Source: Oscillatoriophycideae cyanobacterium NC_groundwater_1537_Pr4_S-0.65um_50_18
GTDB lineage: Bacteria > Cyanobacteriota > Cyanobacteriia > Elainellales > Elainellaceae
NCBI GenBank assembly: GCA_016208305.1
Contig: JACQYI010000054.1
Span: 124,001 to 188,000, forward strand
Reading direction: 5' to 3'
Length of the DNA: 64,000 nucleotides
Shown: positions 1 through 64,000 of the stretch, in pieces
Numbering within the stretch: the first letter of the stretch is position 1
Layout: each line of letters opens with the position of its first letter
Translations under genes and position numbers: made by a program
The notes under the pieces: generated by a model
Told to the model about the DNA's origin: nothing
Databases searched by the model: none
Seen by the model: only the letters and a program-made list of their open reading frames with translations

Positions 1-1
1 A

Positions 2-685
2 TTTTGGCTAGGACTCTCAATTTTACTCGTTGCGGTTAGCCTTACTGCGGTCTTAGTCGCAGCTTTGCCTGCCTTCCGAGAGCTAGCGCGAGCGGCCAGA
101 AGTGCAGAAAAGTTGTTTGACACCCTGAGCCGCGAACTGCCGCCTACCCTAGAAGCCATTCGCCTAACGGGCTTGGAAATTACAGATCTCAAAGAGGATG
201 TCAGCGAAGGAGTGCAAAGCGCTGGGCGGGTTGCGCAGCAGGTCGATCAAAGTCTGAGCGGTGCCAGAAAACAAGCGCAACAGGCTCAGAAAAACACCCG
301 TAGCCTATTGGCGGGTGTGAAAGCCGCTTGGGGTTCCTTGAATCGTCCTGCTGTCACCCCAAGTCACTCAGGGGGGCGGAATGCGGCGGCAAAGCCCCGT
401 CTTTCTGCGAATGAGATCGCTGTAGATAGCAAAAATCGCTTATCGGCTAGTAGCAGCCCGATTCTGACGCAAAGCTACCTTGGGGAGGGCAACTCTGGAG
501 AAGGTGACTCTGAAGAAGATTATTTAGCAGAGACCTATCCTGAGAATCTCGCCCCAAATCTCTCTCATGAGAATACGCGCAATTACGAAGCTTCTGACCC
601 ATCCAACCCAGCCGCGATCGCACCCTCCTTGAGTCGCAGCGATCGCACCGGTCGTGCCGATCGGACAGCTCGCAATTCAGATTGA
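2..685 (+). CDS. DUF948-like membrane-anchored protein, 5' end outside window
   Basis: The reading frame is open from the left edge, so the true start lies outside the window. The first visible residues form a hydrophobic stretch (about 20 residues of Leu, Val and Ala) that looks like a single membrane anchor. A helical, probably coiled-coil region follows, rich in Ala, Arg, Glu and Gln. The last ~100 residues are low-complexity, rich in Ser, Asn and acidic residues, and probably disordered. This arrangement fits the DUF948 family of bacterial membrane-anchored helical proteins found in cyanobacteria. Its function is not known to me. A TTG at position 65 could be taken for a start, but that would remove the anchor. 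Confidence 0.6.
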   Translation, partial: FWLGLSILLVAVSLTAVLVAALPAFRELARAARSAEKLFDTLSRELPPTLEAIRLTGLEITDLKEDVSEGVQSAGRVAQQVDQSLSGARKQAQQAQKNTRSLLAGVKAAWGSLNRPAVTPSHSGGRNAAAKPRLSANEIAVDSKNRLSASSSPILTQSYLGEGNSGEGDSEEDYLAETYPENLAPNLSHENTRNYEASDPSNPAAIAPSLSRSDRTGRADRTARNSD

Positions 686-819
686 CGGCATTGGGGGGAT
701 CTCGTATTGTTAATATTAGATTAAAGTTAACAAATGTAAACAATTACGCATTGGTTTTTATCTTTTTTCACAAAATTTGTTTCTTCCCCCATACCGTTAA
801 TCCGCTTTCAACACCGCCA

Positions 820-1620
820 ATGTCACAAGCTTCTCTCAAAAAACTGTTGGGTGTCTGTGCCGCTTTTGCGTTGACATTGATGACTTGGGCGATCGCACCA
901 GCTGCTCAAGCCTATGACAACCCTGACCTTCTGCCTCAGATCCGCACAAACATCATTGATTTAGCAGATTCCCTCACCACCCTACAGCAAGAAAAATTAG
1001 ACACCGACCTAGATCAGTTTGAGTCAGAAACAGGTTGGAAGCTCAGGGTCTTGACGCAGTTTGACCGTACCCCCGGTCGAGCAGTGAAAGATTTTTGGGG
1101 TCTGGACGATCGCAGTGTCCTGCTGGTGGCAGATCCCAGAGGGGGCAATTTACTCAGCTTTAGCGTGGGTGATGCCCTGTATGAGCTATTGCCACGCACC
1201 TTCTGGATTGAGCTGCAAACCCGCTACGGCAATCAGTTCTATGTGCGTGAAAATGGTGAAGATGCCTCTATTATTGACACTCTCAATTCGTTAAAGACCT
1301 GCTTACGGCAGGGTGGCTGCCAGGTGGTGCCGGGTTTGCCCAGAGAGCAATGGATCTTGACGCTGATCACCTCTACGATCGGCGGTCTGGTGTTTGGCTT
1401 TGCGGCTCAACCCCGGAATGGCAATGGGTTCTCATGGCAGTGGGCACTTATCTTCTCGCCGCTGTGGGGCATATTGTTCATTGCATTTGGCGTAGGGCCT
1501 GTGGTTACTCGCACTTCCGACTGGTTGCCCCTAGCTCGTAATTTTGCCGGATTTGCCTTGGGGGCTTTAGTCGCCTACTTGTCGCCTATGTTAGGCTCCT
1601 CCTCTACTTCTGAAACTTAA
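820..1620 (+). CDS. TPM-domain (Psb32-related) secreted/thylakoid protein
   Basis: The ATG at 820 gives a 266-residue protein with a clean signal peptide: a short Lys-containing N-terminus, a hydrophobic core, and a cleavage site at AQA/Y about 26 residues in. The frame is open upstream to 682, but that stretch lies in the AT-rich intergenic region and would bury the signal peptide. The mature part has the look of a TPM domain (the fold of Psb32 and plant TLP18.3, linked to photosystem II repair), with repeated DxDLxxFE and LLVADPR-type segments. Two hydrophobic segments near the C-terminus (about residues 175-195 and 205-255) suggest membrane anchoring. It is related to Psb32 but need not be the orthologue. 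Confidence 0.7.
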   Translation: MSQASLKKLLGVCAAFALTLMTWAIAPAAQAYDNPDLLPQIRTNIIDLADSLTTLQQEKLDTDLDQFESETGWKLRVLTQFDRTPGRAVKDFWGLDDRSVLLVADPRGGNLLSFSVGDALYELLPRTFWIELQTRYGNQFYVRENGEDASIIDTLNSLKTCLRQGGCQVVPGLPREQWILTLITSTIGGLVFGFAAQPRNGNGFSWQWALIFSPLWGILFIAFGVGPVVTRTSDWLPLARNFAGFALGALVAYLSPMLGSSSTSET

Positions 1621-1943
1621 ACCTGGCTCTGATATAGCCGTAGCAACTTGATTTAGGAGTTTTCGGGTGGTGCGAAGCGCCACCCGACAGCTTTCTGTCA
1701 CAGCCATAAATCTTACATAGTGGGACGATCGCTCTATTTCATCGTGAGAGCAAATTATCTCGTTCGCTAAAAGTCGAATCTGTAGCTTTTGAGGGCTTGA
1801 GATAAGAGAAGCTTCGGGTAGCGCAGTGCCCCAGGAAAGCTATGATGTCCAGTAGCATTCAAGTATTCAATGCGCTCCAATTGGAGTGTAATGGATCAGG
1901 ACATCTGCTCACTGTGTTGTTGGGGTAGTCAGCTGGGGTGGTC
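1621..1943. other. Intergenic region with a short palindrome
   Basis: This 323 bp gap separates the TPM-domain gene from cobH. The only clear structure is the GAA-loop hairpin at 1664-1686. Because cobH follows, I looked for a cobalamin riboswitch: no convincing B12-box was found. Confidence 0.5.
1664..1686. repeat. Small palindrome with GAA loop
   Basis: The sequence CGGGTGGTGC-GAA-GCGCCACCCG folds into a 10 bp stem (one G-T pair) closed by a GAA loop. It lies 44 bp after the TPM-domain gene and is not followed by a T run, so it is not a standard terminator. Its centre, GYGC-GAA-GCGC, is shared with the palindrome at 23664-23694 and closely with 58988-59034. Confidence 0.6.
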
Positions 1944-2570
1944 ATGGAGTGGCATTTAACAGACGCTCAAAGTTTAAGAATTATTGATAGCGAAATTGGC
2001 GACCACGCGTTCTCACCTTCTGAATATGAGATTGTCCGCCGCGCAATTTACGCCACAGCAGATTTTGAGTACAAATCCCTCATTCGTTTTTCGGATCAAG
2101 CCTTGCAGGCCGGGGCTGCTGCATTAGCGGCACGCAGCACGATTATTGTAGATGTGCCTATGGTGCAGGTAGGCATTGCACCCATGATTCAAAGTACGTT
2201 TGCCAATCCTGTCTATTGCAGCATGGAGGCTCTGACTCGGCCTCAGCGAGATAAAACCCGTGCCGCCTGGGGTATGGAAACCTTGGCGCGGCGTTATCCA
2301 GAGGGCATCTTTGTGATAGGGCAAGCTCAAACGGCATTGACCGCTTTAGTAGAGCTGATTGAAGCCGATGAGATTAAACCCGCTTTGGTGATCGGCACGC
2401 CCGCAGGTTTTGTAGGGGTTGACGTGGCCGTTGAGCGGCTCAAAGACTCGCTCATTCCCCATATTCGGATTGAAGGTCGCAAAGGCGGTGCCGTTGTGGC
2501 GGCCGCGATCGTCAATGGTTTAGTAGATCTGGCTTGGCAAGCCTATGGTCAAGAGGCAAATCGGCTGTAA
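1944..2570 (+). CDS. cobH: Precorrin-8X methylmutase CobH/CbiC
   Basis: CobH moves a methyl group from C11 to C12 of precorrin-8X to give hydrogenobyrinic acid (or the cobalt equivalent) in cobalamin synthesis. The 208-residue product has the full family length. The N-terminus (MEWHLTDAQSLRIID) and the YATADFEY segment, followed by the core VIGTPAGFVGV and a C-terminal GRKGGAVVAAA segment, are typical of the family. The ATG at 1944 is preferred over a GTG at 1938 because a GGGG stretch lies five bases upstream of it and family members begin with MEWH. No other cobalamin gene is in the window. Confidence 0.93.
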   Translation: MEWHLTDAQSLRIIDSEIGDHAFSPSEYEIVRRAIYATADFEYKSLIRFSDQALQAGAAALAARSTIIVDVPMVQVGIAPMIQSTFANPVYCSMEALTRPQRDKTRAAWGMETLARRYPEGIFVIGQAQTALTALVELIEADEIKPALVIGTPAGFVGVDVAVERLKDSLIPHIRIEGRKGGAVVAAAIVNGLVDLAWQAYGQEANRL

Positions 2571-2624
2571 TGGGCAGGGCTGTGATGACATGGCTGTGAT
2601 GGCAGGCGAGCGACCGCCCCTACT

Positions 2625-4547
2625 CTAGATGCCCAACCGCAGCGTCCAACCCAGCAGCTTTCCTGTATCTGACGGTACCTTATCCACTAGCCGCAGTCCC
2701 CACTGTCCTGCTGAAGGCTGATCAAGCAATCTCTTTAGGGAGGGCGTTGTTTCGAGAGAATAGGTCTTGCTGAGGCGTGCCAGCCTCCCTAGACTGCGAT
2801 TTTGCAGTAAAGCAGTCTCGCCATTGGGGCTAGTCAGATAAATCTGCAAATCGCTAGCAAAGCCATGTTCTAGAGTCAGGTCGATTTCTATATCGAGAAC
2901 AGAATCAAGCGCCGAGCCAAGCTCACCCTCTACCTGAATCAAGCTAACGACCCCCTGGGGATCAGCATCTGGAATTTCGATCGCCTCTAGATTTTGCCAC
3001 TGTAGCCACCGAGCCACCAGCGATCGCTTGACTCTCTGCTGCGCTACCTGGACTGCTCTCAAGACATTGACTCTGCCATAGCCCAGACCAGAGGCATATC
3101 CGATTTTGCTGTAACCTGCTTCAGCATTGGCTGGGTCAGGATGTTTGTCGGCTGTTTCCTGCAAGATTTGTTTCACCTGCTGTGCCGTCAAACTGGGGTT
3201 TACGCTTAGCATCAGCGCCGCCACCCCCGCGACGATCGCCCCTGCCCTAGCCGCTCCACCCGCATTCGCTCTTCCCTCGATGCCAATAGCGCTAATCGCT
3301 ACGGTCTCGTCCTCTGAAGGCCAGCGATCGCCATCACCCACAGCCACCACATCTGGATGAAGCGAAAAACCATTGAGGCTGCTAGTTAAAGCATCGGAGG
3401 GAGCTGGGGCTTCAGCGCCGCTAGCGGCAAAAATCACCACACAACCTCTGCCTTGTCTACCCTGATCTGCGGCGCGAGCAATGGCCATTCGCTGTCGCAA
3501 AGACAGGGGAAAATAATCGGGTTGCGCTCTCCAGCCGCTCAAGATGACATCTGCGCTCTGCTGCGAAGCCCACTCAAACATTTCCTCGATGGACTGATCA
3601 TCGAAAAAGCCATCCATTTCAATGGGCATCAGCGATGATTTTGGGGCAATGCCCCACCTCGTTTTTTCGCCCAGGACAAGGCGAGTGTAGTCTGTACTAG
3701 AGCTTGTGGCCTCGCGATCGATCGCTTCCGATTCCAGACGGGGAGAAATTGCTTTAGCCGCAAGCAACCGAGTGAGATGAGAGAGAGACTGACGCAGCCG
3801 AAAAGGAGCCACGATCTTGCCTTCGCTTCTGAAATCAGGATGGCTAAAGTCGATCGCCTTGTCCATGACGGCCACGACCGTTGATCGATCGCTTTGGGTG
3901 ATGGCCCAAACGGATTCGAGATCAAGCGGCGCAGGGGCAATGTCAGCAGATTGGCTGGGTTCATTGCTTCTGCCTTGGGGATGCGGCTGCATGGCGGCTA
4001 CCACATTTGCCTCTGCTAACCAGACCTCTGGATAGGACAGCAGATGCTGCGTTAGCTTTAGGGGATTGGCGGCAGCACGAGACGTCACCTGAAAGACAAA
4101 GCTTTTGGCAACTCCAGGCACCAGTTTAAGAATTTGTAGCCCTAATACAGTCGTGATCTGCCTCATGCGATCGGCACTCACATCTGCCGCAAACTGAATC
4201 GTGATTTGGTCTGTCAAATACAGCGGCGCTTCTGGGCTTTTCTCCATCTGGTAGACATGGCTGGCAAAGGCGATCGCTGGGTTTGCCCGCACGGTTTGCA
4301 TAGCGGTTTCTAGGTGGCTGGCTTCTACCCGCAGTTCGGCTAGCTGCGCGAAAGGCAGGAGCCGCAAAGAGGTGGCTGCCACCTGTCGAGCCAAAAGAGA
4401 AAGCGGACTCACTGCAAAATTAGAGAGTTTGATCGTGAAGCAATCTTCTCGCTTTTGTAACGCTAAAGCTTCTCCGCCCCGCCATAAGGTCTGGCCTTCC
4501 CCCATACTGCTCTCTACCCCATTGCCTTTAACCATTTGCTCCTGCAC
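2625..4547 (-). CDS. S8 subtilase-like protein with degenerate active site, plus P-domain
   Basis: The 640-residue protein has a subtilase prodomain-like N-terminus (about 105-185), an S8 peptidase-like core (about 205-505) and a C-terminal proprotein-convertase P-domain (about 520-640). The Asp motif is present (VMDKAIDFSHPDF, Asp229). The HGTH motif expected before the WGIAPKSSLMPIEM segment (near 298) is missing. The Ser motif GTSMAAPHVAG reads GAARAGAIVAG, with Ala at 433 in place of Ser. The oxyanion Asn motif AAGN reads AASG. Three of four catalytic positions therefore appear lost while the rest of the fold is kept. I infer a pseudoprotease, perhaps a binding or scaffold protein. No signal peptide is obvious. 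Confidence 0.8.
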   Translation of the reverse strand: MQEQMVKGNGVESSMGEGQTLWRGGEALALQKREDCFTIKLSNFAVSPLSLLARQVAATSLRLLPFAQLAELRVEASHLETAMQTVRANPAIAFASHVYQMEKSPEAPLYLTDQITIQFAADVSADRMRQITTVLGLQILKLVPGVAKSFVFQVTSRAAANPLKLTQHLLSYPEVWLAEANVVAAMQPHPQGRSNEPSQSADIAPAPLDLESVWAITQSDRSTVVAVMDKAIDFSHPDFRSEGKIVAPFRLRQSLSHLTRLLAAKAISPRLESEAIDREATSSSTDYTRLVLGEKTRWGIAPKSSLMPIEMDGFFDDQSIEEMFEWASQQSADVILSGWRAQPDYFPLSLRQRMAIARAADQGRQGRGCVVIFAASGAEAPAPSDALTSSLNGFSLHPDVVAVGDGDRWPSEDETVAISAIGIEGRANAGGAARAGAIVAGVAALMLSVNPSLTAQQVKQILQETADKHPDPANAEAGYSKIGYASGLGYGRVNVLRAVQVAQQRVKRSLVARWLQWQNLEAIEIPDADPQGVVSLIQVEGELGSALDSVLDIEIDLTLEHGFASDLQIYLTSPNGETALLQNRSLGRLARLSKTYSLETTPSLKRLLDQPSAGQWGLRLVDKVPSDTGKLLGWTLRLGI

Positions 4548-4739
4548 GCCTTAAACCTCATGTTGTGCCGCACATTGGCTGCCGCAAAAAGTAATTAGTT
4601 GAAAATTTCGGGAACTTAGGATTCGAGCAGGCGTCTTTGAAGTTTTCTTCGCTTAGGCGCTGAAAGCTCAGCTCTTTACCTGTGGGCTGCTGCCGGATCT
4701 ACCCATTTTCACAAAGATTTATCTTTAATCAAGAGTGCA

Positions 4740-5393
4740 ATGGTAATATACCCCAAGGCTAAAACTGTTAGCCGTCACACAACGTTTCAGAAGTCTTTCA
4801 TGCTATTGCTCGGCGTAAAACGTTCTCTGTCTTTTGTGGGTTTACTGTCATTTTCGACAGCCGCAACCCTGCTCATGCCTCACCCGCTTGCGGTTCAGGC
4901 GCAAACGCCACCTCCCCCCTCTGAGCAGTCGCCTGAAAACGACGATCTGCGTCCTTTGTCTCAAGATGGCAGCCTCCTTAGCGTTCAGGGCGGACAGCGC
5001 TTGATGCAAGAGGCGGGCGAGGCGGCTTCGGCTCAAAACTATGACCTGGCTGTGCAAAAGCTCCAGCAGGCGCGTCAAGTCTTTAACCAGCTGTCTAATT
5101 TCTACCAAGATTTAGGGGCTAGCTTTGCTGGAATTGACCTCCGTATTGCGGATGACCAACGCCAGCAGGCGATTTCAACGGCTCAGTTGCGGGATGAAGC
5201 CACCTATCAACTTGCGCTGGTTCATAGAGCACAAAATAAGCCCGAACTCTCTGTGCCTCTGCTAATCCAGATTGTCCGTAGCCAAAACCCAACCCGTGAG
5301 TTGGGTAAGAAAGCCTACGAGCAACTCTATGAGCTGGGATTTGTCAATTCGCCCTATCCTAGAAATTCAGATGCTTCAGCGCCAGCCCCTTAG
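4740..5393 (+). CDS. Secreted helical-repeat protein, cyanobacterial hypothetical
   Basis: A 217-residue protein with a hydrophobic segment at about 30-50 ending in AVQAQ, which fits a signal peptide. An ATG at 4800 would give a shorter leader and may be the real start. A Pro-rich linker follows, then a helical region (about 80-205) with Ala/Gln/Leu spacing like tetratricopeptide repeats, for example SAQNYDLAVQKLQQARQ. I do not recognise the family by name. TPR-like periplasmic proteins usually bind other proteins, but no partner can be inferred. It is divergent from the subtilase-like gene. Confidence 0.55.
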   Translation: MVIYPKAKTVSRHTTFQKSFMLLLGVKRSLSFVGLLSFSTAATLLMPHPLAVQAQTPPPPSEQSPENDDLRPLSQDGSLLSVQGGQRLMQEAGEAASAQNYDLAVQKLQQARQVFNQLSNFYQDLGASFAGIDLRIADDQRQQAISTAQLRDEATYQLALVHRAQNKPELSVPLLIQIVRSQNPTRELGKKAYEQLYELGFVNSPYPRNSDASAPAP

Positions 5394-5628
5394 GCGATCG
5401 CTGCTCTGCTAGAGCCAGTCAAACCCCTGCTCAGCCTATACTTGTAAAGTTGAAGCCTGGGCAAGTTTAAGCCTGCACGATGCAAGCTTGAAAGCATCAG
5501 GTTTCCAAGCAGCATTTGCTTCTGGGGAGCGCCCTCCCAGCGGCGGTGGATCGTTCTGTTCGTAGCCACGTTCATAAACTTAAACTAGAGCTATAAAGCA
5601 CGAAGGCAGCAAGTCTTGAGGAGAATTT

Positions 5629-5889
5629 ATGATTAGCTCAGAGCAGGTGGAAATGATGATTAGGGCTGGGCTACCCGATGCCCAGGTTCAAGTTCAAGAT
5701 CTGACTGGAACGCTGGATCACTACAAGGTCGTGGTTGTCTCTTCTCAGTTTGAGGGCAAACGGTTGGTGCAGCGTCATCAGCTGGTGTACGGCGCATTGC
5801 GTCAAGCCCTCTCTTCCGATGCAATCCATGCTTTGACGATGGAAACCTACACGCCTCAAGACTGGGCGCAACTAGGGCAGCCCGCTTAG
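5629..5889 (+). CDS. BolA family protein
   Basis: A small 86-residue BolA-fold protein. The helix-turn region has the sequence VVVVSSQFEGKRLVQRHQLVYGAL, split here as VVVVSSQFEGK and RLVQRHQLVY, close to the family signature of FxGxxxxxRHxxVY, including the conserved Arg-His. BolA proteins pair with CGFS monothiol glutaredoxins through a shared 2Fe-2S cluster, and such a glutaredoxin is the next gene downstream, 247 bp away. A strong ribosome site (GAGGAG) lies eight bases before the ATG. Confidence 0.88.
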   Translation: MISSEQVEMMIRAGLPDAQVQVQDLTGTLDHYKVVVVSSQFEGKRLVQRHQLVYGALRQALSSDAIHALTMETYTPQDWAQLGQPA

Positions 5890-6136
5890 GAGCGTAATTA
5901 GACCTAAGATTTTTGAGAGGCTGTCCGGCTTAAAAGAAATTTTGGCAGCAGAAGGGCGATCGCTAATCGAAATAACCTAGTTTCTCAAGCTGGATTTTTG
6001 AAATCTAAAGTCTAGAATATGTTCTAAAGCAGGTTAGAAGGGCTGAATTTTTCAGAGGCTTGATGTCCGAAAAGTCAACTTTTAACGCAGAGCCTAAGAT
6101 TAAGGTAAAGATAGACAGCCATTGTGGTAGGAACCT

Positions 6137-6460
6137 ATGACTCCAGAAGTACAGCAACGCATTGATGATCTGGTTCAAAAGAACAAAATCATGGTTTTCA
6201 TGAAGGGCAACAAGCTCATGCCCCAGTGCGGTTTCTCTAATAATGTGGTTCAGATTCTGAACGTGCTGGGTGTGCCTTACGAAACGGCTGATGTGTTAGC
6301 CGATGCCGAAATTCGTCAGGGCATTAAGGAGTACTCAAATTGGCCGACTATCCCTCAGGTCTATGTCAACGGAGAGTTTGTAGGCGGCTCAGATATTCTG
6401 ATTGAGCTTTACCAAAAAGGTGAACTTCAGCAACTGGTCGAGGTTGCCTTAGCTTCATAG
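6137..6460 (+). CDS. grxD: Monothiol (CGFS) glutaredoxin
   Basis: The 107-residue product carries the CGFS active site (MPQCGFS, Cys near 31), the KGNKLMP segment with its glutathione-contacting Lys, the cis-Pro [16 protein letters not shown] segment and the GGSDIL loop. These are features of single-domain monothiol glutaredoxins, which bind a 2Fe-2S cluster and deliver it or sense iron status. It follows bolA on the same strand, which fits the known partnership of the two families. Confidence 0.93.
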
Positions 6461-6499
6461 CGCTAACGCGTGGAGGCAGCAAACGCAACTCGTAGAGTT

Positions 6500-6525
6500 A
6501 GGGACGTGACAGTAGCCACGTCCCT
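6500..6525. terminator. Hairpin after glutaredoxin gene
   Basis: AGGGACGTG and CACGTCCCT pair over 9 bp around an 8-base loop, 40 bp after the glutaredoxin stop and before the convergent DUF6761-like gene. No T run follows, so termination activity is an inference from position. Confidence 0.4.
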
Positions 6526-6599
6526 CCCGGTAAGAACAATAATAAGTATTGTTTATCTACAATGAGAAATCCCTGAAACCCCTGAAACCCCTGAAACTT

Positions 6600-6842
6600 C
6601 TACCGATAATCTGGTTCGGGCTGAGGCACCTCAAAATTAGAAGAGTCGTAGAGATAGCGACTGACTTCTTCCTCCAGCCGATGGATCAAGTAAGGCTCGA
6701 TCGCATTTGAGTGGCGTAGGGCAGCCATGTAACCATCAATGTAGTGCCGGAGTTCATCAAAACGATACCCGCGACTCCACTGTTCTACCAGAGCATCCGT
6801 CACCCTTTGGTAGTAACGGATTGTTTGGGCATCTTGTAGCAT
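6600..6842 (-). CDS. DUF6761-like small cyanobacterial protein
   Basis: An 80-residue protein starting at the ATG complementary to 6840-6842. It is preceded by AGGAAATC, a good ribosome site. The frame continues 13 codons upstream, but that part looks non-coding. The protein is soluble and helical with many charged and aromatic residues (WSRGYRFDELRHYIDGYMAALRH) and ends in PQPEPDYR. It resembles a small conserved cyanobacterial family that I believe is DUF6761. The function is unknown. Confidence 0.65.
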   Translation of the reverse strand: MLQDAQTIRYYQRVTDALVEQWSRGYRFDELRHYIDGYMAALRHSNAIEPYLIHRLEEEVSRYLYDSSNFEVPQPEPDYR

Positions 6843-7200
6843 AGATGATTTCCTAAGAATTCGTCTGGGTGGCAACGGCAACCTAAATCCAGTATTTACG
6901 ACTGAGTTAGATACTGTTGCTTCACTTATTATAACTTCAAATTATTTAGGGGTTTACTCATCCTTAAGTAGGGCTTTAGAATACGTCATCTTTGTAAACA
7001 GAGGACTTTTTCTAGCCTGCGTCAGAGGCCGTAATCAGAGGCCGTAAGTTGCCGAGCTTTGCCCATCGTCTTTCATTTGCCTTGACCTCCTCCTCTGCCT
7101 TGATGAAGTGGCTACACCTTGAGACATTTGTAGCGCGATCGCACAACAGGAGGAGTTCAAGTAACAGGAGTTACAAAAGCCTGACAAAGGCTCTGTTAGG
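6843..7200. other. Divergent intergenic region
   Basis: About 360 bp between the small minus-strand gene and the response regulator. It must hold both promoters. It is AT-rich near 6920-6950. I see no riboswitch, repeat or gene in it. Confidence 0.4.
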
Positions 7201-8013
7201 GTGTTGATATCAAAAACTGACGCGAAGCTGTGTGCTGTGGTCTCTGTCTGCATCCAAATTGTTGAGGGTAATCCCCATTTGCGATCGCTGCTTGGTTGGC
7301 ACTTGCAACAGGTTGGGCACTGGGTTCATCAGTCGGCCGATCTTTTACAGGCGCGTGAGGTTTTTCTAGATCGGCAGCCTAGTCTGGTCGTTTTAGATTC
7401 TGAGCTGTCGGATGGAAATGGGTTAGAGTTTTGCTACTGGCTGCAACAGCAGCGTCAGGCCATGATTCTGATGCTGTCGTCTCGCGGAACGGAGTCTGAT
7501 ATTGTGGCAGGTTTGCGGGCTGGCGCAGATGACTATCTGACGAAACCCTTTGGCATGCAAGAATTTCTGGCTCGCGTAGAGGCGTTGACAAGACGCAATC
7601 GAGCGATCGCCGCACCAGCCTCGCTAGATTATGGCGATCTTAAGATCGATTTAATCCAGCGTCGGGTGCGTTTGAAAGAATCCTATATTGATTTGACCCC
7701 GCAAGAATTTAGTCTGCTTTATGTGCTGGCGCAGGCAGGCGGTCTGCCTCTCAATCGTACAGAGCTTTTGCGCAGGGCTTGGCCCGATGCCATTGACAAT
7801 CACCGCACGGTAGACACGCATGTGCTGTCGCTCCGCAAGAAAATCGAGGTTGATCCGCGTCAGCCCAGCCTAATTCAGACGGTACGCAACGTTGGCTACC
7901 GCTTTAATATTGAGGTCGTCAATGCCAAACCTCATACAAAAGAATATTCCAGCCAAAAAATAAATGTGCGAAAGCCACCGCTCCGCTCTTTGTCGCATCT
8001 AGCTGAAATCTAA
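7201..8013 (+). CDS. OmpR/PhoB-type response regulator
   Basis: The product is 270 residues with a GTG start; another GTG 12 codons in is possible. Residues about 18-132 form a receiver domain: the acidic pocket reads EGN instead of the usual DD, the phospho-acceptor is in VVLDSELSDG, the Thr/Ser switch is in LMLSSRG, and LTKPF carries the conserved Lys. Residues about 143-235 are a winged-helix OmpR domain (LTPQEFSLLYVLAQ, HRTVDTHVLSLRKKI, TVRNVGYRF). The C-terminal ~35 residues are an extra basic tail. No histidine kinase is adjacent. The weakened acidic pair suggests altered Mg binding. Its last four bases overlap the convergent ABC gene. Confidence 0.88.
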   Translation: MLISKTDAKLCAVVSVCIQIVEGNPHLRSLLGWHLQQVGHWVHQSADLLQAREVFLDRQPSLVVLDSELSDGNGLEFCYWLQQQRQAMILMLSSRGTESDIVAGLRAGADDYLTKPFGMQEFLARVEALTRRNRAIAAPASLDYGDLKIDLIQRRVRLKESYIDLTPQEFSLLYVLAQAGGLPLNRTELLRRAWPDAIDNHRTVDTHVLSLRKKIEVDPRQPSLIQTVRNVGYRFNIEVVNAKPHTKEYSSQKINVRKPPLRSLSHLAEI

Positions 8014-9092
8014 GCAGGATTCAGATTATTGCCCGTTGCAGGGTCAAACAGAACCAGCCGTTCGGGAGTGCAGAACAGCGGCAGCCGATCGCCCACCTTA
8101 AGCCGCATCTCGGCAGCAACCTGGACATTAACTAAAGCTGCCTCTGGCGCGATCGAGTGGGTGCGCAAAAGCGTTTCTCGCCCCAATGGCTCTACAATCG
8201 CGACTTCTACAACCAAGTGCGCAGGGCGATCGGCTGCTATTTGAATATGCTCTGGACGAATGCCTAAATTGAGGCGCTGCCCCGGCGAGAGGGACGATCG
8301 CAACCGCTCAGGGCAGGGAATCATCCGACCCGCTAGCTGAAAGCCTTCGCCATCGTAAGTGACGGGCAAAATATTCATCGGCGGATTGCCCAAGAAGGTC
8401 GCCACCATCTGATTAGCAGGCTGGGCGTACATTGTCTGTGGATCGGCAATCTGCTGAATTTTGCCTTGGTGAAGTACCACAATGCGATCGGCCAGAGTCA
8501 TCGCTTCGACCTGATCGTGGGTGACATAGATGGTGGTGATGCCGAGACGCTGATGGAGCTGCTTCAACTCGGCACGGGTATCATCTCGCAATTGGGCATC
8601 TAGATTAGACAGCGGTTCGTCTAGCAAAAAAACCTGGGGCTGTCGAGCGATCGCCCGACCCAAAGCGACCCGCTGCTGTTGTCCGCCCGATAGCTGCCGG
8701 GGCTTGCGATCGAGCAGATGGGCAATATTGAGAGATTGTGCCACGGTTTCGACCCGCGCCCGAATCGTCTTTGGCTCAGCCTGACGCATTCTCAAGCCAA
8801 ACGCTAAATTTTCGGCCACCGTCATGTGCGGGTAGAGGGCGTAGTTTTGGAAAACCATAGCCACATCTCGCTCGCGTGCCGGAACCTGATTAACCCGACG
8901 ATCGCCAATAAACAAGCTGCCAGACGTCGCGTTGTCTAACCCAGCGATCGTTCTTAAAATCGTAGATTTGCCGCAGCCCGATGGCCCCACCAAGACCCAA
9001 AACTCTCCGTCAGGTACCTCAAAGGTAATATCGGCGATCGCTATTGTGCTGCCAAACCGACGAGATATGTCTTCTAGATAGACTCTTGCCAC
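8010..9092 (-). CDS. MalK/UgpC-type sugar ABC transporter ATPase
   Basis: A 360-residue ATPase with Walker A GPSGCGKST, Q-loop FQNYALYPHM, signature LSGGQQQRVALGRA, Walker B VFLLDEPLSNLD and the switch His in YVTHDQ. A C-terminal TOBE/MalK-type regulatory region follows from about residue 235 (NLGIRPEHI). This is the subfamily that powers import of sugars and glycerol-3-phosphate. No permease or binding protein lies next to it, so it may serve several importers. The sugar-binding protein at the right end of the window is a conceivable but unproven partner. The gene ends convergent with the response regulator. Confidence 0.9.
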   Translation of the reverse strand: MARVYLEDISRRFGSTIAIADITFEVPDGEFWVLVGPSGCGKSTILRTIAGLDNATSGSLFIGDRRVNQVPARERDVAMVFQNYALYPHMTVAENLAFGLRMRQAEPKTIRARVETVAQSLNIAHLLDRKPRQLSGGQQQRVALGRAIARQPQVFLLDEPLSNLDAQLRDDTRAELKQLHQRLGITTIYVTHDQVEAMTLADRIVVLHQGKIQQIADPQTMYAQPANQMVATFLGNPPMNILPVTYDGEGFQLAGRMIPCPERLRSSLSPGQRLNLGIRPEHIQIAADRPAHLVVEVAIVEPLGRETLLRTHSIAPEAALVNVQVAAEMRLKVGDRLPLFCTPERLVLFDPATGNNLNPA

Positions 9093-9144
9093 GGCTGCTG
9101 CCTAAATTCATCAACTCCCATCTTAAGGGCGCGCCGGACTCAGA

Positions 9145-9471
9145 CTACATCTTTGCCAGAGCGGTGACTTTAGAGAGCTTATCTTTGCCTAGCCCTTCCA
9201 AATCATTAAGATGAAGCCAGCCTTCTTTGACCAAGCCAGCAAAGACAAAGAGCAAACCCGAATATTGGTAGTCGTACTTGCCTTCGACTTCATGCCTTCT
9301 CGCACTCAAGAAGTCGTGCAGCTGCCAGAGATCGCTTAATTCCACAAGCGTACCTGCCTGTTCTCTCACCTGCCGAAGCAAAGCCTCAATTTCTCGCGCG
9401 TAGGCTCGTTCAAAGGCAGTTCGAGCTATGTTTTTTTCTACGTCAGTCCACTCAGCTTCACTCACTTGCAT
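9145..9471 (-). CDS. frp: Fluorescence recovery protein
   Basis: FRP binds the red, active form of the orange carotenoid protein, speeds its return to orange and so ends phycobilisome quenching. The 108-residue product matches the family in length and carries the conserved block SDLWQLHDFLSARRHEVEGK, with Trp49, His52, Asp53 and Arg59 corresponding to residues known to matter for OCP binding and activity. The C-terminal half is helical. It lies 256 bp downstream of ocp on the same strand, the classic arrangement. It may be expressed from its own promoter in that gap as well as with ocp. Confidence 0.95.
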   Translation of the reverse strand: MQVSEAEWTDVEKNIARTAFERAYAREIEALLRQVREQAGTLVELSDLWQLHDFLSARRHEVEGKYDYQYSGLLFVFAGLVKEGWLHLNDLEGLGKDKLSKVTALAKM

Positions 9472-9727
9472 GACTCAATCTAACTAAAATTTACACAAGA
9501 GTTGTTTCGTAAAAGTTGAGCATTGCCTCGATCGGAAAATGGATTTTTTTGAGAGCTACCTACCGCGACTCTTTCAAAGCGATTCATCCCCAAAGCCAGC
9601 AACGCCCCAAATAAGCGCTCACCTCGAGCATCTGTGATTTTTATCTGTCCTAAGCTTCTCTTAAGGAATGCTTGAGAGATCTCAGATCTTTCAAACATTC
9701 CTCAAATGATGTAAACCTGCTAGCGTC

Positions 9728-10687
9728 TTAGCGAACTAGGTTGAGAAGTTCCTTGGGAGAAGCCAGTAGGTCGATCGCAACGAAGAAAATCTTGCCTTCG
9801 GGATTGATCAAAAACCGCCAAGCCATGTTCATGCCTACGGCTGCACCAAACCAGGGGGTCTGAACCTTACCCGTGACTTTAATTTGAGTGTAGCCATCGT
9901 CTGCGGGTTCAGCGACGCCGCGCTCAGGAATCAAATTGAGGTTTTGGCATTCTTCCCGGAAGAATCGCATGATCGCTTCTTTACCCACGATCGGCCGTTT
10001 GAAAGGAGGCTGCAAAGCGCCATCTTCTACAAATAGCTTGATTAGCTCATCAAAGTCATTGGCATTTAAGTTATTCATGTAGCTCAACACCGTGGGGTTG
10101 TCGATGCCTTGAATGGTGACTTGAGTGCGCTGAGCCATGTCCTTGGGCACCACTACAGGTTCAGCCACTGTGGTGTAGCTGCCTAGTTTAGCGATATCGT
10201 ATCCCATGTCCACTACAGAGTTCCGCAAGACGGTAATTTGCTGCCCTTGGTCTAGCGTTTTGAGCGTTTCTAACACGGCATTCGCGTTGGCCGAAAGCTT
10301 GTAGCCTGTGGGAATAGGCGCAACAATGCCTTGCTCCATCCATTCTCCAAGCTGATTCCAGAAGCCTAGCTTGATGTTGGGTGACCAAGTGGCATAGGTG
10401 CGGCAGATGGGCGTATCGGCATGGTTTGCCAAATCGCACATGACCTGAGTTTGCTCCTCGAAACTCATTTTCTTAACTTGATTCAAAGTCTCTTCAGCAA
10501 ACTGCATGTTGGCTGCACCTGGAGCTGCAACCGTAATGGTTTTGCCCATTTCTAAAAAGGCGAACCATGTCCATGCAAGCTGATCTTCAGCGCTGAGCTG
10601 GTTGAATCGTGCTGTCAGAGCCGGTACGGCATCAGCTGACAGGGTGCTAGGGAAAATACTCCGGGCGGAATCTATAGTGATTGCCAT
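9728..10687 (-). CDS. ocp: Orange carotenoid protein (OCP1 type)
   Basis: OCP is a blue-light-activated carotenoid protein that quenches phycobilisome excitation. The 319-residue product has the N-terminal helical domain (about 1-165), a linker, and the C-terminal NTF2-like domain (about 195-319). Key residues are present: Trp110, Arg155 (ITVLRN), Tyr203 and Trp290 (equivalents of Tyr201 and Trp288), and Glu246 of the interdomain contact. The position normally held by Tyr44, which contacts the carotenoid ring, is Phe here (WFAFLEMGK). The presence of frp downstream supports an OCP1 assignment. The gene is preceded by a long gene-free region. Confidence 0.97.
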   Translation of the reverse strand: MAITIDSARSIFPSTLSADAVPALTARFNQLSAEDQLAWTWFAFLEMGKTITVAAPGAANMQFAEETLNQVKKMSFEEQTQVMCDLANHADTPICRTYATWSPNIKLGFWNQLGEWMEQGIVAPIPTGYKLSANANAVLETLKTLDQGQQITVLRNSVVDMGYDIAKLGSYTTVAEPVVVPKDMAQRTQVTIQGIDNPTVLSYMNNLNANDFDELIKLFVEDGALQPPFKRPIVGKEAIMRFFREECQNLNLIPERGVAEPADDGYTQIKVTGKVQTPWFGAAVGMNMAWRFLINPEGKIFFVAIDLLASPKELLNLVR

Positions 10688-10965
10688 GTTAAAGAATTAC
10701 CTCACTAAGTTTTCAGCTGTCTAAAAGGTGAAGCAAGACATCTTTGGGGATACAGCTCTGCCCCGGTAACTAAATTATCACAAATCGTTATAAAAATTAA
10801 AAAAAGTTTATATTCGCCTCAGAAATGTAGTGCCCTAGATGGCCGATATACCTAAAAATCTGCTTCACATTGCCTAATTATCTTTTAAATCTGATACCGA
10901 TCTTTAATATTGGATACATATCTTTACAATTAAGGCAAAGCTGCCATAGGTTTGCTAACTCCGCC

Positions 10966-11108
10966 GGGCGCATCTGGCAGTTGGGGGAGCCTCTAAATGT
11001 TACGAGAGCGGGAGGGTGGGATGGTGCGATCGCTGTTGTTCACTCTCCCAGCCTCCCACTCTCTCATCCCTAAAAATATCTGCTCCCCTAACGACGAGAT
11101 GCACCCAA
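10966..11108 (+). repeat. Dispersed ~140 bp element, copy 1
   Basis: This copy reads GGGCGCATCTGGCAGTTGGG, continues through GAGCCTCTAAATGTTACGAG and a GGGTGGGATG-GTGCGATCGC segment, and ends in AATATCTGCTC and GAGATGCACCC. The same order of blocks appears on the opposite strand at 11462-11599, with point differences and small indels. Confidence 0.75.
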
Positions 11109-11461
11109 CTGCGCCCATTTTTAAGCGGCCTTCGGTCGAAAGCACCAATAGCTGCTTGTCATTGGCGGGTTGTCATTGGCGGACTGTCATTAGTGGGTGA
11201 ATGAATGTTCCACAGAGTTACTCTTAAATTTTAGGCAGCGATCGCTCTTCTACATAACCTAATGCCACCTGAATTTGGACAATACTATTACCGAATTTTA
11301 CAGGGTTGTAAATAGGCTTGTTACCGAATCAATGACTGATAAAACAACCTGTTTTTAAACCTGTAATCATTGTCAAAGAGAAGGCTATACCCAGCCTTAC
11401 AAAGCTGATGAGAGCGGCGATGAGAAGGCGATCGCTCTTCTATCTTTTAGTAGATGAGCAA

Positions 11462-11599
11462 GGGTGTATCTCATCGTTATTGGAGCAGATATTTTCATGG
11501 ATGAGATGGGATGATGAGAGAGCAAACAACGGCGATCGCATCATCCCACTTTCCCGTTCTCGTAACATTGAGAGGCTCCCCCAACTGCCAGATGCGCCC
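11462..11599 (-). repeat. Dispersed ~140 bp element, copy 2 (inverted)
   Basis: Read on the minus strand, this copy starts GGGCGCATCTGGCAGTTGGG, continues with GAGCCTCTCAATGTTACGAG and GTGGGATGATGCGATCGC, and ends AATATCTGCTCCAATAACGA-TGAGATACACCC. It is an inverted, diverged copy of 10966-11108 with about 350 bp between them. No transposase frame is present between the copies. Confidence 0.75.
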
Positions 11600-11945
11600 T
11601 TTTCTGACTGGCGAGGTTTTGTCCATAGGCACGCTAGAGGCTTGCATTGCCACAAAGTCAACTTTTTGCTAACATTTCGCTAAAATAGTATATATGTACT
11701 TATGATGATTGAGTGAGTTTCAGTCAGCAACAAGTGGGGCTTCTGGCTCGCTAATATATGGCATTTACAAATTGCCTGTGAACGGGTGTAGAGGCCATGC
11801 CTCCACGCAGAGGTTCCGCCCCTGCCCTTCGTCCATAACTTGTGAAGGATCGCTATAGTCGATAAAAAAGATATAATTCTCAGCTTAAATGCTCCCAGGC
11901 AGATGCTCTCAGACAGCTCATTCACTAGACAGGTAGAAATGGATC

Positions 11946-12710
11946 ATGGCAATTATTGCGCTAAAGGCTTGGTACATTCAGGAATATGAGCCAATTCGTG
12001 AATTAGAAAAACGTCCTCATGACCTTCGCCTGAGCAAAAATAGTCTGCTGAAATCTGCCTTGAGAGCAGATTTTTTGGAAGATAGCGCAGAGGTGCGTGA
12101 GTCTGCCTGGTTTAAGCGCTACTTAGACGGAGAAACCGTCGAATTTTACATTGAAGGCAGTGGCGGCTATGCCATCTCCAATATTGATCTGATTAGCCAT
12201 GAGCTTTACTTCACTAAAAAAGATGTCATGGCGCAACTGGAGCCGACTATTTTCCTCTGCTACCAGACAGAGTATTTGGAGTCGGGCGATCTATTGCGAG
12301 AGTCGATCCAGTCAGTTTTGGAGAAATTGAACAAGCGATCGCGTCTTCCCATCACGCTAGAAGAATCTCATCGGCTCACCGAAGGCCCTGTGCGGCTCAA
12401 CAGCACCTTGATGCGCAAGATCCGTAAGAGCCTGCTGTTTGTGGCTGACGGAACTCCCATTTTGCAAATTGACGGTAGCCCACCCCAGCCTGTGCCTAGC
12501 CCCAAAGTCTGTGTTGAGGTCGGGTATGCCCTGCACTGCAAGCGCACAGAGCAAATTTTGCTGGCTCATATGGAGCGATCGGATATCAACGGACAGTTTT
12601 TGTTCGATGTACCTAGCGGCAATCGCATTCAGTTTCGCGGCAAAACCGACTTGAATAAGCTGCTGCCTCAGGCGATCGAAACTCAGCTCCAGCGATTCAA
12701 TTTGCTGTAA
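11946..12710 (+). CDS. Cyanobacterial conserved protein with TIR-like/NDT-like C-terminal domain
   Basis: A 254-residue protein. The N-terminal ~95 residues (starting AIIALKAWYIQEYEPIREL) form a domain I recall only from cyanobacterial proteins. From about residue 98 the pattern changes to a Rossmann-like layout: a first strand TIFLCYQTEY, a helix, a strand SLLFVADGTP, then PKVCVEVGYAL with a Glu before GYAL, a strand EQILLAHME and a final helix. This order is typical of TIR-like and nucleoside deoxyribosyltransferase-like nucleotide-handling domains, where a Glu in a VxxELGYAL-type motif is functional. The activity is an inference. It stands alone, next to the inverted repeats. Confidence 0.6.
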   Translation: MAIIALKAWYIQEYEPIRELEKRPHDLRLSKNSLLKSALRADFLEDSAEVRESAWFKRYLDGETVEFYIEGSGGYAISNIDLISHELYFTKKDVMAQLEPTIFLCYQTEYLESGDLLRESIQSVLEKLNKRSRLPITLEESHRLTEGPVRLNSTLMRKIRKSLLFVADGTPILQIDGSPPQPVPSPKVCVEVGYALHCKRTEQILLAHMERSDINGQFLFDVPSGNRIQFRGKTDLNKLLPQAIETQLQRFNLL

Positions 12711-12718
12711 GGTTTTTC

Positions 12719-13114
12719 CTAGCCTGCCTGAGGGCGATCGCTCCCAAACTGCTGACGCAGCACATCTAGCTTTGAGCAGTGCCAATAGTCAATGTGAGCG
12801 CAAATCAGCCCCTCAGAATTTAGCTCTAATTCGCTCCAGCCAGGAATGCGGGTGCGTGGCTTCCAGGGCAGAGGGGTCGTCCAGCTTAGCGTCCAATCTG
12901 TACGGATTTGGTTGTTTGTACGCTGGATGTCGTGTAGATCAAGCTGTGGATCAATAAACCAAGTGCTGATAAACCCAATCATTTTGCGATAGCGATCGCA
13001 CCCCCGAAATTCGTTCATGGGGTCTTTGAAATACACATCGGGCGCATAAATGCTGTAGGTCTGGTCTTGAGGAAATTTGCGATAGTCTGCTTTCAGGATG
13101 TCTAGGATATCCAT
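12719..13114 (-). CDS. DUF2358 family protein (NTF2-like fold)
   Basis: The protein starts at MDILDILKADYRKFP, giving 131 residues. The frame extends upstream to 13168, but family members begin at this point. The segment TYSIYAPDVYFKDPMNEFRG is characteristic of DUF2358, a family of cyanobacteria and plastids with a SnoaL/NTF2-like cone fold. Hydrophobic and Trp residues line what would be the cavity (WFIDPQLDLHDI, WTLSWTTPLPWKPR). The biochemical role is not known. It lies between the TIR-like gene (convergent, 8 bp apart) and the HxlR regulator on the same strand. Confidence 0.8.
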   Translation of the reverse strand: MDILDILKADYRKFPQDQTYSIYAPDVYFKDPMNEFRGCDRYRKMIGFISTWFIDPQLDLHDIQRTNNQIRTDWTLSWTTPLPWKPRTRIPGWSELELNSEGLICAHIDYWHCSKLDVLRQQFGSDRPQAG

Positions 13115-13186
13115 GAGCGATCCAGGCTGAGGGGGCACTCTGCACTCTAGCAAGATTCGCTGCCTCAATGCACCATGCCTGCATAT

Positions 13187-13576
13187 TTAGAGATCAGAGG
13201 CTTTGAAAGTAGGGGGAGAAGAGTCGCTATCCGCCAGATGGCTCTGGGGAATTTTTGTATCGACAATATGCTTCAAGCCCCAGGCCGTTAGGACTTTGAC
13301 GACAGGGCGCAAGCTTTTCCCTTTCTCGGTCAACTGATAGTTCATACGACGAGAATGATTGCTGTAGGGCTGCTTTTCTACTAAGCCAGATTCTTCAAGC
13401 AGTTTGAGACGGCTTGCCAAGATATTTGTCGAGATTCCTTCAGGAGACTCTAAAAACTCTTCAAATCGCTGCTTTTTGAGAAACATCATGTCTCGAATAA
13501 TCAGCAGCGTCCAGCGATCGCCAATTAGATCTAGCGTACAGGCAACAGGGCACAGGGATCGTCTAGGTTGAGACAT
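13187..13576 (-). CDS. HxlR-family transcriptional regulator
   Basis: A 129-residue winged-helix regulator with the family hallmarks: CPVACTLDLIGDRWTLLIIRD at the start (N-terminal Cys9 and the GDRW core), RFEEFLES, GISTNILASRLKLLEESGLV as recognition helix, and the wing YSNHSRRMNYQLTEKG. HxlR proteins often respond to reactive electrophiles or redox change through the N-terminal Cys. It is transcribed divergently from the thioesterase gene 127 bp away, a common regulator-target layout. The C-terminal 30 residues are low complexity. Confidence 0.92.
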   Translation of the reverse strand: MSQPRRSLCPVACTLDLIGDRWTLLIIRDMMFLKKQRFEEFLESPEGISTNILASRLKLLEESGLVEKQPYSNHSRRMNYQLTEKGKSLRPVVKVLTAWGLKHIVDTKIPQSHLADSDSSPPTFKASDL

Positions 13577-13703
13577 GGCAAGTAGAATCGCAGCGTGAAG
13601 AATCGCCGTACTTATATTTTACAAGCCTTATATTTTACAAGTCTTGCACTTTACAGACTCAGTCTGCTAGCCTGAATTTTAACTTGCAACTTAAAAGCTA
13701 AGC

Positions 13704-14159
13704 ATGCACGCATCTCCGCAAAAAAGGCCGTTTGAGATTGAGATGCCTTTACCCATCAAGACATACGATATCGACTTTGCCGGAATTGTCAGCAATATCG
13801 TTTATGTCCGTTGGTTAGAAGATCTGCGCTTGGAAATGCTGGCGCACTATTTTCCATTGAATGAGCAACTCAAGAATGGAATTGTGCCTGTTATTGTGCA
13901 AACGAAAATTGACTACAAGCAGCCCCTTAAAATTTCCGATGCTCCGAACGGCAAAATGTGGATTAAAACCCTAGGAGGGTTGCGATGGACTGTGAATGCC
14001 GAGATTAGTGTCAATGGCAAAGTGTCAGCTTTAGGGGAACAAGTTGGTATCTTTTTTGACACACAAAACAATAAGCCTATTCGCATACCCAAGGTACTCC
14101 TGCAAAAGTACGATGAATTGTCGGTTGAGGGGCATGATGACTTGATCAGAACCTTATAA
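13704..14159 (+). CDS. Hot-dog fold acyl-CoA thioesterase (4HBT family)
   Basis: A 151-residue single hot-dog domain protein. The segment TYDIDFAGIVSNIVYVRWLEDLR matches the 4HBT pattern, in which an Asp (here in YDIDFAGIV) precedes a hydrophobic helix with Asn and Tyr-x-x-Trp. The typical substrate is an acyl-CoA or acyl carrier protein thioester, but specificity cannot be told. The divergent HxlR regulator may control it. Confidence 0.8.
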   Translation: MHASPQKRPFEIEMPLPIKTYDIDFAGIVSNIVYVRWLEDLRLEMLAHYFPLNEQLKNGIVPVIVQTKIDYKQPLKISDAPNGKMWIKTLGGLRWTVNAEISVNGKVSALGEQVGIFFDTQNNKPIRIPKVLLQKYDELSVEGHDDLIRTL

Positions 14160-14196
14160 AAAATCTTTTAGGATGTAGACGTTACCTACTGAATGC

Positions 14197-14254
14197 ACGC
14201 AATTTAATACACGCAAATTTAATACACGCAAATTTAATACACGCAACTCAATGC
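14197..14254 (+). repeat. 15 bp tandem repeat running into a start codon
   Basis: The unit ACGCAAATTTAATAC occurs three times (the first copy one base shorter), followed by a degenerate fourth copy, ACGCAACTCAATGC, which contains the ATG of the next gene at 14251. The repeat occupies the position of the ribosome site, and no Shine-Dalgarno sequence is visible. Confidence 0.75.
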
Positions 14255-14664
14255 ACATAATTGCCTTACGCCTTCATCCACAGCAAGATCTGAAAGCTGA
14301 ACTTGAAAACTTTGTGCGAGTTCAGGGCATTGAAGCGGCCTGCATCGTCACCTGTGTTGGCAGCCTGACTCAAGCCATGTTGCGGTTTGCTAGCCAGCCC
14401 GATGGCACCCTGCTGGAAGGCAAATTTGAAATCCTATCGCTCACGGGCGTCATGTCTAAACATGGATCGCACTATCATATGGCGATCGCCGATACGACAG
14501 GACGCACTTTAGGCGGTCATGTCATGCCGGGATGCCTGATCTACACTACAGCAGAAATTATCATCGGCGTTTTACCCCACCTGAGATTTTGGCGAGAGCT
14601 TGATCCCATAACTACCTATCGAGAACTGGCGATCGATTCTATTGAGTCTAAAGAGATGCCGTAG
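14251..14664 (+). CDS. PCC/PPC (DUF296) domain protein
   Basis: A 137-residue protein made of one PCC domain, found in plant AT-hook proteins and as stand-alone bacterial proteins. The typical GxxxAxL-type beginning is followed by ACIVTCVGSLTQAMLRFA, the block EILSLTGVMSKHGSHYHMAIAD, and GGHVMPGCLIYTTAEI. The GxMxxxGxHxHxxxxD signature is intact. Stand-alone PCC proteins form trimers, and some are linked to DNA binding or metal-dependent regulation. The role here is unknown. Confidence 0.88.
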   Translation: MHIIALRLHPQQDLKAELENFVRVQGIEAACIVTCVGSLTQAMLRFASQPDGTLLEGKFEILSLTGVMSKHGSHYHMAIADTTGRTLGGHVMPGCLIYTTAEIIIGVLPHLRFWRELDPITTYRELAIDSIESKEMP

Positions 14665-14773
14665 GTTCATAAAGACTTGGTCACACAGCCAAACCGTAAA
14701 ACCTTTGACGGCGTATATAGAAGACAAGGTGAAACAATAGGATTGTCCAATTGAGGCTCAGAGGATCAACCCT

Positions 14774-16459
14774 ATGGCGAAACCAGCCATTCTAAGCATT
14801 GATGATGATCCCGATGTTTTGCAAGCGGTGTCCCGAGATTTGCGAAATCAGTATGGCGATCGCTTTCGCATTGTGCGGGCAGATTCGGGTATTGCCGCCC
14901 TAGAGGTGATCCGGCAGCTCAAATTACGCAATGAGGTCGTTGCTTTATTTTTGGTTGATCAGCGCATGCCGCAAATGGGCGGTGTGGAATTTCTAGAACA
15001 GGCAAAAGTCATCTTTCCTGAAGCAAAACGGGTGCTGCTTACGGCTTACGCCGATACAGAAGCAGCGATTCAGTCAATTAATAGCGCCCGCCTAGACTAT
15101 TATCTGCTCAAGCCTTGGGACCCGCCTGAGGAGCGGCTGTATCCTGTGCTGGATGATTTGCTAGATGACTGGCTATCGGCTTTTCGCCCGCCCTTTACCG
15201 GAATTCGGGTAGTTGGCCATCGCTGGTCGCCGCTCTCGCACCAAGCCAAAGATTTTTTGGCGCGAAACCAGATCCCTTACCAGTGGCTCGATGTTGAACT
15301 GGAGCCGGAAGCCGAAAAACTCGTGACCTACGCAGAAATGGATGGCAAACAGGCGCTGCCGCTCGTGCTGTTTCCTGATGGCTCACGCTTAATTCAGCCG
15401 TCTAATTTGGCGATCGCGGCCAAGATTGGCCTCCAAACTCAGGCAGAGCGGCCCTTCTATGATTTGGCGATCGTCGGGGGTGGCCCTGCCGGACTCGCAG
15501 CCGCTGTCTACGGCGCATCCGAGGGGCTGAGTACCGTCATGATTGAGCGAGAGGCGCCGGGCGGACAGGCAGGTTCTAGTTCTCGAATTGAAAACTACCT
15601 GGGGTTTCCCGTGGGCTTGAGCGGTGCCGACTTAGCCCGTCGCGCGGTAACGCAGTCGCGGCGATTTGGGGTAGAAATCCTGACGCCTCAAGAAGTGATG
15701 GGTGTTCGGCTGGCAGAACCCTACCAGATTTTGCAGCTCGCAGATGGAAGTGAGATTAGCTCTCATGCGCTACTGGTGGCGACGGGCGTCTCCTATCGCA
15801 AGCTTGACGTACCCGGCATGGAAAAGCTCTACGGAGCCGGAGTCTACTATGGAGCCGCTATGACAGAGGCGATCGCCTGTCAAGGTGAGATCGTTTACAT
15901 CGTGGGAGGGGCTAACTCGGCTGGGCAGGCCGCCATGCACTTTGCTAAATACGCCCGTGAAGTGGTGATGCTAGTGCGTTCTTCCAGTGGGGTAGATGGC
16001 CTATCGCCCTTGGCTAAGAGTATGTCGCAGTATCTAATCGACCAGATCGAGGCAACGCCAAACATTACCGTCTGTGGCGGTTGCGTCATCGAGGAAGTCA
16101 AAGGCGACGCTCAGCTAGAGGCGATCGTAATTAAGCACATCGCCACCGATGCCATAGAAACGGTCAATGCCTCATCGCTGTTTATCTTTATTGGAGCCAT
16201 GCCCAAAACAGACTGGCTGGATGGCACGGTGGAGCGAGATGAACGCGGCTTTGTTTTGACAGGGCCTGATCTGATGCGTGAAGGAAAAAAGCCCAAAGGT
16301 TGGAACCTCGATCGCCTCCCCTTTTTGCTAGAGACGAGCGTTCCTGGTATTTTTGCCGCAGGAGATGTGCGCTATGGCTCAGTGAAGCGGGTAGCATCGG
16401 GGGTCGGTGAGGGGGCCATTGCCGTTCAATTTATTCATCGCTATTTGAGCAAGGTGTAA
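14774..16459 (+). CDS. Receiver domain fused to thioredoxin-reductase-like flavoprotein
   Basis: The 561-residue protein has a receiver domain (1-125; acidic DDD 10-12, phospho-acceptor Asp62 in VDQRMP, Thr90, Lys113 in LLKPW), a glutaredoxin/thioredoxin-fold segment (about 144-220) with the CxxC site replaced by WSPLS, and a two-dinucleotide-domain flavoprotein (about 228-560). The FAD motif is GGGPAG at 235-240, the NAD(P)H motif VGGANSAGQAA, and the C-terminal FAD motif IFAAGDVR. The thioredoxin reductase CxxC is also missing: the segment reads YYGAAMTEA. It may pass electrons to an unknown acceptor or act as a signalling redox sensor. Its stop lies 4 bp before the next kinase gene, indicating an operon. 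Confidence 0.88.
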   Translation: MAKPAILSIDDDPDVLQAVSRDLRNQYGDRFRIVRADSGIAALEVIRQLKLRNEVVALFLVDQRMPQMGGVEFLEQAKVIFPEAKRVLLTAYADTEAAIQSINSARLDYYLLKPWDPPEERLYPVLDDLLDDWLSAFRPPFTGIRVVGHRWSPLSHQAKDFLARNQIPYQWLDVELEPEAEKLVTYAEMDGKQALPLVLFPDGSRLIQPSNLAIAAKIGLQTQAERPFYDLAIVGGGPAGLAAAVYGASEGLSTVMIEREAPGGQAGSSSRIENYLGFPVGLSGADLARRAVTQSRRFGVEILTPQEVMGVRLAEPYQILQLADGSEISSHALLVATGVSYRKLDVPGMEKLYGAGVYYGAAMTEAIACQGEIVYIVGGANSAGQAAMHFAKYAREVVMLVRSSSGVDGLSPLAKSMSQYLIDQIEATPNITVCGGCVIEEVKGDAQLEAIVIKHIATDAIETVNASSLFIFIGAMPKTDWLDGTVERDERGFVLTGPDLMREGKKPKGWNLDRLPFLLETSVPGIFAAGDVRYGSVKRVASGVGEGAIAVQFIHRYLSKV

Positions 16460-16463
16460 CGCT

Positions 16464-17885
16464 GTGGTCAATAAGCTATGCATCAAAGATTTGCTGACGT
16501 TAGAAGCCTTTCAACATCTGCCGAGAGCACGACTGGAATGGGTGTGCGATCGGACTCAAGCTCTCAAGGTTCCGGCTGGAGAAGTGCTAGTGCAGGAAGG
16601 GGAAGCGCATGGCGATCGCGGGCTGTTTGTTTTGGTCAAAGGCCAAATGGCGATCACGCGCCGCAGTGAAGGGATGGAAATTCCGCTAGGACGGCATGAA
16701 GCCCCCGCTTTCTTTGGCGAAGTTCAGGTTCTCACAGACGATCCGATGGCGGTGACATTGCGCGCCCTCACGGACTGCTCTTTGCATGAAATTCAGGGAG
16801 AAGACTTTCTCGCTTTGCTGCACGAATGTCGAGAGTTTGAGCGCATCGTGTTTCGCACGGTCGAGCGGCGACTGCGGGGGCTGGAGTCGTTTATTCGCGG
16901 ACGGGAAAAAATGGCGGCTTTGGGTACGTTGGCAGCGGGTCTAGCCCATGAGCTAAATAACCCCGCTGCTGCCCTGGTGCGGGCACTGCGAGAAATGCCT
17001 GCCGCCATTTTGGAGCTGCAACGCATGAGCCTAGTCTATGGGCAACGTCAGCCTGCTCCAGAGCATACTCAGCATTGGTTGCAGGTACGGGATGATGGAT
17101 ATGACGCCATCCTCAATAGTCGAGTAGATGCTGTAACCTTGAGCGATCGCGAAGAGACACTGCTGAATTGGTTAGAGGACTACGGCGTAGACAAAGCCTG
17201 GAAACTGGCCGAACCTCTTGCGCTGGCGGGCGTTGAGCCTGAAGCTCTGGATCAACTCACGGAGCGTTGGCGCAATGACCCTACAGAACTGCGAGAAACA
17301 GGGCTGCACTGGCTGGCGCTCTCATTTGAAGTCATGGCCATGACTAAACATGGGCTACATGGGGCTGAACGAATTTCAGAATTGGTAAAAGCCATGAAGT
17401 CTTACTCTTACCTGGATCAAGGCATTCAGCAAGAGGTGGATATTCATCAGGGGCTAGAAGATACCTTGCGCTTGTTTGCCCACAAGCTCAGACAGGGCAT
17501 TCAAGTCGATCGCCACTACGATAAAAACTTGCCTAAGGTGCTTGCCTATGGCAGTGAATTGAACCAAGTGTGGACAAACTTGATTGACAATGCCATTGCT
17601 GCCATGAATGATCAAGGGCGACTTGAGATTACCACTCAATACAAGGGGGGTGCCATTCGCGTTGAAATTATCGATTCGGGGAGCGGTATTCCTCCTGAAA
17701 TTCAGTCCCGCATTTATGAGCCATTTTTTACCACAAAAGCGGTGGGTCAAGGCTCCGGGTTGGGATTAGAAACCGTGCGGCGGATTGTAGAAAATCGGCA
17801 TCAGGGTTCGATCTTGATGGACTCAAAGCCTGGAAGAACCTGTTTTGCAGTTTGCTTACCTCTGCCAAAGCGGCAGGCTCAATAA
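16464..17885 (+). CDS. Cyclic-nucleotide-binding-like sensor histidine kinase
   Basis: A 473-residue kinase with a GTG start, 4 bp after the flavoprotein gene. Residues about 10-125 form a cNMP-binding-like domain, but the phosphate-cassette Arg is replaced (FGEVQVLTDDPMAVT), so cyclic nucleotide may not bind. The HisKA segment has His162 in LAAGLAHELNNP. A divergent ~160-residue helical spacer follows, then the ATPase domain with NLIDNAIAAM (N box), IIDSGSGIP (G1), FFTTKAVGQGSGLGL (F and G2). No membrane segment is seen, so it is likely cytoplasmic. Its likely partner is the receiver domain of the upstream fusion protein. Confidence 0.9.
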   Translation: MVNKLCIKDLLTLEAFQHLPRARLEWVCDRTQALKVPAGEVLVQEGEAHGDRGLFVLVKGQMAITRRSEGMEIPLGRHEAPAFFGEVQVLTDDPMAVTLRALTDCSLHEIQGEDFLALLHECREFERIVFRTVERRLRGLESFIRGREKMAALGTLAAGLAHELNNPAAALVRALREMPAAILELQRMSLVYGQRQPAPEHTQHWLQVRDDGYDAILNSRVDAVTLSDREETLLNWLEDYGVDKAWKLAEPLALAGVEPEALDQLTERWRNDPTELRETGLHWLALSFEVMAMTKHGLHGAERISELVKAMKSYSYLDQGIQQEVDIHQGLEDTLRLFAHKLRQGIQVDRHYDKNLPKVLAYGSELNQVWTNLIDNAIAAMNDQGRLEITTQYKGGAIRVEIIDSGSGIPPEIQSRIYEPFFTTKAVGQGSGLGLETVRRIVENRHQGSILMDSKPGRTCFAVCLPLPKRQAQ

Positions 17886-17887
17886 CC

Positions 17888-17916
17888 CATATTTGGGGTC
17901 GGCGCGCCCAAATGTG
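17888..17916. terminator. Hairpin between convergent genes
   Basis: CATATTTGGG and CCCAAATGTG pair (one G-T) around a 9-base loop in the 40 bp gap between the kinase and the convergent AbrB-type gene. The placement suggests a shared bidirectional terminator, though no long T run follows. Confidence 0.4.
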
Positions 17917-17925
17917 CGGCCAAGA

Positions 17926-19041
17926 CTACCCGACCGATCGATCAAGTCGCCGCACCAAGGTAAACCAGATGGGAATGGCGCAGTTGATGGCGATCAGTCG
18001 AATAACCTGGCCTGCGGTGACAAGCTCAACATGATGGTTGAGGGTTAGCGCCACCAAGACCAGCTCGGCAGCTCCACCAGGAGCCGCTACGAGGACACAA
18101 GTCAGCCAATCCCATCCTGTGACTTGCATGATCAAAAACGCGATCGCAAATCCTGCAATCAGCGTTAAAACGACAGAAGCTAAGGCATATCCAACGGTTC
18201 GCCGTCCTAGCCCTGGCTTTTTCCCCCAATATTCCCCGATCGAAATACCTAGTAAAATCTGTCCGAGAACATTGAAGACAACGGGTAATTGAAAATCAGT
18301 TGAGGTCAGCGCTAGTCCTTGAACCAGTGGGTTAAAGACAACGCCTACTACAAGCGCTCCAAAGTAAGGCGCGGCCATCACATTTAGCCGCTCTGCAATG
18401 TAAACCCCCAACCCCGTTAGCAAAGCAACCAGTAAGAGCAGCCCCACTGAAGCGGGGGTGAGCGCAAAGGTATTGACAGGGCTGCTTAAACCTGACATTT
18501 GGGTTGAAACCCTGGCCACAAAAGGAATAAGCAATATCACCGAGGTGTACCGAATAAGCTGCACCAAGGAAACTAAGGCCACATTTCTGCCGTAATCTGC
18601 TGCAATAGTGGCGACCAAAACCAGGTTTCCAGGAATTGTTGCGAGCAGTGCAGTCAACAAGTTAACTCCACTCATCTGAGCGTACAGGTATCCGATCGCA
18701 GTACAGCTCGCCAACAACAGAAAACTCGTTGCGATGAATATGGGAATGTAACTGAGTACGTCCACTAGGCTGCTGGACTCAATCGAAAAGCCGATCGCTA
18801 AACCCACCAGCGCAAGTCCGATTTGCCTAATCAGTCGATTGGGAGGCGGAGTCGAGGCATGAACCTTGCGGTATCTGTAGAGAACAACTGCTCCAGCAAT
18901 CAATCCACTGAGTAACCAATGAATTGAGCCAACCACCAATCTAAGAACCAAATCTAGGGGGATGGCTACTAGAATGTCTAACGCCAGAATGACGAGTTGC
19001 TGTCTAGAGAACAGTTTGACTTCCAGTAACTTCTGAATCAT
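17926..19041 (-). CDS. AbrB-family (COG3180) membrane protein
   Basis: The 371-residue protein is almost entirely hydrophobic, with about ten membrane segments arranged as two similar halves (GNLVLVATIAADYG in the first, APGGAAELVLVAL in the second), as in the PF05145 family, loosely annotated as AbrB or ammonia monooxygenase regulators. These are probably small-molecule transporters or membrane regulators rather than DNA-binding proteins. The PGGAAELVLVALTLNHHVELV segment contains conserved His and Glu residues of the family. No neighbour points to a substrate. Confidence 0.8.
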   Translation of the reverse strand: MIQKLLEVKLFSRQQLVILALDILVAIPLDLVLRLVVGSIHWLLSGLIAGAVVLYRYRKVHASTPPPNRLIRQIGLALVGLAIGFSIESSSLVDVLSYIPIFIATSFLLLASCTAIGYLYAQMSGVNLLTALLATIPGNLVLVATIAADYGRNVALVSLVQLIRYTSVILLIPFVARVSTQMSGLSSPVNTFALTPASVGLLLLVALLTGLGVYIAERLNVMAAPYFGALVVGVVFNPLVQGLALTSTDFQLPVVFNVLGQILLGISIGEYWGKKPGLGRRTVGYALASVVLTLIAGFAIAFLIMQVTGWDWLTCVLVAAPGGAAELVLVALTLNHHVELVTAGQVIRLIAINCAIPIWFTLVRRLDRSVG

Positions 19042-19693
19042 CTCATCCTGATTAATAACGATGCATCCTACCCCATTACATGAGGTTTTCCGAACTCAAA
19101 CCACATCCCAAAAACTCTCTGTAGGCTATACGACAAATTAGCCCGTCGAGTGTTATTCAGTGCACAAATTTCCAGCCACTAGCCAGAGGTTTGAGCAGTC
19201 AATCAATCCCGGCTCAACCTAACTCTGGCTCGTCAAAACTGTAACTTGATGCTGCAATTCGCCCTAAGTTTCTTGACGTTGGATGCCCCAAAGAGTATCA
19301 CAGAGACTTGACAACTTCTAAAAAGCTTAGAGCAATCAAGCGCTCAACCCCAAGATAGTAGCATCCAAAAATTGCAACACCAAAAATTCTTAATTATTTC
19401 CAGTACCAATTAATATTTCTGTAAACCCAACATTTGATACTGAAATATTACGAAATCATTGCGGATCGTACTGAAGTAGTAGCTAAAACTAGAAACGAAA
19501 TATATTCAAACTTAGATCTTGATACAGTCTTGAAGCGGTAAAGTCCAGTATACGAAGCCGTTCCATTCAAGATTCGGTTCGCCATGAACTTTGACATTTA
19601 ATTCCTGTCTTGCTAAGAATTAAGGGTGTACCTGTGTTGACAATTCTCTGGCAACACTTTAGTAAGTTCAAATAGTCTTAAATGGGGTCAACT
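19042..19693. other. Divergent intergenic region, no feature seen
   Basis: About 650 bp between the AbrB-type gene and the cupin gene. It is AT-rich from 19370 onward. It must contain two promoters. I see no gene, repeat or clear structured RNA in it. Confidence 0.4.
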
Positions 19694-20134
19694 ATGGCAA
19701 ATGTCTTGGTAAAGAACGCTATCACCGTAATTGGTAAATCTCAGTTAACGGCTGAATATGCTGAAGGTCTCAAGCGAACTATTGCCGTTTCCCAGCAGAC
19801 AACAGGACAGAGTCAAATCTACATGTGCAAGGTTGTCATCCCTCCTCATCAAGCAGAGACAGCCGTTCCCCATGCCCACATCGGCACAGAAACAGCAATT
19901 TACATTGAAAAAGGAGAAGTTGTTGTATTCTTTGGCGATGCGCTTGAAGAAGTGGTTGTTGTGCTAGAGGGTGAGTACTTGCATATCCCTCCTGGGGTGG
20001 TTCATTATCCCATCAACCGGAGAGATGAAGAGATGATTGCGATCGTTACCCGAACGCCAGGTTTGACCACGCAACTGACCCGCACGTATCCTGATGTCGT
20101 TCTACCTAGTTCTGCGGCAATCGCAGCAGCTTAG
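19694..20134 (+). CDS. Single-domain cupin protein
   Basis: A 146-residue cupin. Metal-binding motif 1 reads PHAHIGTETAIYIEKGEVVVFFG (two His and one Glu) and motif 2 reads YLHIPPGVVHYPIN. The start at 19694 is chosen because GGGG lies 6 bases upstream, formed by the codons after a nearer upstream ATG (19682) that lacks a ribosome site. Single cupins include isomerases, dioxygenases and ligand-binding proteins, so the reaction cannot be named. Confidence 0.8.
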   Translation: MANVLVKNAITVIGKSQLTAEYAEGLKRTIAVSQQTTGQSQIYMCKVVIPPHQAETAVPHAHIGTETAIYIEKGEVVVFFGDALEEVVVVLEGEYLHIPPGVVHYPINRRDEEMIAIVTRTPGLTTQLTRTYPDVVLPSSAAIAAA

Positions 20135-20200
20135 TGGTATCAATTAGCATCAGCACAGAGCTAAACTTTTTAACTCTTTAATCCTTCTACAAATTTCAAG

Positions 20201-20297
20201 CTGAGTCTTCTGTCGTGTTCTGTATGATGGAAGGCTCAGTTTTAGTGGAGAGTCGGTATTCACTCAGGCATGCCGTCTGAGAGAATCGGCTTTTTTT
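20201..20297 (+). ncRNA. Candidate structured RNA or leader ending in an intrinsic terminator
   Basis: Two hairpins lie in tandem. CTGAGTCTT (20201-20209) pairs with AAGGCTCAG (20231-20239). AGTCGGTATT (20251-20260) pairs with the segment ending AATCGGCT, with an inner CTCAG/CTGAG stem. Seven T residues (20291-20297) follow at once. The second hairpin is a good Rho-independent terminator, either for the cupin gene 117 bp upstream or for a separate small RNA. No match to a named RNA family is recognised. Confidence 0.45.
20251..20297 (+). terminator. Intrinsic terminator
   Basis: A GC-containing stem with one-base irregularities is followed directly by TTTTTTT. It lies downstream of the cupin gene in the same orientation. 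Confidence 0.65.
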
Positions 20298-20613
20298 ACG
20301 GCTAAAGATTTCGATCGACTAGAGCGCCATTATTTTCCCTGAAAATCAGACTCCTCTTGGGGTGTAGATATGTTGATAAAGTCCGTATAGCTACACAGTA
20401 GGAGTAGCTATCGAAACACCATGAGATTAAGGAAATGCTGATTTAGGCTGCCTGAGTCCTATGGATTTAGGGGTATAAGGGCTTAATAAAGATTTGGTGA
20501 AATGTCTTATTGATACCAAGTCAGCGAATAGAATGGGCGGTTGATATCGCAATAATTAATCTTCTCACCTCAGGTTGCCTACCGCTCGACCTATAGCTTT
20601 TGAGTATACAAAT

Positions 20614-23571
20614 ATGACTCGACGGTCTGCGGATTCTGTGAATTTCCCTGGGCGGGTAGTCCCGCTAAGCTCAAATGATTCGGCTCCAACTCCTCTAGTT
20701 GTTTTACCCAATGAGCAACCCAAATCAGGGTTGGGAGTCAAGACAAAAGCTACTGTTTTGGCTGTTTTAATCGGCACAATACCCGTTTTGGTTGTGGGAG
20801 GACTTGCTACCTATTTTGCGAGTCAAACCATCTCTCGACAGACGCTATCTCGGCAGCAAAATATTGCTATAGAAGTTAGCCTCCAGATGGGTGCTTTTGT
20901 AGAGAAACGCCTCAATGATGTAGAGACGATCGCCAGCAACCCCATCATCTCAGATCCTAGGGTTCGGTCTAACACAGCTTCAAGAGAAATCATCGCCTAC
21001 CTTGATGGGTATCTCAAGCGAGATCCCTCCTATTCCGCTATTGCTGCTGCCACACCGGAGGGCGCTTTCGGCTTCTTGGGTGATGAGCGTATTCCTCTGC
21101 GCAACACAGGCGCTGACTATCCCTCAGAAGTCGATGCGCCCGGAGCTAGACCTTTAGTGGAACGCAAACTTCCCTATTTCTTAGCGGCAAGAGATACCCT
21201 ACAGCCTGCGGTTTCTCCTCTCCGAATCTCTACGACTGCCGGACAATCTGGATTTTATATTGCAGCGCCCTCGATCAACCCCAGTACTAAACAGCTCAGC
21301 TACGTTATTTTTTCTCGAACTTTTATCCCCGAAATTGCCAAATTAATCAATCGACAAATTTCCCAACTCGTTGACTCCCAGGAAAATAGCACGATTGGTT
21401 TCCGGCTGGTGGATCATGGGACAGCGTACTTTGAGCAAACGAAGAAAGGGGAAGAAGAAATTCCTTCGACGCGAATTCAAATTAGCGAGAACTCTGTCAA
21501 GATTGACAATAAGCTGTTTGAGCCTGGCGGTACCATTACTGCAAAACAGAACCGTGTATTTGTCTCTAATGGTGGAGACAGCGACCTCAACTCTGAGCTG
21601 GACGCTCTGTTTCCCAGCTATCAGGATTTACGTAATACAGGTAAACCCACAACCCTGATCAGCAAAGACTCTAACGGCGATACCTATGTGTTGGCCTATG
21701 CGCCCATTCCAAAAATTAGAAACTTGCCTGTTAATTGGGGTGTGCTAATTTATCAGCCCGCTTCTGTCGCCTTTGCGCCTGAGCGTACCCTGACTTTAAC
21801 GCTATTGTTGGGCACCGCCATTGCAGCCGCAGTTGTCGGATCGATCGCAGCCACGATCGCCAATCGGGTAACTCGACCCATTGTGGCAGCAACAGATGCC
21901 GTCGTCAAAATCGGACAAGGCGACTTGGGTACTCGTCTAGATATCCAAGGTCAAGACGAAATCGCCAGCCTGGGATACAACATCAACAGCATGGCGGATC
22001 AGCTTCAGAAATTCTTAGAAGCACAAGTTTTAGAAGCAGAGCGAGAACGTCTCTTGGTTGCAGCCCGCGGCAATGGCGCAATTCGCCTATCAGACTTGCA
22101 GGAAATCTTTAAGCGATCGGTTCGAGATACTCGCGTGTTGTTTAAGCTCGATCGCGTTTCTATTTATCAAATTAATGGTGGATCAACCGGAGAAGTGATT
22201 GCAGAAGCCATCGGCAGCGGATTGCCTAGTGCCTTTCAGCAACAGCTCCGCGATGATTGCATCCCGCCTGAACTCTACAAAGCCTATCAACAGGGACGGG
22301 TTGTTGCGATCGATCACGTTGCTAAAGCGACGCTGCACCCAGAACATTTGAAGTTACTGGAACGCCTATCGGTTAAAGCCAGCCTGATTGTTCCAATTTT
22401 AGGCGCAGGGCAGCTTTTTGGATTACTCATTGCCCATGATTGCTCAAATTCTCACCTGTGGCAGGAGACTGAAATTAATTTCATGAGACGTTTGGGTACT
22501 GAACTGGGACTGGCTACATTTTGGGCAACCTTGCTGGATGAAACCGAAAAACTGGCAGAAGAACAGCGCCAACTCAAAGAGAGCCTGCAAAAACGCGCGA
22601 TGGAGCTGCTGCAAGAAGTCGAACCCATTAGCCAAGGTGATTTGACCACGCGGGCAAGAGTAACAGATGATGAAATTGGCACGATCGCAGATTCTTACAA
22701 TTCAACAGTAGACAGCCTACGAAAAATTATTTTCCAAGTCCAAAGCGCAGCCAATCAAGTTGTAGATACGGCTAGCACCAGCGAAGTCCTAGTGCAGAAA
22801 CTGTCGGCTGAAGCTTTGAAGCAGGCTGAGGAAATTTCCGTCGCTCTTGATGTTGTTCAAGAATTAGACGGAGCTGTGCAAGCCGTGGCTGTCAACGCTG
22901 AGCAAGCTGAGCAGGCTGTGCAACTCGCCGCTAACACAGTGGCCAAGGGGGATGCCGTCATGAACCGTACCGTAGAAGGAATTCAGGCCGTTCAGGCCAC
23001 CGTGACTGAGACTGCGAAAAAAGTGAAGCTTTTGGGAGAATCCTCCGAGCAAATTTCTGCGATCGTCGATCTGATTACGACCTTCGCTTCGCAAACTAAT
23101 TTGTTGGCTTTCAACGCAACGATTGAGGCATCACGGGCGGGTGAGGCAGGTCGTGGCTTTGCAGCGATCGCCAGCGAAGTGCAGGAGCTAGCCCGACAGT
23201 CTAAAGAGGCGTTGGAAGAAATTAACAAGGTGGTGGATAGTATTCAAATCGCGACTCAAGAAGTTGTCCAAGAGATCGAGGCTGGCATTACTCAGGCAGC
23301 AACTGGAACGAGCCTCGTGAAGGAAACCCGCCAGAGCTTGAACAAGATTACGGAAGTTAGCGTTCAAATTGGTGGCTTGGTGGAAGCCATTGCCCGCGCA
23401 ACAGTGGTGCAGTCTCAAGCTTCAGCCACCGTCACCCAGACGATGATAGATGTGGCAGCGATCGCCAATCAAACTTCAACAGAGGCAGATCAGGCTTCAT
23501 CTTCGTTTGAACAGTTGCGAGAGGTTGCTCAAGTTCTACAGCAGGGGGTAGGTCGATTTAAGCTTGAGTAG
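20614..23571 (+). CDS. Large chemoreceptor: Cache-HAMP-GAF-HAMP-methyl-accepting domain
   Basis: A 985-residue transducer. There is a membrane segment near 37-60, a large periplasmic double-Cache-like region (to about 385), a second membrane segment ([20 protein letters not shown]), HAMP ([14 protein letters not shown]), a GAF domain (about 495-650), a second HAMP-like region and a methyl-accepting signalling domain with the hairpin tip [20 protein letters not shown]. This resembles the PixJ/PilJ-type taxis receptors that control type IV pilus motility in cyanobacteria. The GAF domain has the cyanobacteriochrome-like layout, but the expected bilin-binding Cys-His reads PEH ([12 protein letters not shown]), so it probably holds no bilin. 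No che/pil genes are adjacent. An upstream TTG start (20575) is less likely. Confidence 0.9.
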
Positions 23572-23663
23572 TTTTGTTGGATTGAAGAATCCCAGTCTCT
23601 TTAATTGAGTAGAAGGCGAGCTATATCAAATCTGGCTAAATGACCGTAAGCACCAGTTCATAG

Positions 23664-23694
23664 TTTTGGTGCGGCGCGAAGCGCTGCACCAAAA
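23664..23694. repeat. Palindrome with GCGC-GAA-GCGC centre
   Basis: TTTTGGTGCGGCGC-GAA-GCGCTGCACCAAAA forms a 14 bp stem (one G-T pair) with a GAA loop. The T run is on the 5' arm and the A run on the 3' arm, the reverse of what a terminator for the chemoreceptor gene needs. Confidence 0.65.
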
Positions 23695-23811
23695 TTACCC
23701 TATGGGTATTGTGGGAAATCAAACGAATTTGATAATCAGCGCTACAGCCCAACAGCCTCACCCAAGTGCTTGTCCTCACCTGAGCCTATAGCTACGATTC
23801 CAATCTGTAAT

Positions 23812-24591
23812 CTAGAGACTGGTAATCATTACAGGCGTGCCCTCATGTTGCTGCGGTGCTGCGGCATCTTCTACTGTGATGGCGACCCTTGAAACCAACT
23901 CTTTAGACTGGTATACGACCGGAACAGCGATCGATTGGGAAATACTCCCCTCAGCATCGACATTAAGTACCTTCGTCAAAATGGCTTCCTTCTGATCTGT
24001 TGTAAAAGGTGCCCCTTGCTTAAGCACTGTCCACAGCACATAGACCTTTCCAGGAGGCAACGGGGGGAGATTCCGGATCGTTAGGTTGGCCTTCAATGTG
24101 TTGGGGTTGACAACAACCGTTGCCGAAGCCCGATCAAGGGCTGCTGTTCTCTCCAGCACGTAGGTTAACGAGCCTGAAGTGGGCATGGGCTGTGGCTGAG
24201 ATTCTGCTGCCTGGAGAGCCTGCCGAAGCTGATAATTATTGATGCCCAAAGCGACAATGAGGACAGCTGCCGCTACCCCCATAGCTCTGCCCCAAGGAAA
24301 GAGCCTAGCCTTCTGAGCGGCGCGTGGACGGTGCTGGCTGGTTGCGTCTTGAGTTGCAACTTGAGCCGCCATAATGGCCGAACGCAAATGCGAAGGAGGC
24401 TTCACCTCAGGCGAAGCATAAGATAGCTCCAGCGCTTGCTGCATCTGTGCGACTTCTGCGGCGATCGCCGGATCAGCAGTTAAAATCTGCTCAAATTCTG
24501 TTGCCTCGTTCGGATCAAGATCGCCCAAGACATAGCCTGCGATCATGAGCTGTAGATGTTCTGAAATTTCTGAAGGTATCGACCTAGCCAT
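23812..24591 (-). CDS. RskA-type membrane anti-sigma factor
   Basis: A 259-residue anti-sigma factor: an N-terminal sigma-binding helical region (about 1-75; HLQLMIAGYVLGDLDPNEATEFEQIL) without the zinc-binding HxxxCxxC motif, one membrane segment (about 103-120; GVAAAVLIVALGI) and an extracytoplasmic RskA-like domain (about 140-259; LPPGKVYVLWTVLKQG). It starts 8 bp after the sigma factor gene. Family knowledge says such proteins hold an ECF sigma factor until regulated proteolysis frees it. Confidence 0.92.
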   Translation of the reverse strand: MARSIPSEISEHLQLMIAGYVLGDLDPNEATEFEQILTADPAIAAEVAQMQQALELSYASPEVKPPSHLRSAIMAAQVATQDATSQHRPRAAQKARLFPWGRAMGVAAAVLIVALGINNYQLRQALQAAESQPQPMPTSGSLTYVLERTAALDRASATVVVNPNTLKANLTIRNLPPLPPGKVYVLWTVLKQGAPFTTDQKEAILTKVLNVDAEGSISQSIAVPVVYQSKELVSRVAITVEDAAAPQQHEGTPVMITSL

Positions 24592-24599
24592 AACTGCGA

Positions 24600-25187
24600 C
24601 TATCCCATGTAAGTTGTGAGAGTTTGACGCAATCTGAGAAGCCCTCGCCTTGCTCTGGCCTTAACGGTTCCCAAAGGAATTTCCAGTTGCTTAGCAATTT
24701 CTGATTGACTAAAGCCATCGTAATAAGACATTTTAAGAATTTGCTGTTGGCTATCTGACAATTGCGCGAGGGCTGTCCGGACTTCTTCAGAGCGCTCATC
24801 CTGAAATACGTATTCAAGGGGGGTATTGGAGCTTATTTCTTCGGGGCTATCTGATTTCCATCGCCCTAACGAGGCCAGAGCCGTCTTGCGCGATCGCACC
24901 CGATCGATCGCCCGCGACCGGGTCAAGATGGCCAGGAATGTTCTGAGGGAACCTCGGTGGGGTTGGTAAGAGGAAGAATGGGCAAGATTGAGAAAAATGT
25001 CTTGGGTTAAGTCCTCGGCCTCTTGAGGGCTGCCTAAAACCTTAAGCGCTATCCCGTAGACTAAACCAGCGTGGCGATCGTAAAGAACGCCAAGAGCCTC
25101 TGCATGGCCTGATTTCAGGGACAGGTAGAGTTCTACATCTGTCTGGCTTGAGGAGTCTTCTGTGCTTCCAGATTGCTCAGAATGCAT
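24600..25187 (-). CDS. ECF sigma factor
   Basis: A 195-residue ECF-type sigma-70 factor with region 2 (ALGVLYDRHAGLVYGIALKVLGSPQEAEDLTQDIFLNL, quoted here only as AEDLTQDIFLNL for the core) and region 4 helix-turn-helix (LKMSYYDGFSQSEIAKQLEI and GTVKARARRGLLRLR). It is followed at 8 bp by its probable anti-sigma partner, which is the standard operon order. Targets are unknown. Such pairs often respond to envelope or oxidative stress. Confidence 0.94.
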   Translation of the reverse strand: MHSEQSGSTEDSSSQTDVELYLSLKSGHAEALGVLYDRHAGLVYGIALKVLGSPQEAEDLTQDIFLNLAHSSSYQPHRGSLRTFLAILTRSRAIDRVRSRKTALASLGRWKSDSPEEISSNTPLEYVFQDERSEEVRTALAQLSDSQQQILKMSYYDGFSQSEIAKQLEIPLGTVKARARRGLLRLRQTLTTYMG

Positions 25188-26089
25188 GACGCATAGTAAA
25201 AGGGTGTGCTGGTATTGCCGATCGATGAGATCGGGTTACAAATACCTACAGTCTACCTCACGGTACTAAGGCGATTGGGTGCAGATAGCGGATAGGGTCA
25301 CGCCTTCGCAGGAAAGACTTTTGGGAAGAGGGCGGCAGAGCTTGAGTTTCAAGGTAGAGCCTTTCTGACCTTCGCAGGAGAGACTTTGGGGAAGCAGGCG
25401 GCGGAGCTTGAGTTTTAAAGGAGAGCATTTACTGAGCTACGTAAGGATACTGAGTCAAAGTGTTTGATTGCTTTGACTAACCCTAGTACGGCTGAAACAG
25501 CCGCTCAGACGCATTTAGGTAGAAATCAGGATTGATTTGAGCAAGGTTTGCTACCCACAGCAGCTTAAGGCAGAATTCAAATCTGTCTCCGAACGAATTT
25601 AATCATATGTGCTAAACAGGTTAAAAATCGATGAAGGAAACATCTATCTAATGACGTATTTTTTACAGCAATACATAATAAGCCATGACCCAATCAATAG
25701 ATTCTTAGGTATCAAGCTAGTATGTTGAGTCGCATCATGTTGGAACACATAAAGATTTTCTGAAGTAAGCCTTTTTATCCTGGCTCTTTCGTTGAGACTG
25801 TAGAACATTTTGTGCAAATTTTGTGCAAAATGCGTGCATTGATTCTTAACCACAGCTTGCAACCTGCAATTTTGACTGTAAGAGGGCCAAGATCAACAAG
25901 ATGGCAAAGGGTGACAAGATTCATTGATACGTGAACAAAGCTCTTAAAGCAGCATCAGAGGCTTTCGTTTTCTCCATTAAGAATTGCATGAGTTACTAAA
26001 CGTTTAGAGTTTAGGGCTTCATTCTTCCTAACCATTCAAGCCGCGTTGCAGCGTGCTCAATTTCACATTACTAAGGAAATAATTTCACT
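25188..26089. other. 900 bp gene-free region with tandem duplication
   Basis: Upstream of both the sigma factor gene (minus) and the dehydrase gene (plus). It holds an imperfect 66 bp tandem duplication at 25303-25435. A 72-codon minus-strand frame at 25644-25862 has no recognisable features and is not called. Around 25810 the short word TTTTGTGCAAA is repeated directly (TTTTGTGCAAATTTTGTGCAAA). Confidence 0.5.
25303..25435 (+). repeat. 66 bp imperfect tandem duplication
   Basis: Copy 1 (25303-25368) and copy 2 (25369-25435) both begin CCTTCGCAGGA, share GGCGG(C)AGAGCTTGAGTTT-type blocks and end at a shared CTGA. They differ by scattered substitutions and small indels, so the duplication is not recent. 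Both lie near the sigma factor start and could contain a duplicated regulatory site. Confidence 0.7.
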
Positions 26090-27430
26090 ATGGTTGTTCA
26101 AATTGATGAAACGGCTACAACGCTAGAAGGTGCGATTCAAGAATTTCTGAAATCCACAACTTCTAATTTTGATGTTCTTAAGTATTTGTACAACAGTAAT
26201 GCTGAAGAGTTTATCCCTGGGAAAACCTCAGTCTACTATTCAGGGCCTTACTGGAATGATGAAGAAATAGTTGCAATTCTGAAATCTGTTCTAGGTGGTA
26301 AGTGGATTACCAGTGGTGAACAAGTTCACAAATTTGAAGCTCAATTTTCACGCCAGTTTAACCTGAAGCATTCCGTCATGGTCAACTCTGGCAGTTCTGC
26401 TAATTTGGCTTTAATAGGTGCCCTAAAAAAATACTTAGATTGGCAGGATGGAGATGAAATCATTCTCTCTGTTGTGGGTTTTCCTACTACGCTTGCACCT
26501 TTAATTCAAAACAACCTCAAGCCTGTCTTCATCGATATTGAAATGGACACGCTGAACTTTGATCTGGAGCAAATTGAGGCCAAAATTAGCGATCGCACGC
26601 GTGCTATTTTCCTATCTCCTGTTTTGGGCAATCCTCCCGATATGGATCGTTTGCTAGAAATTTGTGACAAGCACAACCTGCAATTGGTCTTGGATAACTG
26701 CGATAGCTTGGGCAGCACTTGGAAAGGTAAGTATCTAAACGAGTACTCAATTGCGTCTTCATGTTCCTTCTATCCCGCACATCACATCAGTACGGGTGAA
26801 GGCGGTATGGTCTCTTCTAACATCGAGGAGATTGTTAATATTGCCCGCAGTTTGGCTTGGTGGGGACGGGACTGCTACTGTGTTGGAGCAGCTAATCTGC
26901 TATCATGTGGAACTTGCGGCAATAGATTCGATCGCTGGCTGCCAGACTACGATGGGGTTGTGGATCATAAATATGTGTTCACCAATGTTGGCTACAACCT
27001 GAAGCCCCTAGATTTACAAGGTGCAATAGGTTCAGTTCAGTTGCAGAAGTTTGATGAGATTGAGCAGCGGCGTAGCCATAGTAAACAACGATTGCAAGAA
27101 CTACTGGAACGCTATGTTCCGGGTATTAGAGTTCCAGGACAACTGCCAGAGGCAAAAACCTGTTGGTTTGGCACACCTATCATTTGTCCAGATCGAACGG
27201 TGAAACAGGAGTTAGTTAATTATCTAGAATCCAATAAGGTTCAGACTCGGAATTATTTTGCAGGTAATATTTTGCTGCAACCTGCTTATAAGCATTTGGA
27301 CACAGCAGCAGATTATCCCAATGCAAACGTGGTGTTAGATCAAGTTTTCTTCATCGGCGCAGCGCCCCACTACCATGAGCAAGTCTTTAGCTATGTAGAA
27401 GACCTGCTCAAAGCCCGCTATGGGAAGTGA
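26090..27430 (+). CDS. rfbH: RfbH/E1-type CDP-deoxyhexose 3-dehydrase
   Basis: A 446-residue member of the DegT/DnrJ/EryC1/StrS fold. The PLP-anchoring Lys of aminotransferases is replaced by His (FYPAHHISTGEGG, His231-232), as in the dehydrase E1/RfbH, which removes the 3-hydroxyl of CDP-4-keto-6-deoxyglucose by a PMP and 2Fe-2S mechanism. The iron-sulfur spacing fits: Cys204, then 57 residues, Cys262, one residue, Cys264, then Cys273 or Cys276 (a short insertion relative to the usual 7-residue spacing). A 3,6-dideoxysugar or related 3-deoxy product is expected. The CDP-sugar partner genes (rfbF, rfbG) are not adjacent. A glycosyltransferase follows. Confidence 0.88.
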   Translation: MVVQIDETATTLEGAIQEFLKSTTSNFDVLKYLYNSNAEEFIPGKTSVYYSGPYWNDEEIVAILKSVLGGKWITSGEQVHKFEAQFSRQFNLKHSVMVNSGSSANLALIGALKKYLDWQDGDEIILSVVGFPTTLAPLIQNNLKPVFIDIEMDTLNFDLEQIEAKISDRTRAIFLSPVLGNPPDMDRLLEICDKHNLQLVLDNCDSLGSTWKGKYLNEYSIASSCSFYPAHHISTGEGGMVSSNIEEIVNIARSLAWWGRDCYCVGAANLLSCGTCGNRFDRWLPDYDGVVDHKYVFTNVGYNLKPLDLQGAIGSVQLQKFDEIEQRRSHSKQRLQELLERYVPGIRVPGQLPEAKTCWFGTPIICPDRTVKQELVNYLESNKVQTRNYFAGNILLQPAYKHLDTAADYPNANVVLDQVFFIGAAPHYHEQVFSYVEDLLKARYGK

Positions 27431-27486
27431 GTTGAATAATTCAATGTTTGGGGGATTTGCTATCAAATCCAGTTAATCTTCTGTGA

Positions 27487-27537
27487 TAGAGGGTGGAGGG
27501 CATAGCCACATACAAAGGCCATGCCCCTCCATTTTTA
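27487..27537 (+). terminator. Hairpin with T run after rfbH
   Basis: TGGAGGGCATAGCC and GGCCATGCCCCTCCA pair, with a bulge, around ACATACAAA and are followed by TTTTT. It lies 60 bp after the dehydrase gene. Termination between the two sugar genes is likely, at least in part. Confidence 0.55.
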
Positions 27538-27592
27538 AAGACTTCAAAATTCCTCTATCTTCCAATTTTTTGAAAAAGCTCTGAGGATACTT

Positions 27593-28864
27593 ATGTCTAC
27601 TATGTCTGATGTTGAGAAGTTAAGCGATGATAATGATACGGAATGTTTAGAACCTATCAAGCAACGCTATCTCCTGTGTGTAGGAATTATCTGTTATCAA
27701 GATCAGGAGGGTCGTAGATATCTCGATCAGCTTTGGTACAAAGATCTGAAAGAGCATTTACGCTATATCAAACATCTTACGCTTGCATCCCCTTGTCAGA
27801 GGGGGACTATTCCTACGGGTTTAATTCCACTAGATTCTGATCCATTATTTGACACAGTAGAATTTGTTGATCTCCCGTTAGCCAAAGGTTTTGCAACGGC
27901 AGTTTTGCAGCTTCCCCTGACTATGGCCCTGCTTTGGCAAGCCATTCAGCGTGCAGATGTCGTTCACTCTGGTGTTGCAGGTTGGCCGATTCCTCCAGGC
28001 TGGCTGATGACTCCCATGGTTAAAATGCTTAAGAAAAAGTACGTAATTGTTGTTGAATCAGCATTTTGGCGCTTGCAGCCGGGGGCAGCCGTTACATTTA
28101 CTTCAAAGCTACGAGCCGACTTCTCTGAACGGATGAATCGTTGGTGTATGGATAATACGGACTTAGCCGTGTTTACCCATGATGAATACAAAGAGAGTCT
28201 GCTAAGTCATCCAGAGCGAGGACATATTATCTACTGTTCTTGGATTGATAAAGACAATATTCTCTCTCATGCAGAGGCTCAAAGAGTTTGGCGTAATAAA
28301 GTTTCTCCTGAAGCGAAGCAGCTCAAGATTTTATGTGCTGGGCGCTTAACTGCTAGCAAAGGCATATTGGTTCTTCTAGAAGCAATGAAGCTGTTGGATG
28401 AGGCGGGCATTTCTGTCAAGCTTGACATCCTTGGGCAAGGAGAGCTGCGGGAAGAGTGCGATCGCGCTAGCCAAATTTCCTATAAGGCAATAGCGATCGA
28501 AACTTTAGGAACAGTTCCGTATGGGCCTCCACTGTTTGAGCTGATGCAAAGCTATCATGCTTTGATTATTCCAACCATCTCGGATGAAGGACATAGAGTG
28601 GTATATGATGCTTACTCTCAATCTTTGCCGATTATCGCAAGTAATACGGTTGGGCTACGGGAAATAGTTCAAGACGGACGAACTGGCGTACTGATTCAAC
28701 CCGGCGATCCTGCTGCTCTAGCAGATAAGTTAAAATGGGCTGCGCACAATTTAAATGAGCTTGAAAGTTTGGGAATGTATTCTCTCAACATAGCCCGCAC
28801 TTTAACGCATCAAAGCATGCATCAGCAAAGACGGCAGCTCATTTTGGATACGCTGCATCTTTAG
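27593..28864 (+). CDS. Family-4-like glycosyltransferase
   Basis: A 423-residue GT-B enzyme. The C-terminal half holds the retaining glycosyltransferase pattern: LKILCAGRLTASKGILVLLEAM, VKLDILGQGELRE, and the nucleotide-sugar binding acidic region with SDEGHRVVYDAYSQSLPIIAS followed by VGLREIVQDGRTGVLIQPGD. The N-terminal half (acceptor side) is unusual. No membrane segment is clear. It may transfer the deoxysugar made by the upstream dehydrase onto a surface glycan. This link is inference from adjacency only. Confidence 0.85.
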   Translation: MSTMSDVEKLSDDNDTECLEPIKQRYLLCVGIICYQDQEGRRYLDQLWYKDLKEHLRYIKHLTLASPCQRGTIPTGLIPLDSDPLFDTVEFVDLPLAKGFATAVLQLPLTMALLWQAIQRADVVHSGVAGWPIPPGWLMTPMVKMLKKKYVIVVESAFWRLQPGAAVTFTSKLRADFSERMNRWCMDNTDLAVFTHDEYKESLLSHPERGHIIYCSWIDKDNILSHAEAQRVWRNKVSPEAKQLKILCAGRLTASKGILVLLEAMKLLDEAGISVKLDILGQGELREECDRASQISYKAIAIETLGTVPYGPPLFELMQSYHALIIPTISDEGHRVVYDAYSQSLPIIASNTVGLREIVQDGRTGVLIQPGDPAALADKLKWAAHNLNELESLGMYSLNIARTLTHQSMHQQRRQLILDTLHL

Positions 28865-28923
28865 TCATCATTACAAGGCATAACCGTTATGCCCGTTACA
28901 CCTATAGTTACAGGTTTTAAGGC

Positions 28924-28968
28924 AGGGACATTTTTATAGGTATGCAATGCAGCCCTAAAAATGTCCCT
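28924..28968. terminator. Terminator hairpin between convergent genes
   Basis: AGGGACATTTTTA pairs with TAAAAATGTCCCT over 13 bp, extended by AGG/CCC, around a ~12-base loop. It sits between the glycosyltransferase and the convergent ABC permease gene, as expected of a bidirectional terminator. Confidence 0.6.
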
Positions 28969-28994
28969 ATATTTGTGTTTATAGCTATAGAGCA

Positions 28995-29873
28995 TTAGTG
29001 ACGAGCTTGATCGGCCCAAGGCGTTAAGCGTTGAGAAAGCCACTTCAAACCATAGTCGATGGTTAAACCAATCAAGCCAATGATGGCAATGCAAAACAGT
29101 ACCTTATCTGTTTGCAGGAAGCGCTGTGCCTGAATGATTTTGTACCCTAGGCCGCTCTGAGCCGCAACCAATTCAGCAATCACCAGATAGTTCCAGGCAC
29201 CAGAGATATTGACGCGTAGCGTGTCCAAGACGCTAGGGAAAGTTGCAGGAATGATGACCTTAAACAACACATCACGGCGATTGGCTCCCAACGTATAAGC
29301 CACATTGATCATCTCGTTGGGAATAAATTTTACGGCATCAGAAACCATAATTGCGTTGTAGAGAACAACGCCAAGGGTGACAATCAGAATCTTAGCTTCT
29401 TCCCCTAACCCAACCCAGATCACGATCAAAGGTACAAACGCAGTGACGGGCATATATCGGACTGTGCCGACAAAAGGCGCAAAGAGGCTATTCATACTGC
29501 CAAACGTCCCCATTGCGATACCCATAGGCACCCCGATTAACGCAGCAGCTAGAAAACCCGCTAAGACTCGACTACAGCTCACCAAGATATCAATGATGAG
29601 ATTATCTTCGGTAAACAGTTTGAAGCCTGCGTCTAAAACTGCGGTAGGCGTAGGTAAAAATATTGCGGGAACCAGTCCGGCGTAGCTAGTGATGGCCCAT
29701 AGCAGCAGGGGTACAGCCAGAGAAACCATGACGACCAGCAGCGATAGCTTGCGTGGAAATCTCTGGCGAATATTCCAAAACACAGAAGGTTGAAGGTAGC
29801 GATATTGACGCGGTGTTTCAGCAAGGTTGGGTTGATCGAAACTAGATTGAGCCACCAGCAGTATTTCCTCCAT
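28995..29873 (-). CDS. Sulfonate/nitrate/taurine-type ABC transporter permease
   Basis: A 292-residue permease of the SsuC/TauC/NrtB type with about six membrane segments and the EAA loop (VAYTLGANRRDVLFKVIIPATFPSVLDTLRV). An ATG at 29873 (MEEILLVAQSS) is taken as start, although the frame is open to 29909. It overlaps the end of the upstream SDR gene by 32 bp, so the two are cotranslated. The matching ATPase and binding protein are in the divergent operon at 35919-38069. The transported compound is probably the starting substrate of this cluster, an inference from the layout. Confidence 0.88.
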   Translation of the reverse strand: MEEILLVAQSSFDQPNLAETPRQYRYLQPSVFWNIRQRFPRKLSLLVVMVSLAVPLLLWAITSYAGLVPAIFLPTPTAVLDAGFKLFTEDNLIIDILVSCSRVLAGFLAAALIGVPMGIAMGTFGSMNSLFAPFVGTVRYMPVTAFVPLIVIWVGLGEEAKILIVTLGVVLYNAIMVSDAVKFIPNEMINVAYTLGANRRDVLFKVIIPATFPSVLDTLRVNISGAWNYLVIAELVAAQSGLGYKIIQAQRFLQTDKVLFCIAIIGLIGLTIDYGLKWLSQRLTPWADQARH

Positions 29874-30576
29874 CGATTGATAAACAGCTACCCGTTGCGT
29901 AGGCGGCATGGGCTAAAAAGTAGGCAGCTTCAGCCACTTCTGCGGCAGAGGCAAAGCGCTGAATCGGCAACATTGCTTTCCAATGCGCCATTTCCTCCTC
30001 TGACATGGCTGCTGTCATGGGCGTATCTACTGGGCCGGGGCAAAGGGCATTCACCCTAACGCCTTGCCTAGCATGATCAAGCGCCATTGCTTTCGTCAAC
30101 AGCACAACTCCGCCTTTAGAAGCACAATAGGCCGCAAGGTTGCGGCCTCCCGTGAGTCCGGCATCGGATGCGACATTGACGATCGATCCTTGACCACGAT
30201 CGACCATCCGTTTAAGCACCGCTTGATTCACGAGGTAGGTGCCCTTGAGATTGGTATTAATCGTCTCATCCCACTGGGCTTCAGTCGTATCCAAAATAGT
30301 ACCTTCGTGGGCAATGCCTGCGGCGTGAATCAGTGTGTCAATTTGTCCCCAGGCTTTCATAACAGCCTCCACCATCTGATTCACTTCTGCCGCGACAGAA
30401 ACATTGGCGGTGACAGACATAACCGTTCCTCCCGCCTGAGCGATCGCCGTTCTGGCCTGCTCAAGGGGCTGACTCCGCCGAGCCGCGATCGCCACCTGAT
30501 AGCCTCGTTGGGCAAACAGCATAGCCGTGGCTTGACCAATTCCAGAATTTCCCCCGGTGATAAGTGCGACTGCCAT
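29842..30576 (-). CDS. Short-chain dehydrogenase/reductase (SDR)
   Basis: A 244-residue classical SDR: TGGNSGIG cofactor motif near the N-terminus, IHAAGI in place of NNAG, catalytic Ser in VNVASDAG, YCASK (Tyr and Lys), and NALCPGPVDTPM. ARRS after the second strand (AIAARRS) suggests NADPH. The start MAVALITGG is preferred, as upstream in-frame codons overlap the end of the glutamine-synthetase-like gene region. It is part of the minus-strand cluster and may oxidise or reduce an alcohol or carbonyl made by the oxygenases. Confidence 0.9.
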   Translation of the reverse strand: MAVALITGGNSGIGQATAMLFAQRGYQVAIAARRSQPLEQARTAIAQAGGTVMSVTANVSVAAEVNQMVEAVMKAWGQIDTLIHAAGIAHEGTILDTTEAQWDETINTNLKGTYLVNQAVLKRMVDRGQGSIVNVASDAGLTGGRNLAAYCASKGGVVLLTKAMALDHARQGVRVNALCPGPVDTPMTAAMSEEEMAHWKAMLPIQRFASAAEVAEAAYFLAHAAYATGSCLSIDGGNTAGGSI

Positions 30577-30623
30577 AGTTAAAAGATCGAAAGACTGGGA
30601 AACAAGAAGGCTAAGGCGGAAAA

Positions 30624-31985
30624 CTAGAAGAATTTCAGATACCGTTGCAGTTCCCAATCAGAGACATGGCTGTGATACTCCTGCCATTCCTGAGACTTAA
30701 AATCTACATAGGTTTGATACATTAACGAACCCATGACCCGCTCACTTAAAGGATCAGTAGAAAAAGCAGCGATCGCTTCTCCTAAATTACGCGGCAGGAA
30801 CTGGATACCCATCTGCGCTAGCTCTTTGAGTGAATGGTTGTACATGTTCTCCGTATGGGGTTCCCCTGGATCAAGCTGCTCTTTAATTCCCTCTAAGCCT
30901 GCCGCCAACATCATGGCTGCCCCTAAATAGAGATTGCTAGAAATATCAGCAGCTCGGCACTCAACCCGACCGCCACCCAACGGAATCCGCAACATGTTCG
31001 TCCGGTTGTTGTTGCCATAGCAGATGTAGACAGGTGCCCAAGTAAAGCCCGACATGCTGCCTCTGGGCACAAGCCGCTTGTAGCTATTAACCGTTGGGGC
31101 TATCACAGCGCAAATGGCAGGCGCATGTTTGAGTACCCCAGCAATAAACTGGTAGCCCAACTTAGACAGGCCACAGCCTCGCGGATCGTCAGCTTCGACA
31201 AACAGATTGGTTCCCGTCTGGCGATCGGCCAAAGACATGTTGTAATGTGCGCCACTGCCTGTGCGATCGACAAAAGGCTTGGGCATAAAGGTGGCAAAAT
31301 AGCCGTGTTTTCTCGCAATTTCTTTTACCATTAGCCGGAAGAAAGTGAGCCGATCGGCCATCTTGAGGGCATCGCAGTAGGCAAAATCTGTCTCAAACTG
31401 GCCGTTACCATCTTCATGATCAAAGGAATACACATCCCAGCCCATGCTGTTCATGGCTTCAACAATTTCCGTCACCCAGGCGTAATTGTCTAGAAGCCCT
31501 TGAACGTCATAGCAGGGTTTCGCTAAGGTATCGCGATCGCTAATTGGAACCGCTTTCCCCTCTGCTGTTTCCTTAAGGATAAAAAATTCTGTTTCAATAC
31601 CCAGATTAAAGGTAAAGCCCATCTCAGCCGCTTCTGCCAGCACCTGCTTGAGAATACTGCGGCAGCAAGCTTCAAAGGGTTGGCCTTTCAAATAGAGGTC
31701 GCTAGCAAACCAGGCAATCTGCCGATTCCAGGGTAGAACGGTCGCTGAATCAGGGTCAGGACGGGCAGACACCTCCTCATCGCTAACATCTTGGGGTACG
31801 CCATCCAGCGCCGCTCCGGTAAATAGCTCTGACCCTGCCATCATTTGCCCCATGTGAGACAGCGGCACCGCTTTGGCTTTGCACATGCCGTGAATATCGA
31901 CGAAGCTAGCTAGGGCATATTTCACCCCCTGATCTTGCAGAGATTGTTTAAGCGCTTCTAGTTCAGGAGTTAGGAGTTCAGACAT
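30624..31985 (-). CDS. Type III (GlnT-like) glutamine synthetase family ligase
   Basis: A 453-residue glutamate ligase of the glutamine synthetase superfamily. The N-terminal beta-grasp reads ASFVDIHGMCKAKAVPLSHM. The metal and ATP sites are visible: GIETEFFIL, FDHEDGNGQFETDF, GSGAHYNMSL, and VECRAADISSNLYL. The opening block resembles GlnT-type (type III glutamate-ammonia ligase) enzymes, some of which are gamma-glutamyl-methylamide synthetases. With oxygenases and creatininase-type hydrolases in the same run, the amine partner may be ammonia released by breakdown or a small amine that becomes gamma-glutamylated. The sequence alone does not decide. Confidence 0.85.
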   Translation of the reverse strand: MSELLTPELEALKQSLQDQGVKYALASFVDIHGMCKAKAVPLSHMGQMMAGSELFTGAALDGVPQDVSDEEVSARPDPDSATVLPWNRQIAWFASDLYLKGQPFEACCRSILKQVLAEAAEMGFTFNLGIETEFFILKETAEGKAVPISDRDTLAKPCYDVQGLLDNYAWVTEIVEAMNSMGWDVYSFDHEDGNGQFETDFAYCDALKMADRLTFFRLMVKEIARKHGYFATFMPKPFVDRTGSGAHYNMSLADRQTGTNLFVEADDPRGCGLSKLGYQFIAGVLKHAPAICAVIAPTVNSYKRLVPRGSMSGFTWAPVYICYGNNNRTNMLRIPLGGGRVECRAADISSNLYLGAAMMLAAGLEGIKEQLDPGEPHTENMYNHSLKELAQMGIQFLPRNLGEAIAAFSTDPLSERVMGSLMYQTYVDFKSQEWQEYHSHVSDWELQRYLKFF

Positions 31986-32117
31986 CTGGATTAGGGAGAC
32001 TGGATTAGGGAAACTGGATTCAGAGAAATGGGATGAGAGAGACTTTGCGGTGATGGCAATATGAGAACTGATCCGCTAACTTGAGCCAGGACGTCAACAT
32101 CAAAAGCTGCTATGGCG

Positions 32118-33359
32118 CTACCGACGGCCTGAGAGATGTTCCATCAGCAACTCTTGAAAGCGGTGAACCCCGACCTCACGACTGGGAGAAAACGGCCCTG
32201 CAACATATCCAGGCGATGCAACCCCTTTTTGCACAAGCGGCAGCAGATCCATATCCTCTTGCTGGACACGATCGTACAAACTGATCAGCCGTTCTAAATT
32301 CTCAGGTGCTTGAGCGGCTTCTGTATTGGGTACGAGCCACTCCCAACGGATGCGCGTGCGGCCTGCCCCCTGCGGATCGATCGTGTAAACAATGATGCTT
32401 TCGGGACAGGCAATCCAGGCGAAATTAGGCCAAAAACTCATGATGGAAGATCCGGCCATCAGATGCTCAGGCAGATCGGACTGAATCAGCTCAGGCTTAA
32501 ATCCGTGCGCTATGGCAGCATCTCCTGAAGCCTGCTCTGAGCTGCTGGTGGGATGAGGCGTATGCTGCAAATAGTAGTAATGCCGCGCTTCACATTGAAT
32601 TAAGTCATAGCTGTTATTCCACGACACCTCGTTTGTGCTGTAGCTGGATTTATGCACGATCGGTTCATGATAGTTCTCCGCATTGTTTTCAACATACAGC
32701 TTCCAGTTGGTGTCTGTGTAGTAGTCCATGCTGTGAACCCGCTTCCATTCATCTAGTCGATAGGCATTGAAGAGATCGGGTAGTTCATTGAGCTGAGCTG
32801 CTAACGGTTCACATTCGGCAGCCGCATTGACAAAAATAAAGGGTCCCCAGCGGTCTACATGCACTGCGTTCAGATTGTGCTCAGCGGCATGGAAATCTTC
32901 ATATGCTTCAAAGTTAGGCACTCCCCGCAGATTCCCTTCTAGATCAAATGTCCAGGCATGATAGGGGCAAATGAAGCGATTGCATTGACCACTGCCAACG
33001 GCCACAGGGGCAGCCCGGTGCGGACAGACATTGTGAAACGCGCGCAATATCCCCTGCCGATCCATAACAATCAGCAGCGGCATCTCGGCAATGCTGGTGG
33101 TGAAATAGGAATTTGCCCCATTCAATTGGCTGATATGTCCGACATAGATCCAGGTTTTGCCAAAAAAGAGCGATCGCTCTAGTTGATACACTTCCTCAGA
33201 GGTGTACATGAAAGCCGGAAAGGATTTTGACTGCCTATAGGACGTTGGCTGCCATGTATTCAGGTAGCCAGCCAGGTTGGGATCTTGAATAGAATTCTGA
33301 ATTGTAAGGGGATGAATTTGAGAATCTCTGATGATTGAGATACCGTCTGCGATCGCCAT
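32118..33359 (-). CDS. Rieske non-haem iron oxygenase, alpha-type (copy A)
   Basis: A 413-residue oxygenase beginning at an ATG preceded by AGGAG. The Rieske motif is Cys112-Pro-His114, then 16 residues, Cys131-Pro-Tyr-His134. The catalytic iron site follows as ENNAENYHEPIVH, with two His four residues apart and a C-terminal Asp (QEDMDLLPLV). The residue bridging Rieske and iron sites (three before the first His) is Glu instead of the usual Asp, a feature I recall from carnitine/betaine-type oxygenases. No reductase or ferredoxin gene is nearby, so cellular ferredoxin may supply electrons. About 45% similar by eye to the copy at 34227. Confidence 0.92.
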   Translation of the reverse strand: MAIADGISIIRDSQIHPLTIQNSIQDPNLAGYLNTWQPTSYRQSKSFPAFMYTSEEVYQLERSLFFGKTWIYVGHISQLNGANSYFTTSIAEMPLLIVMDRQGILRAFHNVCPHRAAPVAVGSGQCNRFICPYHAWTFDLEGNLRGVPNFEAYEDFHAAEHNLNAVHVDRWGPFIFVNAAAECEPLAAQLNELPDLFNAYRLDEWKRVHSMDYYTDTNWKLYVENNAENYHEPIVHKSSYSTNEVSWNNSYDLIQCEARHYYYLQHTPHPTSSSEQASGDAAIAHGFKPELIQSDLPEHLMAGSSIMSFWPNFAWIACPESIIVYTIDPQGAGRTRIRWEWLVPNTEAAQAPENLERLISLYDRVQQEDMDLLPLVQKGVASPGYVAGPFSPSREVGVHRFQELLMEHLSGRR

Positions 33360-33444
33360 TGCGGCTGCTCCTAATAGGCTGATTAAGTCGGTTGACAAAG
33401 CGTGAAAGGGTCTGCAATCAAATAAATCGCGGCATGAATCGCCA

Positions 33445-34227
33445 TTAGGGCAAGTTAGGCGGCATTTCCTCCAGTGGCGTTCCTTCTACCAGCGCCTTTT
33501 TTAGTTGCAGGCTCAATTCTGCAATGCAGGTCTTCAGAATTTCTTGTCCTAAACTCACTTCGGCTTTGCTCGGAGAGCCAACTCCCCCATGAACACTTTC
33601 TTTATTGACGGTATAGGCAAAGAAGCAGCCCGCCGAACGATCGGGTTCATCGATCGCTTTGTCCAGCTGAACGAGGTCAGGTCGCAGCGCCAACATCACC
33701 GAAGTCTCGGCACAGTTGGCATGAAAGTTAGCCGCATCGTGATGATAAAACTCGTGAACTTTGGGAGAGATTTCCCAGATCGATCGCAACCCAATACGCA
33801 GGTCAGGATAGCGATGGCGGACGTTTTCCAGTCCGCAGCGCAGCGGTGCCCAGTTGGTGACATGGCCATTCAGCAGCAAAATGCGGGAAAAGCCAGCACT
33901 ACAGACCCACTCTACAATTTCTAGCACCAGAGCAGACAGGGTTTCGGGGCGCAGAGAAATCGTGCCCGCCCATTTTTTGGAATGGCCGAGCGAGCAGCCA
34001 TAGGGCAAGGCGGGCAGTACCGGAATCCCCGTTTGGGCAGAAACCCCATGTGCCACGGCGATCGCTGAAAAAGTATCCACCCCTACAGGCAGGTGCAGGG
34101 CGTGCTGCTCGGTTGCACCCACAGGCAAGATCACCATATCCATGCCGCTTTCTCGTAGAGCGGTGATTTGCTCCCAGGTCAGTTCTTCCCATAAAACGGG
34201 TAATGCATCAGTGCCTGAAGATGCCAT
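33445..34227 (-). CDS. Creatininase-family amidohydrolase (copy 1)
   Basis: A 260-residue protein with family metal-binding motifs: GATEQHALHLPVGVDT (Glu, His, Asp) and LLNGHVTNW, then NCAETSVML. The residue that in creatininase itself is a metal-binding Glu (GHYEN) is Thr here, so it probably has another substrate: the family also includes deformylases and peptide-modifying enzymes. Its start codon overlaps the stop of the upstream Rieske gene (TAATG), which implies translational coupling and a related function. Confidence 0.85.
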   Translation of the reverse strand: MASSGTDALPVLWEELTWEQITALRESGMDMVILPVGATEQHALHLPVGVDTFSAIAVAHGVSAQTGIPVLPALPYGCSLGHSKKWAGTISLRPETLSALVLEIVEWVCSAGFSRILLLNGHVTNWAPLRCGLENVRHRYPDLRIGLRSIWEISPKVHEFYHHDAANFHANCAETSVMLALRPDLVQLDKAIDEPDRSAGCFFAYTVNKESVHGGVGSPSKAEVSLGQEILKTCIAELSLQLKKALVEGTPLEEMPPNLP

Positions 34228-35381
34228 TAGTGCTCAGACCTCGCGGGGGAAGCGATCGCATTCATGATCAGCTCTTGAAACAGGTGCGTTCCAACTTCGC
34301 GCGTCGGGGAAAGCCGCCCCTGTTTGTAGCCCATAGACTGAATTCGCGTTTGTACCGCAGGCAGCAGGTCTAGGTCTTCTTTTTGAATGTTGTCGAAAAA
34401 CTCAATCAGCGGATCGAGGTTAGCGGCAGAGGTGGCTGCTTCGGTATCGGGCACCAGCCAGTCCCAGCGAACGCGTGTCCGCTTTGGCCCTTGAGGATCG
34501 ACCAGGTAGATAATGGCGCAGGTAGGGGAGGTGATCCAAGCAAAGTTGGGAAAAAAGCTCATGGTGGAAACGCCTGCCATCTCGCGATCGTTCAATCCAG
34601 CCTGATACAGGTCGGGGTTGAGGTTGGTCGGCAAGTCATCGTTGCCAAAAAAGGGCGTGTATTGCAGATAATAATGATGCCTTGCTTCTGCCTCAATGCT
34701 CTGATAGTACTTCGCCAAGATTGGATGCACAGAGGGTTCGTGATAGCTCTCGGTATTGTTTTCTACATAGAGCTTCCAGTTGGTATCCGTCCAGTAGTCA
34801 ATACTATGTGCCCGTTTCCAATCCTTCAAGCGATACCGTTTGAATAACTCAGGCAATTCCCCTAGCTGGGTTAAAAGTGGTTCACAGTGGGGATCAAGAT
34901 TGACAAAGATGAAGGATTCCCAAATATCGACCTGAACTGAGGTGAGGGCATGTGCTGCGATATCAAAGTCTTCGGCTGCCTCCATGTCTGGGATGCCCCG
35001 TAAATTGCCCTCTAGGTCAAAGCTCCAGGCATGGTAGAGACAGGTGAGGCGATTGCATGTGCCACTGCCAACGACCACTGGCCCAGCGCGATGGGTGCAA
35101 ATATTGTAGAAAGCGCGCAGTTCATCGGCCTTGTTCTTCAAAATTACCAGCGGCTGCTCAGCGATGTCTACCGTGAAGTAAGAGCCAGCCCCCTCTAACT
35201 GGCTGACATGCCCAACGTAGTACCAGTATTTACCAAAGACTTGCTCCTGCTCTAGCCGATAAATTTCTGGAGAATAGTAGACTTCAGCCGGGAGGGAAAC
35301 AGCTTCATGCTGGAGCGATCGCCGCTGCCACGATCCCAACATATCCTGCTGACTGTCACTCGGATTAACCTGGACTGGCAT
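34227..35381 (-). CDS. Rieske non-haem iron oxygenase, alpha-type (copy B)
   Basis: A 384-residue oxygenase. Rieske ligands are Cys95-Thr-His97, 16 residues, Cys114-Leu-Tyr-His117. The iron site is ENNTESYHEPSVH with Glu in the bridging position, and QKEDLDLLPAVQ supplies the Asp. It is the first gene of the minus-strand run and a clear paralogue of copy A. The substrate pocket region (about residues 225-260) differs in sequence and length from copy A, so the two may act on successive intermediates or form a mixed complex. It overlaps the next gene by one base. Confidence 0.92.
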   Translation of the reverse strand: MPVQVNPSDSQQDMLGSWQRRSLQHEAVSLPAEVYYSPEIYRLEQEQVFGKYWYYVGHVSQLEGAGSYFTVDIAEQPLVILKNKADELRAFYNICTHRAGPVVVGSGTCNRLTCLYHAWSFDLEGNLRGIPDMEAAEDFDIAAHALTSVQVDIWESFIFVNLDPHCEPLLTQLGELPELFKRYRLKDWKRAHSIDYWTDTNWKLYVENNTESYHEPSVHPILAKYYQSIEAEARHHYYLQYTPFFGNDDLPTNLNPDLYQAGLNDREMAGVSTMSFFPNFAWITSPTCAIIYLVDPQGPKRTRVRWDWLVPDTEAATSAANLDPLIEFFDNIQKEDLDLLPAVQTRIQSMGYKQGRLSPTREVGTHLFQELIMNAIASPARSEH

Positions 35382-35918
35382 AGAATTTATCGCCTGATTT
35401 CTGATCTAATCTGATCCAACCTAATTTCTGACTTGATGAGAACGATCGCTGATCGACATCAGATGATCGATGCCAGAGAGTCAATGCCAACAGTCTATAA
35501 ATGTCTTAAATTTCCAGTTTGTATCTCTGAATACGAACAAGCGAAATCCTTAGAGAATTCTTGATATCAAAATTCATCAACGCTGCTGTTTAGAGCAGGG
35601 TTAAATAAAGTCAATAGTTAAGCAAATCATGCTTAAATCCCAGCATTTTGGCGGATTGAGGGGCGAATACAGAATATTTGATAGACTTTAAACTTTTCAG
35701 ATTCATATCAGTTTGGTCACCCAGACTAAGAAAACTGACTTTTCCTAACTTCCCATAGACAAATAAATTTGAGTCAGTAGAATCCAGTTGCGAATTGATT
35801 AAAAAACAGCTCATATTTTATTGATTTCTAAAAATCAAATAATTATATGACTTGTATACTTTGACATCCACAAACTCAATGAAAAAATGTCTCCGGCGTA
35901 ACATTTTCAGTTATTCTC
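35382..35918. other. Divergent promoter region of the accessory cluster
   Basis: 537 bp between the oxygenase run and the ABC importer run. The right half is strongly AT-rich. The left end has short similar words (CTGATTTCTGATC, CTAATCTGATC, CTAATTTCTGAC) that could be regulator sites. No riboswitch could be recognised. A 67-codon frame at 35611-35814 is not convincing. Confidence 0.45.
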
Positions 35919-36824
35919 ATGAGTTTAACTAGGAAGCATAACAATCCATTGCCTCATACAATAGGACGCTTAGGAATCATGCTTGATGCCCGCCCAACTC
36001 ATGTCTCGCGGGAACAAATGGCTCATGCCAGTAGCGAATCGAGCAGCTTAGACCATCCTAAATTGGAAGTCCGAGAGCTGTCTAAGTCATACCCAACTCG
36101 AAAGAAGCAGCAGTTAGTGGTGCTGCAAGACATCAATTTCAAGCTCTATCCCAGACAGTTCGTTTGCCTGGTAGGTGCATCGGGCTGTGGCAAATCTACG
36201 CTGCTTAATATTGTGGCGGGGCTGGTTCCGCCTTCGGCAGGGCAAGTCTTGGTGGATGGTCGAGCCGTTCAAGGCCCCGGATCTGATCGAGGGATGGTAT
36301 TTCAGGGTTACACACTTTATCCTTGGCTGACCGTTTCTCAAAATATTGCCTTTGGCTTGCAGCTTCGCAATATGCCCAAGGCTGAGCAGCGCGATCGCAT
36401 TGCTTACTATCTCAATGTCGTTGGGTTAACTCCATTCGCCCATGCTTTTCCGAAGCAGCTTTCAGGGGGCATGAAGCAGCGTGTGGCGATCGCCCGTGCT
36501 ATTGCCAACGAACCCGCTGTCTTACTGATGGATGAACCTTTTGGGGCGCTAGATGCTCAAACCAAAGAGCAAATGCAGCAGTTTTTAATAGAGCTTTGGG
36601 AGAAAACCCACACCACCGTCCTGATGATTACGCATGACGTAGAAGAGGCGATTTTTCTGTCTCAGCAGGTCTATGTCATGGGGGCATCTCCAGGCCGCAT
36701 GAAAATGCAGGTGGCTGTCAATTTGCCAGAGCATCGCGATTTGGAGATCAAGCTGTCCCCTGAATTTATGGATATTAAACGAGAGATTGTCCATGCTTTG
36801 CGGGATGATGCTCACTCATTGTAA
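35919..36824 (+). CDS. Sulfonate/nitrate/taurine-type ABC transporter ATPase
   Basis: A 301-residue ATPase with Walker A VGASGCGKST, Q-loop FQGYTLYPWLT, signature LSGGMKQRVAIARA, Walker B VLLMDEPFGALD and ITHDVEEA. The GPGSDRGMVFQ segment is typical of the SsuB/TauB/NrtD subfamily. The first ~45 residues are an extra N-terminal stretch, and inner ATGs at codons 21 or 34 may be the true start. It is divergent from the oxygenase run and pairs with the permease at 28995 and the binding protein at 37059. Confidence 0.9.
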   Translation: MSLTRKHNNPLPHTIGRLGIMLDARPTHVSREQMAHASSESSSLDHPKLEVRELSKSYPTRKKQQLVVLQDINFKLYPRQFVCLVGASGCGKSTLLNIVAGLVPPSAGQVLVDGRAVQGPGSDRGMVFQGYTLYPWLTVSQNIAFGLQLRNMPKAEQRDRIAYYLNVVGLTPFAHAFPKQLSGGMKQRVAIARAIANEPAVLLMDEPFGALDAQTKEQMQQFLIELWEKTHTTVLMITHDVEEAIFLSQQVYVMGASPGRMKMQVAVNLPEHRDLEIKLSPEFMDIKREIVHALRDDAHSL

Positions 36825-37058
36825 TAGGGGATGACTTCCGGAAAGCTGAGTTATGAGTTTGCAAATTCATTTTTTCGCAAGCTTTAGCAAAAGGCGGGAT
36901 ATGGGCGAGTGAATTCGCTCAGCCTCAGGGCGTTGATCGAGGGCGTTGATCGCGCTTTTTAATCGGGAGATTGTATCTCACCTGACATTCTCACGATTCA
37001 GAACTCAGTTTAATGACTTCTTAAGGTTAACTTTGTAGAGCGCAGCAAGGACTTTGAA

Positions 37059-38069
37059 ATGATGAATGATTACCTTCCGAAAATTTCACGTCGTCGGGCG
37101 CTCTGGCTGGCTGGGGGATTGGTTGGAGGCTTAGCGCTGCATGGCTGCACCCAGTCTTCCACCTCTTCGGCCGCTGCCCAACCCTTAACGGCTGGTGTTA
37201 GCCCATGGCCGGGTTACTCAGGACACTATGTAGCCCTAGGCAAAGATCTGTTCAAAGCAGAAGGGGTTAATGTTCAGGAAACATTTTTTCAGAGTGCCAG
37301 CGAATCACTGACTGGGTTTCTAGCAGGTAAGCTAGATATCCTTTCTACGACCTCTGGGGATGCGATCGAAATGATTCACAAAGATCCGACCATCCGCATC
37401 ATTTACGTCGTAGATTACTCCAATGGTTCCGACGGCATTATTGGTCGAGGCATTAGCAGCCCTGCGGATTTGAAGGGAAAAACGATAGGGCGAGAAAATC
37501 TGCTGTTTGAGAAAGTTTTGCTGCGCGCCTACCTAGAAAAAGGCGGGCTAACCGAAGCGGATATCGTGATCAAGGACTTAACGGCTGCTGATGCCGCCAC
37601 TGCTTTTGCAGCCAAGCGAGTTGATGCAGCGGTCTCCTATGAGCCTTGGATGAGTAAGGCTGCGAAACAGGGTGGTGGTGAGGTGATCTTCAGCACCAAA
37701 GACACAAACCTGATTGCAGACACCATCGTGACTCGGCAGAAGGTGATTGAGACTCGACAGGCCGATCTTCAGGCTTACATCCGCGCCTGTGCTAAGGCAG
37801 TAGCGCTGGTCAATGGCGCTGACGCAGATGCCATTAAAATCGCGGCAGACAAGTTGGGCGTCACTCCGCCAGAGATGTCTGAGCAGCTTGCAGGTGTCAA
37901 GGTGTTTGATATTGAAGGCAACAAAACGATCGCCTTTAATCCCAGCCATGAGAACAATTTGATGAAAAACTTGGAACTCACCGTCAAGGTTGCCTACGAA
38001 TCCAAGGTGATTCCCGAAATGATGGATATTAACGCTTTATACGATGATTCGATCGTGAAATCGCTCTAG
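37059..38069 (+). CDS. ABC transporter substrate-binding lipoprotein (SsuA/NMT1-like)
   Basis: A 336-residue binding protein. The N-terminus carries twin Arg (SRRRALWLAGG) followed by a lipobox-like LALHGC, so it is likely exported by Tat and lipidated at Cys30. The mature part follows the NMT1/SsuA/ThiY pattern (VSPWPGYSGHYVALGKDLFKAEG, then ADLKGKTIG, VDAAVSYEPW). PWPGY is a typical ligand-pocket motif for small sulfonates, nitrate or thiamine precursors. It is 234 bp after the ATPase gene, with its own upstream region. Confidence 0.9.
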   Translation: MMNDYLPKISRRRALWLAGGLVGGLALHGCTQSSTSSAAAQPLTAGVSPWPGYSGHYVALGKDLFKAEGVNVQETFFQSASESLTGFLAGKLDILSTTSGDAIEMIHKDPTIRIIYVVDYSNGSDGIIGRGISSPADLKGKTIGRENLLFEKVLLRAYLEKGGLTEADIVIKDLTAADAATAFAAKRVDAAVSYEPWMSKAAKQGGGEVIFSTKDTNLIADTIVTRQKVIETRQADLQAYIRACAKAVALVNGADADAIKIAADKLGVTPPEMSEQLAGVKVFDIEGNKTIAFNPSHENNLMKNLELTVKVAYESKVIPEMMDINALYDDSIVKSL

Positions 38070-38086
38070 GCTCACTCAAACAACCC

Positions 38087-38596
38087 ATGACTGCAACCTT
38101 GCCGATCGCCATCTCCGCCATTTTTGCAGAAGGCACGCCTGATCAGATTTGCGCTGCTCTCATGCCCGCCCTCTGCCAGCTTTTGGAGTGCGATCGCTGT
38201 TTCCTCTACCTGCGTCAGCCGCAGACGGGGCAGGGACGCATCACCCACTGCTATAGCCGCAGTCCAGAGTTCCCCAATCTCGTGGGAGCCACCTGGATTG
38301 AAGAAGGCGATATAGCCGCCAAAGATCCGCTGATGGCGATCGCCTTTCGCACGTCAGAAGCGGTATTTGTGGAGGATATCGAAACCGCAGGGGCGGAGAT
38401 CGTGAATCTTGCCTATGAGCAGGAAGGGTTTGGGCATCGCGCCCTGATTCATGCGCCTATCTATTACGCAGGTCAGCTCTACGGCATTTTGGAGCCTTGT
38501 GTGTTTGGGCAACCCCGAATTTGGACAGACCGCGATCGCCAAATTACTGCCCTCGTGCAGGAAAAGCTAAGCCATTTGATTCCAGATCTCCTGTAG
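38087..38596 (+). CDS. Stand-alone GAF domain protein
   Basis: A 169-residue protein consisting of one GAF domain (LLECDRCFLYLRQP, HRALIHAPIYYAGQLYGILEPC). It starts 17 bp after the binding-protein gene and is therefore probably cotranscribed with the importer. Bacterial GAF domains bind small ligands or tetrapyrroles. Being cotranscribed with a transporter, it may sense the imported compound, an inference. Its 3' end overlaps the convergent gene by 53 bp. Confidence 0.85.
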   Translation: MTATLPIAISAIFAEGTPDQICAALMPALCQLLECDRCFLYLRQPQTGQGRITHCYSRSPEFPNLVGATWIEEGDIAAKDPLMAIAFRTSEAVFVEDIETAGAEIVNLAYEQEGFGHRALIHAPIYYAGQLYGILEPCVFGQPRIWTDRDRQITALVQEKLSHLIPDLL

Positions 38597-39380
38597 ATTC
38601 GCGCACATGCCAATGGTGCTCTAACGTTTCTCCGGTCGTGGCCACCCAGCTTTCAATAAAGAGGTCATCTAGCCACTGAGCTTGATAGTTGGCTTTTGAC
38701 TGTAAGGTCATGCCAACTCGGCTGGGATCATTGGATAGAGCAATTTGCCAGGGTGCTTCCCCCTGACGTTTGCCATAATCGACCTGGAACTGCATGAGCT
38801 GTTGCAGCGCCGCATCTGAAAGTTCACTGGGGGTGACGAAATTGGCTGGGTAAAAGCGATCGTCGTAGACGCGAATAAAGTCTTCTCCGACCGTTACCCA
38901 GAGCGCCTTGGGGTGAGTAACGGTTTGAGTGGTGGCATTCAACTCTTGAGCCAACTCTAGCACCAGGCGATCGCCAATGTTGTGGGACTGCGGCACCCAA
39001 ACCTCTAAGTACTGCTGAATTTCATCCTCTAGCTCAAATTCACCGATTTCAATCAGGTTTTCGCCTTCAAAATGAATGCTGCCCTGATCCACGCGACTGG
39101 GATCAGGCTTGAAATCAATGGCTCGATTCCAGCGAATCCAATGTTCAGTGGCATCGATCGTACCTGCAAAGGCGTTGAACTGAGAAAACTTGAAGAGTTC
39201 AGTCGGCTCTAGATCAGACAACGTCTTGTGGGGCGGCAGTGTGGGCTGAGTTAACGGAATCCGAATGTCGGCAAAATATTTTTCAGCCTGAAGCCAGAAG
39301 ACGATCGAATCTTCGTAGGGTTCTGCATCCGCCACTTGAATCGATTCGCGCTTCCATAACCCAATATATTTCGCTAACAC
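38544..39380 (-). CDS. Conserved hypothetical protein, lipocalin/HRI1-like beta pattern
   Basis: A 278-residue soluble protein without membrane segment or signal. Alternating beta-like stretches carry SIVFWLQAEKYFADIRIP, FAGTIDATEHWIRWNRAIDF and GENLIEIGEFELEDEIQQYLEVW. This resembles the layout of HRI1-like or lipocalin-like families (a repeated strand pattern with an FAGT motif), but I cannot assign a function. It overlaps the GAF gene tail to tail. Its start faces the isochorismatase gene 16 bp away, so the two share a very short divergent promoter. Confidence 0.6.
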   Translation of the reverse strand: MLAKYIGLWKRESIQVADAEPYEDSIVFWLQAEKYFADIRIPLTQPTLPPHKTLSDLEPTELFKFSQFNAFAGTIDATEHWIRWNRAIDFKPDPSRVDQGSIHFEGENLIEIGEFELEDEIQQYLEVWVPQSHNIGDRLVLELAQELNATTQTVTHPKALWVTVGEDFIRVYDDRFYPANFVTPSELSDAALQQLMQFQVDYGKRQGEAPWQIALSNDPSRVGMTLQSKANYQAQWLDDLFIESWVATTGETLEHHWHVRESTGDLESNGLAFPARGQ

Positions 39381-39396
39381 AAGCTCTAGGTTCCTT

Positions 39397-40095
39397 ATGA
39401 CTTTTGTACAGGCCGATCCTTATCCTTATCCGTTCAACGGCAAGCTGAGTCCGATGAACACGGCAATCATTATTATCGACATGCAGGCTGACTTTTGTAG
39501 CCCGGATGGCTATCTTGCCAAGAAAGGATATGATATATCGCTCACGCGAGCGCCGATCGCCCCCATTCAGGCGGTTTTGGCAGCGGCGCGATCCCACGGC
39601 TTTCCTATCTTTTTTACCCGCGAAGGACATCGTGCCGATCTGCTCGATTTGCCTACAACTAAACGCTGGAGAAGCCAGCAGGCAGGCGCTGAAATTGGCA
39701 GTCCTGGCCCTATGGGGCGGCTGCTTGTTAGGGGACAACCGGGCTGGGACATTATTCCAGAACTGACTCCGTTGCCCGGTGAGGCTGTGATTGACAAGCC
39801 CGGAAATGGTGCCTTTTACGCCACCGACCTGGATCATCTGCTCAAGCAGCAAGGCATCTCTCATGTGGTCTTGTGCGGAGTCACGACAGCAGTCTGCGTG
39901 CATTCCACGCTACGGGAAGCCAGCGATCGCGGTTACGATACGCTGCTGCTAGAAGATTGCTGTGGCGAGAGCAGTTATCAGATGCATCTGGCAGCGATCG
40001 AGATGGTGAAAATGGAGGGCGGTATTTTTGGCTCGGTTGCGACATCGCAAACGTTGATTGCTGCGATCGAGGCTCTCCCTCAAGCTGAAATCTGA
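39397..40095 (+). CDS. Isochorismatase-fold amidohydrolase, biuret-hydrolase-like
   Basis: A 232-residue cysteine hydrolase. The triad is visible: Asp in IIDMQADFC, Lys in IDKPGNGAF, Cys in CGVTTAVCVHSTLREA. The block FTREGHRADLLDLPTTKRW and GSPGPMGRLLVRGQPGWDII recall biuret hydrolase from cyanuric acid breakdown, though that is from memory. Other members of this fold hydrolyse N-carbamoylsarcosine and ureidoacrylate. An internal ATG at codon 20 (MNTAIIIID) may be the start. It is convergent with crnA (16 bp overlap), and both could act on linked C-N hydrolysis steps. Confidence 0.85.
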   Translation: MTFVQADPYPYPFNGKLSPMNTAIIIIDMQADFCSPDGYLAKKGYDISLTRAPIAPIQAVLAAARSHGFPIFFTREGHRADLLDLPTTKRWRSQQAGAEIGSPGPMGRLLVRGQPGWDIIPELTPLPGEAVIDKPGNGAFYATDLDHLLKQQGISHVVLCGVTTAVCVHSTLREASDRGYDTLLLEDCCGESSYQMHLAAIEMVKMEGGIFGSVATSQTLIAAIEALPQAEI

Positions 40096-40853
40096 AACTC
40101 ATGCTTTACGGCGGCGGCAATACTTTCTGCAACTTGCTCCGCCATCAGAATTCCTTTCTCTAAGGTTGCCGCTTTTGCAGAAGATAGAACGCCTGAAGCA
40201 GGCACCCATTCTGGACGAGCGGGAAAAATATCATAGGGTGGGAAGTCCGCAGGTTTATCATCCGGAATCAGATCAAGACGTACTAAATCAGGATAGTAAT
40301 GCAGCATCATGGAGGTTTCAATCACCGCTGCATGTTCCAGAGCATAGCCGGGAAATCCGTCTGGAAAGACTTTTCCCAAGACGGCCTCAGTAAAAAAGTC
40401 CCAATATTCTAATCGCATGACGCGCAGAGGAGCCGAACCGCCGACATCGCGCAACGCCAAATCAATCCCTTCCGTTAAAAACCACTGATTTTCGTAATGA
40501 CCATCGACCACGACAATTTGAGTTGCCCCCTGCCGCGCTAACTCTCGCACGACATCGCGCATCATCTGGCTCAAGCTATGACCATCTAGACTCGTCGTTC
40601 CCGGAAAATGCTGTCCGCCGCCAGACTTGGGCTGAGATTTGTAGCCATAGCTAAAGGTGGGGGCAACAATGCCGTTGACCCGTTCTGCCACACTCTGCGC
40701 CACGGCAGCACTCAGCAAAGCATCGGTGCCCAGCGGCAAATGCGGCCCATGCTGCTCTAGAGCACCACAGGGTATCAGGACGATCGCCTGAGAATCGCGA
40801 ATCCGTTCCCGGTACTCGACCCAGCTCAAGCAGCTCATTAACAAAGGATGCAT
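40080..40853 (-). CDS. crnA: Creatininase (creatinine amidohydrolase), probable
   Basis: A 257-residue protein that follows Pseudomonas creatininase closely from memory: CGALEQHGPHLPLGTD, then YGYKSQPKSGGGQHFPGTTSLDG, DGHYENQWFLTEGIDLALR, EYWDFF, ALEHAAVIETSMMLHYYPDLV, and PPYDIFP, VLSSAKAATLEKG near the end. Metal ligands Glu34, His36, Asp45, His120 and Glu122 all have counterparts (GHYEN keeps the Glu). The Trp of one substrate loop (GW near 174 in Pseudomonas) is Tyr. It would open creatinine to creatine. No creatinase gene is in the window. Confidence 0.85.
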   Translation of the reverse strand: MHPLLMSCLSWVEYRERIRDSQAIVLIPCGALEQHGPHLPLGTDALLSAAVAQSVAERVNGIVAPTFSYGYKSQPKSGGGQHFPGTTSLDGHSLSQMMRDVVRELARQGATQIVVVDGHYENQWFLTEGIDLALRDVGGSAPLRVMRLEYWDFFTEAVLGKVFPDGFPGYALEHAAVIETSMMLHYYPDLVRLDLIPDDKPADFPPYDIFPARPEWVPASGVLSSAKAATLEKGILMAEQVAESIAAAVKHEFQISA

Positions 40854-40862
40854 AAAATTCTC

Positions 40863-41984
40863 CTACGCCAAAGGGGATGTAGCGCCATTATCCTCAGGCA
40901 GCTTTAGCCAATCTAGAGGTTCGCGCGAGAACAAAAAAGAAACGCCGACTGCGCCTACAAATCGATCTAAATCTAGCCCATTCTCTGTCTCAATCACGAC
41001 ACCTTGATCGTTAAACAGTCGATGAATGCGAAAGCAATGATAGTTTCTCACCAAGCGTCCCAGCGTTACATATTGGCGGTAATTGCGTGGATATAGTTCT
41101 GCATCCAACTGAGGTAACAGATACCAGGGACAACGAATCACGCGATGATGGGCATTGTGATAAGAGAAGTTGAGCAGCAGCAAGTTTAGCCAAGACCAGC
41201 GACGTGAAACTAGATTGGAGAAAGTATTGGTTTCTTCATGCTCAAGGCTGTAGTGGGGCAGGGGTTGTCCGAGCTGAAAAACGGTATAGGTATGCTGAAA
41301 ACAGTCAATAAATCGCAGAATATTAATGAAGCAGATGTAGGCAAAAAAGTAGAGCAGCACCGCCTTGAAATCATACAGAGCAAGGGCGGTAAATAGGCTT
41401 CCTCGCAGCAGCAGCAGAGCCGCGTTTCGCAGCCGCTCATCTCGTCGCGACTGTCCTAGGAAAGGCGAAAGGGTATTGAGCCAGCGAAACATAAAGTTGA
41501 TGACGGGGAAGTAAAGCCACTCCAGCGCCACAATGATTTGCAAAAGCGGCTTAGGTAAGGATCGCAAAAAGTTGGGGATAGAAAAAACAGAAAAGTCTGC
41601 TCGATTTTTGTGATGCGCCAGATGATTACTCGCAATATCCCGATAGGCGCTATAGCAAGATCCGGTGATGAACAGCATGAGCCGTCCGAAGGCAGCATTC
41701 CAGCGTGGCTGACGAAAGATAGTGCCGTGAACAAACTCATGGACAAAGTAGGCTGCCCACACCAGCGTATGAATCAGCAGCACAACGCCCGCTAGATTGA
41801 TCCACCCAACAGGTTGAGTGAGACAGAACAGAGCAAACCCATACCCCAGAACCACATAGGCGATCGCCACTCCGTTGATCAGAAAGCTCGTCCAGTGCGT
41901 CCGGCGATTGATGTAAAAACTAAAGTCTGGAGTTTTATCTAGAGTCCTATCTGGGGCTTTATCTGCGGTTATATCTACAGTCAT
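40863..41984 (-). CDS. Fatty-acid-desaturase-family membrane di-iron enzyme
   Basis: A 373-residue membrane protein with at least four hydrophobic segments and three His boxes: HEFVHG, HLAHH and HNAHH. These are the iron ligands of the membrane desaturase/hydroxylase superfamily. The spacing fits the superfamily, but the sequence is not clearly one of the DesA-D lipid desaturases. The start MTVDITADKAPDRT has the in-frame extension to 42080 as an alternative. It ends 9 bp before crnA on the same strand. It may hydroxylate a small molecule of this cluster or a lipid. Confidence 0.85.
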   Translation of the reverse strand: MTVDITADKAPDRTLDKTPDFSFYINRRTHWTSFLINGVAIAYVVLGYGFALFCLTQPVGWINLAGVVLLIHTLVWAAYFVHEFVHGTIFRQPRWNAAFGRLMLFITGSCYSAYRDIASNHLAHHKNRADFSVFSIPNFLRSLPKPLLQIIVALEWLYFPVINFMFRWLNTLSPFLGQSRRDERLRNAALLLLRGSLFTALALYDFKAVLLYFFAYICFINILRFIDCFQHTYTVFQLGQPLPHYSLEHEETNTFSNLVSRRWSWLNLLLLNFSYHNAHHRVIRCPWYLLPQLDAELYPRNYRQYVTLGRLVRNYHCFRIHRLFNDQGVVIETENGLDLDRFVGAVGVSFLFSREPLDWLKLPEDNGATSPLA

Positions 41985-42262
41985 AGTCTTTGATCGCCGC
42001 CTTGATCGCAGTCTTGAGTCATCAACTTTTTGGATATTTTGAGGGGATATTGCTGAGCCAATATGTCCCCTATTCAGCATAAAGGGGGCGATCGCTTAAA
42101 AATGTACGGCATGCGACAATTCAGCAGCGGAATTTTTGGGATTTAGCAAGACTTCCTGAATAATTTCGTGTTCAGCCGCAGTGACTACAAATTAAACTAC
42201 GATATCCGCAATTAATATCTGCTTTCATTGCGATTTTTGCGAATCTTTCATCAGCCCAAGAC

Positions 42263-42757
42263 CTATTCGGGCTGAGCTAACCCTTCACTAAAGCGATACT
42301 GATACTCGGCCTTGAGCAGCTTGAGTACCACCTGAGAGTCATAACTGATAATGCCTGGAATTTGCTGAATCTTGGCAAATAGAGCCAGTAACTCATCATG
42401 GGTACCAAAGTAAACATCCGCCACAATGTTGTATTGACCTGTGGTGATGGACACAAACTGAACCTCCACCATGCGGGCTAATGCTTCGGCGATCGGCTCA
42501 ATTCGCGTGTTTTCTGCAATGAGCCGAACGATGACGACATGGGGTGTACCCAGCTTTTCAGGATTGAGCCATGCGTGAATCTGAATGGCACCTGACTGAA
42601 GCAATCGCTGAACGCGGTAGCGCGCCGTTGCTTCAGGAATGTTTAACCGCTTGGCAATCTCGGTAAACGCAATACGGCCATCGAGCTTGAGCAAACCAAT
42701 AATTTCTTGGTCAAGATTGTCTAGAACAATTGAAGGACTTTCGTTTTCCTGAGCCAT
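42263..42757 (-). CDS. Lrp/AsnC-family transcriptional regulator
   Basis: A 164-residue regulator: N-terminal helix-turn-helix (LDNLDQEIIGLLKLDGRIAF, AKRLNIPEATARYRVQRLLQSG) and a C-terminal RAM/effector domain (VVIVRLIAENTRIEPIAEAL, YNIVADVYFGTHDELLALF). Lrp/AsnC proteins sense amino acids or related amines. It is divergent from the SDR at 43041 and upstream of the desaturase/creatininase pair, so it is the likely regulator of both, and perhaps of the whole accessory region. Confidence 0.93.
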   Translation of the reverse strand: MAQENESPSIVLDNLDQEIIGLLKLDGRIAFTEIAKRLNIPEATARYRVQRLLQSGAIQIHAWLNPEKLGTPHVVIVRLIAENTRIEPIAEALARMVEVQFVSITTGQYNIVADVYFGTHDELLALFAKIQQIPGIISYDSQVVLKLLKAEYQYRFSEGLAQPE

Positions 42758-42903
42758 AGCGTTGCAGAGAACTATTGCATAAAAATCAACTTTATCAGCT
42801 TATTTTGCAGTATTCCGTAGGTCGATGAGTAGAGGTTGCGATCGTCGCAAAGAAACTCTTCACAATTCACGAAATGCTCGAATTACAGCAGTGTCTGTGC
42901 CAC

Positions 42904-42949
42904 AAAAACCTAAATCGCCTGTCAACCGTCGATCGTAATTTAGGTTTTT
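42904..42949. repeat. 12 bp inverted repeat in divergent promoter region
   Basis: AAAAACCTAAAT and ATTTAGGTTTTT are perfect inverted repeats 22 bases apart, between the Lrp-type regulator and the SDR gene. A wide operator or a hairpin is possible. Confidence 0.6.
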
Positions 42950-42961
42950 ATGGCAAAGTGG

Positions 42962-43001
42962 ACAACATCTGCAAAACAACATCTGCAAAACAACATCGGC
43001 A
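42962..43001 (+). repeat. 14 bp tandem repeat before an SDR gene
   Basis: ACAACATCTGCAAA occurs twice in a row and is followed by a third, altered copy (ACAACATCGGCA), ending 40 bp before the SDR start. It could be tandem binding sites for the adjacent Lrp-type regulator. Confidence 0.7.
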
Positions 43002-43040
43002 TTTCAGACAGATTACTAGACAGAGCACGCCAAAAATATA

Positions 43041-43802
43041 ATGAATCGATTAGTCGGTAAGGTTGCGCTTATTACGGGAGTGGGTTCGGGCATTGGACGG
43101 GCTGCTGCCCAATTATTTTGTCAGGAGGGGGCAACGGTTTTTGGAGTCGATCGCAACGTAGAGTCCGGCAAAGCCTTGGCCGCAGAACTGCAAGCTCAAG
43201 GTCACGCCTTTTATTTTCATGCTGCCGACCTGTCTCAGGAGGCGGGCTGTATTGAGAGCGTCCGGCAATGCATCGCTTCCTGTCAGCGCATTGATGTTCT
43301 CTACAACAATGTTGGGATATCGGCGGTGATTCCTTTTCAGCAGACCGATGCAGAGACAGTAGAAAAGATTCTAGCGGTCAATTTCTTTTCTGTGTTTTAC
43401 CTATGTCAGCAGGTGATTCCTCTCATGCAGCCTCAGGGTGGGGTGATTATTAATACGGCATCAGAATTGGCGATCGTGGCTCAACCGCTTTACACGGCCT
43501 ACTGTGCCAGCAAAGGAGCCGTACTGTCGTTGACTCGGTCTTTAGCATTGGAATATGCTCAATCCAATATTCGGATTAATGCGCTTTGCCCAGGCCCGAT
43601 CGATACGCCTATGCTGCAACAGGAGTTTGATGTGGAGGCTGATCCGGTGAAAGCCAAAGCCCAAGGTATTGCTACCATGCCGATCGGTCGATTGGGCAAC
43701 CCCGAAGAAATTGCCCAAGTCGCGCTATTCTTGGCGAGTGATGCTCCCGCGCTGATGCATGGAGCCTCACTGGTGGTTGACGGCGCAAAGACGATTTTCT
43801 GA
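43041..43802 (+). CDS. Short-chain dehydrogenase/reductase (SDR)
   Basis: A 253-residue classical SDR with TGVGSGIG, an Asp at the end of strand 2 (FGVDRN, NAD preference), NNVGIS, catalytic TASELA, YCASK and CPGPIDTPM. Similar in type to the SDR at 29842 but with different cofactor preference. It is divergent from the Lrp-type regulator, 283 bp away. Confidence 0.92.
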   Translation: MNRLVGKVALITGVGSGIGRAAAQLFCQEGATVFGVDRNVESGKALAAELQAQGHAFYFHAADLSQEAGCIESVRQCIASCQRIDVLYNNVGISAVIPFQQTDAETVEKILAVNFFSVFYLCQQVIPLMQPQGGVIINTASELAIVAQPLYTAYCASKGAVLSLTRSLALEYAQSNIRINALCPGPIDTPMLQQEFDVEADPVKAKAQGIATMPIGRLGNPEEIAQVALFLASDAPALMHGASLVVDGAKTIF

Positions 43803-44091
43803 TCCCAAAAACTCAGAGCAGGAGCAGTCCCGCTGAAACTTTGAGCAGACGGCAGAAGCGCTATGGCTTTGTAAGGAACCTGAGATTTTAGAGTTGCGAT
43901 CTTGGCTGACGAAAAACTCCTGCCCTGACCGAGCGCTGTAAATTCTGAAAGGCGGTTTCGATCGCCTGAAGCTCTCACCAATTTCACGGATCTCGTCCCA
44001 GCCAGCCAGCGCAAATACCAAAAGCTTACGGTGTCAGATCGCAAGTCAAAAGGTTTAGGCTGTTGCAGTTAGATTGCTTGAATAGACTCCG

Positions 44092-44553
44092 ATGAACCCG
44101 ACTGCTGCACTACCGACAACCCGATCGATCGCCACTTCCGCCACCCCTTCTGCTCTTAAGACGCCTGTCACGGCGTTAGAAACCTACTGCGCGATTCAAG
44201 CCAAGGGACAGCCCACAACCCTAGGTAAAATCGATATTAAAGATCGACAGGGATGCTGGTGGAGCGTTGAGGTGCTGTGGACTGTCGAATGGCAGCATTC
44301 TCTCAAATTTGCGCCCGTTTCAGCCGATCGCCCAGGGTTTTATGCTTCGGCTCCCAGTCCCTCGCTACAAGGAGATGGGCTAGAAGCGTCAGAGGGCGAT
44401 CGCACGATCACCCCCGACGAATGGGAAATCTTTGCCATGTGGGTAGACGATCGCCGCAACTATGCCCTGCGGATGGGCGCTCAGCAATGCCTGAATCGCC
44501 TACTTAGCTCTGGTGCCAAAGCGCCTGAAAAACCCTCTGCCACCAAGGCATAA
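44092..44553 (+). CDS. Cyanobacterial conserved hypothetical protein
   Basis: A 153-residue protein with a Ser/Thr/Ala-rich, probably disordered N-terminus (about 1-25) and C-terminus, around a compact core with KIDIKDRQGCWWSVEVLW and ITPDEWEIFAMWVDDRRNYALRMG. No known family can be named. The last 50 bp overlap the convergent DUF2330 gene. Confidence 0.6.
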   Translation: MNPTAALPTTRSIATSATPSALKTPVTALETYCAIQAKGQPTTLGKIDIKDRQGCWWSVEVLWTVEWQHSLKFAPVSADRPGFYASAPSPSLQGDGLEASEGDRTITPDEWEIFAMWVDDRRNYALRMGAQQCLNRLLSSGAKAPEKPSATKA

Positions 44554-45847
44554 ACCGACTCTGCACCTGGGGCAACTTCTCGCGGATGTCTTGAATTGAC
44601 CATCCTGTTAAGCGAGCCAGCGTTTGTGCCTGCTGTTCAAACACACGGGGCAGCGATCGCTGATAGGCTTCTCCGGCGGCGCAGGTGGGTTCGCCTGTGA
44701 AGGCGTGGCGGAGAACATAGCGACCCTGAAAAGAAGCGCGGTTGTTGGTTTGCTGAAACACCAGGTCTTCGGGAAAGCGATCGCGGGTATAGCGCACATG
44801 CATCCGAGTGATAAAGACATTTTGAGGCGTTTCGGGCGTGACCCAAAAGGCTCCAGCCTTGTGCAACTCATCCGCAGATAGCGGCTCAGCCGAGCAAGGA
44901 TCGCACCCCGCCATGTCCCAGGCATATTCCACAAACGCCACATTTTTACCTTCGCGATTGTAGGCCGTGTCAAACATTGCCTTGTAAAAATCGCTGAATT
45001 CGTCTTTAACATAGAGCGGAATTTCCGCATCCGAAGGCACTTTGACGGTTCGATAATTCGTCACTTCCGCCTGTCCCTGAGGCGACAAAATGTAGACAAT
45101 CAGATCTTGTGCAGCCTGCGCGTTCACCATGCCTAACCGAATCGGCAGCATGAACCGAGGTGACTCATAGGTGATTTTAATCGGGCGCAAAGATTGGTAT
45201 CCCGAAGTTTCATATTCTTCTAAATTGACTTTTGCCACAAAGAATTTTAGCCGCTGACGAATGTAAGGCTGTAAAAGCTGGCGCGCCCCTTGAGGAATGC
45301 GATAGCCATTTTGAGTCAGCCAGGTTTCCAATCCCCCCGACTCTCTAGCGCTCAAAATCACAATGTCATATTCACCCACGCTGAACTGAGATTCTACCGT
45401 CACCCCTAGAGCACTGTTGCTCTGGCGAGGCGCTGCTCGCTCTGCTGAAGCTGCCTGAGGGGCAGCCAGAAAATCTTCACTCCGCCATAGCTGGGCGCAA
45501 GGATCTGGATCAAAATATTCCACTAGACGAGGAGCACTAAAGGCATCGAGCCGCTCTATCACCTGGGAATCAGAAACCTCCACTTGATCTTCTTTCAGCA
45601 CCACTGGAACGGGGACCACGATCGCAAAATCTTTGACCTCACCCTGATAATCATTAGCCATTGTGAGGACAGTCTGATTACCATTACGGGCGATCGCCAC
45701 CTGCGAAGCCTGATTATAAAGCTTGGAATCAGCCTTAGCGACATAAAATCCACAAAACGCCCAGGCTTTAGTAACAAAAAAGCAGCTGGCTAAGAAAATA
45801 AAACAGGATAGAAGTAAGGTACGGAAGATTTTCATCTTAAAACCCAA
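44504..45847 (-). CDS. DUF2330 secreted protein
   Basis: The 447-residue protein has a strong signal peptide (KIFRTLLLSCFIFLASCFFV, ending at AWA/F) followed by FCGFYVAKADSKLYNQASQVAI. That opening and the VVPVPVVLKEDQVEV and PCAQLW segments match the DUF2330 family of exported proteins. Cys pairs in the exported part (DPCAQ, MAGCDPCSAEP, GEPTCAAGE) suggest disulfides. Function unknown. It is followed downstream by nothing in its own direction. Upstream (70 bp) lies the RnfD-like gene on the opposite end of the same strand. Confidence 0.85.
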   Translation of the reverse strand: MGFKMKIFRTLLLSCFIFLASCFFVTKAWAFCGFYVAKADSKLYNQASQVAIARNGNQTVLTMANDYQGEVKDFAIVVPVPVVLKEDQVEVSDSQVIERLDAFSAPRLVEYFDPDPCAQLWRSEDFLAAPQAASAERAAPRQSNSALGVTVESQFSVGEYDIVILSARESGGLETWLTQNGYRIPQGARQLLQPYIRQRLKFFVAKVNLEEYETSGYQSLRPIKITYESPRFMLPIRLGMVNAQAAQDLIVYILSPQGQAEVTNYRTVKVPSDAEIPLYVKDEFSDFYKAMFDTAYNREGKNVAFVEYAWDMAGCDPCSAEPLSADELHKAGAFWVTPETPQNVFITRMHVRYTRDRFPEDLVFQQTNNRASFQGRYVLRHAFTGEPTCAAGEAYQRSLPRVFEQQAQTLARLTGWSIQDIREKLPQVQSRFMPWWQRVFQALWHQS

Positions 45848-45917
45848 GGTGAGGAATAATTAAAACCACTTAAGCAGAACGATCGCTGTTGCAAGCCTAA
45901 CTGCTGCAAGCCTGACT

Positions 45918-46763
45918 TTAGGCCGCTGGCAGCAATGCATCGGTTATCGCTTCTTTGTCGTCTGCTGCTAGCGATCGCTCCTCCCAGGTAAAGCGCTCAC
46001 TGGGAAACAGGCGATCGATCAGAATGGTGAGCGGTGCTAACGCAAATAGCGCCCAGAAAGGAGCCGTCGAAATAAACCAGACATTGCGGAGAAAAAAGGT
46101 GAGGAGGGCGATGGCTGCTGCCCAAATTAAGCGACCCATCCGGGCATTGGGAATCGTGCGCGGATCGGTGATCATAAACAGGGCAAACATCAGCAGCGAA
46201 CCACTCATCAGCCGATGTGCCCAAACATCCCAAGTCCAGCCCAGCCAGACATTACGTATCGCCTCTAAGCTGGCATAGGCCGCTAAAAATGCAGCACTCG
46301 TATCCCAGCGTCCGACCCGCCCCAGCACTAGTCCCCCCGCGCCCAAAAACAGCAGCACATACCAGCCTTCTTCACCCCACTGCCCCGGAGAAACCCAAGC
46401 ATCTTGCGTCAGGGTCAGGGCTGCCACGATGCCAAAGTTGCCCGGATTAAAAATATGTTTGCCCTGTACCCGCAACCACACCTTACTGAGCATGGCAAAA
46501 GCACCCGCTAGAACGAGTGTACTGACGTGATCGGCGCGGAGCAACACACTAAGCCCCAAAGCGGTAATCAGAGCACTGGGCAGAGACTGGAGCGGCGGCG
46601 TAGCGGTTAGATAAACTGACGCAAACCACTGGACACTGCAACAGGTGGCAAAGAGGGTGCCAATCATCAAGGGTTGCAGCGACCAATCTCGCGTGGCAAT
46701 GCCAACCCCCAGAAATAAACTCAGGAAAACAATCTGATAAATCCGAGCGTCGTGAAACAGCAT
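45918..46763 (-). CDS. RnfD/NqrB-like membrane protein
   Basis: A 281-residue polytopic membrane protein with about eight to nine membrane segments. The segment HIFNPGNFGIVAAL and the later ALFMITDPRTIPNARMGR match the NQR2/RnfD family. No other Rnf/Nqr subunit is nearby, and the Thr-containing motif for covalent flavin is not obvious, so a redox pump is unlikely. It is 70 bp upstream of DUF2330 and in the same direction, so the two probably form an operon: a membrane partner for an exported protein. Confidence 0.8.
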   Translation of the reverse strand: MLFHDARIYQIVFLSLFLGVGIATRDWSLQPLMIGTLFATCCSVQWFASVYLTATPPLQSLPSALITALGLSVLLRADHVSTLVLAGAFAMLSKVWLRVQGKHIFNPGNFGIVAALTLTQDAWVSPGQWGEEGWYVLLFLGAGGLVLGRVGRWDTSAAFLAAYASLEAIRNVWLGWTWDVWAHRLMSGSLLMFALFMITDPRTIPNARMGRLIWAAAIALLTFFLRNVWFISTAPFWALFALAPLTILIDRLFPSERFTWEERSLAADDKEAITDALLPAA

Positions 46764-46983
46764 TTTGGCAAACTGGCAAGTTCAGGATTAGCTGCCATTA
46801 TGTCCAATCTGCTCTTCAAAAAATTCATCGTTGCGATATCTGTAACACCCGTAGATTCCAGGTCTCAAGCGGTATGATTTTTTACGATCGCCAGCCTAAT
46901 CTCCTGAAATATTTTTTTGAATCAAGAAGGCGATGCCTCTCATTGACTGAAAAAATTATTGGATTTGATTAAATCCGTGATTC

Positions 46984-47703
46984 TTAGAGCGATAGAAAAT
47001 GCGTCATTAAGCTATCGGCAAGGGGCTTTACCGCAGGTGAGTGATGTCGAGCCTCCGCCAACATCTGTTCGATCGTGGTGTCTTTAACTTGGCTGTCTAT
47101 CAATTCCTGAGCGATGAGACCCGAACAGTCTGTAAGTGCATTTTCATCAATTTCTAGATGAAACTGAATCGCCCAAACCCGATCTTGATACCGGAAAGCC
47201 TGATTGGGATATCGGGGACTTTGGGCAAGGCGCTCGCACTCAGGGGGAATGTCAAAGGTATCTTGATGCGATTGAAACACGCGGAACTGAGGCGGAAAGT
47301 CTTTGAGCAAAGGATCAGCTTTAGCAGCCTCTAAAAGATGAATTTCACACCATCCGGCTTCGCGCCCTGCCTCGCCTCGATAGACTTTAGCGCCCAAGAG
47401 TTGCGCCAAAATCTGCGAACCTAAACAGATCCCCAAAACTGGAATATTCTGGGCGATTGCCGCTTCTAGCAGCTTAAATTCGTACTGCAAAAAGGGATAG
47501 AGGTCACTTTCGTAAGCGCTAACGGTTCCCCCTAAAACGACGATGTGGGAATAGTCGGAAACTGGCTCTAAGAGGGTTTCACCGCCAGCCGTATCTAGAT
47601 AGCGAATCGGCGTAGAGCTTTCCTTGGCAACTGTTTTCAGAAGTCCCAGGCTAGAGCATGCTTCATGCCGAATGACGAGAATGCTGGGTTGATCAGTTGT
47701 CAT
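46984..47703 (-). CDS. Class I glutamine-amidotransferase-family protein
   Basis: A 239-residue GATase1-fold protein with the catalytic Cys in LGICLGSQ, His-x-Glu in QFHLEID and the oxyanion loop VLGGTVSAYES. Members act either as glutaminase subunits or as hydrolases of gamma-glutamyl amides (PuuD, AtdA2-like). No synthase partner is adjacent. Given the two glutamine-synthetase-family ligases in this region, a gamma-glutamyl amide hydrolase role is possible. Confidence 0.85.
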   Translation of the reverse strand: MTTDQPSILVIRHEACSSLGLLKTVAKESSTPIRYLDTAGGETLLEPVSDYSHIVVLGGTVSAYESDLYPFLQYEFKLLEAAIAQNIPVLGICLGSQILAQLLGAKVYRGEAGREAGWCEIHLLEAAKADPLLKDFPPQFRVFQSHQDTFDIPPECERLAQSPRYPNQAFRYQDRVWAIQFHLEIDENALTDCSGLIAQELIDSQVKDTTIEQMLAEARHHSPAVKPLADSLMTHFLSL

Positions 47704-47850
47704 ATGTTGTCATATTAGGGTGAATTATCCACTGAGTCTCCTGTGATTCTAAGCCTGATAAAGAACCAGCCTAAATTTCTGTATTCTGTGCGACATATTA
47801 ATATTCAATGAACCCGGTATTCTGTGCGAAGCCCAAAGTCTTACTGTGCC

Positions 47851-48750
47851 ATGTCTTGCATCACCCCTGAGCAAATCGATCGCTTTCATACGGATGGTTT
47901 TCTGATCGTCGAAGACTTAATTGATGAGGAAACGGTCAATCGACTCGTTAATCGTGTTGAGCCGCTGTTCTCAGGCGAATTTGACACCTCTGTTTATCCA
48001 GATGAATGGTATTGGAATCCCCAACTGGGCAAGCCAGGGGCATCGGCACAGATGAGCAACGTCTGGAAGAGCGATCGCACCTTTGCCTCAGTCGTGCTAT
48101 CTGCCAAAGTGGGTGAGATAGCAGCGGCATTAGGCCAGTGGTCTGGCTCTCGGTTGCTGAGCGATAGTCTGTGGCGCAAGCCCTATGGTGCAACCGAGAC
48201 GACGCATCACCAAGATTCAATGTATTCCTTCTATCACACTCCCCAAGAGATTGTGGTGTGCTGGATCGCCCTCAGCAATGCGGTGCAAGGGGCAAGTCCC
48301 ATCGAGTATGTGCGCGGGTCGCACCGCTGGACGTTATCTGGCACTGTGCCAGAATTTCATGCCCCCAGCAAGAGCTACCGCTGGGAAATGGAGCAAGCAG
48401 CTCGGCGGGCAGGGGTTGAGCAACCTGAAGTGCTGCAACTTGAGCTAAAGCCGGGAAGCTGCGCTTTTCATCATGGGCATATGTGGCATGGCTCTGGCAG
48501 AAACTTGTTGCATGATGTGATTCGGCGCAGCTTGGTGCTGGTGCATGTCCCGGCTGAAGCTCGATTTAAGCCTACGGGAGCCTACGTGCCTGGAGGCTAT
48601 ATTGCAGGCCGCTACAAGCGGTTTGGCGATGACGCTATGGACGAGAGTTTTTTCCCGATCGTTTATCGGCAAGATGGCTATCGCACCCCCTTTCTCGCAG
48701 ACTACTGTGGGGAGTTACCGGAAGCGTTACCCAATTTGGTCAAGGTCTAA
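47851..48750 (+). CDS. Phytanoyl-CoA dioxygenase (PhyH)-family oxygenase, active-site intact
   Basis: A 299-residue Fe(II)/2-oxoglutarate oxygenase. The facial triad is HHQDS (His-x-Asp) around residue 125 and the distal His in HMWHGSGRN, with a following Arg (RRSLVLVH) for 2-oxoglutarate. A GTG codon at 47824 extends the frame, but the ATG at 47851 is preferred. Substrates of PhyH proteins range from lipids to amino acids and quaternary amines such as ectoine. It is followed by a paralogue 50 bp downstream and an amino acid permease. Confidence 0.87.
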   Translation: MSCITPEQIDRFHTDGFLIVEDLIDEETVNRLVNRVEPLFSGEFDTSVYPDEWYWNPQLGKPGASAQMSNVWKSDRTFASVVLSAKVGEIAAALGQWSGSRLLSDSLWRKPYGATETTHHQDSMYSFYHTPQEIVVCWIALSNAVQGASPIEYVRGSHRWTLSGTVPEFHAPSKSYRWEMEQAARRAGVEQPEVLQLELKPGSCAFHHGHMWHGSGRNLLHDVIRRSLVLVHVPAEARFKPTGAYVPGGYIAGRYKRFGDDAMDESFFPIVYRQDGYRTPFLADYCGELPEALPNLVKV

Positions 48751-48800
48751 GGTCATGGGCTAGAGGACAACACTTTTTAACCGACGACCGCTTTTAATCT

Positions 48801-49688
48801 ATGACCTATCAACCTGTAAAGCTCAGTGATAATCAGATTGCTCAGTTTCAAGCGCAAGGATTTTTGATCCTTGAGAAATTTTTGGATTCAGAGATTGTCG
48901 ATCGCATCGATTCTCGATTAGATCCTCTATTTGCAACGCAGCTAGAAACTGGAAATTATCCAGATGAATGGCATGGTAGACCTAACTTGAATCTGCCTAA
49001 TGCAACGCGGCAAATGAGTGGTCTTTGGCGATGCGATCGCACCATTGCCAGCCTTTCGCTCTCTGCCGAAATTGCCCGATTAAATGCCACGCTGGGGGGG
49101 TGGACAGGGGGGCGACTAGCGACCGATAGCTGTTGGATTAAGCCCCCCGATGCGCCTGAGGTGCTGTTTCATCGCAACAATACTTCTGTGAGCTGTATTG
49201 ATCCTGCAACGGTGATCACCTGCTGGATTTCGCTCAGCCATGCTAGTGCGGGAGCGCTAGAGTTTGTGCCCGGTTCGCATCTGTGGCCCTGTCACGATCG
49301 CTTCCAGTTTCTGCATGCTCCGGCAGGAGACTATCGCCAACCGCTTTGGGATGCCGCCCAAGAGGTGGGACTAGAGCGATCGCAGGTTCAGCTACAAACC
49401 GCAGAAATTCCAACAGGCGGCTGTATTTTTATGCAGGGCGACCTTTGGCATGGCTCTGGCAAAAATATCACAGACCAAACGCGACGCAGTTTCTCCATTA
49501 GCATCCTGCCTGCGACATCGCAGTTTCAGCCTTTGGGTGTCGGTGAGGGATACATCTACAGCCGCTATCGCTCTATGGAAAATAATGTCATGGATGAAAG
49601 CTTTTTCCCGATTCTTTGGACGCAAGGAGGCGATCGCTCGTCTTTGGTAAAAGCCTATTGTGAGGATGCTTTAAGTTTGGGTGCATAA
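48801..49688 (+). CDS. PhyH-family paralogue with Asp-to-Asn in the iron site
   Basis: A 295-residue paralogue of the preceding gene (shared NYPDEWH, SDRT/CDRTIASLSLSA, FVPGSHLW, WHGSGKNI and MDESFFPI blocks). The His-x-Asp iron motif reads FHRNN, so Asp is Asn at the equivalent position, while the distal His and Arg are kept. Iron binding by two His and a carboxylate is therefore broken. The protein may be an inactive partner of its neighbour, or use an altered metal site, as in related halogenases where the Asp is Ala/Gly. Confidence 0.85.
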   Translation: MTYQPVKLSDNQIAQFQAQGFLILEKFLDSEIVDRIDSRLDPLFATQLETGNYPDEWHGRPNLNLPNATRQMSGLWRCDRTIASLSLSAEIARLNATLGGWTGGRLATDSCWIKPPDAPEVLFHRNNTSVSCIDPATVITCWISLSHASAGALEFVPGSHLWPCHDRFQFLHAPAGDYRQPLWDAAQEVGLERSQVQLQTAEIPTGGCIFMQGDLWHGSGKNITDQTRRSFSISILPATSQFQPLGVGEGYIYSRYRSMENNVMDESFFPILWTQGGDRSSLVKAYCEDALSLGA

Positions 49689-49939
49689 GTTCAGATACAG
49701 TATAAAAGGTATAAAAAGCGATCGCTTCGTGACCCTTGTTACGAAGATGCTGTACGAAGTGACGTAGATTTGGTTTCGGTGCATCTATTGTTCTTGCATA
49801 AGCTTAAGGCTCTACCCTTACTCTGTCCTGATGAGTAATGTTGTGGCGAGTCTGTGGTTGTTCTGAGCAATCATTCAAACGTATCTACCTTCTATTTTTA
49901 TAGAATTCACCTAACCGTTACAGGTTTAAGGACTCTAGT

Positions 49940-51394
49940 ATGACCCAAACAGATGTTAAACCACAGGTTTCGGGTTTGCGCCCAGACTGTCTACCTTTTT
50001 CTGAAGTTATCTCTCAATCAATTGCCAACATTGCTCCTACCGTTACTCCTACGGTTAATGCCGCGTTGGTGTTTGCCAGTGCTGGAGCAGGCACTTGGTT
50101 TACCTATGTCTTAGCAACCATCGGATTGACTTTTGTAGGGCTTAACATTAACCAGTTTGCGAAGCGATCGGCTTCTCCGGGATCGCTTTATGCCTACATT
50201 GCCCGTGGCCTAGGCCCTATGGCGGGTGTAATCACAGGCTGGGCGCTTATCCTGGCATACACGCTAACGGCTATGGCGGTGGTGAGCGGCTTTGCCAACT
50301 ACACCGCCGTATTGCTGGGTTCTATTGGCATTAATCCCTCACCTATTTTTCTATTTGCTATCTGTGTCGGACTCTCTTGGTATATCGGCTACAAAGATAT
50401 CCAGCTTTCAACCGTGATCATGCTGGCGCTAGAAGCCGTATCGGTTGGGTTAATTCTGCTCTTGGGTTTCATTATCTTGGGCGGGAAAGGTTTTGCGATC
50501 GATCCGGTGCAGCTAACGCTTCAGGATGTCAAACCCGGCGGTATTATGCTGGGCTTGGTTTTAGGGGTGTTTAGCTTTGTGGGCTTTGAGAGCGCTACGA
50601 CCTTGGGTGACGAAGCCAAGCAGCCGCTGCGAAATATCCCGCGTGCCGTGATTATTAGCACGATCGCTTCGGGAACATTTTTCGTGTTCATGTCCTATGT
50701 TGCAGTGCTAGGGTTTCAGGACGCTCCTGTGAAGTTCAATGAAAGTACGGCTCCCATGAGCGACTTGGCTAACTTTGCAGGTGTCGGCTTTTTTGGAGTA
50801 TTGATTGCCATCGGCGCATCGGTCAGTATGTTTGCCTGTGCGCTAGCCAGCATCAATGCAGGTGCCCGGATTTTCTTTTCTATGGGACGGCATGGTATCT
50901 TTCACAGAAGCGTGGGTCGGGCACATGGCAGAAATGCCACACCCTATGTCGCCATTACGCTGACGGCGTTGACTACCTTTATCGTGCCGACCATCATGAA
51001 CATGGCGGGCGTGCAAACGCTAGATATTTACGCCTATACGGGTACGATCGCCACCTATGGGTTCTTGGTCGCCTACATTCTGATCTCCATTGCGGCTCCT
51101 GTCTATCTCAAACGTGAGCATCAGTTACGCTGGACAGACATTCTGTTTGCTGTTTTGGCCATTGGCTTTATGGTGATTCCTGTCTTGGGAAGCGTCGGTC
51201 TACCGGGTGAAAATAGTATCTTCCCGGTTCCTCCTGCCCCTTACAATATCTTCCCCTATCTGTTCTTGGCTTATCTGATCTCGGGAGCCGTCTGGTTTGC
51301 GATTCTGCGATCGCGTTCTCCCGAAATCATTCAAGTCATGGAGAACGACATCGAGGCTTCTCATACACGCTTTAGCGACATGAAGAAAGTTTAG
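49940..51394 (+). CDS. APC-superfamily amino acid/amine permease
   Basis: A 484-residue permease with about 12 membrane segments. The N-terminal SQSIANIAPTVTPTVN segment (unwound first helix) and GFESATTLGDEAKQPLRNIP are typical of the APC superfamily. It probably imports an amino acid or amine. Its gene is followed by a glutamine-synthetase-like ligase, which suggests that the imported compound is the amine acceptor. A 28 bp perfect palindrome lies at 51420. Confidence 0.9.
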   Translation: MTQTDVKPQVSGLRPDCLPFSEVISQSIANIAPTVTPTVNAALVFASAGAGTWFTYVLATIGLTFVGLNINQFAKRSASPGSLYAYIARGLGPMAGVITGWALILAYTLTAMAVVSGFANYTAVLLGSIGINPSPIFLFAICVGLSWYIGYKDIQLSTVIMLALEAVSVGLILLLGFIILGGKGFAIDPVQLTLQDVKPGGIMLGLVLGVFSFVGFESATTLGDEAKQPLRNIPRAVIISTIASGTFFVFMSYVAVLGFQDAPVKFNESTAPMSDLANFAGVGFFGVLIAIGASVSMFACALASINAGARIFFSMGRHGIFHRSVGRAHGRNATPYVAITLTALTTFIVPTIMNMAGVQTLDIYAYTGTIATYGFLVAYILISIAAPVYLKREHQLRWTDILFAVLAIGFMVIPVLGSVGLPGENSIFPVPPAPYNIFPYLFLAYLISGAVWFAILRSRSPEIIQVMENDIEASHTRFSDMKKV

Positions 51395-51419
51395 AGATAG
51401 GTTTGAATTTGAATTGAAA

Positions 51420-51447
51420 GCTAAGGCGCGGCTAGCCGCGCCTTAGC
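51420..51447. repeat. 28 bp perfect palindrome
   Basis: GCTAAGGCGCGG-CTAG-CCGCGCCTTAGC is a perfect palindrome 26 bp after the permease gene, with no T run. It could be a transcriptional attenuator between permease and ligase or another member of the small palindromes in the window. Confidence 0.65.
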
Positions 51448-51512
51448 GTTGATCTATCAAGACTTAATGTATTAAGACTTAATCTATACCGCTTAGGATA
51501 TTTCACTGGATT

Positions 51513-52865
51513 ATGGCAGAGACTGACTCCGAACAAATGACGGGCGACGGCATTGCTCAATTGATTGCCACCTTGCGCCAGCAGGGTATCGAATATGTCC
51601 GCTTTGAGCTGCCTGATTTGCATGGTGTATCAAGGCTAAAAGTGGTGCCGATCGATAAGGTCGAAGGCTATGCCCGCAAAGGGCTAAACTTCTACGGTGG
51701 CACGTTGGCTTTAGATACGGCATCTAGCGTCGTTACGGGTTCTGGAATGCATGAGGAGCGCAAATACCGTGACCATATGCTGATTCCCGACTTAGAAACC
51801 TTAGCGCCTGTGCCGTGGCTCAAAAACACCGCTAAGCTGATCTGTGACGCTCAATGGGGAGTTGGAGATCCGCTCACGATGGCACCGCGTTACGTGCTTA
51901 AAACGCTGCTGCACAAAGCTGAGGCGATGGGATTTGATGTCATGATGGGGCACGAGTTTGAGTTTTACCTGCTAAAGGGTGACACTCAAGAGCCGCTCTT
52001 TGACGGGTTACATATTTTTAACCATATTCGGAATCAATATATTCCTGAGATTGATCAAATATTAGACTATCTCAGAGCCGCCGGAGTAGATGTAATTACG
52101 CACAACTGCGAATATGCGCCTTCGCAGTTTGAAATCAATTTTGGCCCTGCGATCGGCATAGCGGCAGCTGACAAAGCCTTTACGTTCAAGACGGCAGTTA
52201 AAGAGATTGCCCACCGTATGGGATACTTGGCCACGTTTATGTCCAAGCCCTTTTCCGATCGGGCGGGCTGCTGCTGCCACTTTCACATTAGCTTGATCGA
52301 TCGCCAGACCGGAAAAAATGCCTTCCTCGATCTCAACGATCCCGATGGCTTATCTCAAACGACAAAGTCTTTTATTCAGGGCATTCTGACCCATGCGCCT
52401 GCCATGATGCCTCTAATTGGGCCTACTCCTAACTGCTATCGTCGCCTCAAGCCCCACACCTTTGCTCCCTCTAATATTAGCTGGGGGATTGAGGATCGCT
52501 CAGCAATGGTGCGGGTCAAAGCGACTTACGATGAAGGAACTCATCTAGAGATGCGGGCGGCGTCGGGCTTGAGCAATCCTTATCTGAGTGCTGCTGCGAC
52601 CCTTGCGGCTGGGCTGCTGGGCATTGAGCATCAATATCAGCTACAGCCATCGGTTGAAGGGCCAAGCGAAGACAATCCCGACTTACCTAAGCTGCCATCT
52701 AACTTAGAAGCGGCGCTGGCAGGACTGGCGGAGGATATGGAAATGCGATCGCTCCTGGGAGAAGATTTTGTTCACTTGTTTACCACGGTGAAGCAATTTG
52801 AGTTAGCTCGGTTTCATGCCCATGTCACCGATTGGGAAACAAAAGAGTATATGGAAGTCTACTAA
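51513..52865 (+). CDS. Glutamine-synthetase-family gamma-glutamyl ligase
   Basis: A 450-residue ligase of the glutamine synthetase superfamily. Metal-binding residues are visible in GHEFEFYL, SQFEINFGPA and CHFHISL, and ATP/glutamate-binding Arg residues in EMRAASGLSNPY. The N-terminal region (FELPDLHGVSRLKVVPIDKV) fits the gamma-glutamylputrescine or GlnT-like branches. It differs clearly from the other family member at 30624. It follows the permease directly, which is the usual arrangement for amine-degradation ligases. Confidence 0.87.
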   Translation: MAETDSEQMTGDGIAQLIATLRQQGIEYVRFELPDLHGVSRLKVVPIDKVEGYARKGLNFYGGTLALDTASSVVTGSGMHEERKYRDHMLIPDLETLAPVPWLKNTAKLICDAQWGVGDPLTMAPRYVLKTLLHKAEAMGFDVMMGHEFEFYLLKGDTQEPLFDGLHIFNHIRNQYIPEIDQILDYLRAAGVDVITHNCEYAPSQFEINFGPAIGIAAADKAFTFKTAVKEIAHRMGYLATFMSKPFSDRAGCCCHFHISLIDRQTGKNAFLDLNDPDGLSQTTKSFIQGILTHAPAMMPLIGPTPNCYRRLKPHTFAPSNISWGIEDRSAMVRVKATYDEGTHLEMRAASGLSNPYLSAAATLAAGLLGIEHQYQLQPSVEGPSEDNPDLPKLPSNLEAALAGLAEDMEMRSLLGEDFVHLFTTVKQFELARFHAHVTDWETKEYMEVY

Positions 52866-52884
52866 CGATCGCAAATTTAATTCT

Positions 52885-52916
52885 AAGCCCCTCATTTCGC
52901 GCGAAATGAGGGGCTT
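52885..52916 (+). terminator. Strong hairpin after ligase gene
   Basis: AAGCCCCTCATTTCGC and GCGAAATGAGGGGCTT form a perfect 32 bp palindrome 20 bp after the ligase gene, with a T-rich tail (TTGGGTTTTGGGG). It is probably an intrinsic terminator. Confidence 0.65.
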
Positions 52917-52988
52917 TGGGTTTTGGGGCTTCTAATCATCCTTTGTGGAAATCTTCTCAGTGGTCTGGCTCAACTTTTCAAAGTTGAG

Positions 52989-53843
52989 TTAGTCAACCTG
53001 TGGGCTACCGTTGTCCCAACATGCGATCGTAAACCCCTGCGCCTCGGCCTGTTGCCTCACCTGTGCCTGTTCACCGTCAGCGACAAATAGCAGAATGCCA
53101 CCCCCATAGCCATCTCCGCGATTGAGGGCTTGAGCGATCGCCTCTAGGGGCTGCAAATGATAACCTTGCCAGCCGAAGTGCGGATAGGTATCACAAACCC
53201 AGGCCAGCGATCGCGCTGTTCCTTTTACCTCACCCGCCAGCACAAAGAAATGGCCCACATTCCAGTCGGTTGGCGGTTGGCTGGGCTGATCAGTCACTTC
53301 ACTCTTGTCAGAAGCAGCGCCAGAAAGATCGGTGCCAGAAAGATAGGCAATCGCCTTCCCCAGAGGCAAACTCGTTCCCCACAGCGGATCGGTACGCAGA
53401 TTGCAAAGCAGTATGGCATTCCAGTGCGGATAGCTTTCGCACAGCTCAAACAGATTCGTTAAGCGATCGGCTGTCCAGTTGGCTTGCAGCGGCACAAGGG
53501 CATACTTGTGATTTGAAAGCCTAGAGGCGGCAGCAATCAGCCCTTGGGCAGAAGTCCCGGCATCTTTAAGGTCAGTGGCTTCTGGCAAAGGCAGGCCGTA
53601 ATCTTGCCGAGAACTTGCGCCACGGGGTAGCCAGGTAAGCGGATCGCCCACGGGTAGAACTGAACCTGCGGCTTGGGCAACTTGTTCAGGCGTTGAAGGT
53701 CTGATGCCCATCGATCGCAGCAAAATAGCCACCCAATAAGGCCCACAAAGGTTGTCGGGCTGCTGTCCGGCAAGCTGATGTTCTAACGTAATGCGATCGA
53801 ACCCTGGCAATAGACGAATAGAGAAGTCTTGCGGTCTGTACAT
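52989..53843 (-). CDS. DUF6885-like protein with papain-like Cys/His/Asp pattern
   Basis: A 284-residue soluble protein. The N-terminal DNLCGPYWVAILLRSMG, later GHFFVLAGEV and VCDTYPHFGWQGYHLQP together look like the Cys, His and Asp of a papain/C39-like fold. I believe this is DUF6885, which is described mostly in actinobacteria, but am not certain. A peptidase or amidase role is possible. It is convergent with the ligase gene. Confidence 0.6.
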   Translation of the reverse strand: MYRPQDFSIRLLPGFDRITLEHQLAGQQPDNLCGPYWVAILLRSMGIRPSTPEQVAQAAGSVLPVGDPLTWLPRGASSRQDYGLPLPEATDLKDAGTSAQGLIAAASRLSNHKYALVPLQANWTADRLTNLFELCESYPHWNAILLCNLRTDPLWGTSLPLGKAIAYLSGTDLSGAASDKSEVTDQPSQPPTDWNVGHFFVLAGEVKGTARSLAWVCDTYPHFGWQGYHLQPLEAIAQALNRGDGYGGGILLFVADGEQAQVRQQAEAQGFTIACWDNGSPQVD

Positions 53844-54485
53844 TTCTTAATCTCCTGCTCTAAAAACTCTACTGCAAAAGAGAATAGGGGGGCTGATTTG
53901 AGCGATGAAATTTATTTTGGCTACACTCCGCACATCTGCCAAAATAAATTTCATCGCCAGATTAAGCAATGCTGAGAATCACTCTTTTGCGTAAAGGCTG
54001 TTTTGAAAGCGTGAATGACTGTGCGGAATGACTGTGCGGCGGCTGATTTTAGAGGTAGGCTGCGGGCACCTGTCTTTTGCCTCTCTTTCGCCCCTCTTTT
54101 TACAGCTACTGCCCAAGGGGTGGGGGCATTCCGGAAACTTCTCCTTTGAACTTGTTGTCATTTTCAGACTTGGTGGATGAAAAATTTAGTCTATGCTGTG
54201 TTTTTCGCCGCACAACAATCCAAAAGGCCAGGTTTTGAAAGATTGAGAAGACGTTGCAATCTGCTAAGTCTCAAAATATTTGGGCTTAGAATGGGTCTAG
54301 GTGAAAGGCAGTTCTAAAAATTCCCCGCTTCAGATCAAATGACCTCAAGGCTAGACATTGTTTTAAGCTTTGATGCTCTTATAAAGCACCAAAGCTCAAT
54401 TGAGGGAATTCTGGACTTATGCTCATGGGCTGCAATTAGAACTTTCTTCTCCAAGCCCATTAGTATACGACTTACTTAAAAATCA
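53844..54485. other. Intergenic region with perfect 20 bp inverted repeats
   Basis: About 640 bp between the DUF6885-like gene and the NfeD gene. It holds the 20 bp inverted repeats at 53902-53957, a short direct repeat (GAATGACTGTGCGG, twice near 54011-54040) and a small hairpin near 54366-54396 (AGCTTTG...CAAAGCT). No gene is seen. Confidence 0.5.
53902..53957. repeat. Perfect 20 bp inverted repeats
   Basis: GCGATGAAATTTATTTTGGC (53902-53921) and its exact reverse complement (53938-53957) are separated by 16 bases. Loop and arms show no T run, so it is not a standard terminator. It is like the other palindromes of the window in size. Confidence 0.75.
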
Positions 54486-54920
54486 GTGAATGACATGAGT
54501 ATTGCAGTTCTCTGGATGATTGCAGGGGTTGTCCTCTGCATCATGGAATTCATCATTCCTACCGCGTTTGTAGAACTGACGATGGGTGTGAGCGCGATCA
54601 TCGTAGCGCTTCTGACCCCAGTCATTCCCCACTTGGGGCTTCAGGTCGTTCTTTGGTTGGGGTTATCGGTGTTGCTCAATGTTTTGCTGCAACGTCTGCT
54701 GCCCAAAACAAAGTCTCGCATCATTGAAGACTCTAAGGAAGCCCAAACGCTCACAGAAATCTTGCCAGGGCAGACTGGGCGAGTGCTGTATGAGGGCAAC
54801 TCCTGGCAAGCCCGTTGTGAAGATGAGGAGATGGCGATCGCGCCTCAACAAAAAGTCTACGTTTTGCGACGGCAAGGCACAACGTTAATTGTTATGCCAG
54901 AACAGGCGCTGCGATTCTAA
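54486..54920 (+). CDS. NfeD-family short membrane protein
   Basis: A 144-residue protein with three hydrophobic segments in the first 75 residues and a C-terminal OB-fold-like domain (GQTGRVLYEGNSWQARCEDEEMAI), the short NfeD form without protease domain. It precedes the slipin gene, the standard NfeD/SPFH pair thought to organise membrane microdomains. Confidence 0.9.
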   Translation: MNDMSIAVLWMIAGVVLCIMEFIIPTAFVELTMGVSAIIVALLTPVIPHLGLQVVLWLGLSVLLNVLLQRLLPKTKSRIIEDSKEAQTLTEILPGQTGRVLYEGNSWQARCEDEEMAIAPQQKVYVLRRQGTTLIVMPEQALRF

Positions 54921-55010
54921 GCAAATTCATCAGCGCTTAAATTGCTCAACTTCAAATTCATAAGCATCTAGATTCATAGCATTATTCACTAGCATCGAGG
55001 AGATTTTTAG

Positions 55011-55961
55011 ATGGACGTTTTGTTTACGCTGATCTTGATGGCATTGGGCGGCGCAGGTGTGGCTGGCTCCGTCAAAATTGTCAACCAGGGGAACGAAGTT
55101 TTAGTCGAGCGGCTGGGCAGTTACAATCGCAAGCTTTCTCCCGGATTAAATTTCACAATGCCTTTTGTCGATCGCGTTGCCTACCAGGAAACCATCCGCG
55201 AAAAGGTGCTAGATATTCCGCCGCAGTCTTGCATCACGCGGGACAACGTGGCCATCACGGTAGATGCCATTATCTACTGGCGCATTGTCGATATGGAGCG
55301 GGCTTACTACAAAGTCCAGAACTTGCAATCGGCGATGACCAATCTGGTCATGACGCAGATTCGGGCTGAGATGGGCAGTTTGGAGCTAGACGAAACCTTT
55401 ACTGCTCGGTCTGAAATCAACGAAATTTTGCTGCGAGAGTTGGATACGGCCACCGATCCCTGGGGCGTTAAGGTGACACGGGTAGAATTGCGGGACATCG
55501 TTCCTTCTCAGGCTGTGCAGGAGTCGATGGAGCTACAAATGTCTGCCGAACGCCGCAAGCGGGCAGCAATTCTCACCTCTGAGGGCGAACGCGAGTCTGC
55601 GGTCAATAGCGCCAGAGGTAAGGCTGATGCTCAGGTGCTAGATGCCGAAGCCCGCCAAAAGTCTGTCATTATGCAAGCCGAAGCTGAGCAAAAGGCGCTG
55701 GTGCTGCGTGCTCAGGCCGAGCGGCAGCAGCAGGTTCTCAAGGCTCAGGCAACCGCAGAGGCGATTAAGATTGTCAATCAGGCGTTGAAGGAAGACCCCG
55801 ATGCACCTGCGGCTAGCAAAATTCTGCTTGCCCTCAGCTATTTGGATATGAGCACAGAAATTGGCAAGAGCGACAGCAGCAAGGTGATGTTTATGGACCC
55901 TCGCGGCATTCCAGCCACGATTCAAGGGATGCTGTCTATGGTGGAAGATGAGCGAAAATAG
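55011..55961 (+). CDS. SPFH-domain slipin (paraslipin/stomatin-like)
   Basis: A 316-residue protein with an N-terminal membrane segment and SPFH domain ([21 protein letters not shown], quoted only in part as [10 protein letters not shown], and [14 protein letters not shown]), a coiled coil (about 180-260, Ala/Glu/Gln-rich) and a C-terminal conserved tail. It forms oligomeric membrane assemblies. It starts 90 bp after NfeD, behind a good ribosome site (GAGGAG). Confidence 0.92.
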
Positions 55962-56073
55962 GGGGATTAGGCTACCAAATGTGCGGGTTCTCTCCCTTAG
56001 GGCGGCTTGATCTTTCTCCTTTTCATAAGGTAGTCTAAGATAGAACAAGTGAACTAATGCAGGTTAGATCGCC

Positions 56074-56622
56074 ATGAGCTTCTTTCAACGCTTGCGAGAT
56101 GTGCTTGGAATTGACGAAGGCTATGAAGAGTACGAGGATGACCTAGAAGATCCGGAGCAAGCGTTGGATGAGCCAGAAGTCGGCGGTTCCGATCGCCGAT
56201 CGCGCCGATCGCCCAATGGCACTCTATCCGGTAATGTCATCGGCTTGCCGGGATTGGGGCAAATGGAGGTAGTGCTGATGCAGCCGCGATCGTTCCAAGA
56301 AATGCCCCAGGCTGTGACCGCCCTGCGCGAACGCAAATCGGTGATTCTTGATCTGACGCTGATGGATACCGAGCAGGCGCAGCGCAGTGCTGACTATGTT
56401 GCGGGGGGTGCCTATGCGATCGATGGGCATCAGCGGCATTTAGGCACCTGCGTATTTTTGTTTACTCCTAGCTTTGTCCAGATCAGCAGCTATTCTGGGG
56501 CTGAACCTGCCGCTCAGTCACCTGAATCAACTCAGGCTTTACCCACTCCCATTGCGTCTATTCTGAACCATGCCGATCTAAACCGGACAGCGATGAAAAC
56601 GGGCTTTAAGGCAGAGTTTTAG
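56074..56622 (+). CDS. sepF: Cell division protein SepF
   Basis: A 182-residue SepF. There is an N-terminal amphipathic region that binds membrane ([12 protein letters not shown]), an acidic linker and the SepF fold from about 60 to 145 ([26 protein letters not shown], given in part as [12 protein letters not shown]). It bundles FtsZ filaments at the septum in cyanobacteria. No other division gene lies in the window. Confidence 0.93.
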
Positions 56623-57065
56623 GGTTCACGATTTAGATGCCAATGGCAGGGGTTGAATTGATTGCAACTTCACCTATTCATTAATGATGGCGATCGCTAG
56701 AGGGTTTGCCCCTGATTGACAGACACAACTCCTGAAACCATAGTTCTTGCTTAGGTTGGGTTAGCATCAGCGTTACCCAACGGAATCCTGCTATTGTTGG
56801 GTTTCACGTTATTCACCCCAACCTACAGAAGAGACCTGTCAGTCAATCAAGGGTTTGCACTATCTCTCATTTCAGCGTTCAAATTTCTGCAATGAGACAA
56901 ATACTACATTTGTAGTATAAAATTGGAGAAATCTTCGATATTAGCTCCTGTTGACCTGAAAATGGCGCATTGTGCAGAACCCTGACTTTCCGGGGGGCTT
57001 TTTGCTGCGCGATCGCTCGGCTAGATTGCAGCATTTACCCATGTTTTAGGGGACATTCACCTTAC
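56623..57065. other. Intergenic region with an imperfect inverted-repeat element
   Basis: About 440 bp between sepF and the exporter gene. It contains the palindromic element near 56700-56866: outer imperfect inverted repeats CCCCTGATTGACAG and CTGTCAGTCAATCAAGGG, inner ones TAGGTTGGG and CCCAACCTA, and internal CCCAAC/GTTGGG words that recur in many cyanobacterial genomes. It may be a MITE-like element. Confidence 0.5.
56703..56866. repeat. Imperfect inverted-repeat element, MITE-like
   Basis: Outer repeats GGTTTGCCCCTGATTGACAG and CTGTCAGTCAATCAAGGGTT are imperfect inverses at both ends. Inner TAGGTTGGGTT and CCCCAACCTA face each other inside. The ~165 bp has no coding frame. Confidence 0.5.
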
Positions 57066-58895
57066 ATGCAACCTCAATCCTTAACGACGTTTCAGGCATT
57101 ACGGCGCAGTTTTTGGCTGGTGGTGCAAGCCGCGCCCTCAGAATTACGCAATTTGGCGCTGCTCAATTTATTTACTCGCACAGGGCCAGCCGCATCGCTG
57201 TTTTTAAGCAAGATTGTCATTGATGAAGCTTCACGGCTGATGGGACAAGGTGTAACCCAGGACGCGATCGCCCTGATTGTGTCGCAGCCCAAGCTGATGT
57301 GGAGTGTCATGGCAGCCCTCGTGCTCAACCTGGTTGTGGATGCGGTCGATTCGGTGAGCAGCGCTTTGTTTGCCTCTTTGCGCGATCGCGTGCAGGGGCA
57401 TGTGCAAGGTCAGGTGCTGCAAAAAGTGGCAACCTTTGACGACATTGCGCTGTTTGAAACACCAGAACTCCTGAACCTAGTGGAGTTAACCACCAAAGGG
57501 GTGCAGCGGCTACAGCGGCTCTCGATGATTATGGCCGCAACCCTGGTGGGTGTTTTTATGCTTATTCCATCGGTGCTGCTGTCTTGGTCAATCGCTTGGT
57601 GGGTGCCGCTGCTGCTGCTGATTTCCTCTGCGCCCTCGATCTTGGTGGAAATGAAGCACCACCGCAAAAGCTGGCGAACAGAGTCTACTCAAGCAGGTCT
57701 GACCCGCGAGATGGAGATTTATAACAAACTGCTGATTGGCGAGGCATATGCCAAAGAGATTCGTCTGTTTTCACTGCAATCTGTCCTGCTCGATCGCTGG
57801 CGAGGGCTGTTTCGCACCCTGTTTAATAAAATGCAGCAGATCCGCCGCGAAGGGGCAATTGCCGTGATGCTGTGGGCGCTGGTAGGCGGCATTGGGGCAG
57901 CTCTGCCCTATGTTTATGTGGTGCTGGGCGTGTTGCAGGGCAGCTATACCCTAGGAGACTTGGCGCTGTACACGGGCATTATTCTTCAGCTGCGTCAAAG
58001 CCTCTATATTTTGATTAGCAACACAGGCGAAATCTATGACGTAGCGCTGGCCACCAGCCCGATTTTTCAGCTTCTCGATTTGCAGCCAGAGTTACGTAGC
58101 GGCGATCGACCTATGCGAGTGACGGCTCAAGTGGCTCAGCCTGGGGTACAGCTTCAAGATCTCTCTTTCTCGTATCCCGGCAGTGACAAACGCATTTTGA
58201 ATCAGATCAATCTCACCATTCGCCCTGGAGAGATGGTGGCGCTAGTGGGCGAAAATGGCGCAGGCAAAACCACGTTAGCAAAGCTGCTCTGCCGCCTCTA
58301 TGACCCTACAGAGGGAAAAATTGCTTGGAACGGCCAGGATTTGCGATCGCTCTCATTAGAGGAACTTCGATCGCGAATTGGTGTGGTAATGCAGGACTAT
58401 GCTCACTTCCCAACAACGCTGAGGGAGAATGTTGGCTGGGGATTTTTGCCCAAGCTAGAGGAAGATGCCGCCCTGCATGCCGTACTGCAAGATGCAGGGA
58501 TTGACCAGATTGTGGCAGAACTCAGTCAGGGTCTAGAAACGCCCTTGGGCAAACAGCTTGAAGATGGGGTAGATCTCTCAGGCGGGCAGTGGCAGCGGGT
58601 GGCGATCGCTCGTTCTCTTCTGCGGCTGTCGCAGGTTGAGCTACTGGTATTTGATGAACCGACGGCGGCACTCGATCCTAAAAATGAACATGAAATCTAT
58701 CGGATCTTTCGGACGATCGCCCAAGGCCGAATGACGGTGGTTGTCAGCCATCGCCTTGCCTTAGCTAAGCTGGCCGATCGGGTGGTGGTGCTAGAGCATG
58801 GCAAGATCATTGAATCTGGCAATCATGAACAGCTCATGGCCAGCGGCGGACAATACCACACGATGTTCACCAGGCAGGCGAGTAGCTATCTTTAG
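57066..58895 (+). CDS. ABC transporter, permease-ATPase fusion (exporter type)
   Basis: A 609-residue half-transporter: N-terminal membrane domain with about six segments (to ~330) and C-terminal ATPase (about 355-600) with Walker A VGENGAGKTTLAK, signature DLSGGQWQRVAIARS, Walker B LLVFDEPTAALDP and the His switch VVVSHRLA. The ATG at 57066 (MQPQSLTTF) is chosen because the 32-codon upstream extension lies in a GC-rich non-coding stretch. It works as a homodimer. Substrate is unknown, and no peptidase domain or maturation genes are close, so bacteriocin export is not supported. Confidence 0.9.
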   Translation: MQPQSLTTFQALRRSFWLVVQAAPSELRNLALLNLFTRTGPAASLFLSKIVIDEASRLMGQGVTQDAIALIVSQPKLMWSVMAALVLNLVVDAVDSVSSALFASLRDRVQGHVQGQVLQKVATFDDIALFETPELLNLVELTTKGVQRLQRLSMIMAATLVGVFMLIPSVLLSWSIAWWVPLLLLISSAPSILVEMKHHRKSWRTESTQAGLTREMEIYNKLLIGEAYAKEIRLFSLQSVLLDRWRGLFRTLFNKMQQIRREGAIAVMLWALVGGIGAALPYVYVVLGVLQGSYTLGDLALYTGIILQLRQSLYILISNTGEIYDVALATSPIFQLLDLQPELRSGDRPMRVTAQVAQPGVQLQDLSFSYPGSDKRILNQINLTIRPGEMVALVGENGAGKTTLAKLLCRLYDPTEGKIAWNGQDLRSLSLEELRSRIGVVMQDYAHFPTTLRENVGWGFLPKLEEDAALHAVLQDAGIDQIVAELSQGLETPLGKQLEDGVDLSGGQWQRVAIARSLLRLSQVELLVFDEPTAALDPKNEHEIYRIFRTIAQGRMTVVVSHRLALAKLADRVVVLEHGKIIESGNHEQLMASGGQYHTMFTRQASSYL

Positions 58896-59210
58896 CTTTC
58901 ATCGCTTTACGCCATTAGGGTAGAAAAATATCTGTTGAATTTAAGGAACGGGAATTAAATACAGCGCTGCGCGCTTGGGTATGTTTAGATTTTTTGTTGT
59001 GTGCCGCGCGGAGCGCGGCACACAACAAAAAATCTGTGGCTTAAGCACTTAAAAATTGCTATGAGTGCGATGTTGGGGAGGGGCGGATTTTGCTGTCAAA
59101 TCCGTTGCAGGACGGCGATGGGTCTGCTAAATCCGCCCGTACCGTTTGCGGATGGATTCAATCCATAATCCTAAGCGCATAGCGCCTGTCCAAAAGGAAG
59201 CTGGGATAGG
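58896..59210. other. Intergenic region with 22 bp perfect palindrome
   Basis: This ~315 bp separates the convergent exporter and the LOV gene. It holds the palindrome at 58988-59034. I see nothing else. Confidence 0.5.
58988..59034. repeat. Perfect 22 bp palindrome with GGA loop
   Basis: GATTTTTTGTTGTGTGCCGCGC, then GGA, then the exact reverse complement. The T run leads the 5' arm and the A run ends the 3' arm, so it is a poor terminator for either flanking gene. The GCGC-GGA-GCGC centre echoes 1664-1686 and 23664-23694. Confidence 0.75.
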
Positions 59211-60953
59211 CTAAGACGAAATTTCTGTTGTCTTTTGCAGCTCTGTGAGCTGCTCTGCTCGAATAAACTGCTCAACCGCCTGAGCATCCAGAGGCTTAGA
59301 AAAGAAATAGCCCTGAGCATACTCGCACCGCAAAGCATGCAGTTGAGCCAGCTGCTTCGCAGTTTCTACCCCTTCGGCTACCACTTCCATGCCCAAATTC
59401 CAGGCCAGCATGATAATCGTTCGGACGATCGTCAACTGCTCTCCATCCACATCCAAACGGCTAATAAAAGAGCGATCGATCTTCAAAGTATCGATCGGAA
59501 AGCGGTGGAGATAGCTGAGAGAAGAATAGCCTGTGCCAAAGTCATCCATGGCGAGCTGAATGCCTAACTCCTGAAGCTGAGTCAGCGTTAGCACTGCATA
59601 TTCAGCATTTTCCATCAGCAAGGATTCGGTGATTTCTATCTTGAGCTGACGCGGATCAAGTCCTGTCTCTCGCAAGATTTTGCTAACCTGCTCTGTCAGG
59701 TGGGGGCTAAACTGCTTCCCTGAGACATTGACGTTAATCATGAGAGGCTGGCGATCGGGAAACATTTGCCGCCAGCTCTGCATCTGCCGACAGGCTTCTC
59801 GCAGCACCCAATCGCCAATCGGCACAATTAGCCCTGTTTCTTCGGCGATCGGGATAAATTCATCGGGCGATACCTTGCCACGGGTAGGGTGCTGCCAGCG
59901 GATCAAGGCTTCAAAGCCGATCGCCTGACGTGTCCGTAGCGAAACAATGGGCTGATAGTGAAGTTGCAACTCCTGTCGCTCGATCGCCCGACGCAAATCA
60001 GTTTCTAATTGCAGCAGCGCGACGGCACGGGTGTGCATTTTGGGGTGAAAGATCTCGTAGCGGGCACGACCGTGGGCTTTGGCGCGATACATTGCAATGT
60101 CTGCATCGCGCAGCAGATCTTCTGGGCGGGCATACCCCGTCGTGCTGAGGGCAATACCAATGCTGGCTGCCGTAAAGACTTCATGCCCTTCTATGTCAAA
60201 AGGCAGCGTCAGCGCATGCTGAATTCGGTCTGCAACTTGCGTCACGCATTGATTATTTTTGATCTGCTCTAGCAAAACGACAAATTCATCGCCGCCCAAT
60301 CGGGCTAGGGTATCGCCGGGGCGAAGACAGCTCAACAGACGCTTGGCAATTTCGATGAGCAAGCGATCGCCCACGCTATGCCCCAGGCTGTCGTTGATCA
60401 TTTTGAAGCGATCGATATCAATAAACAGCGTGGCAAACATTACGTTGTCATTGTGCTGGGCAATTTGTACGGCATGCCGCAGCCGCTCCATGAGCAACAC
60501 GCGATTGGGTAAACCCGTTAAGTGGTCATACAGCGCTTCATAGAGCAGACGTTCCTCCATGAGTTTGAGGTCGATCGACTGCTGCTGCGTCGTCACATCT
60601 CGCAGTATTGCCACAAAATAGAGGATTTCTCCTGCCTCAAATATCGGATCAACCGTGATTTCATTCCAAAAACAGGTGCCATCTTGGCGATAGTTTAGCA
60701 ATGTGCAGGTGATGGATTGCTGATCGACAATCGCCTGTCTCAAGAGGTGAACCGTAGTGGGATCAGTGTCTACGCCATGCAAAAACCGACAGTTTTTGCC
60801 CATCACTTCTGCCGCTGCGTACCCTGTGATCTGGGTAAACGCAGGGTTGGCATAAACAATAGGATTATCAGACTGTTGCGGATCAGTAATCACAACACCC
60901 ACTGAGGTATTGGCAATCACTTGTTCCAGGCGGATATTCTTCGGCATGACCAA
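59211..60953 (-). CDS. LOV-GGDEF-EAL cyclic-di-GMP photoreceptor
   Basis: A 580-residue protein. Residues about 8-122 form a LOV-type PAS domain with the adduct Cys55 in GKNCRFLHG and Asn87/Asn97 (NYRQDG, FWNEI). Residues about 140-300 form a diguanylate cyclase domain with intact GGDEF (219-223) and an RxxD inhibitory site (RPGD 210-213). The rest is an EAL phosphodiesterase (GFEALIRW, LKIEITESLL, MDDFGTGYSS, LKIDRSF, AEGVET). Blue light is probably sensed to tune c-di-GMP. The conserved LOV Gln in the last strand is Leu117 (YFVAILRDVT), and the Gln of NCRFLQ is His59. No membrane segment or chemotaxis partner is adjacent. Confidence 0.92.
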   Translation of the reverse strand: MVMPKNIRLEQVIANTSVGVVITDPQQSDNPIVYANPAFTQITGYAAAEVMGKNCRFLHGVDTDPTTVHLLRQAIVDQQSITCTLLNYRQDGTCFWNEITVDPIFEAGEILYFVAILRDVTTQQQSIDLKLMEERLLYEALYDHLTGLPNRVLLMERLRHAVQIAQHNDNVMFATLFIDIDRFKMINDSLGHSVGDRLLIEIAKRLLSCLRPGDTLARLGGDEFVVLLEQIKNNQCVTQVADRIQHALTLPFDIEGHEVFTAASIGIALSTTGYARPEDLLRDADIAMYRAKAHGRARYEIFHPKMHTRAVALLQLETDLRRAIERQELQLHYQPIVSLRTRQAIGFEALIRWQHPTRGKVSPDEFIPIAEETGLIVPIGDWVLREACRQMQSWRQMFPDRQPLMINVNVSGKQFSPHLTEQVSKILRETGLDPRQLKIEITESLLMENAEYAVLTLTQLQELGIQLAMDDFGTGYSSLSYLHRFPIDTLKIDRSFISRLDVDGEQLTIVRTIIMLAWNLGMEVVAEGVETAKQLAQLHALRCEYAQGYFFSKPLDAQAVEQFIRAEQLTELQKTTEISS

Positions 60954-61080
60954 GGAAAATTTTGCTAAAGGCGCTTTTGCGAGGACATACCGCCCTGCGG
61001 GGCATTACTGCTTAGGGTTCCCGGATAATTTGCAGAGTTTCTAAGCATTAGCCAGGGAATGAGTATATTTTGTTGAAGAA

Positions 61081-61830
61081 TTAAGGACTGAAATCGGTCA
61101 AAACAGCCTCCCGATAGGCTTTTACCTGGGCATCAATGCCCGTAATGGCTGTGCCGACCACGACCACATCTGCGCCCAATTCGATCGCCTGTCGTGCCAG
61201 AGCCGGAGAAGCCACCCCACCTTCGCAGACCAGGGGCAGGTCTAGCCGTTCGACCATAGCGGCTAACAGGTCAAATCCGGGGGGGATAAGGGTGCGCGTT
61301 GCAGCGGTGTAGCCGTAGAGGGTAGTGCCCACTAAGTCAGCGCCAGCGGCAGCAGCAGCGATCGCCGCTTCTAGGGTATCCACATCTGCCATGACGGGCT
61401 TGCCCAGCTCTTGGTGAATTTGGGCAATGATCGCCTTGAGGGTTTCGCCTCCCGGACGCTGCCGTAAGGTGGCATCGATCGCGATGATGTCGGCTCCGGC
61501 AGTGGCAATCGCTGCTGCATGATGAAACTGCGGCGTGATATACACCTCAGACTCAGGACTCTGCTGTTTCCACAGCCCGATAATGGGGACAGACACTTTT
61601 TGGCGCACTGCGGCCACATGGGTTGGCGTGTCGATCCGAACGCCGACTGCGCCCTGATTAACAGCAGCTTGGGCGATCGCCGCTATGACGTTGGGTGCAT
61701 GCAAGGGCGAATCAACGGGTGCCTGACAGGACACCACCAAACCCCCTTGAAGCGACCGAATCGCAGCATGGCCAAATTGAGAATCCCGTTGGGCTGACCG
61801 TTGGGCTGACCAAGATCCAGTCATAAGCAC
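61081..61830 (-). CDS. nanE: N-acetylmannosamine-6-phosphate 2-epimerase (NanE)
   Basis: A 249-residue TIM-barrel protein: GGLVVSCQAPVDSPLH, VGVRIDTPTHVAAVR, IGLWKQ, ITPQFHHAAAI, IIAIDATLRQRPGG, VMADVDTLEAA, ADLVGTTLYGYT, VCEGGVASP and VVVGTAITG are the usual NanE blocks, with catalytic Lys in the LWKQ region and Glu in CEGG. It interconverts ManNAc-6-P and GlcNAc-6-P. No nanA/nanK is adjacent. It is next to glucokinase and a sugar-binding protein, a possible amino-sugar/glucose handling locus. Confidence 0.92.
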   Translation of the reverse strand: MLMTGSWSAQRSAQRDSQFGHAAIRSLQGGLVVSCQAPVDSPLHAPNVIAAIAQAAVNQGAVGVRIDTPTHVAAVRQKVSVPIIGLWKQQSPESEVYITPQFHHAAAIATAGADIIAIDATLRQRPGGETLKAIIAQIHQELGKPVMADVDTLEAAIAAAAAGADLVGTTLYGYTAATRTLIPPGFDLLAAMVERLDLPLVCEGGVASPALARQAIELGADVVVVGTAITGIDAQVKAYREAVLTDFSP

Positions 61831-62159
61831 GTACCGTTGTGTATTTGATTCAATTTGCGTTCAGGTGGTGCTGCATCAACGATCTTTGAGTAGGCAAATT
61901 TTCGCCCACCGTATTAAAGTTGACAGACCCCAAATAGGCCACTGAGTGCCATTGAACTGCAAATTTATGCGTTCAGGCTAAAGGGAAGAACCCCTTTTTT
62001 TGCATTGTTGCAGACCTTCTCTCATATTTTCTCAGCTTTTCTGATAAAAAAAGCATATTTGATTAAGAATCATTGCAATGTCAAGGTGCGATACTGCCAC
62101 TCCGGCGATCGGCTTACAGGATGGAAAAGATAATGCGTGAATACCGAGATCCTGGAAAC
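61831..62159. other. Divergent intergenic region, no feature seen
   Basis: About 330 bp between nanE and the glucokinase gene. It contains a T7 run near 61993 but no proper hairpin. Both promoters should lie here. Confidence 0.4.
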
Positions 62160-63212
62160 ATGGCGCAACTACTGGCAGGTGACACAGGCGGCACCAAAAC
62201 AATCCTTCGGTTGGTGAATGCCGAACCCACAGAGACGGGGGTTCGGCTCAAGCCCCTGTTTGAAGAACGCTATATTAGCGCTGAGTTTCCCAGCTTAACG
62301 CCGCTTGTGCGGCAATTTCTCAAAGAAGCTACCCATGAGATGGGCTGTACGCCTACACCTGAGAAAGCCTGTTTTTCGATCGCAGGCCCCGTGGTGGATA
62401 ACACCTCCAATTTAACCAATCTCTCTTGGCTGCTAGACAGCACTCAGCTTCAGCAAGATCTCGATCTGGCGAAGGTGAGCTTGCTCAATGACTTTGCGGC
62501 AGTAGGCTATGGCATTGCAGGGCTAAGCTCTGCTGACCTCCATACCCTTCAGGCTGGGGAACCGCAAGCCGATGCGCCGATCGCCGTTATTGGGGCAGGT
62601 ACAGGCTTGGGTGAAGGGTTTTTGATTCCTCAAGCCAACGGGAGCTATCGCGTTTATGGCACCGAGGGCGGACATACCGACTTTGCACCCCGCAACGAGC
62701 TAGAGTTTCAGCTGTTGAAATACCTGCGGGACAAGATGGATCTGACTCGCATTTCAGTCGAGCGGGTGGTGTCGGGCATGGGGATTGTCGCTATCTACCA
62801 GTTTTTGCGCGATCGCCAAGGTCTGACCGAAGCGCCAGAGATCGCAGCGGCCATTCGCACTTGGGAGCGAGAGGCGGGCATGTCGGAGAAGTCGGTCGAT
62901 CCGGGAGCCGTGATTGCGATCGCCGCTGCCGAACAGAATGACCACCTCTGCCAAAAAACGATGGACATTTTTGTGGAGCTATATGGCGCTGAAGCGGGAA
63001 ACTTGGCGCTGAAGCTCTTGCCCTATGGCGGCCTGTACATCGCGGGTGGAGTGGCTGCCAAAAACCTGCCGCTGCTGCAATCGGGTATCTTTTTGCGCGC
63101 CATGAATGACAAGGGGCGGATGCGTCCATTGGTCGAGCGCATTCCTGTATATGTGATTTTGAACCAAAAAGTAGGGCTGATTGGGGCATCGCTCTGCGCG
63201 CTGAGGCTGTAA
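62160..63212 (+). CDS. glk: Glucokinase (ROK-unlike bacterial Glk family)
   Basis: A 350-residue glucokinase. The ATP-binding LLAGDTGGTKTILRLVNAE segment, FSIAGPVVDN, NLSWLLD, VSLLNDFAAVGYG, IGAGTGLGEGFLI, GTEGGHTDFAPR, VVSGMGIVAIYQFL and GGLYIAGGVAAKNL match the cyanobacterial glucokinase family. It phosphorylates glucose to glucose-6-phosphate. The ATG at 62160 (MAQLLAGD) is chosen by comparison with family starts, because the frame extends 29 codons upstream without family features. Confidence 0.93.
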   Translation: MAQLLAGDTGGTKTILRLVNAEPTETGVRLKPLFEERYISAEFPSLTPLVRQFLKEATHEMGCTPTPEKACFSIAGPVVDNTSNLTNLSWLLDSTQLQQDLDLAKVSLLNDFAAVGYGIAGLSSADLHTLQAGEPQADAPIAVIGAGTGLGEGFLIPQANGSYRVYGTEGGHTDFAPRNELEFQLLKYLRDKMDLTRISVERVVSGMGIVAIYQFLRDRQGLTEAPEIAAAIRTWEREAGMSEKSVDPGAVIAIAAAEQNDHLCQKTMDIFVELYGAEAGNLALKLLPYGGLYIAGGVAAKNLPLLQSGIFLRAMNDKGRMRPLVERIPVYVILNQKVGLIGASLCALRL

Positions 63213-63247
63213 ACACCGAGGCTGTGGTGCGATGCTCACAGCGTAGT

Positions 63248-64000
63248 TTACTGACCTAACGCCAAATCTAGCCGCTGCTGGGCAAGCTTCAGCGCGGCCT
63301 CAGGCGTGCTTTTCTGCAAGAGAACCGATTCGATCGCCCGTCCCAGATTCTCAGAAATGCGATTATATCCGGGAAAAATGGGGCGCGATCGGCCGTATTT
63401 TGCCTGCTCCAAAAAAACCTTGAGCACAGGTTGCTGGCTAATAAACTCCTGATAGGTCAGGCTTTGGCGCGACTTGAGATTAACGGGCAGATAGCCTGTG
63501 CCCAGCGCCCACTCCGTCTGAAATTCTTCGCTGAGGACATATTCTGCAAAGACTTGAGAGGCTTTCTCTTCGGCGGGTGTGGTTTTGAAAATGTACAAGT
63601 TTTCGCCGCCGATGCTGGTGGCGGGTCGGACGCCGATTGGGATTGGCATGACAGCATAGTCTACGCCTGTGTCCTGCAGCTGTCCTAGCGTCCAAGGCCC
63701 TGTGATCTGCATCGCGACTTTGCCCGCCAAAAAACCATCTAGCTCGTAGCCGCGTTCTGGCTGAGACAGAGTGGCAGAGCCGTCGCTGATTAGGTCTTGC
63801 CAGAACTGGAGGGCAGCGATCGCCCCTGAGTTGACCAACTGAACCGGGGATGCCCCTGACGATGGGTCTAGCAGTTCGCCACCGCCGCTCCACATAAAAG
63901 GCAACCAGGTAAACACCGTCCATTCCCCCTTGCCCAAGGGCAACAGCAGACCCTGCTGATTTTTCTCAGGAATGGTTAGCTTTTGGGCCACCTGCCGCAG
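63248..64000 (-). CDS. Extracellular sugar-binding protein (ABC importer), N-terminus outside window
   Basis: The open frame continues past the right edge, so only the C-terminal ~250 residues are visible. They show the family-1 solute-binding pattern: WLPFMWSGGGELLD, ALQFWQDLIS, FLAGKVAMQITGPWTLGQL, GGENLYIFK, AEYVLSEEFQTEWALGTGYLPV. A sugar or oligosaccharide is the usual ligand. The signal peptide is not visible. It is convergent with glucokinase (35 bp apart), which fits import and use of a glucose-type sugar. The MalK-type ATPase at 8010 could energise such an importer, but this is speculative. Confidence 0.88.
   Translation of the reverse strand: MRQVAQKLTIPEKNQQGLLLPLGKGEWTVFTWLPFMWSGGGELLDPSSGASPVQLVNSGAIAALQFWQDLISDGSATLSQPERGYELDGFLAGKVAMQITGPWTLGQLQDTGVDYAVMPIPIGVRPATSIGGENLYIFKTTPAEEKASQVFAEYVLSEEFQTEWALGTGYLPVNLKSRQSLTYQEFISQQPVLKVFLEQAKYGRSRPIFPGYNRISENLGRAIESVLLQKSTPEAALKLAQQRLDLALGQ

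Follow-up and report, generated by a model that had tools for sequence, protein, structure and literature searches.

The gene at positions 2625-4547 on the minus strand of the window (the whole stretch of 64,000 nucleotides analyzed here) encodes a pseudo-subtilase of 640 amino acids. We consider it, with a probability of roughly 60%, to be a lineage-specific pseudoprotease which stays in an uncleaved pro-form, acts by binding and arose at its original site from a cyanobacterial subtilase that is syntenic and single-copy. In this reading, no duplicate at the locus is involved in the origin. The mechanism is probably non-catalytic and based on binding, and any further step presented below is inferred. 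The window belongs to a cyanobacterial genome of 6.94 Mb (G000); Leptolyngbyaceae cyanobacterium CRU_2_3 and Phormidium tenue FACHB-886 are among its relatives. The features of the gene and of its surroundings are given in Table 1.

Table 1. Features of the pseudo-subtilase gene and of its neighbours, with window coordinates.
Feature	Position	Strand	Basis and remarks
Pseudo-subtilase, 640 aa	2625..4547	-	N-terminal domain, prodomain, degenerate S8 core, P-domain; GTG start
N1 domain, residues 20-103	4239..4490	-	pLDDT mostly >85; constraint like intact orthologues
N2, I9/pro-subtilisin-like prodomain, residues 104-190	3978..4238	-	Fold match to pro-Tk-subtilisin
Linker, residues 191-208	3924..3977	-	Q-W-Y-L of intact orthologues missing; pLDDT <50 at 192-206
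Degenerate S8 core, residues 209-472	3132..3923	-	Pfam score compared with intact orthologue
Asp229, sole triad residue left	3861..3863	-	Orthologue alignment
Conserved block, residues 301-372, helices 317-329 and 350-362	3432..3647	-	Best-conserved core part in dead members
Collapsed oxyanion/S1-pocket/Ser region, residues 373-436	3240..3431	-	Gly377 for Asn, Ala433 for Ser
P-domain, residues 521-640, ordinary	2628..2987	-	Pfam; block identity
TPR-like divergent neighbour, 217 aa	4740..5393	+	No Pfam match; signal-peptide-like N-terminus; conserved
BolA-like gene	5629..5889	+	Conserved synteny; named by sequence resemblance
Monothiol glutaredoxin (Grx4-like)	6137..6460	+	Conserved synteny; named by sequence resemblance
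Precorrin-8X methylmutase (CbiC/CobH)	1938..2570	+	PF02570, 238 bits

Domain Organization and Loss of the Active Site

The frame is open over its full 640 codons, as the original prediction had it, and translation could instead start at the in-frame ATG codons of residues 5 and 15. A promoter and terminator scan gave no signal above chance. Two Pfam domains were recognized in the protein: Peptidase_S8 (PF00082, residues 221-471, 51.6 bits for a cut-off of 21.8) and P_proprotein (PF01483, residues 552-638, 51.6 bits for a cut-off of 21), the latter identifying a P-domain of the kexin/furin type. One intact orthologue scored 143.3 bits for the S8 domain and 53.1 bits for the P-domain. Thus, the P-domain of the window protein is ordinary, as had been claimed, whereas its S8 domain is degraded. 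The PF00082 match and Z-scores of 26-29 between the predicted model and subtilisins or furin place the protein within the subtilase (S8) fold. It lacks the full triad and oxyanion Asn of an active S8 peptidase, and no proprotein-converting activity would be expected of it without the triad.

In the alignment to the orthologues, Asp229 was kept, the His column contained a Ser and the HGT histidine motif was missing, the oxyanion Asn column contained Gly377 and the Ser column Ala433. These are the very changes first read from the window alone (Asp229 remaining, HGTH motif missing, Ser replaced by Ala433, oxyanion Asn lost). The loss reaches well past the triad, since the Q-W-Y-L segment at the prodomain/mature junction, assumed to be the mature N-terminus in intact orthologues, was also missing, together with about 75 residues between the oxyanion Asn and the Ser. 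In dead members this oxyanion/S1-pocket/Ser region had a mean length of 47 residues, versus 123 in intact ones, with a tip-length ratio of 5.6. According to the alignment, the protein has lost its catalytic His and Ser as well as the oxyanion Asn and the junction motif, and the larger part of its substrate pocket. A sequencing or assembly error was ruled out, as other genomes of the genus are in the same state.

It could be argued that the protein is still an enzyme, its catalytic site being restored by displaced residues or contributed by a partner. The retention of Asp229 would agree with this, as would a copy from the window genus (G001, strain CRU_2_3) in which D, H and S are kept but the oxyanion Asn is lost, as are the junction motif and some of the pocket. 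We hold this to be highly improbable, because the His and Ser motifs, the oxyanion Asn and the S1-pocket segment have all disappeared from the window protein, and because G020 and G009 have lost the Asp as well, the region being deleted.

Orthology and Distribution of Intact and Dead Copies

The subtilase gene is divergent from the TPR-like gene, beyond which lie BolA-, Grx4-, DUF6761-, response-regulator and ABC-ATPase genes. This gene order recurred at homologues across the family. It was also that of the majority of 80 named loci, chiefly from cyanobacteria, counting only those with flanks long enough. On the other side, the precorrin-8X methylmutase gene is the neighbour in the window genus and in G020. 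A conserved gene neighbour had been proposed as a check, and the TPR-BolA-Grx4 genes do stand beside the subtilase throughout the family. Members of the orthologue group share this position and full-length homology, with 36-63% identity over the alignment. Common synteny shows the dead and the intact copies to be one gene rather than paralogues, and therefore rules out that a paralogue was mistaken for an orthologue. The TPR-like gene was also considered as a tied partner of the subtilase; this candidate was weakened, since the gene is still present where the subtilase is gone.

The D/H/N/S residues were kept in 102 of the 115 aligned homologues. The other 13 entries correspond to nine syntenic loci of the window family (f1), three of which are listed twice, by genome handle and by accession, and to a fragment (G035) ending before the Ser. 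The nine loci without an intact site are those of the window genome, G003, G002 (partial), G001, G020, G014, G009, G008 and G026, so that active-site loss is common to eight other genomes, all of the same family. Orthologues retaining the catalytic residues had been named as evidence against a non-catalytic protein. Most homologues do retain them, but the idea stands, since the loss is confined to one lineage, where several genomes share it. In a class-wide sample the gene was present in 130 of 291 genomes, and scores against a profile of the dead set revealed no further dead member among these 130 carriers. With this profile the dead members, except the partial G002, reached at least 805 bits and the next sequence, an intact one, 731 bits, a gap that is partly due to construction as the profile was built from dead members. 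Also, four orthologues from outside the family (G153, G160, G166, G199) had one or two in-frame stops, reflecting decay or assembly errors, in contrast with the open frames of the dead copies.

Selection on the Dead Genes

No stop or frameshift was found in any dead member, deep as their divergence is; a frameshift had been suggested as a mark of recent decay. Pairwise dN/dS (NG86, bootstrap 95% intervals) between dead copies was 0.15 (0.08-0.20) for G000-G003, 0.17 (0.12-0.23) for G003-G002 and 0.22 (0.12-0.28) for G008-G026, no interval exceeding 0.29, with dS near saturation except in the closest pairs. Neutral mutation to a comparable divergence introduced a mean of 18-28 stops, and zero stops never occurred in 1000 runs. 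These comparisons show, at the level of sequence, that the frame of the dead genes is under purifying selection. A decayed pseudogene is ruled out by the open frames, the dN/dS values and the simulation, in agreement with what had been argued from the single frame.

Constraint is nevertheless relaxed selectively, according to block identities (mean pairwise values for the dead members, versus the seven nearest intact orthologues): N1 had an identity of 0.36 in dead and 0.31 in intact sequences, N2 0.44 and 0.51, the P-domain 0.46 and 0.52, and the helix block 301-372, the slowest part of the core, 0.53 and 0.66. The N-terminal domains, the P-domain and this helix block are the best kept. By comparison, identity fell from 0.55 to 0.23 in the Asp/His region and from 0.46 to 0.12 in the Asn-to-Ser region, the oxyanion/Ser loops being the fastest-evolving. 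Thirty core residues were invariant in all eight dead sequences, 18 of them between 301 and 369. The dN/dS of the S8 core was 0.12-0.16 in dead pairs versus 0.03-0.05 in close intact pairs. On branch lengths fitted to a fixed RpoB tree, the S8-core/N-domain rate ratio was 2.2-3.7 in seven dead lineages versus 0.06-1.22 in eighteen intact ones (p = 4e-6, indicative as the lineages are related). The N- and P-domains of the dead lineages evolved at about three times the intact median per unit RpoB. Since comparable rates were found in an intact sister clade (G016, G007, G032, G025, G034), this acceleration of the N- and P-domains is not tied to the loss of catalysis.

Structural Model and Proposed Prodomain Docking

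The AlphaFold2 model of the window protein had a mean pLDDT of 81, versus 89 for one intact orthologue; these models are predictions, and the alignments behind them are dominated by intact homologues. As structure prediction had been recommended for checking, it is worth stating that the fold is confident in N2 and the P-domain (pLDDT mostly >90), and that the pocket loops fall below 50. Residues 199-507 of the model matched furin with a Z-score of 28.9 (rmsd 3.0, 279 residues, 17% identity), and residues 111/112-504 matched unprocessed pro-Tk-subtilisin (residues 5-398) and pro-subtilisin E with Z-scores of 27-28. Together with the like losses in related genomes, the predicted fold supports the folded, non-catalytic protein initially proposed. 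The claim of an intact prodomain can be refined: the I9-like N2 is well kept, but it occupies just the latter half of the N-terminal region, the match to pro-Tk-subtilisin starting at model residue 112 and residues 20-103 making up a further domain, and the junction motif is missing.

The prodomain of subtilisin BPN' binds two parallel surface helices (PMC4865297). By sequence register, secondary structure and fold alignment, helices 317-329 and 350-362 are the predicted counterparts of these docking helices. Thus, the parts which hold prodomain and core together are kept and the cutting parts are not, from which we infer a docked, unprocessed pro-form. The protein would fold with its prodomain permanently docked on the core, and a putative partner or ligand may be bound by the conserved N-terminal and P-domain surfaces, by analogy with CspC of Clostridioides difficile. 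Intact orthologues probably already do some such binding, and a prior binding role would let the protease activity lapse, probably repeatedly, without immediate loss of the gene.

The conserved parts are also those which would make a prodomain-type inhibitor, and other subtilase-domain genes are present in the genome. A dead copy could accordingly bind and regulate another subtilase of the cell, in a dominant-negative manner, by its prodomain or helix surface. We find such a role unlikely, as the window genus and G020 have no close active paralogue and the prodomain should already be engaged by the core of the same protein. Four other S8 genes were found in the window genome, all of different architecture. 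Contig C42 of the same genome carries a subtilase-like open reading frame (L002:1129-3459) whose later part is LysM-like by eye; its C-terminus resembles a polymorphic secreted protein, an unusual architecture.

History of the Loss

The dead genes fell into two groups in the RpoB tree and again in the tree of the N- and P-domains, where the intact G010 fell inside one of the groups, next to the dead G014. The whole-gene tree united the dead copies with a support of 93/93, a grouping which is possibly due to long-branch attraction. A single origin of all dead copies is disfavoured by the N-/P-domain and RpoB trees, yet a single clade was not rejected (p-AU 0.119). Since G001 of the window genus still has D, H and S, the loss of the triad residues was at least in part a parallel one. 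The site was lost in place, probably more than once. The G001 copy (L008:721-2847) is an intermediate form, useful for staging the loss of activity.

In G005, G013, G021 and G029 the conserved neighbours are in place but the subtilase is not, so whatever role it has is dispensable there. Such outright loss in neighbouring lineages, which the original prediction did not foresee, indicates that the gene is also turning dispensable in this branch, and the dead lineages could be moving slowly towards the same outcome. In G021, an 869-aa protein (L181:6185-8794, plus strand), with a CHAT (caspase-like) domain by eye, is encoded where the subtilase is missing, adjacent to the TPR-like gene. Several genomes of the family have a second, family-related subtilase elsewhere (L214-L224, L044, L052; open reading frames of 563-708 aa), with triad and oxyanion Asn intact in 13 of the 13 copies read. 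Four dead-copy genomes (G026, G009, G008, G014) carry such an intact paralogue at another site; none of this type was found in the window genus or in G020.

These observations bear on a slow decay, in which the protease was no longer needed in the branch, the site drifted, and the residual gene is heading for deletion under weak or recent constraint. The four syntenic absences and the strong acceleration of the S8 core speak for it, and in four genomes the intact paralogue could take over. Against it stand the uninterrupted frames, a dN/dS clearly below 1 even in the S8 core, the about equal conservation of N1 and N2 in dead and nearest intact orthologues, and the lack of such a paralogue in the window genus and G020. 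We therefore judge slow decay to be rather unlikely, and prefer the binding pseudoprotease. A more tentative extension of the latter, which we hold to be less likely than not, is that the ancestral cyanobacterial protein was already bifunctional, a non-catalytic job of the N- and P-domains remaining under selection while the protease half was switched off independently, at least two times, at the same locus. If so, a single bacterial family would hold stages from intact through partly broken (G001) to dead and deleted, and would show in a natural series how a pseudoenzyme is born without gene duplication.

Comparison With Known Systems

The usual explanation for a pseudoprotease is that a gene was duplicated and one of the two copies then lost its activity. 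In the present case, an orthologous single-copy gene lost its site in place, and intact, intermediate, dead and deleted forms occur in one family. The phenomenon is known and the example is new; the series from intact to dead to deleted is unusually clear. In the open-access literature, our searches turned up no earlier account of a cyanobacterial pseudo-subtilase with a P-domain. The constraint map shows the surfaces that matter without catalysis, which makes this series a usable test case for the passage from enzyme to binding protein and hints at an unrecognized non-proteolytic role of a widespread cyanobacterial protease.

The closest relatives are the intact syntenic subtilases of cyanobacteria, such as those of Leptolyngbya ULC077bin1 (L070), Nostoc (L075) and Fischerella (L071), which have the same locus and domain order and about 38-48% identity. 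They keep D/H/N/S, the QWYL motif and the pocket segment, whereas only the Asp is left in the window protein. Furin and Kex2 likewise have a subtilase core followed by a P-domain, and furin is among the best structural matches (Z about 28.9), but they are active eukaryotic proprotein convertases and the window protein has no catalytic site. PrcA of Anabaena (alr1381), annotated as a calcium-dependent protease precursor, is a possible relative. The prcA gene is listed with futABC (PMC3610870), while the Nostocales members of the present subtilase family adjoin TPR-BolA-Grx4. Cyanobacterial pseudo-orthocaspases, which have a caspase-type p20 domain, are also protease-dead, but they are widespread in cyanobacteria (PMC6426788) and the pseudo-subtilase is found in one branch.

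A parallel in logic, though not in ancestry, is offered by CspA and CspC of C. difficile, which have a subtilisin fold with a substituted triad and function by binding and signalling (PMC6636752, PMC12880746). The prodomain of CspC is uncleaved and docked (PMC6636752), and the window protein similarly combines a subtilisin fold, a substituted triad and a retained prodomain. In the Csp proteins, a jelly roll of about 130 aa is inserted into the subtilase domain, and they form a set with the active CspB. The window gene, on the other hand, is a single copy changed in place. In the alignment with its orthologues, the core of about 265 residues (209-472) shows no insertion of that size. The window protein further differs by its C-terminal P-domain, its much more eroded pocket and its cyanobacterial origin.
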